The position numbers were made by a program, and so were the translations under genes. A stretch of 64,000 nt of DNA, taken from Rhizobium sp. (lineage in GTDB: Bacteria; Pseudomonadota; Gammaproteobacteria; Burkholderiales; Thiobacillaceae). Location of the stretch: positions 1-64,000 of the forward strand of contig JAIBEL010000067.1 of assembly GCA_019459285.1 (NCBI GenBank), written 5' to 3'. Under the pieces are notes generated by a model. The model was given only the letters and a program-made list of their open reading frames with translations, did not search any database and was not told the DNA's origin. Shown here piece by piece: positions 1 through 64,000 of the stretch (the first letter of the stretch is position 1; the number at the start of each line of letters is the position of its first letter).

Positions 1-24
1 TTTTTTTGGGGGCCCGGCTCGCGC

Positions 25-1854
<1,830 letters not shown>

Positions 1855-1856
1855 AC

Positions 1857-3236
1857 CTAGCCTTCCTTTTTCTGTTTGACCGGCCGTTTCCAGCCATTGA
1901 CGGTAAGCTGCTTCGCCCGCGATAACGTCAGCTCGCCGGCGGGGGCATCCCGTGTCAGCGTCGTGCCCGCGCCCAGCGTCGCGCCCTGGCCGACGGTTAT
2001 GGGCGCCACCAGTTGCGTGTCGGATCCCACGAACACATCGTCCTCGATGACCGTGCGGTGCTTGTTGGCGCCGTCGTAATTGCAGGTGATGGTACCCGCG
2101 CCGATGTTGACCCGCTTGCCCATGGTGGTGTCGCCGACGTAGGACAGGTGGTTGATCTTGGAGCCGTCGTCGATCTGGCTGTTCTTGATCTCGACGAAGT
2201 TGCCGACGTGGACGTCGCGCGCCAGGGAGGTACCCGGGCGAATGCGCGAGAACGGCCCCAGCCGGTTGGCCTCGCCGATGATGGCATCGTCGACCAGCGT
2301 GAACGCGTCGATGCGGGTGGCGGCGGCAATCTTCACGTTTCGCAGCACGCAGTTGGCGCCCACTTGCACGCCGTCGCCCAATTCCACAAGGCCTTCGAAT
2401 ACACAATTGACGTCGATCACGACGTCGCGCCCGCATGTCAACGTGCCGCGCACGTCAAGTCGGGCCGGATCCATCAAGGTGACGCCGGCGTCGAGCAGTG
2501 CCCGCGCGATCTCGCCCTGGTGAATGCGTTCAAGTTCGGCCAACTGGGCTTTGCTGTTGACGCCGAGCACTTCCCATTCGCATGCCGGATGGTGGGTTTC
2601 CACCGTCAGGCCATCGCGCACTGCCAGTGCGATGATGTCGGTGAGGTAGTACTCACCCTGCGCGTTGTCGTTCTTCAGTTCTTCGATCCACTGCCTGAGA
2701 TGACGGGTCGCTACCGCAAGGATGCCCGTGTTGACTTCATGGATCGCCCGCTCGGCGGGAGTCGCGTCCTTGTGCTCGACGATGCGCCGTACCCGGCCGT
2801 CGGCATCCCGCACGATGCGCCCGTAGCCGTCGGGCTGCGCCAGCTTGACCGTGAGGAGTCCCAGTTTGCCTGCCTGGGCCGCGGTCACGAGCGGTTGCAA
2901 GGTACGCGTATGGGTCAACGGCACGTCGCCATACAACACCAGCGTCACACTGTCGTCGGACAGCTGCGGCAACGCCTGCTTCACTGCGTGGCCGGTACCA
3001 TGCTGTTCGGCCTGTAGCACAAACGTCAGTTTGTCGTCAGCCATCGCCTGTGGCACGGCCTCGCCGCCAAAGCCGTAGACGACGCAGGTTTGAGACGCAC
3101 CCAGCGCATGGGACGTATCCACGACATGGCCAAGCAGGGGTTTGCCGGCCAGCTTGTGCAGCACCTTGGGCAGGTCGGACCGCATCCGGGTGCCCTTGCC
3201 CGCCGCGAGTATCAGGATTTCAAGCTTGGAATGCAT
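1857..3236 (-). CDS. glmU: bifunctional N-acetylglucosamine-1-phosphate uridyltransferase / glucosamine-1-phosphate acetyltransferase
   Basis: Catalyses the last two steps to UDP-GlcNAc: acetylation of GlcN-1-P, then uridylyl transfer. The N-terminal half is a nucleotidyltransferase with LAAGKGTRM near residue 10 and later YGDVPL. The C-terminal half is a left-handed beta-helix acetyltransferase with hexapeptide repeats and the [11 protein letters not shown] motif. The 459 residues match the family length. It is followed directly by glmS, forming a UDP-GlcNAc operon. In many betaproteobacteria glmU-glmS sits just after the atp operon. Here an OmpA-family gene, a response regulator and an Hpt gene lie between them. 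Confidence 0.98.
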
Positions 3237-3322
3237 TCGGGTCGTCCGGGTGTGTGAATCGCATCAGCAGAATGAGAGCAAATCGCGCGCCAAGTATAAA
3301 GCCTGTACTGGGCCGTCAAAAT

Positions 3323-3350
3323 GAAAAGGCAACCTTCGGGTTGCCTTTTC
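3323..3350 (-). terminator. rho-independent terminator after the OmpA-family gene
   Basis: A perfect 12-bp inverted repeat (GAAAAGGCAACC / GGTTGCCTTTTC) closes a UUCG-type four-base loop. Read on the minus strand it lies about 77 bases after the OmpA-family stop and is followed by a T-rich stretch. It is symmetric enough to work in both directions. It separates the OmpA-family gene from glmU-glmS. Confidence 0.85.
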
Positions 3351-3426
3351 TGTTTTCGCACGTGGAACCGTCTCCCTGCGATACGGGGGCAGCGCCCCGT
3401 AGCCGGCTCACGTTTCCGCTACGAGC

Positions 3427-4206
3427 TCAATTGAGCGGCTGCAATTCGACCCGGCGGTTCTTGAAGCGGCCGTCCTCCGTCTTGTTGTCGGCGACCGGCT
3501 GGGATTCGCCATAAGCCTTGACCACCAGGCGGTCTGCCGCGATCCCCTTGCGGACCAGGTAATCGCGTACCGCTTCTGCGCGGTGGAGCGAGAGTCGCAT
3601 GTTGTAAGCCGCGGTTCCCCGACTGTCGGTATGGCCTGCAATTTCCACTTTACCGTCGCCCCACTCCTTCAGGCTGGCTACCGCTTCATCCAGGGTGGCG
3701 TGCGCTTCCGGCCGCAGGCTGGCTTTATCGTAATTGAAATTGACGTCGTTCAATACCAGCTTTTTGGGAGCCGGGGCGGCAACAGGCGCGACCGGGGCAG
3801 CAGGCGCAACGGGCGCGGCAACAACTGCCGGGCAGCCATCGTCCGTTTTGGCATAAACCGTGGGGCACTTGTCATCGCCATCCACAATCCCGTCGCCGTC
3901 ACTGTCCAGTTCGCATCCATCGGCGTTGACCTTGCGGCCGGCCGGCGTATCGGGGCATTTGTCCTTGCTGTCGACGACACCGTCGCCGTCGCTATCGACT
4001 TCCTTGGGCACTGCGCAGGGCTGATCCAGAAGCTGCTTGCCCGGACAACCAATGGTCCTGTAGAGCTCGTAACCGATCGTTTTCCCGGTCGAACTCGCCG
4101 CATTGCTGGGATCATAGTAAACGCCTTGGGCCGCTTGGGCCGTGATCGCGCCGGCAGACATGAGCGTAGCCGCGCTGGCACAGAGAAGTAGACGGGTTGT
4201 TCGCAT
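3427..4206 (-). CDS. OmpA-family outer-membrane protein with thrombospondin type-3 repeats
   Basis: 259 residues. An N-terminal signal peptide (hydrophobic stretch ending AITAQAAQ) is followed by two calcium-binding thrombospondin type-3-like repeats (DSDGDGVVDSKDKCPDTPAG and DSDGDGIVDGDDKCP) around residues 70-125. A Pro/Ala-rich linker follows. A C-terminal OmpA peptidoglycan-binding domain (residues about 150-257) carries HTDSRGTAAYN and KNRRVEL. It has no eight-stranded OmpA barrel, so it is probably a periplasmic, cell-wall-tethered protein attached at the outer membrane. It is a single transcription unit with its own terminator downstream and an AT-rich, structured leader upstream. The specific function is unknown. 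Confidence 0.9.
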   Translation of the reverse strand: MRTTRLLLCASAATLMSAGAITAQAAQGVYYDPSNAASSTGKTIGYELYRTIGCPGKQLLDQPCAVPKEVDSDGDGVVDSKDKCPDTPAGRKVNADGCELDSDGDGIVDGDDKCPTVYAKTDDGCPAVVAAPVAPAAPVAPVAAPAPKKLVLNDVNFNYDKASLRPEAHATLDEAVASLKEWGDGKVEIAGHTDSRGTAAYNMRLSLHRAEAVRDYLVRKGIAADRLVVKAYGESQPVADNKTEDGRFKNRRVELQPLN

Positions 4207-4242
4207 ATTTGATATTCCTTTGATTATCTAAAAACCACAGAA

Positions 4243-4265
4243 ACGAAAATGCTCGTGATTTTCGT
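4243..4265 (-). promoter_or_regulatory. inverted repeat in the leader of the OmpA-family gene
   Basis: Perfect 8-bp arms ACGAAAAT / ATTTTCGT are separated by 7 bases, 37 bases upstream of the OmpA-family start codon. It could be an operator or a leader hairpin. An AAAGGA ribosome binding site lies between it and the ATG. Its function is inferred from position only. Confidence 0.45.
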
Positions 4266-4290
4266 ATTCCCCTGTATGCACATCACTGGA

Positions 4291-4374
4291 TCGGGCGACT
4301 GGCATGTTCCAATCCTGCGTGCACATTATCAATCCGGTGCATTCGCTGACTTCTGTTGCCGGCCAGTCGCCCGA
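4291..4374. repeat. 13-bp inverted repeat enclosing a nested stem (possible structured RNA or cruciform)
   Basis: The arms TCGGGCGACTGGC (4291-4303) and GCCAGTCGCCCGA (4362-4374) are exact reverse complements. Inside them TGCAC (4320-4324) can pair with GTGCA (4337-4341). No oligo-T run follows on either strand, so it is not an ordinary terminator. It lies in the 382-base gap between the OmpA-family gene and the response regulator. Apart from this element, the inverted repeat at 4243 and the promoter at 4554, the gap shows nothing recognisable. An open frame running upstream of the response regulator does not look coding. Confidence 0.6.
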
Positions 4375-4553
4375 CTTTATCATGGGGACACTCCGTCAAC
4401 GCAGGCCCCCTGTCGCCCATCCGCGTAGGCGATCAAATCCTGGAGGTTGCGCCGACGAACAACGTCTCGTGCCTTACAAACAAAGCCCGGGGGACTGCAG
4501 GCTCCGACACATGGACCCCCTGCCAACCCGTAAAAATATAGTCAAAAAAGCAG

Positions 4554-4582
4554 TTAAAATTTTGCGCTATGTACCGTATAAA
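4554..4582 (+). promoter_or_regulatory. putative sigma70 promoter of the response regulator (possibly leaderless mRNA)
   Basis: A -35-like TTAAAA (4554-4559) and a -10-like TATAAA (4577-4582) are separated by 17 bases. The predicted start of transcription falls at or beside the ATG at 4589, and no Shine-Dalgarno sequence precedes that ATG. This would give a leaderless message. Computed by eye from consensus hexamers only. Confidence 0.4.
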
Positions 4583-4588
4583 GACTCC

Positions 4589-4960
4589 ATGAAGATACGG
4601 CCGATCAAAGCCATCATTGCCGATGACGACAACGTGACCCGTCATCTTCTGCGCACGCTATTGCGCCAGCACGACGTTGAAGTCGTCGGTGAAGCGTGCA
4701 ACGGCAAGGAAGCGTTGCAAAAGTGTGCTGCCGAGATTCCCGATATCCTTTTTCTGGATATCAACATGCAGGAGATGGATGGCTTTGAAACGCTTCAGCA
4801 CGCCCGGCATGCCATACCAGGCCTTGCCATCGTCATGATCAGTTCGGACTCGACCGTAGGCAACGTACAAAAGGCGCATGTCCACGGCGCCGACGGCTTC
4901 ATCGTCAAGCCGTTCAGCGCGGCGCGCGTGATGGAGGCCGTCACGCGTTGCTGCCAATAA
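4589..4960 (+). CDS. CheY-like single-domain response regulator
   Basis: A 123-residue receiver domain with no output domain. The acidic pocket (D12, D13), the phosphoacceptor D57 in FLDINM, the switch serines (ISSD, about 85-86) and K107 (VKPF) are all present, so it should be phosphorylatable. The start MKIRPIK was chosen because upstream in-frame sequence is not receiver-like and is Arg/Pro-rich. It faces an Hpt gene with 28 bases between the two stops, and no histidine kinase is adjacent. It is probably part of a phosphorelay fed by a hybrid kinase encoded elsewhere. The target is unknown. Confidence 0.88.
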   Translation: MKIRPIKAIIADDDNVTRHLLRTLLRQHDVEVVGEACNGKEALQKCAAEIPDILFLDINMQEMDGFETLQHARHAIPGLAIVMISSDSTVGNVQKAHVHGADGFIVKPFSAARVMEAVTRCCQ

Positions 4961-4988
4961 GCATCCTTTCGGCACCCTGCCGATTCAT

Positions 4989-5354
4989 TCAATAGATGGG
5001 GTCGTCATCCGCCGCCGGCAGCCCCGATTGCCTCAAGTGCATCAGACGGCCGATATTGTGAAGTACCGTGTTCACCGCCTCACCGAGAGCGCTGGCATTT
5101 TCGTGCAGGCATAATGCCTCCAGTTGCTTGGCTGAAGCGTGTACGGCGACAGTCCCGCAATAGCTGGACGCGCCCGACAAGCCATGCGCCACACGGTGCA
5201 TGCGTGCGATATCCCCCACCTCCAGAGCCGCTTTGAGATTGTCGGCATATTCCGGCAATAGGCCATACAACAGATCCAGCGCTTCGCGCCACGTGACCGG
5301 ATCGCCATACGTGCACTCAACGCCGAGCCGGGGATCTAGTATGGGATGTGTCAT
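4989..5354 (-). CDS. Hpt (histidine phosphotransfer) domain protein
   Basis: A small all-helical protein of about 121 residues carrying the Hpt signature HRVAHGLSGASSYCG. The phosphorylated histidine is about residue 57 counted from the chosen start (H in AHGLSGAS). Hpt proteins shuttle phosphoryl groups between receiver domains in multistep relays. The start is ambiguous: an ATG at 5369 lies only 2 bases after AGGAG, while the ATG used here (5354) has a weaker GTAGG at good spacing. It is convergent with the CheY-like gene. Together they look like the mobile parts of a phosphorelay without a local kinase. Confidence 0.82.
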   Translation of the reverse strand: MTHPILDPRLGVECTYGDPVTWREALDLLYGLLPEYADNLKAALEVGDIARMHRVAHGLSGASSYCGTVAVHASAKQLEALCLHENASALGEAVNTVLHNIGRLMHLRQSGLPAADDDPIY

Positions 5355-5436
5355 GACGTGCCTACGCATAACTCCTGTGTGGACTGACAGCTAACACCCG
5401 GGTCTGCAAATGGCAGGGCGGCAGGTTCCTGCCAGC

Positions 5437-5466
5437 AAAAAGGGCAACCCGGAGGTTGCCCTTTTT
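5437..5466 (-). terminator. rho-independent terminator of the ATP synthase operon
   Basis: A perfect 13-bp inverted repeat (AAAAAGGGCAACC / GGTTGCCCTTTTT) with a 4-base loop lies just downstream of the atpC stop. A T-tract is present on both strands, so it probably works in both directions. The GGCAACC/GGTTGCC core is the same as in the terminator at 3323. Confidence 0.88.
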
Positions 5467-5487
5467 TACGTCAAAAACACCGGTGGA

Positions 5488-5910
5488 TCAAGTCAGTTTG
5501 CGCAACTTCTTGATTGCCGCCAGCTGGGCAACGGCCTGGGCCAGTTCGGCTTGCGCTTGCGCATAGTCGAGCGTGGCGGCCTTGTCCTTCATCGCTTCCT
5601 CGGCGGCGCGTTTGGCCTCGAGCGCCTTGGCCTCGTCAAGGTCGGCTCCGCGAATGGCAGAGTCGGACAGGATGGTGACGATGTGTGGCTGCACTTCGAG
5701 AATGCCGCCGGACACATAGACCAGTTCTTCTTCTGCCTGGTTCGGCACTTTGATGCGCACCGCACCCGGCTTGAGCGTGGTCAGAAGCGGCGTGTGACGC
5801 GGGTAGATGCCGAGTTCGCCACGCTGACCAGGGGCAATCACCACTTCGGCGATGCCGGAGTAGAGCGATTTTTCTGCGCTGACGATGTCGACGTGGATAG
5901 TCATGGCCAT
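5488..5910 (-). CDS. atpC: F0F1 ATP synthase subunit epsilon
   Basis: Epsilon is the regulatory subunit of the F1 central stalk. 140 residues, with an N-terminal beta-sandwich ([33 protein letters not shown]) and a C-terminal two-helix hairpin rich in Ala/Lys/Glu that can brake ATP hydrolysis. The start at 5910 is supported by GAGG seven bases upstream. The longer frame to 5958 reads through repeat sequence and is rejected. Last gene of the atp operon, followed by a strong terminator. The 80 bases separating it from atpD hold a heptamer-repeat hairpin. Confidence 0.97.
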
Positions 5911-5921
5911 TTTGAAACCTC

Positions 5922-7380
<1,459 letters not shown>

Positions 7381-7410
7381 CTAATCAATTAAATTCTGTA
7401 TGCCGCGCGC

Positions 7411-8283
7411 TCAAACCGCTGCTGCGCCCGCCACGATTTCCGACAGTTCCTTGGTAATCGCGGCCTGGCGGGTCTTGTTGTAAACCAGTTTCAGCTCGCC
7501 GATCACGTCTTTTGCGTTGTCGGACGCGGCCTTCATCGCCACCATCCGTGCGGACTGTTCGCACGCGATGTTTTCCGCCACGCCCTGATACACCAGCGAT
7601 TCGATGTAGCGCATCAGCATGCCGTCAACGACCGGCTTGGCATCGGGCTCGTAGATGTAGTCCCAGTGCGTTTTCAGGCTGGCTTCCTCGGCGTCTTCCA
7701 TCTGCTTCAGCGGCAACAATTGGGTCAGCGTCGGTTCCTGCTTCATGGTATTCACGAAGCGGTTGTAGACAATATAAAGCGCGTCGATCTTGCCTTCCAG
7801 ATACGCATCGAGCATGACCTTAACCGGTCCGATCAGCTTGTCCATGTGCGGCGTATCGCCGATTCCGGTCAGCTGCGACACCACATTGGCACCGAGGCGC
7901 TGCATGAAACCCAGGCTCTTGTTGCCGATCGCGGTGACGTCGATACCGATGCCGGCGGCTTCCCACTGCTTCATCTGGCTCACCACCACGCGAAAGGCGT
8001 TGGTATTGAGTCCACCGCACAGACCTTTGTCCGAACTGATGACAATGACACCGACGCGCTTGACGTTTTCACGCGCAATCACAAAAGGATGCTTGTATTC
8101 CGTGTGCGCATACGCCAAGTGCGTCGCCACGCGGGCGATTTTCTCGGCGTAGGGGCGCGCGGCCTTCATGCGCTCCTGCGCCTTGCGCATCTTGGATGCC
8201 GCGACCATTTCCATGGCCTTGGTGATCTTGCGCGTGTTTTCCACGCTCTTGATCTTGGTCCGTATCTCTTTTCCGGCTGCCAT
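7411..8283 (-). CDS. atpG: F0F1 ATP synthase subunit gamma
   Basis: The rotor shaft of F1. 290 residues. The N-terminal helix ([36 protein letters not shown]) and the C-terminal helix ([37 protein letters not shown]) form the coiled coil inside the alpha3beta3 ring. [11 protein letters not shown] marks the central Rossmann-like domain. It lies 29 bases after atpA in the operon. Confidence 0.98.
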
Positions 8284-8312
8284 AGTGGCTCCTAACTAAT
8301 CAGCGCGGTCTA

Positions 8313-9854
8313 TCAATAGACGCCGGTTTTCTTGAACTCGTCCACCGCGGCGGTGAGCGCCTTTTCGGTCGCATCATCCAGGTTGCCGCTGGTTTCGATG
8401 GTGTCCATGATGCTGGCGTACTTCGACTTCATGAACGCCTGCAGTGCAGCTTCGAACGGCAGGATCTTGTTGACTTCGACGTCGTCCATGTAGCCCTTGT
8501 TGACGGCGAACAGGGTCAGCGCCATCTGCGAGACCGACATCGGCGAGTACTGCGCCTGCTTCATCAGTTCGGTCACGCGGCGGCCGCGCTCCAGCTGCTT
8601 GCGGGTCGCTTCGTCGAGATCGGAGGCAAACTGCGCGAAGGCCGCAAGTTCACGGTACTGCGCCAGCGCCAGGCGGACACCGCCGCCAAGCTTCTTGATC
8701 ACCTTGGTCTGCGCGGCGCCGCCGACGCGGGACACCGACAGGCCGGCGTTGATCGCGGGACGGATACCGGCGTTGAAGAGATCGGTTTCCAGGAAGATCT
8801 GGCCGTCGGTAATCGAGATCACGTTGGTCGGCACGAAGGCGGACACGTCGCCAGCTTGCGTTTCGATGATCGGCAGCGCGGTCAGCGAGCCGGTCTTGCC
8901 CTTGACGGCACCCTTGGTGATCTTTTCGACGTAGTCGGCGTTGACACGCGCGGCACGCTCCAGCAGACGCGAGTGCAGGTAGAACACGTCGCCCGGATAG
9001 GCTTCGCGGCCCGGCGGACGGCGCAGCAGCAGCGAGACCTGGCGGTAGGCCCAGGCCTGCTTGGTCAGATCGTCGTACACGATCAGCGCGTCTTCACCGA
9101 TGTCGCGGAAGAACTCGCCCATGGTGCAGCCGGCGTACGGTGCGATGTACTGCATGGCGGCGGCGTCGGATGCGGTCGCGGCGACGACGATGGTGTGGTC
9201 CATTGCGCCATGCTCTTCCAGCTTGCGCACCACGTTGGCAACCGACGAGGCCTTCTGGCCGATGGCGACGTAGATACACTTCACGCCGGTGCCCTTCTGG
9301 TTGATGATGGCGTCGATCGCGACGGCGGTCTTGCCGGTCTGGCGGTCGCCGATGATCAGTTCGCGCTGCCCGCGACCGACCGGCACCATGGCGTCGATCG
9401 ACTTGAGGCCGGTCTGCACCGGCTGGTCGACGGACTTACGTTCGATCACGCCCGGGGCGATACGCTCGATCGGCATGGTGGTGTCTGCCGCAATGGGGCC
9501 CTTGCCGTCGATCGGCTGGCCCAGTGAGTTCACCACGCGGCCGAGCAGGCCACGGCCGACCGGCACTTCGAGAATGCGGCCGGTGCACTTGGCCACGTCG
9601 CCTTCCGTGATGTGTTCGTAATCGCCCAGGATCACCGCACCCACCGAGTCGCGCTCGAGGTTGAGTGCCACGCCAAAGGTGTTGCCCGGCATTTCGATCA
9701 TTTCACCCGACATCACGTCGGACAAACCATGAATGCGGACGATGCCGTCGGTGACGGACACGATCGTGCCCTGGGTGCGCAGTTCGCTCGACGCACCGAG
9801 GTTCTCGATCTTGGCTTTAATCAGTTCGCTGATTTCGCTTGGATTCAATTGCAT
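8313..9854 (-). CDS. atpA: F0F1 ATP synthase subunit alpha
   Basis: A non-catalytic nucleotide-binding subunit of the F1 hexamer. 513 residues, standard length. Walker A is GDRQTGKT near residue 170. [15 protein letters not shown] and [20 protein letters not shown] are family hallmarks, and [20 protein letters not shown] follows. The N-terminal helix ([20 protein letters not shown]) is where delta docks. It lies between atpH and atpG. Confidence 0.99.
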
Positions 9855-9899
9855 GTCTGTTCTCCGAACCGTGAGGTTCCGATAATTTTGAGTTCGTGA

Positions 9900-10436
9900 T
9901 TAGCCTTGCAGCGCGAAAGCCATGCGCTGCAGCCGTCCCTTGACCGAGCCGTCTATCACCTGGTCGCCGATGGCGATCACCGCGCCGCCGATCAGTTCGG
10001 GATCGACCGCAACCTGCACGTTCACTGAGCGGTTGAATTTGGCCTTGAGTCCGGCAACCAGATCGTCGACCTGCGCCTGCGTCAGCTCCTGCGCGCTGGT
10101 GATGGTAGCCTCGAGGGTGCCTTCGGCGTTGGCCTTCAGCGTCTCGAATTGCGTGCCGATTTCCGGCAGCAGCGACAAGCGGTCGTTCTCGGCCAGTACC
10201 TTGACGAAGTTGGCGCCGCGCTCGCCGAGGTCGCCACCGGCGACGTCGATGACGAGGCCGGCCACCCGCTCGGCCGAAACGGCCGGATCGGTGATCAGGC
10301 GTGCCACCTGGACATCGGAAACGATGGCCGCCAGCGTGGCGACACGGCTCGACCAGCCTGCCAGGTCATTTTCGCCCTGCGCCATGCGGAACACCGCTTC
10401 GGCGTAGGGACGAGCCAGGGTAGACAGTTCGCTCAT
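9900..10436 (-). CDS. atpH: F0F1 ATP synthase subunit delta
   Basis: A peripheral-stalk subunit linking F1 to the b dimer. 178 residues of the OSCP/delta family: the helical N-terminal domain begins [15 protein letters not shown] and the C-terminal domain ends [20 protein letters not shown] plus a short tail. This C-terminal motif is the family signature. It lies 3 bases after atpF. Confidence 0.97.
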
Positions 10437-10439
10437 GGT

Positions 10440-10910
10440 TTACAGCTCGGCTTTCAGCTGGCCCAGCAGGTCAGCGTGGGTTTGCGCATCGACCTCGCGG
10501 CGCAGGATTTTCTCCGCGCCGGCCACAGCCAGCCCGGCCACCTGCTCGCGCAGGCTTTCGCGCGCACGGTTGGTTTCCTGTGCAATATTGGCCTGGGCAG
10601 CAGCCAGTTGACGATCGCCTTCTTCCTTGGCGGCCACTTTTGCCTCTTCGATGATCTGCGCCGCACGCTTTTCAGCCTGGGCGATCACTTCGGCAGCCTG
10701 TGCCTTGGCGTCGCGCATGTTGTCGCCGGCCTTCTTGGCAGCCAGTTCGAGCTCATGCTTGCCGCGATCCGCAGCAGCCAGGCCATCGGCGATCTGCTTT
10801 TTACGCGTTTCGAGCGCATTCATGATCGGCGGCCACACGAACTTCATGCAGAACCACACGAAGAAGATGAACGTGATGGACTGGCCGATCAAAGTTGCGT
10901 TGAAGTTCAT
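10440..10910 (-). CDS. atpF: F0F1 ATP synthase subunit b
   Basis: The stator stalk. 156 residues: one N-terminal membrane helix (LIGQSITFIFFVWFCMKFVW) followed by a long charged, Ala-rich coiled coil (residues about 30-150) that dimerises and reaches up to F1. Only one b-type gene is present, so the stalk should be a homodimer rather than a b/b' pair. It sits between atpE and atpH. Confidence 0.97.
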   Translation of the reverse strand: MNFNATLIGQSITFIFFVWFCMKFVWPPIMNALETRKKQIADGLAAADRGKHELELAAKKAGDNMRDAKAQAAEVIAQAEKRAAQIIEEAKVAAKEEGDRQLAAAQANIAQETNRARESLREQVAGLAVAGAEKILRREVDAQTHADLLGQLKAEL

Positions 10911-10962
10911 ATCCGCACCTTTTAATGACGGGGGTTAGACAAGTTCCGTAGCAACCCGCGAA

Positions 10963-11211
<249 letters not shown>

Positions 11212-11280
11212 CTAGAAGTAAAAATTAAAGTTGAAAACAAGAAACCAGAAAATCAAATACGAATGAAATCAGGGGGTCGC

Positions 11281-12129
<849 letters not shown>

Positions 12130-12209
12130 CTATTTCAATAAGTGGGTTTTGGATGGACACGCGGGGCGTTCCCATTCAAAACCAACCTTGGCAAAACTTC
12201 GCCCTTCGG

Positions 12210-12587
12210 CTATTTGCCATTCCGGCCTGCCGCAGCAGCCAGCCAGGCAAACTGGGCCAGCACCAAGCCTAGCAACAAGGGCAGCGGGTCAAGCTTCAAC
12301 ACGCCGAGTCCCAGACTCAACAAGGCAACCAGCAGGACCAGGCGCTCGATGCTGACGCGAACAAACACCTTCAACAATCGATGCTGATCCCATTCCGGGT
12401 GAGCCATTGACTGCCGCTCACGCCAGACCAGCACCGCGCTCACGGCCAGCGCGACGAGCACGCCATACGCAGCCGCCAGCCCCGCATTCATTCCCGCAAT
12501 CGCAGCGCCGCTTAGCGCGGCCACGAACACGAGCACCGACTGCGCCCGAACCACCCGTCGGGTGCCGGTAGTGATGCCGTTAAACAT
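12210..12587 (-). CDS. atpI: ATP synthase subunit I
   Basis: A small integral membrane protein (125 residues, about four hydrophobic segments) that in other bacteria helps c-ring assembly. Recognised by position as first gene of the atp operon and by its hydrophobic layout with WRERQSMAHPEWDQHRLLK between helices 2 and 3. No Shine-Dalgarno sequence is seen before the ATG, and a possible promoter lies immediately upstream. Confidence 0.88.
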   Translation of the reverse strand: MFNGITTGTRRVVRAQSVLVFVAALSGAAIAGMNAGLAAAYGVLVALAVSAVLVWRERQSMAHPEWDQHRLLKVFVRVSIERLVLLVALLSLGLGVLKLDPLPLLLGLVLAQFAWLAAAAGRNGK

Positions 12588-12597
12588 TTAGCCAATT

Positions 12598-12627
12598 ATG
12601 ATACTAGAATTAGTGCGGTCTATGCAA
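12598..12627 (-). promoter_or_regulatory. possible promoter of the atp operon
   Basis: On the minus strand a weak -35 TTGCAT (12622-12627) and a -10 TATCAT (12598-12603) are separated by 18 bases, just ahead of atpI. Transcription would begin only a few bases before the ATG. A 7-bp hairpin (12627-12647) overlaps the -35 side. It rests on consensus matching only. Confidence 0.3.
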
Positions 12628-12683
12628 TCATCAGGCTGCTTGATGATGAATTTCAGTACGTAGTGATGTTGCTGGCGAGCCCG

Positions 12684-13535
12684 CTACAACTGGATTCCCA
12701 GACGCTGCAGCAGACCCTGCAACTCTTCCGCGCTGGCGAAGTGGAGTGTGAGTTTGCCACTGCCTTTGCTGTTGGTTCGCACGTGAGCGGTCATTCCCAG
12801 GGCATCCGACAGCGCCTCTTCCAGGCGTAGCGTGTCGCGCGAAACAGCCTGACTAGCCGGCGCGGCGGCGACATCCTTCAACCGCGCCACCCGGCGCTCG
12901 ACCTCGCGCACCGACAGGCCTTTGGTTTCGATTTCGTGCGCCAACTCGCGTTGTGCGCCTGCATGCAAGGGCAGCAGCGCACGCGCATGGCCCATCTCGA
13001 TCAACCCGGCGGTGAGCATATCCTGCACCGGGTGCGACAGGTTCAGCAGGCGCAACAGGTTGGACACGGCCGCCCGCGATTTCCCGACCGCCTGTGCAGC
13101 CGCATCGTGGGTCATGCCGAATTCGTGGATCAGGCGCTGCAGACCATGCGCTTCGTCAATGGCATTGAGGTCTTCGCGCTGGATGTTCTCGATCAGCGCC
13201 ATCGCCGCCACCGCATCGTCGGCAACTTCGCGCACCAGCACCGGGATTTCGTCCAATCCGGCCAGTTGCGCCGCACGCCAGCGTCGTTCGCCGGCAATGA
13301 TTTCATGGCCGGAGGCGACTTCACGTACCAAGATGGGTTGCATCAGACCCTGCGCGCGGATGGAATCGGCGAGTTCCTGCAGCGACTCGCTGTCCATCTG
13401 GGTACGCGGCTGATACTTGCCGGGCGCCAGCTGCCCCACTTTCATCATGCGCAGATCGCCTTGCGGCGGCGCGGCATTGTCTTCCCCGCCGAGCAACGCA
13501 TCGAGCCCGCGCCCGAGTCCCTTGAGTTTGGCCAT
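12684..13535 (-). CDS. parB: chromosome partitioning protein ParB
   Basis: Binds parS sites and spreads as a CTP-driven clamp to organise the origin for segregation. 283 residues: N-terminal [17 protein letters not shown] (ParA-interacting tail), the ParB/Srx CTPase motifs YQPRTQ and GERRWRAA, ENIQREDLN, then an HTH (TAAQAVGKSRAAVSNLLRLL-like) and a C-terminal dimerisation domain. The ATG overlaps the parA stop by one base (TAATG). The open frame extends 113 codons further upstream inside parA but that part is not ParB-like. Three perfect parS sites lie within 6 kb. Confidence 0.97.
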   Translation of the reverse strand: MAKLKGLGRGLDALLGGEDNAAPPQGDLRMMKVGQLAPGKYQPRTQMDSESLQELADSIRAQGLMQPILVREVASGHEIIAGERRWRAAQLAGLDEIPVLVREVADDAVAAMALIENIQREDLNAIDEAHGLQRLIHEFGMTHDAAAQAVGKSRAAVSNLLRLLNLSHPVQDMLTAGLIEMGHARALLPLHAGAQRELAHEIETKGLSVREVERRVARLKDVAAAPASQAVSRDTLRLEEALSDALGMTAHVRTNSKGSGKLTLHFASAEELQGLLQRLGIQL

Positions 13536-14320
13536 TATGCTGTCTCCCCCACTGTAATGCCTGCACGTCGTAAGGTTTCTTCCGCGAGCTCCATATAAGC
13601 CTTGGCCCCCTTGCACTGGCGGTCGTAGGCCAGCACGGGCAGGCCGTGACTGGGTGCCTCGGCGAGTCGCACGTTGCGTGGAATCACGGTGTCGTACACC
13701 TTGTTGCCGAAATGCTGCTTGATCTGGTCCGACACCTGCTGTGCCAGCGTGCTGCGCGGATCGAACATCACGCGCAGCAGCCCCTCGATCTCGATCGAGG
13801 GATTCAGGCGTTGCTTGACCTTCTTGATGGTCGCCACCAGATCGGTCAGCCCTTCCAGGGCGTAGTACTCGCACTGCATCGGGATCAGCACCGATTGTGC
13901 GGAAGCAAAGGCATTGACGGTCAGCAGATTCAAGGTTGGCGGGCAGTCCATCAGGATGAAATCGTAGTCGTCGGCCACTTGTGCCAGGGCGACCTTGAGC
14001 CGCAGGTCGCGCTGCTCCAGATTCACCAGATCGATTTCCGCGCCGGCAAGTTCGCGGTTCGCCGGAATGACGTCAAAATGCCCCGGCTCCGAGCGCATCC
14101 GCGCCTCGCGCACGCTCACCTGGTTGAGCAGGATCTGATAGACGGTCGGCAGCGCCGTGCGCTTTTCGATCCCCGCCCCCATGGTCGCGTTGCCCTGCGG
14201 ATCGAGGTCGGCCAGCAGCACGCGCTGCCCAAGTTCAGCCAGGCTCGCGGCCAGGTTCACCGCTGTCGTCGTCTTGCCGACGCCGCCTTTTTGATTGGCA
14301 ATTGCCAGGATTCGACTCAT
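13535..14320 (-). CDS. parA: chromosome partitioning ATPase ParA (Soj)
   Basis: A deviant-Walker ATPase that forms the DNA-bound gradient used to move ParB-parS complexes. 261 residues, with [18 protein letters not shown] at the N terminus, the Walker A' region [12 protein letters not shown], and the switch region [17 protein letters not shown]. It overlaps the rsmG stop by 4 bases and the parB start by 1 base, giving a tightly coupled mnmG-rsmG-parA-parB operon. Confidence 0.97.
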
Positions 14321-14943
14321 TCAACAGGCTCCAGAACAATCAAGTGGCGGGTCGCATCCAGACCCGGGACGGCCAACACATGGTCAGCGCTTACTTTCAC
14401 GTCAGCCGGCAATAAAGCAAGCTCTTCGTGCGGATATAAGCCCTTCATGGCGAGCCAGCGGCCCGCCGGCTTGAGCAGGTGGCGAGTCAAGGCGACGAAC
14501 TCCCTGAGGTCGGAAAATGCCCGCGAGGTAATGAGGTCGAACCCCGTTTCGGGCCGATAATCCTCCACCCGATTCGTCACCACAGCCAGATTATCCAGAC
14601 CAAGTTCCGTTTTGGCCTGCAGCAGGAAAGCGGTCTTCTTGGCAATGCTGTCGATCAGCGTCACCTGCAAATCCGGCCGTGCGATCGCCAGTGGAATGCC
14701 CGGCAAACCGCCGCCACTACCAACGTCAAGCACGCGCCCGCCCTGGAAAAAGGGGACGGCTGCCAGCGAATCGAGCAGATGATGGCTGACCATGCGCTCG
14801 GTATCGCGCACCGCGGTCAGGTTGTACACGCGGTTCCATTTATCCAGCAGCGCAAGATACGCCAGCAGCTTCGCCTCGGCATCCACAGGCAATGCCAGCC
14901 CGAGGGCGGCGATTCCCGCCGCGAGTTGCGTCTGGAGTGTCAT
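14317..14943 (-). CDS. rsmG: 16S rRNA (guanine527-N7)-methyltransferase
   Basis: Methylates G527 of 16S rRNA using S-adenosylmethionine. 208 residues of the GidB family: [20 protein letters not shown] before the SAM-binding loop [20 protein letters not shown]. The internal motif [14 protein letters not shown] is also conserved. It overlaps both mnmG (ATGA) and parA. Confidence 0.97.
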
Positions 14944-16838
14944 GCGCTTTTCTTCTGCTCGTCGGGCTTGAAGCCGCGCTTGGCATACACAAGCAGCACC
15001 GAGATCGCTGCCGGGGTAATGCCCTGCAAGCGGGACGCCTGACCCAGCGTTTCGGGGCGCGCCTTCTGCAAGCGCTGGCGAACCTCCATCGACAGACCGG
15101 TCAGCAGGCTGTAGTCGAGATCCGCGGGCAGACGCAGGCTTTCCTGCTCACGCTGCTTGTCGACTTCCTCGTTCTGGCGGTCGATGTAGCCCTGGTATTT
15201 GGCGGCGATTTCGACCTGCTCGGTGACACGCGCGTCAGCTTCCCCTATGCCGCCGCCCGGCAGGGCTACTACCTGCGCGTAACTCAGGTTGGGCCGGCGC
15301 AGCAGTTCGAACAGGCTGTATTCGTGCTCGATCGGTTGACCCATCAGGCGGGTGGCGGCTTCGGCAGGCAGAATGGCCGGATTGACCCAGACCGATTTCA
15401 GGCGTGCGGTTTCACGTGAAACCGCATCCCTTTTCTGGTTGAACGCGTCCCAACGGACATCATCCACCACGCCAAGGGCGCGTCCGATTTCAGTCAGCCG
15501 CATGTCGGCATTGTCCTCACGCAACTGCAGCCGGTATTCGGCGCGACTGGTGAACATGCGATAAGGCTCCGACACCCCACGCGTGATGAGATCGTCGACC
15601 AGCACGCCGAGATAGGCCTCATGTCGGCCGGGGCTCCAGGCCGCTTTCCCCTGCACCTGCAAACCCGCGTTGATTCCGGCGAGCAGACCCTGAGCAGCGG
15701 CCTCCTCGTAACCGGTGGTGCCGTTGATCTGGCCGGCGAAGAAAAGCCCCGCGATCGACTTGGTCTCCAGCGAAGCCTTGAGGTTGCGCGGATCGTAGTA
15801 GTCGTACTCGATGGCGTAACCGGGGCGCAGGATGTGCGCGTGCTCCAGTCCCGGGATCGAGCGCACGATGGCAAGCTGGACGTCGAACGGCAGCGAGGTC
15901 GAGATGCCGTTGGGGTAGATTTCGTGCGTCGTCAGCCCCTCGGGTTCGAGGAATATCTGGTGGCTCGCCTTGTCGGCGAAGCGGGTGATCTTGTCCTCGA
16001 TCGACGGGCAGTAGCGCGGCCCCACCCCTTCGATGACGCCGGTGTACATCGGCGAGCGGTCAAGACCGCCGCGGATGATCTCGTGCGTTTGCGCCGTCGT
16101 GTGGGTGATCCAGCATGGGCGCTGCTCGGGATGCATCGAAGCGTGGCCCATGAAGGAGAATACCGGCGCCGGATCGTCGCCCGGCTGCACCTGGGTCTGG
16201 CTGTAATCGATGGTGCGGCCGTCGATGCGCGGCGGCGTGCCGGTCTTCAGCCGGCCGGCCGGCAGCTTGAGCTCGCGCAGGCGAGCGGCGAGCGACACCG
16301 CCGGCGGATCGCCCATGCGCCCAGCCTGGAAGTTTTCCAGCCCCACGTGCACCAGGCCAGCCAGGAAGGTGCCGGTAGTGAGCACCACGGCGCGGCCGCT
16401 GAACACGATGCCGAGCTGGGTTTTCACGCCGACGACGCGGTCGCCGTCGAGCAGCAGATCGTCGACCGCCTGCTGGAACAGCGTGAGGTTGTCCTGGTTT
16501 TCCAGGCGGCGCCGGATCGCCGCCTTGTACAGCACGCGGTCGGCCTGGGCGCGGGTAGCCCGCACCGCCGGGCCCTTGGACGAATTGAGGGTCCGGAACT
16601 GGATGCCCGCCTCGTCGGTGGCCAAGGCCATCGCGCCGCCGAGCGCGTCGACTTCCTTGACCAGATGCCCCTTGCCGATGCCGCCGATCGACGGATTGCA
16701 CGACATCGCGCCCAGGGTTTCGATGTTGTGCGTCAGCAGCAGCGTCTTCACGCCCATGCGGGCGGCCGCCAGCGCGGCCTCGGTGCCGGCATGGCCGCCG
16801 CCGACTACGATGACATCGAAGGATTCGGGGTATTTCAT
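14940..16838 (-). CDS. mnmG: tRNA uridine-5-carboxymethylaminomethyl modification enzyme MnmG
   Basis: An FAD-dependent partner of MnmE that installs cmnm5 on wobble uridines. About 632 residues. The dinucleotide-binding motif [20 protein letters not shown] is at the N terminus and [20 protein letters not shown] follows near residue 50. The start MKYPESFDV (16838) matches the usual N terminus; an ATG at 16850 is possible, and the frame to 16901 runs through a parS site and is rejected. A parS palindrome is embedded in the coding sequence and is translated as VSRET. Confidence 0.97.
15408..15423. promoter_or_regulatory. parS: parS centromere site inside mnmG
   Basis: A perfect 16-base palindrome GGTTTCACGTGAAACC containing the 14-base chromosomal parS core GTTTCACGTGAAAC. 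It is the loading site for ParB and lies in the mnmG coding region. Confidence 0.93.
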
Positions 16839-16870
16839 GATGGCCGCCATTCTACCCGTTGCCGGGTTCC

Positions 16871-16884
16871 GTTTCACGTGAAAC
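16871..16884. promoter_or_regulatory. parS: parS centromere site upstream of mnmG
   Basis: The exact parS core GTTTCACGTGAAAC, in the 98-base gap between uup and mnmG. It is flanked by C and A, so 15 of the 16 positions of the classic Bacillus-type site match. Confidence 0.93.
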
Positions 16885-16936
16885 AGGGCCATGTAAAACA
16901 CGATCCCGCGGGCGCCACGCCCGGGAACCCGGCCGC

Positions 16937-18838
16937 TCAGCCGGCAGCCTTGGCCTCCAGCGATTCCCAGCGAGCCAGGGCTTCGAGCAGTTCGGCTTCG
17001 ATCGCCTCTGTGCGCGCCTGCAACGTCGCAGCCTCCTGCGGGCTCGATTGATATAACGCCGGGTCGGCCAGCCGCCCGGCGATCTGTGCCTGCTCGGCCT
17101 CCAGCGCCTTGATCTGCGCCGGCAGTGCTTCGAGCTCCCGTGCCTCTTTGAAACTGAGTTTGCTTTTGGATGCGGGCCTGGCCGGCGCCGCCTGGGTGGG
17201 CGCCTTGGGGGCCGCCACGCGCGGCGCCTCGGCTGCGGCCCGCTGCCGTTGCTGCCAGGCGCGCCAGTCGGCATAGCCACCGACGATCTCGGTCAGCCTG
17301 CCCTCGCCCTCGAACGCGATCGACTGGGTGACGACGTTGTCCAGGAACGCGCGGTCGTGCGAGACGATGATGACGGTGCCGCCGTAGTCCTGCAGCAGTT
17401 GCTCCAGCAATTCCAGGGTATCGATATCGAGATCGTTGGTCGGCTCGTCCAGCACCAGCAGGTTGGCAGGGCGAGCGAACAGGCGTGCAAGCAACAGCCG
17501 GTTGCGCTCGCCCCCGGACAGCGCAGACACCTTGGCGCGGGCGCGCTCGGCGGGAAACAAAAAATCTTCCAGATAGCTGATGACGTGCTTTTTCTGGCCG
17601 CCGATTTCAACGTAGTCGGAGCCGGGCGAAATCGTGTCGACCAGCGTCGCCTCGTCGTTCAACTGGTTGCGGAACTGGTCGAAATACGCGACTTCGAGCT
17701 TGGTCCCCTGCTTGATCCAGCCCGATTGCGGCGTCAACTCGCCCAGGATCAGCCGGATCAGCGTGGTCTTGCCGACGCCGTTGGGACCCAGGAGGCCGAG
17801 CTTGTCGCCGCGCAGGATGGTGGTGGAGAAATCGCGGATCAGCACACGGCTGTCGAAGCCGTAGGTGACGTGATCGAGCTCGGCCACCACCTTGCCGGAA
17901 CGATCGCCGGCGTCGATCTGGAACCCCACCTGCCCCGCATGGGCGATGCGTGCCTCGCGGGTGCGCCGTAGCGCCTCAAGCCGCCGCACCCGGCCTTCGT
18001 TGCGAGTGCGGCGCGCCTCGACCCCCTTGCGGATCCAGGCCTCCTCCTGTTTCCAGAACTTGTCGAACTTGCGGTTGTGGACCGCCTCGACCTCCAATTG
18101 CTCTGCCTTTTTGAGCTGATAGGCGCTGAAGTTGCCCTGGTATTCGCGCAACTGGCCGCGATCGAGCTCGACGATGCGGTTGGCGACGTTGTCCAGGAAG
18201 CGCCGGTCGTGGGTGATGAAGAGCAGCGCGCCGCGGTAGTCGTTGAGCAGGGTTTCCAGCCATTCGATGGCGGAAAAATCCAGGTGGTTGGTCGGCTCGT
18301 CCAGCAGCAACAGTTCGGGGTCGGTCACCAGCGCGCGCGCCAGCGCGACCCGTTTTTTCAGGCCGCCGGACAGGGTTTCCACCGCCGCGTCGGCGTCCAG
18401 ATTCAGGCGTTGCAGGGTTTCTTCCACCCGGCTGTTGAGCCGCCAGGCATCGGCCACTTCCAGCTCATGCGACAGCCGCTCGAAGTCCGCGTAGACCGTT
18501 TCGTCGCCTTCCGCCATGGCATACGCCACGGCATGGTATTCGGCCAGCAGCGTCTGCGCCGCACCGATGCCCTCCGCCACTGCCTCGAACACGCTGTGGC
18601 CGGACCGGAACTGCGGCTCCTGCGGCACATAGGCCAGCTTCAGGCCGGGCACGCGCCACACCTCGCCCGCATCCGCCAGACTCTCGCCAGCAATGATTTT
18701 CAGCAGGCTGGATTTGCCTGTGCCGTTGCGGCCGATCAGGCCGATCCGCTCGCCCGCCTCGACCACTAGCGAAGCGCCATCGAGCAACGGCCAGTGGCCA
18801 TAGGCCAGTTCGAGTCGGTCAAGTGTAAGGAGGGGCAT
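16937..18838 (-). CDS. uup: ABC-F family ATP-binding protein (Uup-like)
   Basis: A soluble tandem-ATPase protein of the ABC-F group, which acts on ribosomes rather than in membranes. 633 residues. The first cassette has [11 protein letters not shown] and [15 protein letters not shown], the second [13 protein letters not shown] and [15 protein letters not shown]; each has a Walker B ending DEPTN. The linker between cassettes is charged ([20 protein letters not shown]), and the last 90 residues are an Ala/Glu-rich coiled coil typical of Uup. The ATG is preceded directly by a four-copy heptamer array in place of a Shine-Dalgarno sequence. Confidence 0.93.
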
Positions 18839-18842
18839 GGTG

Positions 18843-18870
18843 GTGAGCGGTGAGCGGTGAGCGGTGAGCG
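18843..18870. repeat. four perfect tandem copies of GTGAGCG
   Basis: 28 bases consisting of four exact 7-base repeats, ending 5 bases before the uup start codon (read on the minus strand as CGCTCAC x4). No ribosome binding site is visible between the array and the ATG. The unit is the same as in the atpD-atpC spacer. Confidence 0.9.
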
Positions 18871-18875
18871 CGGAA

Positions 18876-19586
18876 TTATCCGCGATTGAGGGCCGCGTGG
18901 ACGGCTCGCGCAATATTTAATGCATGGGGCGTGTCGCTGTGCAGGCAGAGGGTTTCGGCCCGAATCCGGAGAGGCGCGCCATCCAGTGCGATAACGGGCG
19001 CGCCCTGCGCAAGTGCACGCGCCTGCTGCGCTGCCGCGTCGGGATCGGTCACCAGTGCGCCCACGGTTTCACGTGAAACAAGCTGGCCGTTGGATTGGTA
19101 GCGGCGATCGGCAAACGCTTCATTCAACACAATCCGTCCAGCCGCCCGGCCGGCGGCGACCAATTGCGACCCCGCCAACCCGATCAGTACCAGATCAGGG
19201 TCGAATGCCGTGACCGCCTGCACAATGGCCTGGGCCACCTTGCGGTCCTGTGCCGCCACGTTGTAAAGCGCACCATGCGGTTTCACATGCGCCAGCCGCA
19301 AGCCCAGCCGCACGGCCAGTTCGGCCAGCGCCTCCGTCTGCTGCGTGACCCAGGCCGCAATATCTTCCGCGGAGGCCACCCGCGCGCGGCGGCCAAATCC
19401 GATGCGATCCGGATAGCTCGGATGCGCGCCTACCGCTACGCCATGCTCGGCCGCCAGCCGCAACGCCGCCGTCATGCTCGCGGCATCGCCGGTGTGCCCA
19501 CCGCAGGCGATGGACGCGCGCGACAGATACGGCATCAGTGCGCCGTCATCGCAGCCCTCGCCGATATCCGCATTCAACTCGATCAT
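18876..19586 (-). CDS. pxpA: 5-oxoprolinase subunit A (LamB/YcsF family)
   Basis: One component of the ATP-dependent 5-oxoprolinase PxpABC, which opens the damaged glutamate product pyroglutamate. 236 residues. Start MIELNADIGEGC is the family N terminus, with AAGGAG six bases upstream. Conserved IACGGHTGD, VGAHPSYPDR and VKPHGALYN are present. A parS site within the gene encodes VSRET near residue 172, where family members vary. The ATG overlaps the pxpC stop (ATGA). Confidence 0.95.
   Translation of the reverse strand: MIELNADIGEGCDDGALMPYLSRASIACGGHTGDAASMTAALRLAAEHGVAVGAHPSYPDRIGFGRRARVASAEDIAAWVTQQTEALAELAVRLGLRLAHVKPHGALYNVAAQDRKVAQAIVQAVTAFDPDLVLIGLAGSQLVAAGRAAGRIVLNEAFADRRYQSNGQLVSRETVGALVTDPDAAAQQARALAQGAPVIALDGAPLRIRAETLCLHSDTPHALNIARAVHAALNRG
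19066..19079. promoter_or_regulatory. parS: parS centromere site inside pxpA
   Basis: The exact 14-base parS core GTTTCACGTGAAAC followed by A. It lies in coding sequence and is translated VSRET, exactly as the parS copy in mnmG. Confidence 0.93.
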
Positions 19587-20494
19587 GCCAACTCCTTGAA
19601 CCTCCACTGCCCTGCCGCCCGTTCGCGTGCTGCCTCGACTTCAATCGTCACGAACCGCACCGCCTCGCCGGGCTTCAATTGCGCCAGCCGGGGCAGGTCC
19701 GCCGTAATCACGCCGGCGATCACCGGATAGCCGCCGGTCACCGGCCCATCCCATCCCAGGATGATCGGCTGACCGTCCGGCGGGACCTGTACGCTGCCGG
19801 GCAGCACGCCCTGCGACGGCAACTCGGCCCGGCGATGGCTGACCGGCGTCCCGGCCAGGCGTAACCCCCGCCGATCCGATGCTGCATCGACCCGGTATGG
19901 CGTGCCGAAAAATGCGGCCAAGCCGACATCATCGAACCGCCCGATCTGTGGCCCCGCCACCACCCGCAAGCAGCCCTCCACCTCGTCGACCGGGGGGCTG
20001 GCGCGAAGCAGTTTCATTTCATTCGCCGGCACACCGCAGCGCAGAACATCCCCGGCCTGCAGGGCTCGCCCGCCATGTCCGCCAAACCCCGACGGCAGAA
20101 AGGTGCTGCGGCTACCCATCACCGACGGCACCGCCAATCCGCCACGCAGTGCCAGCCAGCAGCGGCAACCCGTCTCGGGACGATCCAAGGTCAAAACTTC
20201 GCCTGCCGCCAACACCAACGTCTCATTCCACGCCACGGGAGCGCCGCTGCTGCGACGGGCAGCAAAACGGGCGCCCGTGAGCGCCGCCACCCCGCCCTGC
20301 GGAAACTGCAGCCGCGGCCCGGACAATGCGATCTCCAGCCCGGCGGCCGCCGCGTCGTTGCCCACCAGGCGGTTGGCCACCGCCAGCGCGGCCGGATCGG
20401 CCGCCCCGCCCGCCGGCACGCCAAGCATCCGCCGGCCCGGGCGCCCCAAATCCATCACCAGGTCGCACAGACCTGCACGCAGAACCTCGATCAT
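19583..20494 (-). CDS. pxpC: 5-oxoprolinase subunit C
   Basis: The biotin-dependent-carboxyltransferase-like subunit (KipA family) of 5-oxoprolinase. 303 residues, starting MIEVLRAGLCDLVMDLGRPG and including GVPAGGAADPAALAVANRLV and the C-terminal LPGSVQVPPDGQPIILGWDG. The ATG overlaps the pxpB stop, and the stop overlaps the pxpA start, so the three are translated as a coupled set. Confidence 0.95.
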   Translation of the reverse strand: MIEVLRAGLCDLVMDLGRPGRRMLGVPAGGAADPAALAVANRLVGNDAAAAGLEIALSGPRLQFPQGGVAALTGARFAARRSSGAPVAWNETLVLAAGEVLTLDRPETGCRCWLALRGGLAVPSVMGSRSTFLPSGFGGHGGRALQAGDVLRCGVPANEMKLLRASPPVDEVEGCLRVVAGPQIGRFDDVGLAAFFGTPYRVDAASDRRGLRLAGTPVSHRRAELPSQGVLPGSVQVPPDGQPIILGWDGPVTGGYPVIAGVITADLPRLAQLKPGEAVRFVTIEVEAARERAAGQWRFKELA

Positions 20495-21141
20495 GCGGGA
20501 ACGAAACGTACCCGGTCGCCCGGTATCAGCAAGGCCGGTGCAGGGCGCTCGGGGTCGAACAACACCGCGTCGGTCCGCCCGATGACATGCCAACCGCCCG
20601 GCCCGCCTGCCGGGTAGATCCCGGTATAGGGCCCGCCGATCGCCACGCTGCCCGCGGCGACCTGTTGCCGCGGCGACGCCCGGCGCGTCGCCTGCAGCGT
20701 GGGTGGCAGCCCCTGCAGATAGGGGAATCCCGGCTGGAATCCCAAAAACGCCACCGTATACTCCGTCGCGGCGTGGCAATCGATATAGGCTGCCACACTC
20801 ATGCCCGCACGCTTGGCCAATGCCGGCAGATCCGGCCCCGCCGCGCCGCCGTAGTCGACGACGATCTCATGTCGTTTCCCTTTCACCGCCATCTGCGCAA
20901 CGTCCAGTGGCGCACTCAACGCCGCCCGCACCTCCGGCGACACCCGCGCCGCCCGCCGCAATATCAATAACAAGCTGCCATCTGCAGGAATAATGTCTTC
21001 AATGTCAGACAAGTTACTCGAAAGCAATGATGCGTAGCGTGCCAGCGTCATGGCGCCCGTCTCGACCCGCAGGCCGCGCTCGCCGACCCAGCGCCAGCAC
21101 GTAGGGGCGACGAGAGGTTGACCGGTTGTCTGCTTTCCCAT
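20491..21141 (-). CDS. pxpB: 5-oxoprolinase subunit B
   Basis: The KipI-family subunit of 5-oxoprolinase. 216 residues, with the cyclophilin-like C-terminal part YTVAFLGFQPGFPYLQGLP and IYPAGGPGGWHVIGRT. The N terminus is variable: the ATG at 21141 (MGKQTTGQ) gives the expected length, and an ATG at 21171 is also in frame. First gene of the minus-strand order pxpB-pxpC-pxpA. Confidence 0.94.
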   Translation of the reverse strand: MGKQTTGQPLVAPTCWRWVGERGLRVETGAMTLARYASLLSSNLSDIEDIIPADGSLLLILRRAARVSPEVRAALSAPLDVAQMAVKGKRHEIVVDYGGAAGPDLPALAKRAGMSVAAYIDCHAATEYTVAFLGFQPGFPYLQGLPPTLQATRRASPRQQVAAGSVAIGGPYTGIYPAGGPGGWHVIGRTDAVLFDPERPAPALLIPGDRVRFVPA

Positions 21142-21391
21142 AGGGTGAAGTCCCTTTTCGGAGTTTCGCATGATGCGACGGATCGCAAGCAGCACTATGC
21201 TGATGGACGCCAGTGTAAAGGCAACACCGGCGCTTGTAGCCGCGGCACCACACACCCGCAGCCCGTCGACCATCCTCCTGGCGAGTATTGCTTCGCCAAG
21301 GCGGAAACACCAGCCCTCGCGGAGACCGGGCGCGCACTGCAACCGCCCTGGCCTTCCCTGCGCCTGACGGAATATCGCGTCTCATCCTCCG

Positions 21392-22348
21392 ATGGAAATC
21401 TACCAGCACATTTTTGAATACACACCCGACGCCCTGTTCGTCATCGACCAGGCCGGGCGCGTCATCCTGGCAAACGCGCAGGCGGAGACCCTGTTCGGCT
21501 ACGCTCGAAGCGAGCTGATCAACCACCCTGTCGAAATGTTGATCCCGGCCCGCTTCGCCGCCCTCCATACCGGCCATCGCGCCCGCTATATCACCGAAGC
21601 ACACACCCGATCGATGGGCGGAACTGCCGAGCTTTTCGCCCTGCACAAGGACGGCAGCGAGTTTCCGGTCGACATCATGCTGAGCCCGATGATGCTTCAT
21701 GGCGACCAACTGGTCCTCTGTGTCGTACGCGACATCACCGAGCGCAAGGCTGCCCAGGATGCGCTCACGCGACAAACCTCGGAGCTCCGGCGGTTGCATG
21801 CGGAACTGGAACTGCTCGCCAACCATGACGGCCTGACCGGCCTGTACAACTGGCGTGCGTTTTACGAATACGCCGAGCAAATGCTCAAAACCGCCCATCG
21901 CCGGCAGGAAAACGCAACCCTGTTGATGATCGATCTGGATCATTTCAAACAGATCAACGACCGCTTCGGCCATGCCGAAGGCGATCGCGTCCTGCAAGCC
22001 GTCGCATCCACCCTCAAGGCCGCAGCCCGGGAAAACGACATCGTGGCGCGACATGGCGGCGAGGAGTTTGTCGTGGCTGCGCTCGGATTGAGCGAAGCGG
22101 AAAGCCTGGTCGCGGCCGAACGGCTGCGCGCGGCCGTGGCGGCCATCGAAAACATGAAAACCCGCATCACAACCAGCGTCGGTATTGCCACGCTCACCCC
22201 GCAAACGCAGAAACACGAAACGCGCCGAATACTGGCCGAACTGCTCGACAAGGCCGACCAGGCACTCTACGCGGCCAAGCACAATGGCCGGAATCAGGTC
22301 TGTCACTTCAATCGGCTCACGGATCTGGCCCAGCCCGCCACGTCGTAA
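21392..22348 (+). CDS. PAS-GGDEF diguanylate cyclase
   Basis: 318 residues. A PAS sensor domain (residues about 1-118, MEIYQHIFEYTPDALFVIDQ, FGYARSELINH, VVRDITERK) is joined by a short helix to a GGDEF domain (about 140-310). The active-site GGEEF (222-226) is intact, as are DLDHFKQIND and the RxxD inhibitory site (R213-D216). It should therefore make cyclic di-GMP and be product-inhibited. No signal peptide or membrane segment is seen, so it is cytoplasmic. It is divergent from pxpB, and its cue is unknown. Confidence 0.93.
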   Translation: MEIYQHIFEYTPDALFVIDQAGRVILANAQAETLFGYARSELINHPVEMLIPARFAALHTGHRARYITEAHTRSMGGTAELFALHKDGSEFPVDIMLSPMMLHGDQLVLCVVRDITERKAAQDALTRQTSELRRLHAELELLANHDGLTGLYNWRAFYEYAEQMLKTAHRRQENATLLMIDLDHFKQINDRFGHAEGDRVLQAVASTLKAAARENDIVARHGGEEFVVAALGLSEAESLVAAERLRAAVAAIENMKTRITTSVGIATLTPQTQKHETRRILAELLDKADQALYAAKHNGRNQVCHFNRLTDLAQPATS

Positions 22349-22405
22349 TGGACCCTCTCTATCGGCTGCGCCGGGGCGCAGCCCGGATACGCCAGAGACA
22401 ACAAA

Positions 22406-22427
22406 AAAGGGGGCATCTGCCCCCTTT
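22406..22427 (-). terminator. bidirectional terminator between the cyclase and the helicase
   Basis: A GC-rich hairpin (AAAGGGGGCA / TGCCCCCTTT) between two convergent genes. On the minus strand it is followed by six T residues, making it a good rho-independent terminator for the helicase. The plus strand has a shorter T-tract (CTTTCTC). Confidence 0.82.
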
Positions 22428-22450
22428 CTCTCGGCCGGACGTCCGCGCAA

Positions 22451-24136
22451 TCAGTCCTTGAAACGGCCCCGTACGCCGACGCGGCTGGTGCCGCCCCGGT
22501 TGTCGTTGCCACGTGGCTGGGCTGCGCCTGCGCGCGCGCCGGGCGCACGATTGCCGTAGCTGCGGGTCGCCGCGGCCGCTGCTTTGGCCTTGGCTTCGCG
22601 CTCGCGCTTCTCCCAATATTCGACGCTGTTGCCGTTGACCTCGCCGTTCGGCTCGCGCGGCACGTCAGCACCGCGGAAACCTTCGTGGCGCGCCGGGCGA
22701 TCGCCGGTCATGCGGGGCACGTCGGACGGGCCGCGCACGGCAGCCTGTTCAAACCGGTTGCCGCGCGGCGCATCGCTGCGGACAGGACGGTCGCCACCGG
22801 GACGCGCGTCGGCGCGGTAGCCGCGATCGCGGTTGTCACGGCTGTCGCCACGTGGCGGACGGTCGCCGTAGCTGCGCGGTTCACTGCGCTCGCCAAAGCT
22901 GCGCTTCTGCACATCGGGCCGCTTGTCGCCGAAGCTGCGCGGGCCGTTGTTGCTGCGCGGACGGCCCGACGACGCGGGGCGCCCGGAAGACGGTTTCTGA
23001 GTCGGCTCCAGCCCCGGCAGGGTGTGCACCTCGATGCGGTTGCCGGTGTAGCGTTCGATGTTCTTCACCAGCCCGCCTTCGCGCATGCCGGCAAAGCTCA
23101 CCGCGATGCCGGTGCGGCCGGCGCGGCCGGTGCGGCCGATGCGGTGGACGTAGTCCTCGGCCTGACGCGGCAGGTCGAAGTTGATGACATGACTGATGCT
23201 GGCCACGTCGATGCCGCGCGCGGCAACGTCGGTCGCCACCAGCACCTTGGTGCGACCTTCGCGCAGGCGCTGCAGCGCGCGGTTGCGCTGGCCCTGCTGC
23301 ATGTCGCCATGCAGCGCGTCGGAGGCAAAGCCGCTGTCGGCCAGCAGGTCGGAAATTTCCTCAGTGCTGCGCTTGGTCGAGGCGAACACGATCGCCTGCA
23401 CCATCTCCACGTCGCGCAACAGCGCGTCGAGCAGACGGTTCTTGTGGTCCATGTTGTCGGCAAACAGCAGACGCTGTTCGATCTTGGATTCCTTGTGCGG
23501 CACGGCCTCGATCTCGATGCGCTGCGCGTCGCGGGTCAGTTCGCGTGCCAGGTTGCCGACCACGCCATCGAGCGTGGCCGAGAACAGCAGCGTCTGGCGT
23601 TCGGCCGGGCAGCGCGCGGCGATGGCCTTGATGTCGTCGACAAAGCCCATGTCCAGCATGCGGTCGGCTTCGTCCAGCACCAGCACTTCCAGGCGCGAGA
23701 AGTCGATCTTGCCGCGCTCCAGGTGATCGATCAGGCGGCCCGGCGTGGCCACCACGACATCCACCGGCTGGCTCAAGCGCTTCAACTGCAGGCCATACGG
23801 CGCGCCGCCGACCAGGCAGGCAGTGCGGAAACGGCGCATATCCTTGCCATAGGTCATGGCGGCCTTTTCGACCTGCAGCGCGAGCTCACGCGTCGGGGTC
23901 AGCACCAGCACACGCGGGCCCATGCTCTTGACCGTCGGCTCGGCCAGCATGCGCTGGATCGAGGGCAGCAGGAAAGCCGCCGTCTTGCCGCTGCCGGTGT
24001 GCGAGGACACCAGCAGGTCGCGTCCCGTCAGCGCAGCGGGAATCGCCTGCATCTGAACGGGCGTGGCGTTTTCATAGCCAGCGGTCAGAACGGATTTAAG
24101 AATGAGGGGATCAAGCCCCAGTTCGGAAAAGCTCAT
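22451..24136 (-). CDS. DEAD-box RNA helicase (RhlE-like) with Arg/Gly-rich tail
   Basis: 561 residues. The ATP-dependent RNA helicase core (residues about 1-380) has the Q motif, SSHTGSGKTAAFLLP, PTRELALQ, LDEADRMLDMG, LLFSATLDG, and HRIGRTGRAGRTG. About 170 C-terminal residues are low complexity (Arg, Gly, Pro, Asp, Ser) and probably disordered RNA-binding sequence. Start MSFSELGLD is chosen by homology; an AGG lies about 8 bases upstream. The long untranslated region ahead of it resembles leaders of cold-regulated helicases, but that is inference. Confidence 0.93.
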   Translation of the reverse strand: MSFSELGLDPLILKSVLTAGYENATPVQMQAIPAALTGRDLLVSSHTGSGKTAAFLLPSIQRMLAEPTVKSMGPRVLVLTPTRELALQVEKAAMTYGKDMRRFRTACLVGGAPYGLQLKRLSQPVDVVVATPGRLIDHLERGKIDFSRLEVLVLDEADRMLDMGFVDDIKAIAARCPAERQTLLFSATLDGVVGNLARELTRDAQRIEIEAVPHKESKIEQRLLFADNMDHKNRLLDALLRDVEMVQAIVFASTKRSTEEISDLLADSGFASDALHGDMQQGQRNRALQRLREGRTKVLVATDVAARGIDVASISHVINFDLPRQAEDYVHRIGRTGRAGRTGIAVSFAGMREGGLVKNIERYTGNRIEVHTLPGLEPTQKPSSGRPASSGRPRSNNGPRSFGDKRPDVQKRSFGERSEPRSYGDRPPRGDSRDNRDRGYRADARPGGDRPVRSDAPRGNRFEQAAVRGPSDVPRMTGDRPARHEGFRGADVPREPNGEVNGNSVEYWEKREREAKAKAAAAATRSYGNRAPGARAGAAQPRGNDNRGGTSRVGVRGRFKD

Positions 24137-24535
24137 GGCAATACCTTTTTCAGTGCGCATCAATGCGCAAACACGGCCTGCGCCCGGTTCGAAACCAGAC
24201 AGGCCAACAATTACGAACCGGAAATAAGCAGCGTTTGAAAAACGCCCAACGGGTCGCGTCGATCACATCGGCGCCAACCACAAGACTTGCCACTGCCGGA
24301 TGAAGAAACCCGGCGGCACAAAAGAGAGGTCGAAGACGATGGGGCTGTGAGAACAGTCCCGAGGCACGGCGGCAAAAGCCTGACCTGCCCACTGCTGTAT
24401 GCACAACTCGGCGGAGTTTATCAGGAAACGCTGATTTTCCCCAGCATTATTTCCAAGCGCCCCTGAAAATTGTAGCGAGCGGGCGTCAGCCGGGCGCGCC
24501 CGGATCACGCCCGTGCAGTAGATTTACAGGGGCGT
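24137..24535. other. 399-base intergenic region with an interrupted hairpin
   Basis: Between the ABC exporter stop and the helicase start, both on the minus strand. It contains an interrupted inverted repeat at 24481-24512 (GGGCGT / ACGCCC around the 14-base palindrome CCGGGCGCGCCCGG) close to the exporter stop. This may end that transcript, although no T-run follows. The remaining part is probably promoter and leader of the helicase. Open frames here lack coding character. Confidence 0.5.
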
Positions 24536-26302
24536 CTAAGCGTGGTGGTAAAGCTTGTGATATAGCCCGCCCCGGTCGATCAACTCGGCGTGCGCGCCCT
24601 CCTCCACCACACGGCCGTTCTCGAACACCAGGATGCGGTCGGCCTGTTTCACGGCCGACAGGCGGTGGGCGATGATGAGCGTCGTGCGCCCGGCCAGGAA
24701 CCCGCCGAGCGCCTGATGCAGCCGCCGTTCGGTGTCGGTGTCGAGCGCGGAGGTGGCCTCGTCGAGGATCACGATCTGCGGATTGGCGACGATCATGCGT
24801 GCAATGGCCAAGCGTTGCCGCTGTCCGCCTGACAACCGCACCCCCTGTTTCCCGACGATGGTATCCAGCCCGTGCGGCAGGGCGGCGATGATGTCCTTCA
24901 ACTGCGCGATCTCCAGCGCCTGCCACAGCGTGGCGTCATCGGCTTTGCGTCCGAGCGTGAGATTGGCGCGCACGCTGTCGTTGAACAGCACCGGGTGCTG
25001 CAGCACCACGCCGACGTGCTCGCGCACCGTTTCCCAGCCGATTTCGGTGACCGGCGCCGCCCCATACAGGATCCGGCCGGATTTCACCGGATAGAGCCCC
25101 AGCAAGGCCTGCACCAGCGTCGACTTGCCGCCCCCGGAGGCCCCGACCAGCGCCACCTTTTCACCCGCCGCCACATCGAGGCTGACGTCGTCCAGCACGG
25201 TCTCGCCGTCCGCATAGGCAAAGCTGACGTGGTCGAGTGCAATGCCGACCGTGGCCTGGCCGGCGAACGGGTCACGCTGGGCGGGGTGTTGCGGTTCGCC
25301 GTGCAGGCCGAGCAGCGCGTTGATGCGGCCCAACGCGGCATTGGCGGCGAACCAGGAATACTGCAGGTTCACCAGTTCCTGCACCGGCGTCATCATGAAC
25401 CACAGGTAGCCGAACACCGCCAGCATCTCGCCGATAGTGAGATTGGAAAACACCACCATCAGCATCGCCCCCGCACGGAAGGCATCGAAGCCGGCAAGGA
25501 ACACGAAGAATGAGATCCGGCTCATCGCATCGGATTTCCAGGCAAACGCGGCCGCGTGCCGACGAATGTCGGCCGCCTTGTCCGTCACCCGCATCAGATA
25601 ATGCTTTTCGCGGTTCATCGCCCGGATCTGGGTCAGCGCGTCGAGGGTTTCGGACAAGGCGTCCTGGAACACTTCAAAAGCGCGGTTTTCGTGCTTCTTC
25701 AGGTCCTTCACCCGTTTGCCGAGGCGGGTGGAAAACAGGATCACCACCGGGTTCAGCAGCAGGATGAACAGCGCCAGTTGCCAGTGCATCCAGAACAGCA
25801 CCGCCGCCACCCCGATCAGGGTCAGCACCGACACCACCAGGCCCGAAACCGACGCGCCGAGGAAGCTGTCGATGGCATTGAGGTCGGTGACGAAATGCGA
25901 GGTGACCCGACCTGCGCCTACCGTCTCGAACTCCGACAGCGCGATGCGCGACAGTCGGGCGAGCATCCGCACCCGGATGCGGTAGACCACGTCCTTGGCC
26001 AGCAGGGAAAACGTCCGACCCTGCCATACGTTGAGCAATATCGACGTCAAACGAAGCGCGACCGTCAGCAGCAGCGCCACGCCGATGAACAGCACCGGCC
26101 CGTGCCAGGCCGGGGGGAAGACCGCACCGATCCTGCCCACAAAAGCGCCCGGATGGTGCAGCAGCACCTCGTCCACCATCAGTGGCAGCAGCAGCGGCAC
26201 CGGCACGGCGGCCGCCACTGCCAGCAGGGCAATGAGATTGGCCTGCAGCAGGCGCGTGCGGTGGATCCTGAGTTCGTCGGCGATGCCGCGCCATGTCAGC
26301 AT
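24536..26302 (-). CDS. ABC exporter, fused membrane and ATPase domains
   Basis: 588 residues, a type IV ABC half-transporter of the MsbA/MdlB group. Six hydrophobic segments lie in residues about 20-315. The ATPase follows, with VALVGASGGGKSTLVQALLG (Walker A), the signature LSGGQRQRLAIARMI and IVILDEATSALDT (Walker B). It works as a dimer in the inner membrane to flip lipids or export hydrophobic compounds or peptides. The substrate cannot be read from sequence. No accessory protein gene is adjacent. Confidence 0.92.
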   Translation of the reverse strand: MLTWRGIADELRIHRTRLLQANLIALLAVAAAVPVPLLLPLMVDEVLLHHPGAFVGRIGAVFPPAWHGPVLFIGVALLLTVALRLTSILLNVWQGRTFSLLAKDVVYRIRVRMLARLSRIALSEFETVGAGRVTSHFVTDLNAIDSFLGASVSGLVVSVLTLIGVAAVLFWMHWQLALFILLLNPVVILFSTRLGKRVKDLKKHENRAFEVFQDALSETLDALTQIRAMNREKHYLMRVTDKAADIRRHAAAFAWKSDAMSRISFFVFLAGFDAFRAGAMLMVVFSNLTIGEMLAVFGYLWFMMTPVQELVNLQYSWFAANAALGRINALLGLHGEPQHPAQRDPFAGQATVGIALDHVSFAYADGETVLDDVSLDVAAGEKVALVGASGGGKSTLVQALLGLYPVKSGRILYGAAPVTEIGWETVREHVGVVLQHPVLFNDSVRANLTLGRKADDATLWQALEIAQLKDIIAALPHGLDTIVGKQGVRLSGGQRQRLAIARMIVANPQIVILDEATSALDTDTERRLHQALGGFLAGRTTLIIAHRLSAVKQADRILVFENGRVVEEGAHAELIDRGGLYHKLYHHA

Positions 26303-26395
26303 GACTGGCCGTCCTGAAGAAAGTTACACGCTGCAAGCATAAGCGCGGACGCGTCCAGGTAAAAGCGCTGCGACCCGGCCCGCCCGCGAAGCGAC

Positions 26396-27082
26396 TTATA
26401 GACCTGAAACGCCGCCGCCCATCCAGAGCAGCGCGTAAACGAGCGCCGCCGTCAAACCCAACAGTACGAATGCCCGCCAGGTCGACACCATGCGCCCGGC
26501 CGTCGCACCCGCCATCCCAACCTTCATGCCGGAGAACATCGCTTTGATCATGTCGTCACGGCGCAGCAGCTGATGGGTCAATACAGCCGCAACATGCAGA
26601 CCGATCAAGCCCAGCAGCAGGTCGAAGTTGTAGGTATGCAGGGTGGTGATGAGGCTGCTGGTGTCGTGGTCGATCCAATGCGAAAGCGGCGCTTCGTAGT
26701 CGCTGTCATCGTTGCCGAACAGGCCGGTCATCGCCTGCACCAGCAACAGCAGCAACAGGCTCACGATCATCCATCCGCCCAGCGGGTTGTGCCCCAGATA
26801 AGCCTTGGGCTGGCGTTGTAGCACGCTGCGAAAATACGCGTAGCTGACGCGCGGGCCCCGCACGAAATGCGCGAAACGCGCCGTGTCGCTGCCCACAAGC
26901 CCCCAGCCAATACGGAACAGCACCAGCGTAAGAATGGCAAGCCCCGACCAGGCATGGTATGCCATCCATTGGTTACCCTGTTCCCCGCTCCACCAGGAGA
27001 ATCCGAACAAGGCCAGCAGCAGCCAGTGAAACAGCCTTACCGGCACATCCCATACCCTGACCCGCGCAGACGGCTGCGTCAT
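26396..27082 (-). CDS. cytochrome b561-family membrane protein
   Basis: 228 residues with four to five hydrophobic helices. Conserved histidines for haem b ligation occur in VRLFHW, YHAWSG and GLIGLHVAAVLTHQLL. This is the prokaryotic cytochrome b561 / hydrogenase-b-like family that passes electrons between quinols and periplasmic carriers. Its ATG overlaps the stop of the cytochrome c' gene (ATGA), so the two proteins are likely redox partners. Confidence 0.9.
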   Translation of the reverse strand: MTQPSARVRVWDVPVRLFHWLLLALFGFSWWSGEQGNQWMAYHAWSGLAILTLVLFRIGWGLVGSDTARFAHFVRGPRVSYAYFRSVLQRQPKAYLGHNPLGGWMIVSLLLLLLVQAMTGLFGNDDSDYEAPLSHWIDHDTSSLITTLHTYNFDLLLGLIGLHVAAVLTHQLLRRDDMIKAMFSGMKVGMAGATAGRMVSTWRAFVLLGLTAALVYALLWMGGGVSGL

Positions 27083-27555
27083 AACACCGACGGTCCCCGA
27101 AACGTTTTATGACAGGCGGCGCAGCTGTCGCTCACGTGCATGTAGGCCGGGCGGATCGCGTCCAGATTGCTGGTCTTGGCCGTCGCGGCGAGGCCCGACA
27201 CCGCCTTGATGTAAGTGTCCTGCGCCTGTTTGAATTGCGCGGCTTGCTGCCACACGGCGGGTTTGGCACGACTCGGCGCGTAGGTACTGCCCGGCGGGAA
27301 ATAGTGCCATGGCTGGGTGCTCAGGCTCTGAAGCTTGTCTGCGAGCGCAAGGAATTTCGCTGCGACATAAGGCGTTTTGCCGCGCACCATGATCCCCATC
27401 GGCTCAAACGTACGCAGGGTTTCCTGCAACAGTGCGCGGCGCTTGGTCACCGGCTGGCCGGGATGCGTATCGGCCTTGGGGCCACATCCGACCAGCATCA
27501 GGGCGGCGCCGATCAATAACGGTGCGGCGCGCAAATAGGGTTTGAGCGAAATCAT
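27079..27555 (-). CDS. cytochrome c'-type haem protein, predicted lipoprotein
   Basis: About 158 residues. A C-terminal CAACHKTFR haem c motif ends a four-helix-bundle sequence with the spaced conserved residues of the cytochrome c' family (FPPGS, W and A positions). The N terminus carries a lipobox (ALMLVGC) instead of a plain signal peptide, so the protein should be lipid-anchored facing the periplasm. The start at 27555 has AGGA six bases upstream, while the ATG at 27561 abuts it. Members bind NO and CO. It pairs with the b561 gene downstream. Confidence 0.88.
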   Translation of the reverse strand: MISLKPYLRAAPLLIGAALMLVGCGPKADTHPGQPVTKRRALLQETLRTFEPMGIMVRGKTPYVAAKFLALADKLQSLSTQPWHYFPPGSTYAPSRAKPAVWQQAAQFKQAQDTYIKAVSGLAATAKTSNLDAIRPAYMHVSDSCAACHKTFRGPSVL

Positions 27556-27693
27556 GGTCATTCCTGGTCGAGGGCAGAAAACAGCAAAGGCTTATGGATA
27601 GCGTAAACACGAGCCGAGTTCCCCAAGGCACACAGGGGCCGGCAAATAATGCGTGTCGCTTGCGAAGCAGAGCTGGCAAGCGGGTAAGGCCGT

Positions 27694-29034
27694 TTATTTG
27701 CCGATACAGAACGCGCTGAAAATCTCACCCAACAGGTCGTCAGCCGTGAACTCGCCGGTGATTTCCGACAAGGCGGCCTGTGCCAGCCGCAGTTCCTCGG
27801 CGAACAATTCCAGCTGGCCGGTCGATTCACGCGCAACGGCGAGATGGCCGGCGGCACGGCCCAGCGCATCCAGATGGCGCGCGCGCGCCATGAATGTGCC
27901 CTCGCCCGCCGCCTGCCAACCCGCCGATGCCAGCAGCTTGCTGCGCAGGAGGTCGATCCCGGCGCCGGTCCGGGCGGAAAGCCAGACCTCGTCGCCCGCC
28001 ACGCGCGGCGCTTCGCCGGTGACATCGATCTTGTTGTGGATCATGAGCCGCACGACTGGCGGCAAGCGCGCCAGGATCGCCGCCTCGCGCTCGCTGAGGC
28101 CATGCGCCGCATCCACCAGCAGCAACGCCACGTCGGCCTTTTCCGCCGCCTCCCAGGTACGGGCGATGCCGAGTTTCTCCACTGTGTCGTCGGTTTCGCG
28201 CAGACCGGCGGTATCGACGATATGCAACGGCACACCCTCGATCTGGATTGCCTCGCGCACGGTATCGCGCGTGGTGCCGGCGATCTCGGTGACGATCGCG
28301 GCCTCGAATCCGGCCAGTTGATTCAGCAAACTCGACTTGCCCACGTTCGGCTGGCCGATCAGCACGACGGTCAGGCCCTCGCGCAGCAACGCGCCCTGCT
28401 TCGCCTGCGACCGCACCGCGGCCAGGCTGGCGTCGATCGCATCGAGGCGCCCGAAGGCATCGGCCTGTTTGAGAAAATCGATCTCCTCTTCGGGAAAGTC
28501 GAGCGTAGCCTCGACCAGCATGCGCAGGCGCTTCAGCGCTTCGACCAGCTCCACGATCCGCGCCGAGAAGGCACCTGCCAGCGAACGCACCGCCGAGCGC
28601 GCCGCCTCGGTGGAGGCCGCGTCGATCAGATCGGCCACCGCCTCGGCCTGAGCCAGATCGAGCCTGCCGTTCAGAAACGCGCGACGAGAGAATTCACCCG
28701 GCTCAGCCAGCCGCGCACCGAGTTCCAGGCAACGTTGCAGGATGAGATTGAGCACCACCGGCCCGCCGTGGCCCTGCAGCTCCAGGACGGGCTCGCCGGT
28801 AAACGAATGGGGGGCGACAAAATGGAGGGCGATCCCCTCGTCGAGGGTTTCGCCATCGCGATCGAGAAAGCGGCAGAACGTCGCATGGCGCGGTGCGGGC
28901 ACGCGTCCAAGCATGGCTTGCGCAAGGGGGACGATGTCCGCTCCCGACACCCGTACTACACCCACGCCACCGCGTCCGGGTGCGGTGGCGATGGCTGCAA
29001 TCAGATCAGGCTTTGCTGGAGGCGGGCTTGCCAC
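27694..29034 (-). CDS. mnmE: tRNA modification GTPase MnmE
   Basis: Works with MnmG on wobble uridine modification. 446 residues: N-terminal THF-binding domain ([20 protein letters not shown]), a helical domain, and a G domain with [12 protein letters not shown], the switch [17 protein letters not shown] and NKID. It ends with the diagnostic CIGK. The start overlaps the yidC 3' end by 29 bases; no better start is present. Confidence 0.97.
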
Positions 29035-30652
29035 CGTCCTGAACCTGTTTGTTGATCACCCATTGCTGGGTAATGGACAGGATGTTGTTGACGATCCAGT
29101 ACAGCACGAGGCCGGCCGGGAAGAACACGAACATCACGGTGAATGCCACCGGCATGATCATCATGATCTTGGCCTGCATCGGATCCATCGGCTGCGGATT
29201 GAGCTTGACCTGCAGGATCGACGTGATGCCCATGATGATCGGCAGAATGTAAAAGGGGTCGGGCGCCGTCAGGTCGTGGATCCAGCCCAGCCACGGCGCG
29301 CCGCGCATTTCCACTGCGGCCAGCAGCACCCAGTACAGCGCGATGAATACCGGGATCTGGATCAGGATCGGGAAGCAGCCGCCGAGCGGGTTGATTTTCT
29401 CGGTCTTGTACATCTCCGCCATCGCCTGATGCAGCTTGGCGCGGTCGTCGCCATAGGTTTCCTTCAGCTTCTGCAGGCGCGGCGTGAGTTTCTTCATCTT
29501 GGCCATCGACTTGTAACCGGCTGCCGATAGCGGGAACAGCGCCAGTTTGAGGAGGATGGTCAGGATGATGATGGCCCATCCCCAGTTGCCGACGAAGTGC
29601 TCGATTTTTGCCAGCGACCAGTAGATGGGGAAGGCCAGCGGCGTAAGCCAGCCGTAATCACGCGCGAGATCCAGCCCGGGGGCGGCCGCTTCGAGCAATT
29701 TCTGCGTCTGGGGTCCCGCATACAAGGGCACGGTAAAGACTTTCTGCTGGCCCGGCGCCAGTGTGCCCTCCGCCAGAATGACACCCGCAGAGTAGAGGTC
29801 ATGCCCCAGGGCGCGTGCGTAATACTCGCGCTTGACGTTGCCCTCGGGCAGCCAGGCCGCCACAAAGTGATGCTGCACCAAACTCACCCATCCGTTGTCG
29901 GCCGTTTTTTCAAATTCGGCTTTGCCTTCCTGGATGGCTTTGAACGTGACTTTCTGGAATTTCTTGGCGTCCGTGTAGAACGCCGGGCCGGTAAACGTGT
30001 GCAGAAAGAAGGATGCGCCACGCGGGGCGCCGGAATGGCGGGTGAACTGGTAATACGGGGTCAGGTCGACCGGCTGGGTCCCATTGTTGATGACCCGGGT
30101 TCTGAGGGCGATCTCATAGCTGTTGCGCTTGAAGATATAGGTCTTCTCGACGCGCACGCCCGTGGCGGGATCATTCCACACCAGCGGGACCTCCACTTGC
30201 GAGGCGCCGCGGGTCAGGCGGTAGGTGCCGGGATTCAACTGAAAGACGCTGCGGTGCGTCGGCAGATCCTTGCCGAGCAGGCCGCTCTGTGCGAGGTAAG
30301 GCTGCGCTGGATCCTCTTCAAACAGCGTGAAGATCTCGTTGCGCGTTTCCGTCTCGCGATAGGTCAGCAATTGAAGCTGGCGGAGATCGCCGCCATCGGC
30401 ATCGATCGTGGCACGCAGCACATCGGTTTCCACCACCGCGCGCGCGCCCTTCGCAAATCCGGTCTGGGCCGGTGCGGCAGCGGGGGCGTTCAGCCCCTGG
30501 CTTGGAACGGGTGGGGTGCCTGCGCTGACACTCGGAGCGTTCGCCGCCGTGACGGCCGGAGGCGGCGGCGCATGCTTGTCCTGCCAGGCCTCCCACAACA
30601 AAAGCAGGGAGAAGGAAAAGACAATAAAAAGAATCAGCCGCTGGTTATCCAT
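29006..30652 (-). CDS. yidC: membrane protein insertase YidC
   Basis: Inserts and folds inner-membrane proteins, including ATP synthase subunit c. 548 residues. N-terminal helix [20 protein letters not shown], a large periplasmic beta domain, then the 60KD-IMP core with [20 protein letters not shown] and the charged groove region. The upstream in-frame extension to 30727 lies within rnpA and is rejected. The start is only 11 bases from the rnpA stop: the yidD gene usual here is missing. Confidence 0.97.
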
Positions 30653-30663
30653 GGAACGGGGCG

Positions 30664-31062
30664 CTATGAGTTGGGATGGGGTTCCGGAGTGGCAATCAGG
30701 GGTTCGCCTGACGCCATGGCGGGCCATTTTGCCATGGCTCGATGGCCCGCACGTGCGAACGTGCGCAACAAATCCCGTGCCTCATCACCCGGAACCGGCT
30801 TGGCAATGAGACGAACGACAAAGTCGCACGCGGGCAGTTCCGGCAAAGCCTGTCGAAAACTTTCGCGAACGCATCGCTTGACGCGGTTGCGATCCACCGC
30901 ACGCGCAAGCAGTCGCTTGGCAACGACCATGCCCAACCGGGGATATCCCACCTGGTTGGGCCGTGCCATCACCATCAGATAATCCGTTCGTGCGCGTTGA
31001 TTGTCGGCAAACACCCGATCGAAATCGGCTTTGTCGACCAGCCGCGCATCGCGGAGGCGCAC
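30664..31062 (-). CDS. rnpA: ribonuclease P protein component
   Basis: The basic protein subunit of RNase P, which matures tRNA 5' ends. 132 residues. The RNR-like signature is AVDRNRVKRCVRESFRQ, preceded by VVAKRLLARAV. The C-terminal 15 residues (ASGEPLIATPEPHPN) extend past the usual family end, in the stretch where yidD would normally begin. It lies 29 bases after rpmH. Confidence 0.95.
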   Translation of the reverse strand: MRLRDARLVDKADFDRVFADNQRARTDYLMVMARPNQVGYPRLGMVVAKRLLARAVDRNRVKRCVRESFRQALPELPACDFVVRLIAKPVPGDEARDLLRTFARAGHRAMAKWPAMASGEPLIATPEPHPNS

Positions 31063-31091
31063 GCCACCCGCTGAGTCGTGATGCGCGTTGA

Positions 31092-31226
31092 TTAGACGGC
31101 CAGACGTGCGCGGCCCTTGGCGCGACGCGCGTTGATCACGGCCCGGCCCGCCTTGGTTTTCATGCGGGCACGAAAACCGTGGGTGCGCTTGCGGCGGACG
31201 GTGGAAGGCTGGTAAGTGCGTTTCAT
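31092..31226 (-). CDS. rpmH: 50S ribosomal protein L34
   Basis: A 44-residue, strongly basic protein beginning [20 protein letters not shown] and ending GRARLAV, the standard L34 sequence. It is too short for usual ORF listings but its identity is clear. It is the first gene of the rpmH-rnpA-yidC-mnmE operon, divergent from dnaA, with a strong promoter upstream. Confidence 0.98.
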
Positions 31227-31307
31227 GGCTTATCCTTTCTGGCAGGCATCAGCCCATCCCGCAGGGGCGGGCGAGCCGAATACAAAAAATCTGTTGAAAA
31301 ACCGCGT

Positions 31308-31337
31308 ATTAGACCCGTCCTACCGGGGACGTGTCAA
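31308..31337 (-). promoter_or_regulatory. strong sigma70 promoter of rpmH
   Basis: On the minus strand, a perfect -35 TTGACA (31332-31337) and a near-perfect -10 TCTAAT (31308-31313) with an 18-base spacer. It gives a leader of about 75 bases before the rpmH ATG, fitting a highly expressed ribosomal gene. Confidence 0.75.
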
Positions 31338-31378
31338 GTTCAGCCGAGGACGCCCCGCAATATCCGGCGTACCCCGCC

Positions 31379-31387
31379 TGTGGATAA
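31379..31387. promoter_or_regulatory. DnaA box upstream of dnaA
   Basis: TGTGGATAA, a perfect 9-base DnaA box in reverse orientation, 68-76 bases before the dnaA ATG chosen here. It could serve autoregulation of dnaA, or belong to an extended oriC. It is the only perfect box in the rpmH-dnaA spacer. Confidence 0.75.
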
Positions 31388-31454
31388 CCTTGCCGAAGGG
31401 GAGTAAGATTCGCGTTTGAATCCCATGCTGCTTTCCGCCCCTCCCCCCTCGACT

Positions 31455-32798
31455 ATGGATTCCTTCTGGGACCTTTGCCAAGAGCGCTTTCGCGCCAATC
31501 TGACCCAGCAGCAATTCAGCACATGGATCAAACCCTTGGTGTTTGAGGATGCTGGCGGCGAGGTGCGCATCCTGGCGCCCAATCATTTCGTGATGGACTG
31601 GGTACGCGAGAAATTTGCCGAACATATCGATGGCTGGGCGCAGGAATTCTATGCGCGTCCTGTCTCCATCACCTATGCCCTGGGTAAAAAACCCAGTGCC
31701 CCGCGTACGCACACAGCCCCGTCTGCCGTCGCTGCGCCTGCCCCGCTGCCTGCCAGTGTGGCTGCCCCCGCCCAGATGGGGATGCGCATCAACCCCGGCT
31801 TCACCTTCGACAATTTCGTCTCCGGCCGCGCCAACCAGTTGGCACGGGCTGCTGCATTGCAGATCGCCGACAATCCCGGTGTGGCCTACAACCCGCTGTT
31901 CGTCTACGGCGGCGTGGGCCTGGGCAAGACCCACCTGCTGCAGGCCATCGGCAACACCGTGCGCCAGGCCAATCCCGACGCGCGGATCAGCTACATCCAT
32001 GCCAACGATTACGTGGATGACGTGGTCAAGGCCTATCTCAACAAGCAGTTCGACGACCTCAAGCGGCGCTACATGTCGCTGGACCTGCTGCTTATCGACG
32101 ACATCCAGTTCCTCGCCAAGAAGGACCGTACCCAGGAAGAGTTTTTCTACGTCTTCAACTCGCTGATCGAAAACAAGAAGCAGATCGTCATCACCTGCGA
32201 TACCTTTCCCAAGGAAATCAGTGGCCTCGACGACCGCCTGAAATCCCGCTTTGCCTGGGGCCTGACCGTGGCCGTCGAGCCGCCGGAACTGGAAATGCGG
32301 GTCGCGATCCTGCTGGCCAAGGCCCAGGCGGAAAACGTCAAGCTCGACGAGAACGTCGCCTTCTTCATCGCCAAGCAGGTGCGTTCCAACGTGCGTGAAC
32401 TCGAAGGCGCCCTGAAACGGGTGATCGCTTTTTCTCGCTTCCACGAAAAACCCATCACCCTGGAATTGGTCAAAGAGGCGCTGCGCGACCTCATCGCCTC
32501 GACCTCGCGCATCGTCTCGATCGAGAACATCCAGAAAACCGTCGCCGACTTCTACAAGATCAAGGTCGCCGACATGTTTTCCAAGAAACGCACACGCAAC
32601 CTGGCGCGTCCCCGCCAGATCGCCATGGCACTGGCCAAGGAACTCACCAACCAGAGCCTGCCGGAAATCGGTGAATCCTTCGGCGGACGCGACCACACCA
32701 CGGTGATCCATGCCTGTCGTAAAGTTGCCGAGTTGCGCGAGACCGAGGCCGACATCGGCCGCGATTATCTGGTGTTGTTACAAAGCCTGACAGGCTGA
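31455..32798 (+). CDS. dnaA: chromosomal replication initiator protein DnaA
   Basis: An AAA+ initiator that binds DnaA boxes and melts oriC. About 447 residues: domain [13 protein letters not shown], a Pro/Ala-rich linker, AAA+ core with [16 protein letters not shown] and LLLIDDIQF, and domain IV with the box-binding motif [14 protein letters not shown]. The start is uncertain. MDSFW at 31455 resembles other betaproteobacterial DnaA N termini; an ATG at 31425 and a TTG at 31416 are also in frame, and none has a clear ribosome binding site. Confidence 0.96.
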
Positions 32799-32977
32799 GG
32801 ATGAAATGTGGATAAAGCGGGTCATGCGTGCAGAGCGGGAAATCCATCCTCTTTCCTCCCGTGTTTCCCCGCTGTTATCCACACCACAAAACAAGCAACA
32901 AGTCTCTGTTTTAATTGAGTAAAAAGGCTTACCCCCAGTTTCAGGCTGCCTTTATTATGATTCTCAGGAATATATAA
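32799..32977. other. oriC: dnaA-dnaN intergenic region, candidate oriC
   Basis: 179 bases containing two perfect DnaA boxes in opposite orientation, TGTGGATAA (32807-32815) and TTATCCACA (32875-32883). An AT-rich stretch follows toward dnaN (from about 32885, including TTTTAATTGAGTAAAAAGG and a TATATAA near 32970) that could be the unwinding element. This is an inference from box placement. The 228-base rpmH-dnaA spacer with one box is the alternative or second half. Confidence 0.65.
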
Positions 32978-34081
32978 ATGCTATTAGTACAAAGCGAACG
33001 CAACACACTCCTGGCTTCCCTCACCGCAGTTGTCGGGGTTGTCGAACGCCGCCATACCCTCCCCATCCTGTCCAATCTCCTGCTGGAGAAAAAGGGCAGC
33101 AAACTGACCCTGCTGGCGACCGATCTGGAGTTGCAGGTGAGCACGCAGCTGGACGTGCAGGCGGGTGAGGATTTCGCCATCACCATCGCGGCACGCAAGC
33201 TGTTCGACATCGTGCGTGCACTGCCCGACTCTGCCAAGGTCAAGCTCGACTCCAAGGACAGCCAGGTCGTGGTCAGTGCAGGCAAGTCCCGCTTCACGCT
33301 GCAAACCCTGCCCGCTGCCGATTTTCCGCGAGTGGAAACCGGTGCCGGCCTGGGGGAAGCCATCAGCCTGCCGCAAAAAACGCTGAAGCGTCTGCTGCAG
33401 CTGGTGCAGTTCGCTATGGCCAGCCAGGACATCCGTTATTACCTCAACGGCATGTTGCTGGTACTGGACGGCAAGCAGTTGCGCGTCGTCGCCACCGACG
33501 GCCATCGGCTGAGCTATGCGGAAACCCAACTGGAAACCGAAGCCGAAGCGCGCGAGGTCATCATTCCCCGCAAGACCGTGGTCGAGCTTTCCAAGCTATT
33601 GGGCGACGTGGACGATCCGGTCGAGCTGCGCATCGGCACCAACCAGGTCACCATCACCCTGCCCGGCACCGAGCTGGTGACCAAGGTGGTCGACGGCAAA
33701 TTTCCCGACTACCAGCGCGTCATCCCGGCCAACCAGCCGCGCCACCTCAAGGCCAACCGCCAGAGCGTGATGCAGGCCCTGCAGCGCGCGGCGATCCTGT
33801 CGAACGAGAAATTCCGCGGCGTCCGCCTGGTGATGAGCGAGAACACCCTGGGCATCGTTTGCAACAACAACGAGCAGGAAGAAGCGGCCGACGAGATCGA
33901 AGTCAGCTACAACGGCGATCCGCTGGATGTCGGTTTCAACGTGACCTACCTGCTGGATGGCCTGGGTGCCGTCAATACCGACGAGATCACGCTGTCCCTG
34001 GGCGACGCCAACAGCAGCATGCTGCTGACCAGCGAAGGCGAAGCCGGCTTCAAGTACGTCGTGATGCCGATGAGAATTTAA
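32978..34081 (+). CDS. dnaN: DNA polymerase III sliding clamp (beta subunit)
   Basis: The ring-shaped processivity clamp. 367 residues, three repeats of the clamp fold, starting MLLVQSERNTLLASLTAVVG and ending with the typical YVVMPMRI. Recognisable VERRHTLPILSN and ATDGHRLSYAE are present. A CAGGA lies about 9 bases before the ATG. It is directly downstream of the candidate oriC and followed by gyrB. recF is absent here, as is common in betaproteobacteria. Confidence 0.98.
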   Translation: MLLVQSERNTLLASLTAVVGVVERRHTLPILSNLLLEKKGSKLTLLATDLELQVSTQLDVQAGEDFAITIAARKLFDIVRALPDSAKVKLDSKDSQVVVSAGKSRFTLQTLPAADFPRVETGAGLGEAISLPQKTLKRLLQLVQFAMASQDIRYYLNGMLLVLDGKQLRVVATDGHRLSYAETQLETEAEAREVIIPRKTVVELSKLLGDVDDPVELRIGTNQVTITLPGTELVTKVVDGKFPDYQRVIPANQPRHLKANRQSVMQALQRAAILSNEKFRGVRLVMSENTLGIVCNNNEQEEAADEIEVSYNGDPLDVGFNVTYLLDGLGAVNTDEITLSLGDANSSMLLTSEGEAGFKYVVMPMRI

Positions 34082-36640
<2,559 letters not shown>

Positions 36641-36724
36641 GTCAAGCTGTTAGAGTGAGTAAACGGAAATAGCGTCACAAAAAACCATTCTACGGGACAG
36701 AATTTCCGAAATTGGCAACGTCGT

Positions 36725-36755
36725 AAGGCCAACCGATCTGGTTGGCCTTTTCTTT
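36725..36755 (+). terminator. rho-independent terminator of gyrB
   Basis: A 10-bp perfect stem (AAGGCCAACC / GGTTGGCCTT) with a GATCT loop, followed by TTTCTTT, 85 bases after the gyrB stop. The rest of the 179-base gap up to the Crp/Fnr gene shows no other feature. Confidence 0.82.
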
Positions 36756-36819
36756 GGCGTAACGAAGAAGTAAAGAAAATCCAGACATGGGATTGGCCGA
36801 AGGCAATCCACCATCATTC

Positions 36820-37500
36820 CTAGTGGTCCGGGCCAGAAGCCGCAGCGTGCATTTCCGGACTCTCAATATAAATTCTGCGGTTTTCCAGGCTTAGAAAGCC
36901 TCTCCGCTTTAGCTTGCTGAGCATCCCCGTAACCGTTTGGCGTGTGGTGCCGACCATATCGGCAATTTCTTGGTGGGTAAGCGTGATGTCGAGGTGGATA
37001 TCCTGCCCAACGTGGACGCCATGGCGCGCACTCAAACGTAGGATCAACTTCATGATGCGGGTCTCAACGTCGTCATTGACCAGATTGACGATGACTTCAC
37101 TCAGGGTGCGCATACGGCACGACAGCACCTGCATGACGAGATGCAGAGAATCAGGGTGGTCGCGAAGAAACCCGGAAAACTGGCTCTGCGACAATTTAAG
37201 CACCTCTGAGGCCTCGCACACGTGCGCATGCACCACGCGCCCTCCTCCCTGCGCCACTTCTGCAAGACCAAACATTTCACCTGCAAAGCAGAACCACAGA
37301 ATGACTTCCTTGCCGGTATGCGACGGCTGGCAAATCTTGACTCGGCCTTTGCGAAGGAAATAGACGTGCTTGCCGGGCGCCCCTGCACGGAACACGAATT
37401 CGCCCTTGGAAAAACGCTGCATCGTGCCGAGGGAAATCAATGCTTCCCGGTCTTCCCCGCTCATGCGGGCGAGTATGTCGGTTTGCTGATCAAGTGGCAT
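36820..37500 (-). CDS. Crp/Fnr-family transcriptional regulator
   Basis: About 226 residues. The N-terminal cyclic-nucleotide-binding-like jelly roll (RFSKGEFVFRAGAPGKHVYF, WFCFAGEMFGLAEV) is followed by a long dimer helix and a C-terminal winged HTH (LTHQEIADMVGTTRQTVTGM, then LSKLKRRG). No N-terminal cysteine cluster of the oxygen-sensing Fnr type is seen. The start at 37500 has AGAGG six bases upstream; an ATG at 37506 touches it. It is divergent from the periplasmic PDC-like gene and is the obvious candidate regulator of the 37.7-43.3 kb genes. Its ligand is unknown. Confidence 0.9.
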   Translation of the reverse strand: MPLDQQTDILARMSGEDREALISLGTMQRFSKGEFVFRAGAPGKHVYFLRKGRVKICQPSHTGKEVILWFCFAGEMFGLAEVAQGGGRVVHAHVCEASEVLKLSQSQFSGFLRDHPDSLHLVMQVLSCRMRTLSEVIVNLVNDDVETRIMKLILRLSARHGVHVGQDIHLDITLTHQEIADMVGTTRQTVTGMLSKLKRRGFLSLENRRIYIESPEMHAAASGPDH

Positions 37501-37533
37501 GCGCATCCTCTGTTGGATTGCCGCGCCTTAAAC

Positions 37534-37682
37534 GACATTTTCTTTAATGCCGGAAATGTCAGTTGGCCGACATACTTTCCCCGAGATGGCCAGAATACTA
37601 CTTATGCCGCTTCGGGAGTGTAAAGGGGTTGGTATCCGAAGCCGGAGAACCACAAACAGGAATGGGACATTGTCTGTGTCCC
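37534..37682. promoter_or_regulatory. divergent promoter region rich in GACA/TGTC inverted repeats
   Basis: Within 150 bases lie GACATTT (37534-37540) opposite AAATGTC (37554-37560), ATGTC (37556-37560) opposite GACAT (37569-37573), the 9-base palindrome GACATTGTC (37666-37674), and GGGACA (37664-37669) opposite TGTCCC (37677-37682). The repeated half-site suggests operators for the adjacent Crp/Fnr-type regulator. It matches neither the CRP (TGTGA) nor the FNR (TTGAT) consensus. Confidence 0.5.
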
Positions 37683-37715
37683 TCATAACGGAGTCCTACC
37701 CTGATGGAGGTTACG

Positions 37716-38303
37716 ATGCCTTACCACTCTCGAGCCCGATGCTTCTCTTCTTCCCTTTTCCTCAACATTTGGGCGCTGTTGGCTGCAGTGATCGTCACGA
37801 CCCCTGTGTGGGCGGCTGACGTGACACCCAAGATGCAACCCAAGATCGATTCCTATAAAAAGCAGGCAGCCGTGTGGGCCATGGATCCTGTCATTGTAAA
37901 AGCCGTTAAGGAATCCAACGCCAAAGGCCCAATTCCCATGTTGGGCAATGCCAAGTGGCGCGAGTTGAAGGAAAGCGATCCCAACGTCAAAGGCCTGGTT
38001 GACAATCCGGCCGGGCAACGCCTGACCAAGTGGATGAATGCCGACACCAAGGGGATCAATAAAATCGTGCTGTCGGGCGACAAGAGCCATCGCGTCGCTT
38101 TTACGTCCATGCCGGCGATTTATATCGGTAAGGGCAAGCCAAACTTCGAGGAATCGTTCAGCGGAAAAGTGTGGCAACAGGGTGAATCCAAACCCGATCC
38201 CAGTACCAATATCGAATCAGTGCAGATTTCCGTACCGGTGAAAAGCGGCAATGATGTGATCGGCGTGCTGTTGGTGTCGCTGACCGCAGCCAGTCTGCAA
38301 TAG
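37716..38303 (+). CDS. periplasmic PDC/Cache-like sensor-domain protein
   Basis: 195 residues. A signal peptide (hydrophobic stretch to VTTPVWA, cleaved before ADVTPK) is followed by one globular domain. The C-terminal pattern (KVWQQGESKPDPSTNIESVQ, then ISVPVKSGNDVIGVLLV) resembles the PDC/Cache ligand-binding fold usually found in sensor kinases and chemoreceptors, here without any transmitter domain. The start at 37716 has GGAGG five bases upstream. It is 8 bases ahead of the DASS transporter, so a role in capturing or sensing the transporter's substrate is likely but unproven. Confidence 0.75.
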   Translation: MPYHSRARCFSSSLFLNIWALLAAVIVTTPVWAADVTPKMQPKIDSYKKQAAVWAMDPVIVKAVKESNAKGPIPMLGNAKWRELKESDPNVKGLVDNPAGQRLTKWMNADTKGINKIVLSGDKSHRVAFTSMPAIYIGKGKPNFEESFSGKVWQQGESKPDPSTNIESVQISVPVKSGNDVIGVLLVSLTAASLQ

Positions 38304-38311
38304 GGGGCCTT

Positions 38312-39820
38312 ATGAGCGAACAAGTGCAGAGCGGCGGCTTTATCGCCAACTGGGGCAGCAATATTCGTGATTCCGGACGATCGCCCGGCAAGTGTGCGTG
38401 CGGGTTCATCGCAGCCTGGATCGCATTTTTCCTGATCCTGTGGGTGATACCCGTTCCAGAGGGACTTTCCACCGCGGGCAAGGCAACGCTGGCGGTCATG
38501 GTATGGGCATGTCTCATGTGGATTACCGAAGCGATTCCGGTCGGCGTATCCGGAATGTTGATCCCTATGCTGCTGGTGATGACGGGTGCGATCGACAAGT
38601 TTCCCAAGGCGGCCAGTGGTTTTTCGACGCCGGTGGTGTTTCTGTGTCTGGCGGCATTCATTTTTGCTGCTGTGATGCAGGCAGCCGGTCTGGATCGACG
38701 CATCGCACTGGGGATGCTGCACAAGCTCAAGGTACGAACGGTCAATGGCGTGATCTGGGCGATGTTCGGCGCCAACTTGCTGTTGTCGTTGATCATTCCT
38801 GCAGCCAACGCACGTGCCGCGACGTTGTTGCCAGTGGTGAACGGCATTACCAATATGTTCGGCGATACACCTGAAGAACGTGCCGGCAAGAAGGCTATCG
38901 TCATCCAGACGCTGGTCTATGGTTCGATGATCAGCGGCATGTGCATCATGACTGCGCATCTGCCAAATCTGGTGATCGTCGGCTTGCTCGAAACCGAGCT
39001 TGCGCTACACCTGTCCTATATCGACTGGTTCAAGCTGCAATGGCCCTATCTCGGCATGTTTGTCATTACCCAGTGGTGGATGCAGCGCTACTTCAAGACG
39101 CATGGCGTGGGTGTGCACGGAGGTTATGGGGCAGTGCAAAAGCAATACGCGGAACAGCCGAAGACCAGTCAGGCGGAATGGCTCATTCTCGTGGTATTCG
39201 GCGTGATAGCGTTGCTGTGGGTGACGGAATCCTGGCACGGCATCAAATCGCATAATGCGGCGCTGATGGGGTTGGCGGTTCTGTTCATGCCCGGCATGTT
39301 TGGCTTCAAGTGGAAAGAGCTGCAGGATCGCACGATCTGGGGCACCTTCCTGTTACTCGCGGGCGCGCTTTCGATGTCGTCCGCAATGGGCAGTACCGGG
39401 CTTGCACAGTGGTTGTCGGACATTATTCATCCGCTGGCGATGGGCCACCCGTGGTGGATGGTGCTGCTGATCCTGATGGCGGGCACGCATGTGATCCGGC
39501 TCGGCATGCTGTCGAATGTGGCGGCAATCACCATGCTGGCGCCGATTCTACTGGCGCTTGCACCCAAGCTTGGGTTGCACCCGGTGGCGTTCACCATGCT
39601 TGTATCCGACACCGATACCTTCGCCTACATCCTGCCAACGCAAATCACGGCGGCGGTCATCGCCTACAGCAGCGGCACCTTCAGCATGGCCGACTACGCG
39701 AAAGTAGGCTGGGTTTCGGTGCTGATCGCGATCGCCTACGGCATCTGTGTCATGGCGCCATGGTATGCCTTCATGGGCATCCCCGTCTGGGATCCCGCAG
39801 CACCTTGGCCTTTCCAATAA
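38312..39820 (+). CDS. DASS (SLC13)-family anion:sodium symporter-like protein
   Basis: 502 residues with about 11-12 hydrophobic segments and the family hallmark WITEAIPVGVSGMLIP (about 70-86). Members import dicarboxylates, tricarboxylates, sulfate or sulfonates. The two usual Ser-Asn-Thr ion and substrate motifs are altered: the first position reads ANAR (165-168) and the second LSNV (400-403), so substrate or cation coupling may differ. It lies between the periplasmic PDC-like gene and the PHP-like hydrolase gene, on the same strand, pointing to uptake of the compound those genes handle. Confidence 0.85.
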   Translation: MSEQVQSGGFIANWGSNIRDSGRSPGKCACGFIAAWIAFFLILWVIPVPEGLSTAGKATLAVMVWACLMWITEAIPVGVSGMLIPMLLVMTGAIDKFPKAASGFSTPVVFLCLAAFIFAAVMQAAGLDRRIALGMLHKLKVRTVNGVIWAMFGANLLLSLIIPAANARAATLLPVVNGITNMFGDTPEERAGKKAIVIQTLVYGSMISGMCIMTAHLPNLVIVGLLETELALHLSYIDWFKLQWPYLGMFVITQWWMQRYFKTHGVGVHGGYGAVQKQYAEQPKTSQAEWLILVVFGVIALLWVTESWHGIKSHNAALMGLAVLFMPGMFGFKWKELQDRTIWGTFLLLAGALSMSSAMGSTGLAQWLSDIIHPLAMGHPWWMVLLILMAGTHVIRLGMLSNVAAITMLAPILLALAPKLGLHPVAFTMLVSDTDTFAYILPTQITAAVIAYSSGTFSMADYAKVGWVSVLIAIAYGICVMAPWYAFMGIPVWDPAAPWPFQ

Positions 39821-39841
39821 ATCTGCTCTGATCGATACATC

Positions 39842-39865
39842 CCCAACCGACTTCCGTTCGGCTGG
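39842..39865 (+). other. intercistronic hairpin
   Basis: A 9-bp stem with one mismatch (CCCAACCGA / TCGGCTGGG) in the 84-base gap between the transporter and the PHP-like gene. No T-run follows, so it is more likely an mRNA stability element or partial attenuator than a terminator. Confidence 0.4.
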
Positions 39866-39904
39866 GAATGTGCCTGGCCGTACCAGTAAAACGAGGAAGA
39901 CAAC

Positions 39905-42292
39905 ATGAAGAAAATGACCGATGCCGAACTGAAAGAAAAACTTGGCGACTACATCGCACCGCAAGGCCTGTATCAGATCACCAAGGACATGCCCTTTCTG
40001 GGAAAGGTCTCGTGCAACATCGAGCGCATGGAAGCGGGGTCCTGGCAGGAAATCGTCATCGACTACGAACTCGGCGCCTCGGGCATGGCCGACGGGTCCT
40101 GGTTCAAGGCGACATTCCGGTTCTATTCCGACTGGGCCCTGTTCCAGAACACCGATCCGGGCGGTGCCAATTACATCTCCGCCGAATATCACGCCGCGCC
40201 GACCATTCCCGGCCAGTCACCGGCGACCGTGCAGAAGCTCAGCGTGCGCTTCGATCAGAAGGGCCATGAACGGCCATTCCAGAAAGCGGTAATCGTCGAT
40301 ACCTACGACGGTTACCTCAAGGCTGGCGACCACATCATCATCCGCCTGGGCGACCGGCGTTTTGGCGGCGCCGGTACGCGCGTGCAGACTTTCGTCGAGG
40401 AGAGTTTCCGCATCCGCTGCTATGTCGACCCCCTCGGCACCTCGCGCTTCGCCTCTATCGGCGAAGACCTGGTGATCGATATCAAACCCGGCGCGCCGGC
40501 GCAGCTGATGTGGGCCGGCTCGCGCATCGTGCGCGCGAATGAAAAATTTCCGCTGCGGCTGCGCAGCGAGGATCAATGGGGGAATACCTGCTGGAATCGC
40601 GGCGACAAGGTGCAGATCAACGCGACGCTGAACGGTAGGCCGGTGTACAGCAAAGAGGCGACACTGGCGGAAAAAGGCTGGGCAGTGTTGTTGCTGGAAG
40701 ATTTGCCGGCGCAGGAAGCCGGCGAATTGGCGGTCACTGCCCATCTACCAGAACACCCATGGGTCAAGCCGGCGGTCTTTTACGTCACAGTGGACAAGGC
40801 GTTGGCGGTGCCGCGTATTTACTACTGCGATCTGCATGTGCATTCCGAAGACACGATCGGCACCAATACCACGAGCTACAACCTCACCTATGGTCGCGAT
40901 GTAAGCGGTCTGGATATCCTGGCCTTTGCGCATAACGACTTCAATATCACCACGGAGAAATGGAAGAGTACGGTCGAATTGATTCATTCGATCACCACGG
41001 ACGGCAGCTTTGTGGCCTATCCGGGCACCGAGTGGTGCGGATCGAGCTGCGCAGGCGGCGATCACAACGTGGTGTTTCTGCACGACGGGGAACCGGAATT
41101 CCCCTACCTCAAGACCGGCGAGCATGTGCGATCGGTGGAATGGAACGAAGACATGCGCTCGGCCACCGTCGAGCCGGGTGCCTGGCCGCTGGAAGAGTTA
41201 TGGGTGGCCTATGCGAAAGATCCGGATGGCCACCTGCTGATTCCGCACGTGGGTGGTCGACGCTGCATTCTCGACTGGCACCATCCCCAGCTGGAGCGGC
41301 TGATCGAGATCGGCTCCAGCTGGGGCCATTTCGGCTGGCTGTATCAGGAGGCGATGACTCGCGGTTACAAGATCGGTGCGTCCATGGCCGGCGACGAACA
41401 TCGCGGTCGCTGCGGCGGCGGCGTGCCCGGCACCGCGGTGTTTGGCACCAAGGGCGGCATCTCCGGCGTAATCGCGCCGGAGCTTTCCCGAAAGGCCGTG
41501 GCAGAGGCCTTGCGTGCGCGCCACACCTTTGCGTCCACCGGCGAGCGTAGCTATGGCTTGATTCGCTGCAATGAGCACATCATGGGCGATGAGTTCGCGC
41601 ACAAGGGGCCGGCGACGATTGATTATCGTTTCCTCGGCGATGCGGGGTGGGACGAAATCATTGCGTTCGATCACACCGGCGAGATCTGGCGTCGCGATCT
41701 ACAACAGGAACTCGGCTACTCCGAGCGCAAGATCCGCTTCCGCTGGGGCGGCGCGCGGGTCAAGGATCGTTACCGCTGGGCTGCCTGGAAGGGCAAGGTC
41801 ACCATCACCAATGCGGTGATCAACGATTTCACCGGCCGCGGATTCGAACACCTCGAAGAAACCTGCTGGCGCGAATCCGCCACCACAGTGGGTTTCAGGA
41901 GCGATACCTATGGCGACGTGGATGCCATCGAGCTCGACGTGTCGCACCTGGCCACGGCGAAGATTCGCGTCGAAGGCACGATAGACGGCTATGTGAAAGT
42001 CGGCGATCCGCTCAAGGGCAATCCTTTCGTGCACTGCCCGACATTCGAGTGGGAAATCACCGGGGCGGAATTGCTTGAAGCGGCGCGGCTCAAGAAGGAT
42101 CTACCCGGGGTGGAGATGTTTCTCGCCTTCGAGCGCATGAGCGATTCACCCGCACCGCGGGAAGTCAGCGGCACGCTCAACATCGACCCACATAATGGCC
42201 CGCACGGCCACCGTCCGGTTTACTTTTTTGGGAGGCAGATCGATGATGCGAAGGTATGGACATCAGCGTTGTTCATCGCCTTTGATGGATGA
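39905..42292 (+). CDS. PHP-superfamily (DUF3604-like) putative metallohydrolase
   Basis: 795 residues, no signal peptide, so cytoplasmic unless exported unusually. Residues 1-300 are beta-rich, of unknown family. The central PHP-like part (about 305-545) has CDLHVHS (D309, H311, H313), AHNDFN (H343, D345), GTEWCG (E376), GGDHN (H387), IPHVGG (H448) and GDEHR (D497, H499). These are metal-ligand-type residues spaced as in PHP phosphoesterases and DUF3604. The last 240 residues are again beta-rich. GAGGAAG lies 5 bases before the ATG. Substrate unknown; a hydrolase for the imported anion is the working inference. Confidence 0.8.
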   Translation: MKKMTDAELKEKLGDYIAPQGLYQITKDMPFLGKVSCNIERMEAGSWQEIVIDYELGASGMADGSWFKATFRFYSDWALFQNTDPGGANYISAEYHAAPTIPGQSPATVQKLSVRFDQKGHERPFQKAVIVDTYDGYLKAGDHIIIRLGDRRFGGAGTRVQTFVEESFRIRCYVDPLGTSRFASIGEDLVIDIKPGAPAQLMWAGSRIVRANEKFPLRLRSEDQWGNTCWNRGDKVQINATLNGRPVYSKEATLAEKGWAVLLLEDLPAQEAGELAVTAHLPEHPWVKPAVFYVTVDKALAVPRIYYCDLHVHSEDTIGTNTTSYNLTYGRDVSGLDILAFAHNDFNITTEKWKSTVELIHSITTDGSFVAYPGTEWCGSSCAGGDHNVVFLHDGEPEFPYLKTGEHVRSVEWNEDMRSATVEPGAWPLEELWVAYAKDPDGHLLIPHVGGRRCILDWHHPQLERLIEIGSSWGHFGWLYQEAMTRGYKIGASMAGDEHRGRCGGGVPGTAVFGTKGGISGVIAPELSRKAVAEALRARHTFASTGERSYGLIRCNEHIMGDEFAHKGPATIDYRFLGDAGWDEIIAFDHTGEIWRRDLQQELGYSERKIRFRWGGARVKDRYRWAAWKGKVTITNAVINDFTGRGFEHLEETCWRESATTVGFRSDTYGDVDAIELDVSHLATAKIRVEGTIDGYVKVGDPLKGNPFVHCPTFEWEITGAELLEAARLKKDLPGVEMFLAFERMSDSPAPREVSGTLNIDPHNGPHGHRPVYFFGRQIDDAKVWTSALFIAFDG

Positions 42293-42389
42293 ACGGTTTC
42301 TCTCACACGGGGCGCAACGGGTTGCCAAGGGAATATCCACCCCCTTCCTTCCCGATGCCCTTGCATCCCTGGCGGATAACAGTTCTGAC

Positions 42390-43292
42390 ATGCCCATGAA
42401 TCCATTGCGCTGGCCGGACGAAACCGCCCGGCCAAGGAACCATGAGGAGCCGGGCTTTTCGCAGCCCGGCTCGAATATCTGCCTGGATTTTCACGGCGAT
42501 CCGATGCGCGCGCGCTTGGTGGTTTTTTCCGACGGCAATCATCATATGGCGCTGCAGGAAACATTGCGTGCCTTTCTGTTGAAATTCCCGGAGGTGGAGG
42601 ATGTCTTCTATGTCACCACCCCACCGCGCGTGGCGCTGCAAATGCTTCAGGCAGGGTGTCTGAATATCGGCAATCTCAGATTGTCGGTAACGCCGCATGT
42701 CTTCATCAGCCCATCGGCTGTGCTCGACCAACTGATAGCGGAGAAGCGCATGCCCGCTTATCGGCCCTTCATGCATAGCCGCGGTGTGGTGCTACTCGTA
42801 CGCAAGGGTAACCCGAAGAACATCAGCGGTCTCCGGGATTTGCTACGAGAGGATGTGAGGGTGTTTTTATCCAATCCCGTCAACGAAAAAGTCAGCTACC
42901 AGATATACACGGATTGCCTGCGGCGACTGGCCCTGCATGAGAAAATTTCGCTGGATTTTCTCGCCAATCCACCGGCTTATCCGGGCTCGCCCAACTTGAT
43001 TTACGGCGATACCATTCATCATCGCGAAGCGCCGCAGGCATTGATGGACGGACACGCAGACGTGGCAGTGGTGTTCTATCATCTGGCGCTGCGTTATCAG
43101 CGTATCTTTCCTGAACTGTTTGATTCAGTTTGGCCAGCCGGTTCCCGGGGTAACCAGCATTGCGATATCAACCGCTTTGGTTTCGGCTTGGTGGATGGTG
43201 GCGGGTCGTGGGGCAGCAAGCTGGATACGTTCCTGATGACCGATGAAGTGACGTCTATCTATGCTGCGCATGGCTTGGAACGCGCCGTGTGA
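42390..43292 (+). CDS. ModA-like periplasmic-binding-fold protein lacking a signal peptide
   Basis: About 300 residues from the chosen ATG. The sequence has the substrate-binding-protein pattern: LVVFSDGNHHMALQETLRAF, FISPSAVLDQLI, VVLLVRKGNPKNISGLRDLL, and FLSNPVNEKVSYQIY. It resembles molybdate/tungstate-type binding proteins but has no secretion signal or lipobox. It may be a cytosolic ligand-sensing or salvage protein. The start is uncertain: 42390 is used, 42505 (MRARLVVF) is possible, and no good ribosome binding site is visible. A strong hairpin lies between these two starts. It follows the PHP-like gene on the same strand. Confidence 0.6.
   Translation: MPMNPLRWPDETARPRNHEEPGFSQPGSNICLDFHGDPMRARLVVFSDGNHHMALQETLRAFLLKFPEVEDVFYVTTPPRVALQMLQAGCLNIGNLRLSVTPHVFISPSAVLDQLIAEKRMPAYRPFMHSRGVVLLVRKGNPKNISGLRDLLREDVRVFLSNPVNEKVSYQIYTDCLRRLALHEKISLDFLANPPAYPGSPNLIYGDTIHHREAPQALMDGHADVAVVFYHLALRYQRIFPELFDSVWPAGSRGNQHCDINRFGFGLVDGGGSWGSKLDTFLMTDEVTSIYAAHGLERAV
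42447..42472 (+). other. perfect 10-bp hairpin near the start of the binding-fold gene
   Basis: GAGCCGGGCT / AGCCCGGCTC with a 6-base loop. It covers a GAGGAG that could act as ribosome binding site for a downstream start. It is not followed by T residues. It could mask translation initiation or mark that the true start is at 42505. Confidence 0.5.
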
Positions 43293-43394
43293 AACCCGTT
43301 GCGACTATACCGCTGCCAAAAATTCCCTGGACGATCATGTGCATTGCGCCAGTGGCGCGAAACATAAGACAGATGCGGCGCGTTTAAGCGCGTT

Positions 43395-43789
43395 TCAAAT
43401 CGATGCAGGCGTATTTTCCAGCCAGCCCTGCAATGTCGCACGCAACCGGTCTTCCTGCACCGGCAGCGTCAGGGCGGCGTCGATGCGCAGTCGTGCGCTG
43501 ACCTTGTCGAGCACGGCCTGATGAGCCGTTTCGTAAAAGACCAGGATGCGCGTATCGGGCGCGCTTTGCACCGCGGCCAGCAGGGATTCGAGGTTGGACA
43601 GCCGGTCGCGGAAATCCGTCTGGTGGTAAAAGTCCGCCACGATGACGGCAGGCGGGGTTTTGCGTATCAGGCTGATGGCCTTGCGTTCCGACCATTCGTT
43701 GACGACGCTGAAACCCAGTTCCTGATAGAGCTTCTTGTTGCTTGCCGTGCCGATGAAGGCATTGAGCATGAGCAGCCGGGGCGGTGCGC

Positions 43790-43793
<4 letters not shown>
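43395..43793 (-). CDS. small receiver-like protein of unknown function
   Basis: 132 residues, not recognised as a named family. It looks like an alpha/beta receiver fold: LLMLNAFIG, AVIVADFYHQTDF at the phosphosite position, ILVFYETAH and a late LPVQEDRL. It lacks the double-acid pocket and the conserved lysine, so it would be a pseudo-receiver if the fold is right. Its ATG overlaps the topA stop (ATGA), making it the last gene of the LysM-dprA-smg-topA operon. Confidence 0.6.
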
Positions 43794-46351
<2,558 letters not shown>

Positions 46352-46357
46352 GACTAA

Positions 46358-46804
46358 TTAATGTAGACGTCCCGGCTCGTGATTCAACAACATGTCTTCC
46401 AGATGGGTGAAGTGTTCGATCAGGCCGCGGCTCCACAGCACGATCAGCGTCATCCAGCGCACGTGGTCGGGTTCGATGTCCTCGCCGCCCAAGGCCATCA
46501 GACCCGAAATCACCCATTCGCGCGATTCGGGGTCGAGTATCTCGGCGCCGACCAGGAACGCGAGTTCGCTGCGGCAGCCCTCGTTGAGGCGCTCCAGCTC
46601 TTCGGCGGCGTAATGACGGTCGTAAGCCAGTGCGAGCCGCTCATGGGTGGCGCTGCCGGTCAGATTGGCATACCAGTCCAGGGCGGCGTTGATGTCGGAT
46701 TCTTCAAACCCGGCGGCAAACAGGCGCTTTTCCAGCGCGTCGCGATCGGGCGCCAGCTCCGCCATGCGGAAGCTTTCATACAGGTAAACCAGGATGTCGA
46801 GCAT
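46358..46804 (-). CDS. smg: Smg family protein (DUF494)
   Basis: 148 residues, beginning MLDILVYLYESFRMAELAPD, the typical Smg N terminus, and containing EWVISGLMALGGEDIEPDHV followed by RWMTLIVLWSRG. The molecular role is poorly defined; it is conserved between dprA and topA in many beta- and gammaproteobacteria, as here. The longer frame to 46867 would overlap dprA and is rejected. Confidence 0.92.
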   Translation of the reverse strand: MLDILVYLYESFRMAELAPDRDALEKRLFAAGFEESDINAALDWYANLTGSATHERLALAYDRHYAAEELERLNEGCRSELAFLVGAEILDPESREWVISGLMALGGEDIEPDHVRWMTLIVLWSRGLIEHFTHLEDMLLNHEPGRLH

Positions 46805-46808
46805 AGTG

Positions 46809-47930
46809 TCAGTGAATTTTTTGGTAGCGCCCGCCGGGCAAGGAAGCAATTCGCCCATCCAGTTCAAGCGTCAACAGCTTCGCTGAAAGCGCATCCAGCG
46901 TCAACCCGGTTCTTTGTGCAAGGGTGTCGAGCGTGGTGGGCGCGCCGTCCAGTGCGTCCAGCACCGGGTCGGCCAGGGCGGCGGCGGCATGTCCAGACAC
47001 GGGATCCTCCGCGGCCCCCTCGCCCGGCGGACGGTCCTGGCGTAGCCCGGGCGGGGCCAGCCGCTGCTGCCAGGCCAGTTCGTCGAGAATGTCGGCGGCG
47101 GACTCGACCAGCTTGGCGCCCTGCTTGATCAGGGCATGGCAGCCGCGCGCCAGCGGGGAATGGATCGAACCGGGAATGGCGAACACCTCGCGTCCCTGTT
47201 CGGTGGCCACCCTGGCGGTGATGAGCGAACCGCTGTCGGGTGCGGCTTCCACCACCAGCACGCCACGACTCAAGCCGCTGATCAGTCGGTTGCGGCGCGG
47301 GAAGTGGCCGGGCAGGGGCGGCGTGCCGAGCGGGAACTCCGACACGATCAACCCGGTTTCGACCAGCTGATGCGCCAGCGCCTTGTTGCGCGCGGGATAA
47401 ATGCGGTCGAGCCCGGTGCCGACGACGGCCACGCTGGATCCGGCGCCGGCCAGTCCGCCCCGGTGGGCCGCCGCGTCGATGCCGAGCGCCAGCCCGCTGA
47501 CGATGGTGAGTCCGGCATCCGACAGGGCATGGGCGAAGGCCTCGGCGTCGCGCACGCCTTGCGGCGTGGCATTGCGGCTGCCGACGATGCCCAGCGCGGG
47601 CCGGTTGAGCAGATTGCGCGTCCCTTTGCAGTACAGCATGGCAGGCGGATCCGGGATCTCGAGCAGGGTCTTCGGATAGTCCTCGTCCGCCAGCGTCATC
47701 AGGCTGTTGCCGGGCTGGTCGAGCCATTCCAGCGCGGCGTCAAGCTGCGCGGCGTCGGGTTCGGCCAGCAGGGCATCGCATTGGGCAGGCGTGAGGTGGG
47801 CCGCCAGCGCGTGGCGTCCGGACGACAAAACGGCCTCCGGAGAACCGAAGGCCGTGAGCAGGCGGATCAGGCTGGTGTTGCCCACCCCCGGAACGAGGGC
47901 GAGACGCAGCCAGGGATCAAGTGCGTTCAA
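46809..47930 (-). CDS. dprA: DNA-processing protein DprA
   Basis: Loads RecA on incoming single-stranded DNA during natural transformation. 373 residues: an N-terminal SAM-like helical part (LALVPGVGNTSLIRLL), the Rossmann-like core (LGIVGSRNATPQGVRDAEAF, SGLALGIDAAAH, PARNKALAH) and a C-terminal winged helix (LDTLAQRTGLTLDALSAKLL). The ATG overlaps the LysM gene stop. It may also serve recombination, as DprA occurs in non-competent species. Confidence 0.96.
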   Translation of the reverse strand: MNALDPWLRLALVPGVGNTSLIRLLTAFGSPEAVLSSGRHALAAHLTPAQCDALLAEPDAAQLDAALEWLDQPGNSLMTLADEDYPKTLLEIPDPPAMLYCKGTRNLLNRPALGIVGSRNATPQGVRDAEAFAHALSDAGLTIVSGLALGIDAAAHRGGLAGAGSSVAVVGTGLDRIYPARNKALAHQLVETGLIVSEFPLGTPPLPGHFPRRNRLISGLSRGVLVVEAAPDSGSLITARVATEQGREVFAIPGSIHSPLARGCHALIKQGAKLVESAADILDELAWQQRLAPPGLRQDRPPGEGAAEDPVSGHAAAALADPVLDALDGAPTTLDTLAQRTGLTLDALSAKLLTLELDGRIASLPGGRYQKIH

Positions 47931-49126
47931 TCAGGGTTTTTCACGGTATCGAGCAGATAGACCGGGCCTTCCGACTGCATGATGAGCGCGTAGGACACAC
48001 GGTCGTACACCCGGTAGACCATCACCAGGCCGCTGCGGGTATCGGGCAGCTTGACTGCGCGATCGCTGTTGTTGCCGAGGCAGGTGCTGCGGAAGGAGTT
48101 GCGCACGTCGACGATCTGATCGTACGTGGCCTTGCCGTCCTCCTTCAGGCAGCGCACATCGCTGTACAGCCAGGCGCCGCCATCGGGAATGCCCGCGGAT
48201 TTTTCCTTGACCCAGGCCATGCGGTCCTTTTCGTCGCGGGTAAGCGTCACCGCCAGACCTTCGCGGTATACCGCCAGCACGTGGCCCGGCTCCAGGCCGT
48301 CGCGGCTGCCCCGGTTGATGACGACCGTCTGGTAGCGCCCGCTGTCGGAGAGTCCGCCGTACGCCGAGATGATGCGGCCGCGGATCTTGCCTTCCGGGGC
48401 GTGCGGAACGTATTCGAAGGGAGTGCTGTTGTCCGCCTCCACCAGCTTGTCCTTGGGCAGGATTTCACGCACCGACTGGGTGATGCGGATTTTTTGCGGC
48501 GCGCCTTCCACCAGCGTGCGGGCGTCGCCCAGGTATTCGACTTCATAGCCCAGGACTTCGCCGGTTTCCGGATCTTTCAGCACCTTGCCCGGGCGCAGTA
48601 CGTTCCAGCGGGTGACGCCGGGTTTGCCACCGGTGGCAAAGGCATCGTCACCCGAGCCCAGCACCACCCGTTCGACGTTGCTGCCCAGAATGAAGGGCGC
48701 ATCGTCGAGCGCGCCCTTGGCCACCACGCGCGGCTGCGACAGGAAGGGGTGAATCACGCGGATGGGAATGGACGGGACCGCCTCATTGCGGATTTCGGTT
48801 GCACGTACGCCAGGCGACAGCTTGACCGTCTCCATGCCGTCTTTGCCGCCCTTGACCAGCGACAGGCGCGGCTCCTTGCCGCTGCGGTCGAGCACGATCA
48901 TGTCACCGGGATAAATCCAGTGCGGGTTCTTGATCTCCTCGCGATTCATCTTCCAGATCTGCGGCCAGCGCCACGGATCCTTGAGAAAACGCCCGGAAAT
49001 GTCCCACAGCGTGTCGCCTTTGACCACGACGTATTTGTCCGGCGCGTTGTCCTGCAGTTTAAGGGTATCGGCCAGCACGGGAGCGCTGGCCAACAGCAGG
49101 GCGAGAGAAACTACGAGTTGACGCAC
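47927..49126 (-). CDS. secreted LysM peptidoglycan-binding protein
   Basis: 399 residues. A GTG start at 49126 is favoured because GGAGGG lies 7 bases upstream and gives a clean signal peptide (MRQLVVSLALLLASAPVLA); the ATG at 49141 would put the ribosome binding site inside the gene. A single LysM domain follows (YVVVKGDTLWDISGRFLKDP, HWIYPGDMIVL, residues about 35-85). The remaining 300 residues are a conserved region of unknown role. It is first in the operon with dprA-smg-topA, and divergent from def; both linkages are common in betaproteobacteria. Confidence 0.9.
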   Translation of the reverse strand: MRQLVVSLALLLASAPVLADTLKLQDNAPDKYVVVKGDTLWDISGRFLKDPWRWPQIWKMNREEIKNPHWIYPGDMIVLDRSGKEPRLSLVKGGKDGMETVKLSPGVRATEIRNEAVPSIPIRVIHPFLSQPRVVAKGALDDAPFILGSNVERVVLGSGDDAFATGGKPGVTRWNVLRPGKVLKDPETGEVLGYEVEYLGDARTLVEGAPQKIRITQSVREILPKDKLVEADNSTPFEYVPHAPEGKIRGRIISAYGGLSDSGRYQTVVINRGSRDGLEPGHVLAVYREGLAVTLTRDEKDRMAWVKEKSAGIPDGGAWLYSDVRCLKEDGKATYDQIVDVRNSFRSTCLGNNSDRAVKLPDTRSGLVMVYRVYDRVSYALIMQSEGPVYLLDTVKNPD

Positions 49127-49288
49127 GGGGGAACCCTCCATTTAGACCTTGTCTAATTTTCAGCGTTGAAAATATACTGTGCGCTTAGCTTACGGCTATC
49201 CGCCGCCTTATATTTAGGGTTGCGCGCAACTAAACGCAGATTTTGCATCAAAGTGCGCGCCCAGCCCATTCAATTCTTAGACTTTGTT

Positions 49289-49822
49289 ATGGCCAGACTC
49301 GACATTTTGCATTACCCCGATGCGCGCCTGCACACCGTCGCCAAGCCGGTGAAGGTAGTGGACGACCGCATCCGCACGCTGGTCGACGACATGGCCGAGA
49401 CCATGTACGCAGCGCCTGGCATCGGCCTGGCGGCCACCCAGGTCGATGTGCACGAGCGCGTCATCGTCATCGACATTTCCGAAACCCACGACCAGTTGCG
49501 CGTCTTCATCAATCCGGAGATCGTTGCCCAGTCGGGAACCGAGGAGAGCGAGGAGGGTTGCCTGTCGGTGCCGGGGGTCTTCGACAAGGTTGTGCGCGCC
49601 GAGCGCGTCACCGTGCGTGCGCTGGACCGCGACGGCAAGTCGTTCGAGCTCGACGCCGACGGCCTGTTGGCGGTCTGCATCCAGCACGAAATGGATCATC
49701 TGAAGGGCAAGGTCTTCGTCGACTACCTGTCCAACCTCAAACGCAATCGCATCAAGGCCAAGCTGCTGAAGCAGGCGCGCGAGCATCGGCCCGACACGGC
49801 GCCGGTGCGCGCCTCGCTCTGA
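49289..49822 (+). CDS. def: peptide deformylase
   Basis: Removes the formyl group from nascent proteins. 177 residues. The three motifs are intact: GIGLAATQ (44-51), EGCLS (Cys91 metal ligand), and QHEMDHLKG (His133, Glu134, His137). Start [11 protein letters not shown] is chosen by homology; the frame is open 41 codons further upstream. It is 7 bases before fmt, the formyl-adding partner. Confidence 0.98.
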
Positions 49823-49829
49823 GTTTTCC

Positions 49830-50750
49830 ATGCGCATCATTTTTGCCGGCACGCCGCCGTTCGCGGCGGCCGCACTCAATGCCCTGGCGGACGCCGGGCA
49901 TGACATCGCCCTGGTGCTGACCCAGCCCGACCGCCCGGCCGGGCGCGGCATGAAGCTCACGCCCAGTGCGGTCAAGCAGGCCGCGCTGGCGCGTGGTTTG
50001 CCGGTGTCGCAGCCGCCGAGCCTGAAATCGCCCGAAGCCCAGGCCGAGCTGCGCGCGGCGGATGCCGACGTCATGGTGGTCGCGGCCTATGGCCTGATCC
50101 TGCCGCAAGCCGTGCTGGACCTGCCGCGCTTCGGCTGCCTCAACATCCATGCCTCGCTGCTGCCGCGCTGGCGCGGCGCGGCGCCGATCCAGCGCGCGAT
50201 TCTGGCCGGCGATCTTGAGACCGGCATCACCATCATGCAAATGGATGCGGGCCTCGACACCGGGGCGATGCTGTCGAAAACCGTGGTGCCGATTCGCGAC
50301 GACGACACGGCCGCCAGCCTGCATGACGTGCTGGCCGCGGCGGGCGCGTCTGCCATTGTCGCGGCGCTGGCGAATTACGCCACGCTTGTGCCGGCGGCAC
50401 AGGACGACGCGCAGGCCACCTATGCGGCCAAGCTCAGCAAGGACGAGGCGCAACTCGACTGGCGCCAGTCTGCCGATGTCCTGGCGCGCGCCGTGCGCGC
50501 CTACAATCCGGCGCCCGGCGCGTGGACGTTGCTGGACGGCGCGCCGCTGAAAGTGTGGACGGCGGCGACCGCACCGGGCGCTGGCGACCCAGGTACCGTC
50601 CTGCGCACCGACGCGGAGGGGCTGGTCGTCGCCTGTGGCGGTGGCGCGCTGACCTTGCGGGAGATCCAGCCGGCAGGCAGCAAGCGGATGAGCGCCGCCG
50701 CATTTCTCGCCGGGCGGCCGCTGCCACCGGGTACCCGGCTCGGCCATTGA
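49830..50750 (+). CDS. fmt: methionyl-tRNA formyltransferase
   Basis: Formylates initiator Met-tRNA using 10-formyl-THF. 306 residues. The catalytic region has [20 protein letters not shown] and [17 protein letters not shown]; the N-terminal [16 protein letters not shown] is typical. The C-terminal tRNA-binding domain ends [12 protein letters not shown]. It forms a def-fmt pair and is followed by htpX and rsmB, probably in one transcript. Confidence 0.98.
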
Positions 50751-50818
50751 AACCCGACCGGCCGATCCCCATCTAACGCTCGTCGACGCGCCCGCAGGCG
50801 CGTCTCAAGGAGCCTTAC

Positions 50819-51670
50819 ATGTTCGGTAACTGGGTCAAGACCTCCATCCTGTTCGCTGGAATCATCGCGCTGTTCGGCGCCATCGGCGCGGCCATCGGCG
50901 GCGCCCAGGGGATGCTGATCGCCTTGCTGTTCGGCGCCGGCATGAACCTGTTCGCCTACTGGAATTCCGACCGGATGGTGCTCTCCATGTACCACGCGCG
51001 CGAAGTGGACGCCGGCAGTGGCGGCCGTTTCTACGCAATGGTGCAGGAGTTGTCCGCGCGCGCCGGGCTGCCGATGCCGCGCGTGTATATGATCGACGAG
51101 GCGCAACCGAACGCGTTTGCCACCGGCCGCAACCCGGAGCACGCGGCCGTGGCGGCCACCACCGGCATCATGCAGCTGCTCTCCGAGCGCGAACTGCGTG
51201 GCGTGATGGCGCACGAGCTGACCCATGTGAAAAACCGCGACACGCTGATTTCCACTGTCTCGGCGTCGATCGCCGGCGCGATCTCGGCGCTGGCCAACTT
51301 CGGCATGTTTTTCGGCGGCCGCGACAGCGAAGGACGTTCGGCCAATCCCCTCTTGGCCATCGCGATCATGATCGTCGCGCCGATTGCGGCGATGCTGATC
51401 CAGATGGCGATCTCGCGCGCCCGCGAATTCGGTGCCGACGCCGGCGGGGCCGAGATCTCGGGCGATCCGCAGGCTCTCGCGAGTGCATTGCGGAAGATCG
51501 AGGCCTACGCCAAGGGCCTGCCAATGCCGACGGCCGAAGCGCATCCGGAGACGGCGCAGATGATGATCATCAATCCCTTGTCCGGTGGCGGATTGGCCGG
51601 ACTGTTTTCCACGCACCCCGCCACCGAGGAGCGCGTCGCGCGGCTGCTGCAGATGACACGCACGGCCTGA
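50819..51670 (+). CDS. htpX: zinc metalloprotease HtpX
   Basis: An inner-membrane M48 protease for quality control of membrane proteins. 283 residues with N-terminal hydrophobic helices, the zinc motif [10 protein letters not shown] (around residue 137), and the third ligand in a [11 protein letters not shown] segment. It ends near [13 protein letters not shown]. An AAGGAG ribosome binding site precedes the ATG. Confidence 0.96.
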
Positions 51671-51753
51671 CGCCGTCGCCTGTTATCATCCGCCGCTCCC
51701 CGCAGCAGGCGTAACCCCGATGAATCAGCAAGCACTCTCCGGCCTTTTCCTCC

Positions 51754-53010
51754 ATGCGTAAGCTGCAGAAGCTGGCGTCCGGCGTGCTGGAAACGGTGCT
51801 TGCCGGCACGGCCCTGCATCAGGCCCTGCCGCAAGGCCTTCAACAACTGCACACACCGGGCGAGCGCGGCGCACTGCAGGACATCGTCTACGGCAGCCTG
51901 CGCCAGCTGGGACGGCTCGACGCCTGGCTGGCGGCCCTGCTCGAACGCCCGCTGACCGATCCGCAACTGGGCTGGCTGCTGCGCGTGGCGCTGTATCAGC
52001 TGGCCTATACGCGCGCGCCGGCCCATGCCGTGGTGCACAACGCGGTCACTGCAGCCGGCCAGGGCTGGCGGCGCGGACTGACGAACGCGGTACTGCGCAA
52101 CTTCCAGCGCCGTCGCGCCGAGCTGGACGAGATCGCCAGCGCCCAGCCATCCGCGCACTGGTCGCATCCCGACTGGTGGATCGACACACTCAAGGCCGAG
52201 CATCCGCACCGTTGGCAGGGCATCCTGGAAGCGAGCCTGTTGCATCCGCCGTTTACCTTGCGCGTCAATGGCCGCCATGGCGACGTGGCATGCTATCTGC
52301 GCCGCCTGAACGAGGCCGGGCTGCCCGCACATCAAACCGGGCCGGACGCAGTCACCCTCGACCGCGCGGTGCCGGTGCACGACCTGCCCGGTTTCGATGC
52401 GGGCCACGTGTCGGTGCAGGATGCCGGCGCGCAGTGGGCGGCTCGCCTGCTCGATGCGCAGTCCGGCGAACGGGTGTTGGACGCCTGCGCCGCGCCCGGC
52501 GGCAAGACCGGCCATATCCTGGAACGCGCTGACGTGGACCTGACTGCGCTCGACGTCGATGCGGCACGGCTGCTGCGCGTACAGGGAAACCTCGATCGGC
52601 TGCAGTTGCATGCCAGCCTGATCGAAGGCGATGCCGTGCATCCCGAGCGCTGGTGGGACGGGCAACCGTTCGATCGCATTCTGGCCGACGTGCCGTGCAG
52701 CGCCTCCGGCGTGGTGCGCCGCAACCCCGACATCAAGTGGCTGCGTCGCCCCGAGGACATCGCTCAATTTGCCGCGCAACAGGCCGTTATGCTGGAGGCG
52801 CTCTGGCGGCTGTTGGCCCCGGATGGTACATTGCTTTACGCCACCTGCTCGATATTCAATGAAGAAAACGACGGGCAAGTGCGTGCGTTCCTGGCGCGTC
52901 ATCCAGACGACGCGGAACGCTGTACGCTTCCTGAACCTTTGTCAGACGGGTCGCTGCTGCCAGATGCCGAGCATGATGGTTTCTTTTACGCCCTGTTGCG
53001 CAAGACGTGA
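51754..53010 (+). CDS. rsmB: 16S rRNA (cytosine967-C5)-methyltransferase
   Basis: Methylates C967 of 16S rRNA. 418 residues: an N-terminal NusB-like RNA-binding domain (LHQALPQGLQQLHTPGERGA), then the SAM-dependent domain with DACAAPGGKTGHILE, ADVPCSASGVVRRNPDIKW and the catalytic cysteine in YATCSIFNEEN. Linked to def-fmt as in many proteobacteria. The 3' end overlaps the DUF4390 gene. Confidence 0.97.
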   Translation: MRKLQKLASGVLETVLAGTALHQALPQGLQQLHTPGERGALQDIVYGSLRQLGRLDAWLAALLERPLTDPQLGWLLRVALYQLAYTRAPAHAVVHNAVTAAGQGWRRGLTNAVLRNFQRRRAELDEIASAQPSAHWSHPDWWIDTLKAEHPHRWQGILEASLLHPPFTLRVNGRHGDVACYLRRLNEAGLPAHQTGPDAVTLDRAVPVHDLPGFDAGHVSVQDAGAQWAARLLDAQSGERVLDACAAPGGKTGHILERADVDLTALDVDAARLLRVQGNLDRLQLHASLIEGDAVHPERWWDGQPFDRILADVPCSASGVVRRNPDIKWLRRPEDIAQFAAQQAVMLEALWRLLAPDGTLLYATCSIFNEENDGQVRAFLARHPDDAERCTLPEPLSDGSLLPDAEHDGFFYALLRKT

Positions 53011-53599
53011 TTCCACCCTGCGCGGGTGGGTCGGGCTGCTGCTGGTTTTCTGGCTGACAGTCGCGGGCAGCGCGCAGGCCAGCGACAAGGGCGCGGTCAG
53101 CCAGGCTGCCATCCGTGCGACCCCGCAAGGCTACGTGCTGGACGGCGATGTCAACATCGTGCTCAACAGCACGCTGGAAGACGCGCTCAGCCGGGGCATC
53201 AACCTGTACTTCCTGCTCGAACTGGAACTCTCCCGGCCGCGTAACTGGTGGTTTGACGAAGACATCGCCGACCCGGTTCGCAAGATGCGGATCTATTACC
53301 ACTTGCTGCTGCGACGCTATGTGGTCGAAACTGGATATACCACGCGCACCGCCGCCACGCTGAGCGAAGCACTCGCCATGCTGGGACGGGTGGACGGATG
53401 GCAGGTGCTGGAGCGGGGTGCGCTCAAGACCGGTCAACGCTACGATGCGCGCCTGCGCCTGCGGCTCGACACCTCGCAACTGCCCAAACCGCTGTCCATC
53501 GGCGCGGTCGGGGGCGACCGTTGGGAACTGGCCACGCCCTGGTACGACTGGTCGTTCGATGCACCCGTGGTTCCGACCCCGCCCGCCCCTTTGCCCTGA
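52976..53599 (+). CDS. DUF4390 secreted protein
   Basis: About 207 residues in a different frame from rsmB, starting inside its last 35 bases (an ATG at 52973 is adjacent). A signal peptide (WVGLLLVFWLTVAGSAQA) precedes a conserved periplasmic domain with YVLDGDVNIVLNSTLEDALS, LYFLLELELSRPRNWWFDED and a C-terminal WELATPWYDWSF. This is the DUF4390 family, commonly encoded just before the NtrY-like kinase in betaproteobacteria. Function unknown; a role in signalling to NtrY is possible. The stop overlaps the ntrY ATG (TGATG). Confidence 0.85.
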   Translation: MVSFTPCCARRDSTLRGWVGLLLVFWLTVAGSAQASDKGAVSQAAIRATPQGYVLDGDVNIVLNSTLEDALSRGINLYFLLELELSRPRNWWFDEDIADPVRKMRIYYHLLLRRYVVETGYTTRTAATLSEALAMLGRVDGWQVLERGALKTGQRYDARLRLRLDTSQLPKPLSIGAVGGDRWELATPWYDWSFDAPVVPTPPAPLP

Positions 53600-55737
53600 T
53601 GCGCAGTCTGATTGTCGTCGCCCTGATCCTGGGTATCGTGCTCCTGTCGCTGCTGTTCTATGCCAGTGGCGGCAGCAGCGCCTTTTCCGACACCCTGCCG
53701 ACGCTGTTCATCGGTGGCGGTGTGCTGGGCATGGCGCTGCTGGTGTTGCTCGGCTGGCGCATGTGGTGGCTGCAGAAACGCATCCGCCGCGGCGTGTTCG
53801 GCGCCAAGCTCACGCTGAAATTACTGCTGATGTTTGGGGTGGTGGCCATGCTGCCCGGCCTGGTGGTGTACGGCGCGTCGGTGTTCTTCCTCAATCGTTC
53901 GATCGAGACCTGGTTCGACGTGCGGGTGGACAACGCGCTGGCTTCCGGCGTCAATCTCGGCCAGGCGGCGCTCGACGACCTGCTGCGCGATCTGAACAAA
54001 AAGGCGCAGCGCATGGCGCTGGCCTTGTCGGACGAAGGCATGGGCTCGGTCATCACCAGCCTGTCCACGCTGCGCGAGCAAAGCTCGGTGCAGGAACTGA
54101 CGCTGTTCGACGAGCGCGGTGGCGTGGTTGCCCACGTCAGTGGCGAACGCGAAACCCTGTTGCCGGTGCTGCCCGACCGCAATGTGCTGTGGCAGGTCCG
54201 GCAGCAGCAGCCCTACAGCCGCATCGAGGAGGTGCCGGAACGCGGCCTGATCATGCATGTGATCGTGCCGGTGTATACCAGCTCGCTGACCGGCGAGACG
54301 CGTGTGCTGCAGCTGGTGCAGCCGGTGCCGGCCCGGCTCGCGCACGATGCCCAGGCGGTCCAGCTGGCGTATCAGGAATACCAGCAGATCTCGGTCTCGC
54401 GGCTGGGCCTGAAACGCATCTACGGCGTCGCGCTTACCCTTACCCTGATGCTGGCTTTGCTGATGACCTTCGTGATCGCCTACCTGCTGTCGGAACGACT
54501 CGGCGCGCCGCTGCGGACGCTGGCACGCGGGACCCGCGCCGTGGCCAAGGGCGATTTCTCGCAGATGCCGTCGGTATCCAGCCGCGACGAACTGGGCGTG
54601 CTGATCCAGTCGTTCAACCGAATGACCCGCCAGCTTTCCGACGCGCGCGAACAGGTTGCGCAGAACCATCAGCAGACCGAGCAGGCCAAGGCTTTTCTCG
54701 AACGGGTGCTGGCGAACCTGTCGTCCGGCGTGGTCGTGCTGGACGAGGCTTTGCGGGTGCGCACGGCCAACAGCGCCGCGGCGCAGATTCTGGGCGTGGC
54801 CGCTTCGATTCTGGATGCCCGGCCGCTGGCAGAACTGGGGCAGCCGGGCGAGGCATTGCATGTGTTCGGGGCTACGGTGGTGGCCCGCTTCGGCGAGCAC
54901 GAAGGCGAGTGGCAAGAGCAGGTCGATTATGCGGGCCCCGGTGGCAACCAGTCGCTGCTGTTGCGCGGCACCCGCTTGCCGGCGGGTGTCGAACGCGGCT
55001 ATGTGCTGGTATTCGACGACGTGACCAAGTTGATCGACGCCGAACGTAATGCCGCCTGGAGCGAAGTGGCGCGCCGCCTCGCGCACGAGATCAAGAACCC
55101 GCTCACGCCGATACAACTTTCGGCCGAACGCATCGCGCGCAAGCTGGACGGGCGCCTGGAAACGGCCGATGCCGAATTCCTGACGCGCGCCACGCATACC
55201 ATCGTCAACCAGGTTGCCGCCATGAAGAGCATGGTGGATGCCTTTGCCGGCTATGCGCGGATGCCGCGCGCTAAACTCGATGCACTCGACCTCAATGCCT
55301 TGGTGCGCGACGTGCTGACCTTGTACGATGCCAAGGCGCTCGGACTTGTGCTGAGTCTCGACGCCGATTTGCCGCACATTGTGGGCGACGCCACATTATT
55401 GCGTCAGGTGATACATAATCTGTTGCAAAATGCGCAGGATGCGCTTGCCGGTCACGTCGCACCGTGTGTGGAGGTCGGTACGCGCCTGCGCAGCAATCAA
55501 CATACAGTTTGTTTATCCGTAACAGACAATGGAGCCGGGTTTCCGGAACATCTGATGACACGGCTGTTCGAGCCCTATGCAACGACCAAGGCCAAGGGGA
55601 CGGGCCTGGGCCTGGCCATTGTCAAAAAGATCGTCGAAGAGCATCACGGTAAAATTCAAATAGAAAACCTCAAAACAGGCGGCGCGGCAATCCGCATTTC
55701 GCTGCCTGTTTTTGCGGCAGGCGGAGAGAACACGTGA
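53599..55737 (+). CDS. ntrY: NtrY-like membrane sensor histidine kinase
   Basis: 712 residues. Several N-terminal membrane helices (about 1-20, 35-55, 70-97) and one at 272-297 flank a periplasmic domain; a HAMP domain follows (298-350), then PAS (about 365-480), HisKA with His496 in RRLAHEIKNPLTP, and a HATPase with NLLQNAQDAL and GLGLAIVKKIVEEHHG. It should phosphorylate the downstream NtrX. The start MRSLIVV at 53599 overlaps the DUF4390 stop; the frame is open further upstream inside that gene. Confidence 0.95.
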   Translation: MRSLIVVALILGIVLLSLLFYASGGSSAFSDTLPTLFIGGGVLGMALLVLLGWRMWWLQKRIRRGVFGAKLTLKLLLMFGVVAMLPGLVVYGASVFFLNRSIETWFDVRVDNALASGVNLGQAALDDLLRDLNKKAQRMALALSDEGMGSVITSLSTLREQSSVQELTLFDERGGVVAHVSGERETLLPVLPDRNVLWQVRQQQPYSRIEEVPERGLIMHVIVPVYTSSLTGETRVLQLVQPVPARLAHDAQAVQLAYQEYQQISVSRLGLKRIYGVALTLTLMLALLMTFVIAYLLSERLGAPLRTLARGTRAVAKGDFSQMPSVSSRDELGVLIQSFNRMTRQLSDAREQVAQNHQQTEQAKAFLERVLANLSSGVVVLDEALRVRTANSAAAQILGVAASILDARPLAELGQPGEALHVFGATVVARFGEHEGEWQEQVDYAGPGGNQSLLLRGTRLPAGVERGYVLVFDDVTKLIDAERNAAWSEVARRLAHEIKNPLTPIQLSAERIARKLDGRLETADAEFLTRATHTIVNQVAAMKSMVDAFAGYARMPRAKLDALDLNALVRDVLTLYDAKALGLVLSLDADLPHIVGDATLLRQVIHNLLQNAQDALAGHVAPCVEVGTRLRSNQHTVCLSVTDNGAGFPEHLMTRLFEPYATTKAKGTGLGLAIVKKIVEEHHGKIQIENLKTGGAAIRISLPVFAAGGENT

Positions 55738-57008
55738 GCGGGCATATTCTCGTCGTTGACGACGAAGTGGGCATTCGTGAGTTGTTATCGGAAATTCTGA
55801 CCGACGAAGGCTATGACGTGCATCTGGCGGAAAACGCCGAGGCGGCACGTGCCTTCCGCTCCCAACGCCGGCCCGACCTGGTGTTGCTCGACATCTGGAT
55901 GCCCGATACCGATGGGGTGACCTTGCTGAAGGAGTGGGCCGGCGGCGGCCTGCTCACCATGCCTGTGGTGATGATGTCCGGCCACGGCACCATCGATACC
56001 GCCGTGGAGGCCACCCGGCTCGGCGCAGCCGATTTCCTCGAAAAGCCGGTGGCGCTCGCCAAGCTGATCGATACCGTCAACAAGGCGATCAAGCGCGGCG
56101 TCGCCCTGCCCCGGCGCGCCGCCAGCATGGATTTGTCGGCGCTCGGCAAAAGTCCGTTGATCCTCGAACTCAAAAAACGCCTTTCCCAGATCGCCGGCAA
56201 TACCGCGCCCGTGATGCTGATGGGCGAACCGGGCAGCGGCTTTGAAATCTGCGCCCATTTCCTGCATCAGCCATCCACGCCGTGGGTCGAAATCAAGGAT
56301 CGTGCGCGGCTGGTATCGGATCCGCTGAGCTTCGTCGAAATGCTTGGCAGCGGCACGCTCTACCTGCCCGAGGTATGCGAACTGGCACGCCTGGAACAAA
56401 AAGGCCTGGGCTTGCTGCTCGACCGCATCGAGGGCAGCGGCGCGCGTCTGGTGTGCGCATCCAGCCGCAGTCTCGACACCATGGTCGCAGCCGGCGAATT
56501 CGACAGCCGCCTGTTCTATCGCCTGTCCAGCCTCGCCATTCAGGTGCCGCCGCTGCGCGAGCATCGCGAGGACATTCCCGAGATCGCCAACTTCATGCTG
56601 GCGCAGTTGATCGAAGCGGGCGTTTGCCCGGTGCGGCGGCTCACGACGCCGGCGCTGAACCAGTTGCGCAACTTCGACTGGCCGGGCAATCTGCCGCAGC
56701 TCAATAATGTGGTGCGCACGCTGGCGGTCACGGCGCTGTCGGGCGAGATCGATGCAGCCGACGTCAACCGCGTGCTGGCCCCGATGAAACTGTCGGCGCC
56801 TGCCGTGGCGCACGGCATTCCGCTCGACATTCCGCTGCGCGAGGCGCGCGACGCCTTCGAACGCATGTATTTCGAACACCTGATCCAGAAGGAAGGCGGC
56901 AGCATGACCCGCGTCGCCGACAAATCGGGGCTGGAGCGTACGCACCTCTACCGCAAACTGAAACAGTTGAACATCCGGCACGGGCGACGTCTTGACGAAG
57001 ACCTGTAA
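55734..57008 (+). CDS. ntrX: NtrX-like response regulator with degenerate AAA+ domain
   Basis: 424 residues, starting at a GTG that overlaps the ntrY stop. The receiver domain is intact (D53 in LLDIWMPD, K104). The central AAA+ region is degenerate: the Walker A position reads GEPGSGFE without the lysine, the GAFTGA loop that contacts sigma54 is absent, and the Walker B position reads GTLYLPEV without the aspartate. The C-terminal Fis-type HTH is present (MTRVADKSGLERTHLYRKLK). It probably acts as a DNA-binding regulator without sigma54 ATPase activity. Confidence 0.92.
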   Translation: MSGHILVVDDEVGIRELLSEILTDEGYDVHLAENAEAARAFRSQRRPDLVLLDIWMPDTDGVTLLKEWAGGGLLTMPVVMMSGHGTIDTAVEATRLGAADFLEKPVALAKLIDTVNKAIKRGVALPRRAASMDLSALGKSPLILELKKRLSQIAGNTAPVMLMGEPGSGFEICAHFLHQPSTPWVEIKDRARLVSDPLSFVEMLGSGTLYLPEVCELARLEQKGLGLLLDRIEGSGARLVCASSRSLDTMVAAGEFDSRLFYRLSSLAIQVPPLREHREDIPEIANFMLAQLIEAGVCPVRRLTTPALNQLRNFDWPGNLPQLNNVVRTLAVTALSGEIDAADVNRVLAPMKLSAPAVAHGIPLDIPLREARDAFERMYFEHLIQKEGGSMTRVADKSGLERTHLYRKLKQLNIRHGRRLDEDL

Positions 57009-57012
57009 CATG

Positions 57013-57107
57013 GTGAGGCGTAAGGCGTCAGATGTGCGGGGCACGATCCCCAGCGCAAGACGCAAAGCGCCGGTTTTCCACCGCACCCCTCTCCCCTCAC
57101 CCCTCAC
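57013..57107. repeat. degenerate heptamer arrays flanking the ntrX-trkA spacer
   Basis: Left part 57013-57040 reads GTGAGGC, GTAAGGC, GTCAGAT, GTGCGGG. Right part 57087-57107 reads CCCTCTC, CCCTCAC, CCCTCAC, the complement of GTGAGGG-type units. The right array ends 6 bases before the trkA ATG, and no ribosome binding site is visible there. It is related to the arrays at 5922 and 18843. Confidence 0.65.
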
Positions 57108-57113
57108 CGCATC

Positions 57114-58487
57114 ATGAAAATCATCATCCTGGGGGCGGGCCAGGTCGGGGCCAATCTGGCCGAGAGCCTGGTCGCCGAAAACAACGACATCACGATCATC
57201 GACCTCGACGCCGCACGCCTGGCGCTGCTGCAGGACCGCTTCGACCTGCGCACCGTGCGCGGCCACGCAGCGCATCCTTCGGTGCTGAAGCAGGCCGGTG
57301 CCGAAGATGCCGACATGCTGGTCGCGGTCACGCAAAGCGACGAAACCAACCTCGTGGCATGTCGCATCGCATCCACGCTGTTCAATGTGCCCACGCGCAT
57401 TGCGCGTATCCGTTCGAATGATTTCCTGGGTCTTGAACCAGGCTTTCTGGCAGAGCAATTCGGCGTCGATGACGTCATCAGCCCGGAGCAGGAAGTAACC
57501 GATACCCTGCGGCGGCTGATCGAGCACCCGGAAGCGCTGCAGGTACTCGATTTTGCCGACGGCAAGGTGCGCCTGATCGCAGTACGCTCATACCACGGCG
57601 GCCCGCTGGTGGGACACGAACTGCAGGAGATCAAGCGCCACATGCCGGATCTGGAATGCCGCATTCCGGCCATCTACCGACGCGACCATGGCATCGTACC
57701 CAAGGGGATCACCGTGATCGAACCGGGCGACGAGGTGTTCTTCTTGGCGCGCAAACAGGACATTCCTTCCGTCATGCGCGAACTCCGCCGCATGGAACGC
57801 CGGGTCAAGAAGGTCATGATCGCCGGCGGCGGCAACATCGGAAGGCGGCTGGCGGCACAGATCGAACGCGATTACGACGTCAAGGTGATCGACCATAACA
57901 AGAAGGTCAGCAACCTGCTGGCCGAGCAGCTTCACCATACGCTGGTACTGCAAGGCGACGCGACCGACGAGGAATTGCTGGAGCAGGAAAACATCGCTTC
58001 CATGGATGTGTTTTGTGCCCTCACCAACGACGACGAGGACAACATCATGTCGGCGCTGCTGGCCAAGCGGATGGGTGCGCACCGCGTGATTGCGCTGATC
58101 AACCGCTCGGCCTATGTCGACCTGGTGCAGGGTGGCGAAATCGACATCGCCATCTCGCCCGCGCAGGCGACGGTCGGGCCTTTGCTATCCAAGATCCGGC
58201 GCGGCGACATGGTGGCGGTGCATTCGCTGCGGCGCGGCGCGGCCGAAGTACTGGAGGTGGTGGTGCACGGCGATGCCAAGACCTCGCGTGTCGTGGGCCG
58301 GCGCATCGAAGAGATCGACCTGCCCGACGGCGCGACGATTGCCGCTATCATCCGTAACAACGACGTCATCATCGCCCACCATGACACGCTGATCGAAGCG
58401 GAAGACCATCTCATCGTGTTTGCGCTCAACAAACGCATCATTCCCAAGGTGGAAAAACTGCTCCAGGTCGGCTTCGGTTTCTTCTGA
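57114..58487 (+). CDS. trkA: Trk system potassium uptake regulatory protein TrkA
   Basis: A peripheral NAD(H)-binding gating subunit for TrkH. 457 residues with two RCK modules: MKIIILGAGQVGANLAESLV at the N terminus and VMIAGGGNIGRRLAAQIERD near residue 235, each followed by a TrkA-C domain. The stop overlaps the trkH ATG (TGATG). Confidence 0.97.
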   Translation: MKIIILGAGQVGANLAESLVAENNDITIIDLDAARLALLQDRFDLRTVRGHAAHPSVLKQAGAEDADMLVAVTQSDETNLVACRIASTLFNVPTRIARIRSNDFLGLEPGFLAEQFGVDDVISPEQEVTDTLRRLIEHPEALQVLDFADGKVRLIAVRSYHGGPLVGHELQEIKRHMPDLECRIPAIYRRDHGIVPKGITVIEPGDEVFFLARKQDIPSVMRELRRMERRVKKVMIAGGGNIGRRLAAQIERDYDVKVIDHNKKVSNLLAEQLHHTLVLQGDATDEELLEQENIASMDVFCALTNDDEDNIMSALLAKRMGAHRVIALINRSAYVDLVQGGEIDIAISPAQATVGPLLSKIRRGDMVAVHSLRRGAAEVLEVVVHGDAKTSRVVGRRIEEIDLPDGATIAAIIRNNDVIIAHHDTLIEAEDHLIVFALNKRIIPKVEKLLQVGFGFF

Positions 58488-59944
58488 TGTCCCGCATTGC
58501 CCCCGTTCTGAACGTGCTGTCCAAGGTGGTGATGCTGTTCTCCGCCACCTTTCTGCTGCCGCTGACGCTTTCCTGGCTGGTGGCCGACGGGGCACAGCGC
58601 GCCTACGACGATGCCATCATCGTCACGTTCGTCGCCGGGGCGCTCACCTGGCTTTTTACCCGGAAATCGCAGCGCGAACTGCAGACCCGTGACGGCTTTC
58701 TTCTGGTGCTGCTGGCGTGGACCAGCCTCCCAGCCTTTGCCACACTGCCACTCCTGATCTACCTGCCCCACCTTTCGTTTACCGACGCCTATTTTGAAAC
58801 GGTATCGGGCATTACCACCACGGGTTCCACTGTTCTCTCCGGCCTGGATGCGCTGCCGCTTTCCATCAACCTGTGGCGCGGCCTGCTGGTATGGTTGGGC
58901 GGCATGGGGTTGATCGTGTTGGCGGTCGCCATCCTGCCCTTGCTGGGCGTGGGAGGTATGCAGATCTACAAGGCCGAAACGCCAGGCCCGATGAAAGACA
59001 CCAAGCTCACGCCGCGCATCACGGAAACCGCCAAGGGACTGTATCTGGTCTATGTCGGCATTTCGATCGCGTGCGGGCTGTCGTTCTGGCTGGCCGGCAT
59101 GACGCCGTTCGATGCGGTCATGCACACCTTCAGTACGATGGGACTGGGTGGATTCTCTTCGCACGATGCCAGCTTCGGCTACTGGAACTCGCCGGCCATC
59201 GAGGCGGTGACGGTGGTGTTCATGCTGGCGGCCGGGATCAATTTCTCCACACACTTCCTGGCGTGGCGCCAGCGATCGATGGCCGCCTACCGAATCGACC
59301 CCGAGGTGCGCTGGTTCCTGATCGTGACGCTGGGCAGTTCGCTGCTGATCGCGATTTTTCTGAACGTCATGCACGTCTACCCTGATTTTCTTCAGGCATT
59401 GCGCTTTGCGGTGTTCAATACCGTTTCGATTGCTACGACAACCGGTTTTGCCAACACCGACTACAACCAGTGGCCTATTTTTGCTCCGCTCTGTATGCTG
59501 CTTCTGTCCTGCTTTGCCTCCTGCTCGGGCAGTACCGGCGGCGGCATGAAAATGGTGCGTGCGCAACTCCTGTTTAGGCAGGGGCGACGCGAACTGACCC
59601 GCCTGATTCATCCGGCAGCGCGGCTGCCGGTCAAGCTGGCCGGACACGTGGTGCCCAACAACGTTATCTATGCCGTACTGGCCTTTGCATTCATGTATGT
59701 GTTCGCCATCATTGCCATGACGCTTCTTATGACCGCTAGCGGGCTGGAGTTCGTCACAGCTTTTTCTGCCGTGATCGCTTCCATCAACAACACGGGTCCC
59801 GGACTGAACCAGGTGGGCCCCGCGACTACCTACGCGAGCCTCACGGACTTCCAGACCTGGATCTGCACCATTGCCATGCTGCTGGGGCGACTGGAGTTGC
59901 TTACCGTGCTTGTCGTCTTTACCCGGACTTTCTGGCGTGCCTGA
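58487..59944 (+). CDS. trkH: Trk system potassium uptake protein TrkH
   Basis: A K+ channel-like transporter. 485 residues, four pseudo-repeats of the K+ channel fold with selectivity-filter segments TTTGSTVLSG, TMGLGGFSSH, TTTGFANTDY and NNTGPGLNQV. Helices typical of TrkH surround them. Coupled to trkA by overlapping start and stop; the last 8 bases overlap the next gene. Confidence 0.97.
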   Translation: MSRIAPVLNVLSKVVMLFSATFLLPLTLSWLVADGAQRAYDDAIIVTFVAGALTWLFTRKSQRELQTRDGFLLVLLAWTSLPAFATLPLLIYLPHLSFTDAYFETVSGITTTGSTVLSGLDALPLSINLWRGLLVWLGGMGLIVLAVAILPLLGVGGMQIYKAETPGPMKDTKLTPRITETAKGLYLVYVGISIACGLSFWLAGMTPFDAVMHTFSTMGLGGFSSHDASFGYWNSPAIEAVTVVFMLAAGINFSTHFLAWRQRSMAAYRIDPEVRWFLIVTLGSSLLIAIFLNVMHVYPDFLQALRFAVFNTVSIATTTGFANTDYNQWPIFAPLCMLLLSCFASCSGSTGGGMKMVRAQLLFRQGRRELTRLIHPAARLPVKLAGHVVPNNVIYAVLAFAFMYVFAIIAMTLLMTASGLEFVTAFSAVIASINNTGPGLNQVGPATTYASLTDFQTWICTIAMLLGRLELLTVLVVFTRTFWRA

Positions 59945-60275
59945 TCCTCTGGAAAATTTCCTTGCTCTGTTGGCCAGCGGCCGCGACAGCGCGCTGCTGC
60001 GTTTTTCACTCGGCAACGAATATCTCAAACAGGGGAATGCATCGAGTGCTGCCGAGCACCTGCGCCGCGCGGTTGAGCTCGATCCGAAGTATTCCGCCGC
60101 CTGGAAATTGCTGGGCAAGGCCCTGACCGACGCCGAAGCCTGGAGCGAAGCCCTGGCGGCTTACCAGCAGGGCATCGCAGTGGCCGAAGCGCGTGGAGAC
60201 AAGCAGGCGGCGAAGGAAATGACGGTGTTTGCCCGGCGTATCGAGAAGCGGCTTGGGTTAAAATCGAACGATTGA
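59937..60275 (+). CDS. small TPR-repeat protein
   Basis: About 112 residues starting from a GTG inside the end of trkH ([15 protein letters not shown]); the ATG-initiated frame would begin 66 bases earlier. Two to three TPR-like helical repeats ([40 protein letters not shown]) and a basic C terminus. Small TPR proteins of this type occur next to yggX in some betaproteobacteria. A protein-binding adaptor is likely, with an unknown partner. Confidence 0.78.
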
Positions 60276-60292
60276 ATTTTCAGGAGCAGCAA

Positions 60293-60568
60293 ATGACGCG
60301 GATGGTGAATTGTGTGAAACTCGGGCGCGAAGCCGAAGGTCTGGCCTTCCAGCCGGTGCCGGGCGAGTTGGGCAAGAAGATTTTCGAGAACGTGTCGAAG
60401 GAAGCCTGGAGCGGTTGGCAGCGCCACCAGACCATGCTGATCAACGAGAACCGCCTCAACCTGGCCGACCCGCAAGCACGTACCTATTTGATGGAACAGA
60501 TGGAGCGCTACTTCTTCGGCGGCGGGAATGTCGATGCCGCGGCAGGGTACGTGCCGCCCAGCAAGTAA
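60293..60568 (+). CDS. yggX: Fe(2+)-trafficking / oxidative damage protection protein YggX
   Basis: 91 residues. Starts [17 protein letters not shown] with AGGAG six bases upstream, and contains the conserved cysteine near the N terminus and [19 protein letters not shown]. Thought to guard labile iron and Fe-S proteins. Last gene of the plus-strand run, followed by a strong terminator. Confidence 0.95.
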
Positions 60569-60584
60569 GGGGTCGTCGCACAGC

Positions 60585-60610
60585 AAAACGGGCGCCCAGG
60601 CGCCCGTTTT
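60585..60610 (+). terminator. bidirectional terminator between yggX and phoU
   Basis: An 11-bp stem AAAACGGGCGC / GCGCCCGTTTT with a CCAG loop, followed by a T-run. It sits between convergent genes and has A/T tracts on both sides, so it can end both transcripts. Confidence 0.85.
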
Positions 60611-60631
60611 TGTTGATGCGATCCCGCGCGT

Positions 60632-61333
60632 TTAGAGCACTTCTTTCTCGATCTCTTCCAGCGAGGTGTGGCGCACGTCCTTGCCCTTCACCATGTAGAC
60701 CACGTATTCCGACATGTTCTTGGCATGATCGCCCATGCGTTCGATCGCCTTGGTGACGAACAGGATGTCGATGAACACCGAAATAGTGCGCGGGTCTTCC
60801 ATCATGAAGGTGATGAGGTGGCGCAGGTTGAGGCGGAATTCCTCGTCCACCGACTGGTCCTGGCGCGCGATCTCGACCGCCTTGGTGGCGTCCAGGCGGG
60901 CAAAGCCGTCGAGCGCCTTCCGGAGCATGTCGAGCACCAGATCGGCCATGTATTTGACTTCGGAGAAGCGCGGCAGGCTGATGCGCTCGGCCTGGTGGAT
61001 CAGCCGGGCCATGCGGGCGATCTTCGCCGCCTCGTCGCCGATGCGTTCCAGATCGGTGATGGTCTTGACCACCATCATCACCATGCGCAGGTCGGAGGCC
61101 GTCGGCTGGCGGCGCGCAATGATGTGGGTGCAATCCTCGTCGATGGCCACTTCCAGCGCATTGACGTTGTGATCGTTGGCGTCCACCTGGTCGGCCAGCT
61201 TCATGTTGCCCTGGATGAGTGCCTCGATGGCGTTGGTGATCTGTTCCTCGACCAGTCCCCCCATTTTCAACACGTTGGCGCGCACGGCTTCCAGCTCGGC
61301 GTCAAACTGCTTGTAGGTGTGTTCAGTTGGCAT
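60632..61333 (-). CDS. phoU: phosphate transport system regulatory protein PhoU
   Basis: A cytoplasmic negative regulator linking the Pst transporter to PhoR signalling. 233 residues, two similar three-helix bundles with the metal-binding-type motifs ITDLERIGDEAAKIARMARL and KAIERMGDHAKNMSEYVVYM. No pst or phoBR genes are in the window, so it is separated from its usual cluster here. Confidence 0.96.
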   Translation of the reverse strand: MPTEHTYKQFDAELEAVRANVLKMGGLVEEQITNAIEALIQGNMKLADQVDANDHNVNALEVAIDEDCTHIIARRQPTASDLRMVMMVVKTITDLERIGDEAAKIARMARLIHQAERISLPRFSEVKYMADLVLDMLRKALDGFARLDATKAVEIARQDQSVDEEFRLNLRHLITFMMEDPRTISVFIDILFVTKAIERMGDHAKNMSEYVVYMVKGKDVRHTSLEEIEKEVL

Positions 61334-61362
61334 CGTGTTGACCCCTCAATAATCCACTTTTC

Positions 61363-61368
61363 ATTATA
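61363..61368 (-). promoter_or_regulatory. putative -10 box of phoU
   Basis: A perfect TATAAT on the minus strand about 30 bases before the phoU ATG. The -35 region 17 bases further (TGTAAG) is a poor match, and no clear Pho box is visible. Confidence 0.4.
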
Positions 61369-61404
61369 GGCTTCGTATTATGACGCTTACATGTACGGAA
61401 GGTT

Positions 61405-61908
61405 TCAGCGCGTACTGAAGGGTAGGGCGTAATGCACCCCGTCGATCTCGAGGTAAAGGGTCCAGTCGCGTCGTCCGCTGACGCATACCGGCAATGTCAC
61501 GCTTGAAACAAAAGTGTCATTGTCGGACGGATGCAGGTCATAGCGGTTGAACCCCATTTCCATGCCGTTCATCTGGAACTCGGCGCTCACCCGTGTCGCC
61601 CCCGGCGCGTTGACGCTGAACCGGAACGCTTCCAGCGGTTTGGGGTGGGCCGAAAAATATGCCGTTACCGTGGCGCCGTGGTGGCTGAAGCGGCAGCCTG
61701 CTACCGGATCGGTACATGCGACAGCCTGTGCTTCGGCCGGGCGATTCAGCCAGTAACCGGCCACTGCGATCGCTGCCAGAACGCCGATCAACAGCAGCGG
61801 TACCAGCACCCGCATGGGGTACGCCGCCAGACGTTTATGCCCTTCAGGGTGTTTATGCCCCTCAGGGTACTCGCCCTGCGGGCGGTCTTGGCGCAGCACC
61901 CGCTTCAT
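61405..61908 (-). CDS. membrane-anchored protein of unknown function
   Basis: About 167 residues from ATG 61908, which overlaps the Nudix-ThiE stop (ATGA); an ATG at 61914 is also possible. A cytoplasmic N terminus with a duplicated His-rich stretch ([12 protein letters not shown]), one membrane helix ([20 protein letters not shown]), and a periplasmic domain ending [20 protein letters not shown]. Two cysteine pairs are possible ([14 protein letters not shown]). No family recognised. Confidence 0.7.
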
Positions 61909-62846
61909 GTCCATGCCCCGCGTAGCAGCGCTACGCCGTGGGCGCCGCGCGACTGCGCCAACGCCACGTCCTCGCGTCCCAGTCCGCCCAGGCCATACAC
62001 TGGAATGGGGCTGGCCGCGGCGAGCGTCGAAAAGGCTTTCCAGCCCAGCGTGGTGGCGCCCGGGTGCGTCAACGTTGGCAACACCGGCGACAGCAGCGCG
62101 AAATCGGCGCCGAGCGTGGCAGCCTGCGCCAGTTCGGCGCCGTCGTGGCACGACACGCCAACCCATTCGCAGTCGGGGCGCGTCGTCAGCCGGACGGCGG
62201 CGGACGAATCGAGATGAATGCCGTCGGCCCCCGCGGCGCGCACCAGGTCCAGCGGGCCGTTGACCAGCACGCGAGCGCCATGCAAACGCGCGCGACGCAC
62301 GGTCTCGCGCGCGAGGTGCAGGCGCACCTCGTCCGGCAGCGTTTTGTCGCGCAACTGGATCAGCCGCAGGCCGTTGGCGAGCGCTACATCCAGACGGGCC
62401 AGGAAGGTGTCCACGCCGAGCGACTCGGCGTGCGAAATCCCCAGCACCGCGGGTAGCGAGAGCACCTTCACGATCGGGAAATTGGCCGGCAGCAGCGGCG
62501 TCACCTCAACCGCGTCGGGCAACTGCCAGGAGAATACCTGGCCCTCGTGCGGATGCGGCGTACCTTGCCATTCGAACACACGGAAAAAATTCAGCCGCAC
62601 GGTGGCGTGGGGGTATTCGAATACGCGTGTGATCCAGCGGCAGGCACGGGTGACGACGATCCCCAGTTCCTCGTGCAGTTCGCGCGCCAAGGTGGCGTCC
62701 AGCGATTCGCCCGGCTCCACCTTGCCGCCGGGGAATTCCCAGTAGCCAGCATAGGCCTTGCCCGCCGGCCGCTGCGCCAGCAGCACGCGGCCGTCGGGCT
62801 GGGTGAGCACTGCCGCGGCGACTTCAGTGATAGGGGGTGGGCTCAT
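61905..62846 (-). CDS. fusion of Nudix hydrolase (MutT-type) and thiamine-phosphate-synthase-like domain
   Basis: 313 residues. The N-terminal Nudix domain has the box [20 protein letters not shown] with EELG immediately after, suggesting 8-oxo-dGTP cleavage. The C-terminal TIM-barrel (residues about 130-310) resembles ThiE/Ten[50 protein letters not shown]. This fusion is known in several proteobacteria, sometimes annotated mutT. The start at 62846 overlaps the ATPase stop. Whether the ThiE part is catalytic is not clear. Confidence 0.9.
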
Positions 62847-63682
62847 TTTTTTCCGGCCCAGTCGCGCGCGAACTGCCACGCCACCCGGCCATTGCGTGCG
62901 CCGCGTCCGAGCGACCATTGCAGCGCGGCGCGCTCGAAGCCATCGTCGGCAGACACGCCCAGCGTCTCCACCCAGTGCCGTGCGATGGCGAGATAGGTGT
63001 CCTGGTCCATGCTGTGAAACGGCACCCACAGCCCGAAGCGGTCGGACAACGAGATCTTTTCCTCGGTCGCCTCGCCCGGATGCACCTCGCCTCCGAGGTG
63101 GCGGGTCTCCAGGTTTTCCGCCATGTATTCCGGCATCAGATGGCGGCGATTGCTGGTGGCGTAGATCAGCACATTGTCCGACGGGCCGGCCAGCGAGCCG
63201 TCGAGCGCGGCCTTGAGGCTGGCGTAACCCGGTTCGTGCTCGGCAAAGCTGAGGTCGTCGATGAAGACGATGAAGCGGTAATCGGCATCCGCCAGCAGGT
63301 CGAACAGATCGGGGAGATGTGGCAAACCGGCCTTGTCCACTTCGATCAGGCGCAGGCCCCTGGGCGCGTACTTGGCATGCACGGCCTTCACCAGCGAGGA
63401 TTTGCCGCAGCCGCGCGCACCAGTCAGCAGCACATTGTTGGCGGGTTTGCCGGTGACGAACTGGCGCGTGTTGGCGTCGACCCGCTGCTTCTGCTCGTCG
63501 ATCGCCAGCAGATCCTTCAGCGCCACGCGTTGCGGGTGCAGAATCGGCTTGAGTTCGCCTGTCTGCGCGGCCCAGCGCGTGGCGCGGATGGTTTTCCAGT
63601 CGAGGCCATGGCCAGCGGCGGGACTGTCGAGGCGGTCGAGCAGCCGCTCGATGCGGGGAAGGAGGGTGGCGAGATCGGTCAT
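62843..63682 (-). CDS. DUF815-family AAA+ ATPase
   Basis: 279 residues. Walker [11 protein letters not shown] (near residue 90), Walker [11 protein letters not shown], sensor region [15 protein letters not shown], and [13 protein letters not shown]. This is the DUF815 family of AAA+ proteins, cytoplasmic and of undefined function. It begins the three-gene coupled unit with the Nudix-ThiE fusion and the membrane-anchored protein. Confidence 0.9.
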
Positions 63683-63818
63683 CCGCAGATTCTAGCCGCT
63701 GGCTTAGGAAAAATTTAGGTTTCCGCTAGCAAAGACTTATCAATGCGCCTTGGGCAATCCGCCTAAGCTCCCTTCCGTCCGGATGCATGTGCAGCCGGCG
63801 AACCAGGAAGGAGAGAAC

Positions 63819-64000
63819 ATGAACACATCCATGAAAATCGCAGGTGCGCTCGTCGCCGGCCTCATTCCCCTCGCGGCCTGGGCCCAGGGGGATGACGCTG
63901 AAATTCGCCATGGCCGCTATCTGATCCAGACGTCCGGATGCAACGATTGCCATACCCCGGGCTACATGCAAAAAGACGGGCAGGTGGCGGAATCCGAATG
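63819..64000 (+). CDS. c-type cytochrome, 5' part (cut by window end)
   Basis: The first 60 codons only. AAGGAG lies 7 bases before the ATG. A signal peptide (MNTSMKIAGALVAGLIPLAA, cleaved near WAQ) is followed by GRYLIQTSGCNDCHTPGYM with a CNDCH haem-binding motif. It is a periplasmic mono- or multihaem cytochrome; the family cannot be decided from this fragment. Confidence 0.85.
   Translation, partial: MNTSMKIAGALVAGLIPLAAWAQGDDAEIRHGRYLIQTSGCNDCHTPGYMQKDGQVAESE

Follow-up and report, generated by a model that had tools for sequence, protein, structure and literature searches.

The window analyzed here, a stretch of 64,000 nucleotides, carries between gyrB and topA a unit of five genes, with P1 on the minus strand and P2 to P5 on the plus strand (Table 1). 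An initial annotation had placed such a unit next to gyrB and this observation is confirmed, as are the positions and strands of the five open reading frames (ORFs) and the spacing of 8 bases between P2 and the DASS gene P3; P3 and P4 are separated by 84 bases, and P4 and the corrected start of P5 by approximately 100 bases. The P2 start adopted in Table 1, an ATG with GGAGG directly 5' of it, appears more likely than that of the listed ORF, and P1 may start at the ATG at position 37500. A P5 start at 42195, inside P4, was ruled out by homology, which in most full-length matches begins at approximately residues 66–71 of the listed ORF. The terminator-like hairpin 3' of gyrB is a weak sign of a boundary between gyrB and the unit, the consensus scan having found 11 such hairpins in the 64-kb stretch against 6.5 expected.

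A T. thioparus DSM 505 protein shares 99% identity with P4, indicating that the window derives from a Thiobacillus-like genome. In three of four Thiobacillus genomes lacking P4 (L162, L163 and L165) the gap between gyrB and topA measures approximately 3.2–4.7 kb and contains other genes, among which no matches to P1–P5 were found; in the fourth genome inspected topA lay outside the available stretch. The unit thus occupies a variable slot, the gyrB-topA interval (window positions 36640–43400).

Table 1. Genes and sequence features of the unit between gyrB and topA
Feature	Position	Strand	Basis or remark
Terminator-like hairpin 3' of gyrB, possibly bounding the unit	36725..36749	+	Consensus scan
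P1, Crp/Fnr-type regulator (cNMP_binding and HTH_Crp_2), divergent from the operon	36820..37506	-	Family match
Candidate palindromic operator, TGTCAGTTGGCCGACA	37557..37572		Conserved pattern between crp and operon
P2, predicted exported Cache-like protein	37716..38303	+	Listed ORF start 37704
P3, DASS-family anion transporter	38312..39820	+	Profile match
P4, putative PHP-fold metallohydrolase at the fringe of DUF3604, without visible signal peptide	39905..42292	+	
P4 metal-site candidates	Residues D309, H311, H313, E376, D386/H387, H448, D497, H499		
P5, soluble protein of ModA/sulfate-binding-protein fold, without visible export signal	42390..43292	+	Start 42390 or 42396

Properties of the individual proteins

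Both a cNMP_binding and an HTH_Crp domain are present in P1 (PF00027, 66.9 bits; PF13545, 59.4 bits), in agreement with its earlier description as a Crp/Fnr-type regulator. A palindrome, TGTCG-N6-CGACA, is common to 38 of 48 non-redundant crp-operon intergenic regions when one arm mismatch is allowed, compared with at most six regions in 100 single-base shuffles, and a site matching at least 8 of the 10 operator positions, in some cases weakly, occurs in 50 of 54 regions. The candidate operator of the window adjoins the P1 gene. Across the window's genome the pattern was found at 12 places, against 5 for a reversed control; 8 of the 12 lie inside mechanically predicted ORFs and a wider regulon is not claimed.

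P2 had been described as a PDC/Cache-like protein with a signal peptide. A signal peptide is visible by eye in the sequence, whereas the Cache-like assignment holds only weakly: dCache_1 is matched by 6 of 17 aligned P2 relatives (best E value 3.2e-5), but the window protein itself matched no Pfam or NCBIfam family and no PDB entry was found for it. P3 exceeds the TIGR00785 cut-off (220.5 against 198.6 bits), which bears out its assignment as a DASS-type transporter.

P4 passes the Pfam DUF3604 cut-off only marginally (24.6 against 20.4 bits, with a short best stretch at 515–548) and falls below that of the NCBIfam CehA/McbA model (30.1 bits, cut-off 80), and each of the 14 sequences in alignment A2 matches DUF3604 at E values up to 0.01. 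Searches of PDB sequences with P4 and with this alignment gave no match. The structure model of P4 is of middling quality (pLDDT 71.9), its active-site loops being poor, and its top 50 Foldseek hits were all beta-sandwich proteins at low TM, with no PHP protein among them; a second aligner found a PHP structural match, 3e38, labeled as a PHP-like metal-dependent phosphoesterase. Amongst the candidate metal-site residues D309, H311, E376, D386, H448, D497 and H499 are present in all 99 aligned P4 rows, H313 in 96 and H387 in 92. These conserved residues match HxH, E, H and DxH, the metal-residue motifs of PHP proteins. Fold and conserved residues together support P4 as a putative hydrolase, and its earlier description as a PHP/DUF3604-like putative metallohydrolase stands on the same PHP match and residues with the narrow DUF3604 score. 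In one locus (L078, 6992–9245) the P4 sequence runs across two reading frames, owing either to a mutation or to an error in the assembly. A literature search, with thin coverage of subscription papers, found no description of the unit and nothing combining DUF3604 with sulfur-oxidizing; the available portion of the DUF3604 literature includes work on Chlamydia transposon mutants.

P5 matches SBP_bac_11 (53.3 bits, cut-off 25), and structure comparison indicates a periplasmic-binding-protein (PBP) fold of the ModA/sulfate-binding-protein type. No export signal is visible by eye at the homology-derived start, as the initial annotation had it for this binding-fold protein. There are six invariant histidines in P5, and no ABC permease partner for it was found in the window's unit.

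Conserved gene neighborhood and exchange of importers

A scan of one genome per species yielded 76 loci with a P4 relative, many of them cut by contig ends, in which neighbors were called without profiles, by comparing them to the window proteins and to neighbors found on the way. The co-occurrence suggested by the initial annotation was recovered, with an importer of one of four kinds within 5 kb of P4 in 73 of the 76 loci, a Crp gene in 53 and P2 in 19. The importers are of the window's DASS type (34 loci), a second DASS kind (8), TctABC (25) or a NitT/TauT-like ABC system (6). Of the three loci without an importer two are cut at contig ends and the third, L047, has a TauE/SafE gene downstream. 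Where at least 5 kb of upstream sequence was available an importer was present in 52 of 52 loci and Crp in 45 (absent from 7). The association exceeds chance: where 4.7 kb or more of sequence was available on each side of P4 (34 loci), an importer scoring above 100 bits lies upstream in 33 and in the equal downstream stretch, which served as the control, in none. The nearest upstream importer gene is on the strand of P4 in 69 of 72 loci. P2 was found solely with the DASS version, in 19 of 34 DASS loci. A gene of the chromate transporter family, ChrA, lies between the DASS gene and P4 in L009, L010, L015, L023 and L062.

The linkage of P5 had been regarded as doubtful. The comparison decides for linkage, although not in every locus: P5 lies near P4 or crp in 41 of the 76 loci, its arrangement varying, and it is present in 20 of the 34 loci whose flanks are long on either side and missing from the other 14.

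To follow importer type, a quick maximum-likelihood tree was built from 99 P4 rows, leaving out loci with P4 shorter than 600 residues in one frame; 25 of its 90 inner branches are open. Importer type changes at least 17 times over 95 labeled rows, 14 times when both DASS kinds are treated as one, and 11 times within the 84 Crp-type rows. The best explanation for the exchange of unrelated importers beside an enzyme that stays the same is a constant substrate. Operator-like palindromes were seen with all importer kinds, suggesting that the regulator goes with the enzyme and not with one carrier.

A P4 relative was found in 58 plasmid records, among them Rhizobium, Klebsiella, Pantoea and Azospirillum plasmids with relatives approximately 51% identical. 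In Klebsiella, Pantoea and Rhizobium a GntR gene is followed by an ABC ATPase, a binding protein, a permease and P4; large Klebsiella pneumoniae and Pantoea plasmids (L112, L114) carry this GntR-ABC-P4 unit, annotated as hypothetical protein. Genomes G460 and G540 have the GntR-ABC order and G728 a GntR-DASS order. The Azospirillum locus (L115) combines GntR with P4 without an ABC importer of the Klebsiella/Pantoea/Rhizobium kind; the ABC system nearby is a zinc system and this locus was left out of the count of importer changes. In Sulfitobacter, Pseudosulfitobacter and Agrobacterium, too, distant DUF3604 relatives (26–28% identical) have TctABC or an ABC importer as neighbor.

Distribution of P4 and association with sulfur oxidation

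Eight of the 76 loci are titled to genus, seven of them Thiobacillus, Sulfuritalea or Thiohalocapsa, which are sulfur oxidizers, and one Rhodomicrobium; many loci with higher-rank titles come from metagenome assemblies of Beta- or Gammaproteobacteria. P4 was matched in 25 of 369 genomes of the class, strongly in 18. SoxB exceeds its cut-off in 16 of these 18 genomes and in 131 of 351 others, and DsrA in 15 and 103, respectively, the 7 genomes with weak or partial P4 matches being counted among the others (Fisher tests ignoring kinship, 1.6e-5 for SoxB and 6.2e-6 for DsrA). In 13 hand-picked genomes of the same families lacking P4, SoxB is over the cut-off in all 13 and DsrA in 11, which suggests that P4 is an accessory of sulfur-oxidizing lineages and not a core sulfur gene; within families the association with sulfur genes disappears. 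DsrA was not found over the cut-off in the GntR-type genomes G460, G540 and G728. P4 was found in 3 of 36 genomes of the same genus (the window's own included), in none of 24 other genomes of the order and, at E values up to 1e-20, in 5 of 398 genomes of the phylum.

The window's own genome has two DsrA matches near 498 bits and no SoxB match was found in it, possibly owing to masked sequence; SoxB is present in two genomes of the same genus and in T. thioparus DSM 505. The surroundings of P4 include sulfite or organosulfur genes in L047, in Methylosinus, R. etli and A. vitis and in two further loci of Rhizobium type; none was seen in the Klebsiella, Pantoea, Sulfitobacter and Pseudosulfitobacter regions fetched. 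In Methylosinus trichosporium (L111, 3625–7650) the neighbors of P4 are a SoxC-type sulfite dehydrogenase, a cytochrome c and a phosphonate-type binding protein on the opposite strand. Sulfoacetaldehyde acetyltransferase (xsc) is over its cut-off in only 3 of 22 P4 genomes, which argues against a common sulfonate route through sulfoacetaldehyde.

Discussion

Conservation, exchangeable importers, an operator-like site and the predicted folds support an uptake-and-hydrolysis reading of the unit. Most likely it is a self-regulated unit, common to many sulfur-oxidizing bacteria, that imports a negatively charged compound which a putative metal-dependent hydrolase then cuts. The pathway for an anionic compound proposed in the initial annotation gains support in two ways: the anion importers, of four kinds, are interchangeable, and P5 has the fold of an oxyanion-binding protein. 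We consider a dedicated operon of this kind acting on a small sulfur-containing anion the best explanation, and a probable one; our first choice as the most likely substrate is an organosulfonate or an inorganic sulfur oxoanion, for example, with organic and phosphorus anions as its main rivals.

From its conserved site, P1 would bind the palindrome between its own gene and the operon and turn the operon on or off. P3, judging by its family and its replacement by TctABC or ABC importers, would import a small and probably multiply charged anion. In the cytoplasm P4, given its fold and conservation, may cut the imported compound at a metal site with invariant arginines around it, and the fold of P5 suggests that it binds the anion or an oxyanion product there as sensor or carrier. 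In the DASS version P2 may act in the periplasm, sensing or holding a ligand, and the hydrolysis product would enter cytoplasmic sulfur oxidation.

The substrate could instead be an organic anion without sulfur (an ester, carbamate or carboxylate), used or detoxified as by the pesticide hydrolases CehA and McbA. DASS and TctABC carriers commonly transport carboxylates, the heterotrophic carriers of P4 are soil, plant and clinical isolates, and P4 has weak similarity to the CehA/McbA model; however, its score is below the cut-off of that model, the window's genus is known for autotrophy and the enrichment of sulfur-oxidation genes is left unexplained. Such a substrate is unlikely. Somewhat less likely again is phosphorus scavenging, in which the importers would carry an organophosphate anion and P4 would be a phosphoesterase or would hydrolyze phosphonate esters. 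The phosphoesterase label of 3e38 fits this, as does the phosphonate-type binding protein (PF12974) approximately 4.5 kb from P4 in Methylosinus, but none of the importers is a phosphate or Phn transporter, nine annotated regions showed no gene annotated as phosphatase or phosphonate lyase, and the enrichment of strong P4 genomes for SoxB and DsrA is not predicted.

Hydrolysis or other processing of imported thiocyanate or cyanate by P4 appears improbable. The unit is carried by T. thioparus and by reactor genomes named for thiocyanate (L007, L012) and some versions have NitT/TauT-like ABC importers, but the DASS and TctABC versions are not known to be linked to thiocyanate. T. thioparus DSM 505 is reported already to have the thiocyanate hydrolase genes scnABC, with NitT/TauT-family ABC genes of their own, in a separate gene row (PMC5328954), and thiocyanate was set low as a substrate on this evidence. 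Least probable of all is a carrier that works outward, releasing sulfate, sulfite or a similar product while P4 acts on an internal metabolite, which would suit the TauE/SafE gene 3' of P4 in L047 but not the replacement of DASS by TctABC with its binding protein and by binding-protein-dependent ABC systems, which are importers.

A small sulfur-containing anion remains our preferred substrate. More broadly, and only tentatively, sulfur-oxidizing lithotrophs may possess an unrecognized accessory pathway importing and hydrolyzing a sulfur anion beyond their counted electron donors, with one regulator, one enzyme and interchangeable importers, and horizontal transfer on plasmids may have spread it between them and bacteria associated with plants and animals. 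The work would give an enzyme family of unknown function a testable role as a cytoplasmic hydrolase tied to anion import, and as four unrelated importers serve one enzyme, substrate screens narrow to anions that all could carry. Should the substrate contain sulfur, it would represent an extra electron or sulfur source for Thiobacillus-like bacteria and would explain the close homologue on the Rhizobium, Klebsiella, Pantoea and Azospirillum plasmids.

The components resemble known systems to differing degrees. P3 is like DASS (SLC13) carriers such as VcINDY in its TIGR00785 score and in its best PDB match, to the VcINDY family (E value 2e-29), but differs in being exchanged for unrelated importers in other genomes. 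The TctABC version has TctA and TctB over the Pfam cut-offs and a TctC-type binding protein, as in tripartite tricarboxylate transporters, but is paired with P4, a Crp regulator and P5. In the ABC versions the binding proteins resemble nitrate-, sulfonate- and taurine-type chains, as in NitT/TauT importers, although the similarity is weak and the ligand is not readable from the match. P5 differs from ModA, sulfate-binding protein, AcfC and PEB3 in its lack of a visible export signal, in mostly having no ABC permease beside it and in its six invariant histidines. Finally, P4 shares a PHP fold match and PHP-type residues with DUF3604, CehA/McbA and PHP metallohydrolases, but is set apart from them by its marginal DUF3604 score, its failure against the CehA/McbA model and its tight link to anion importers.
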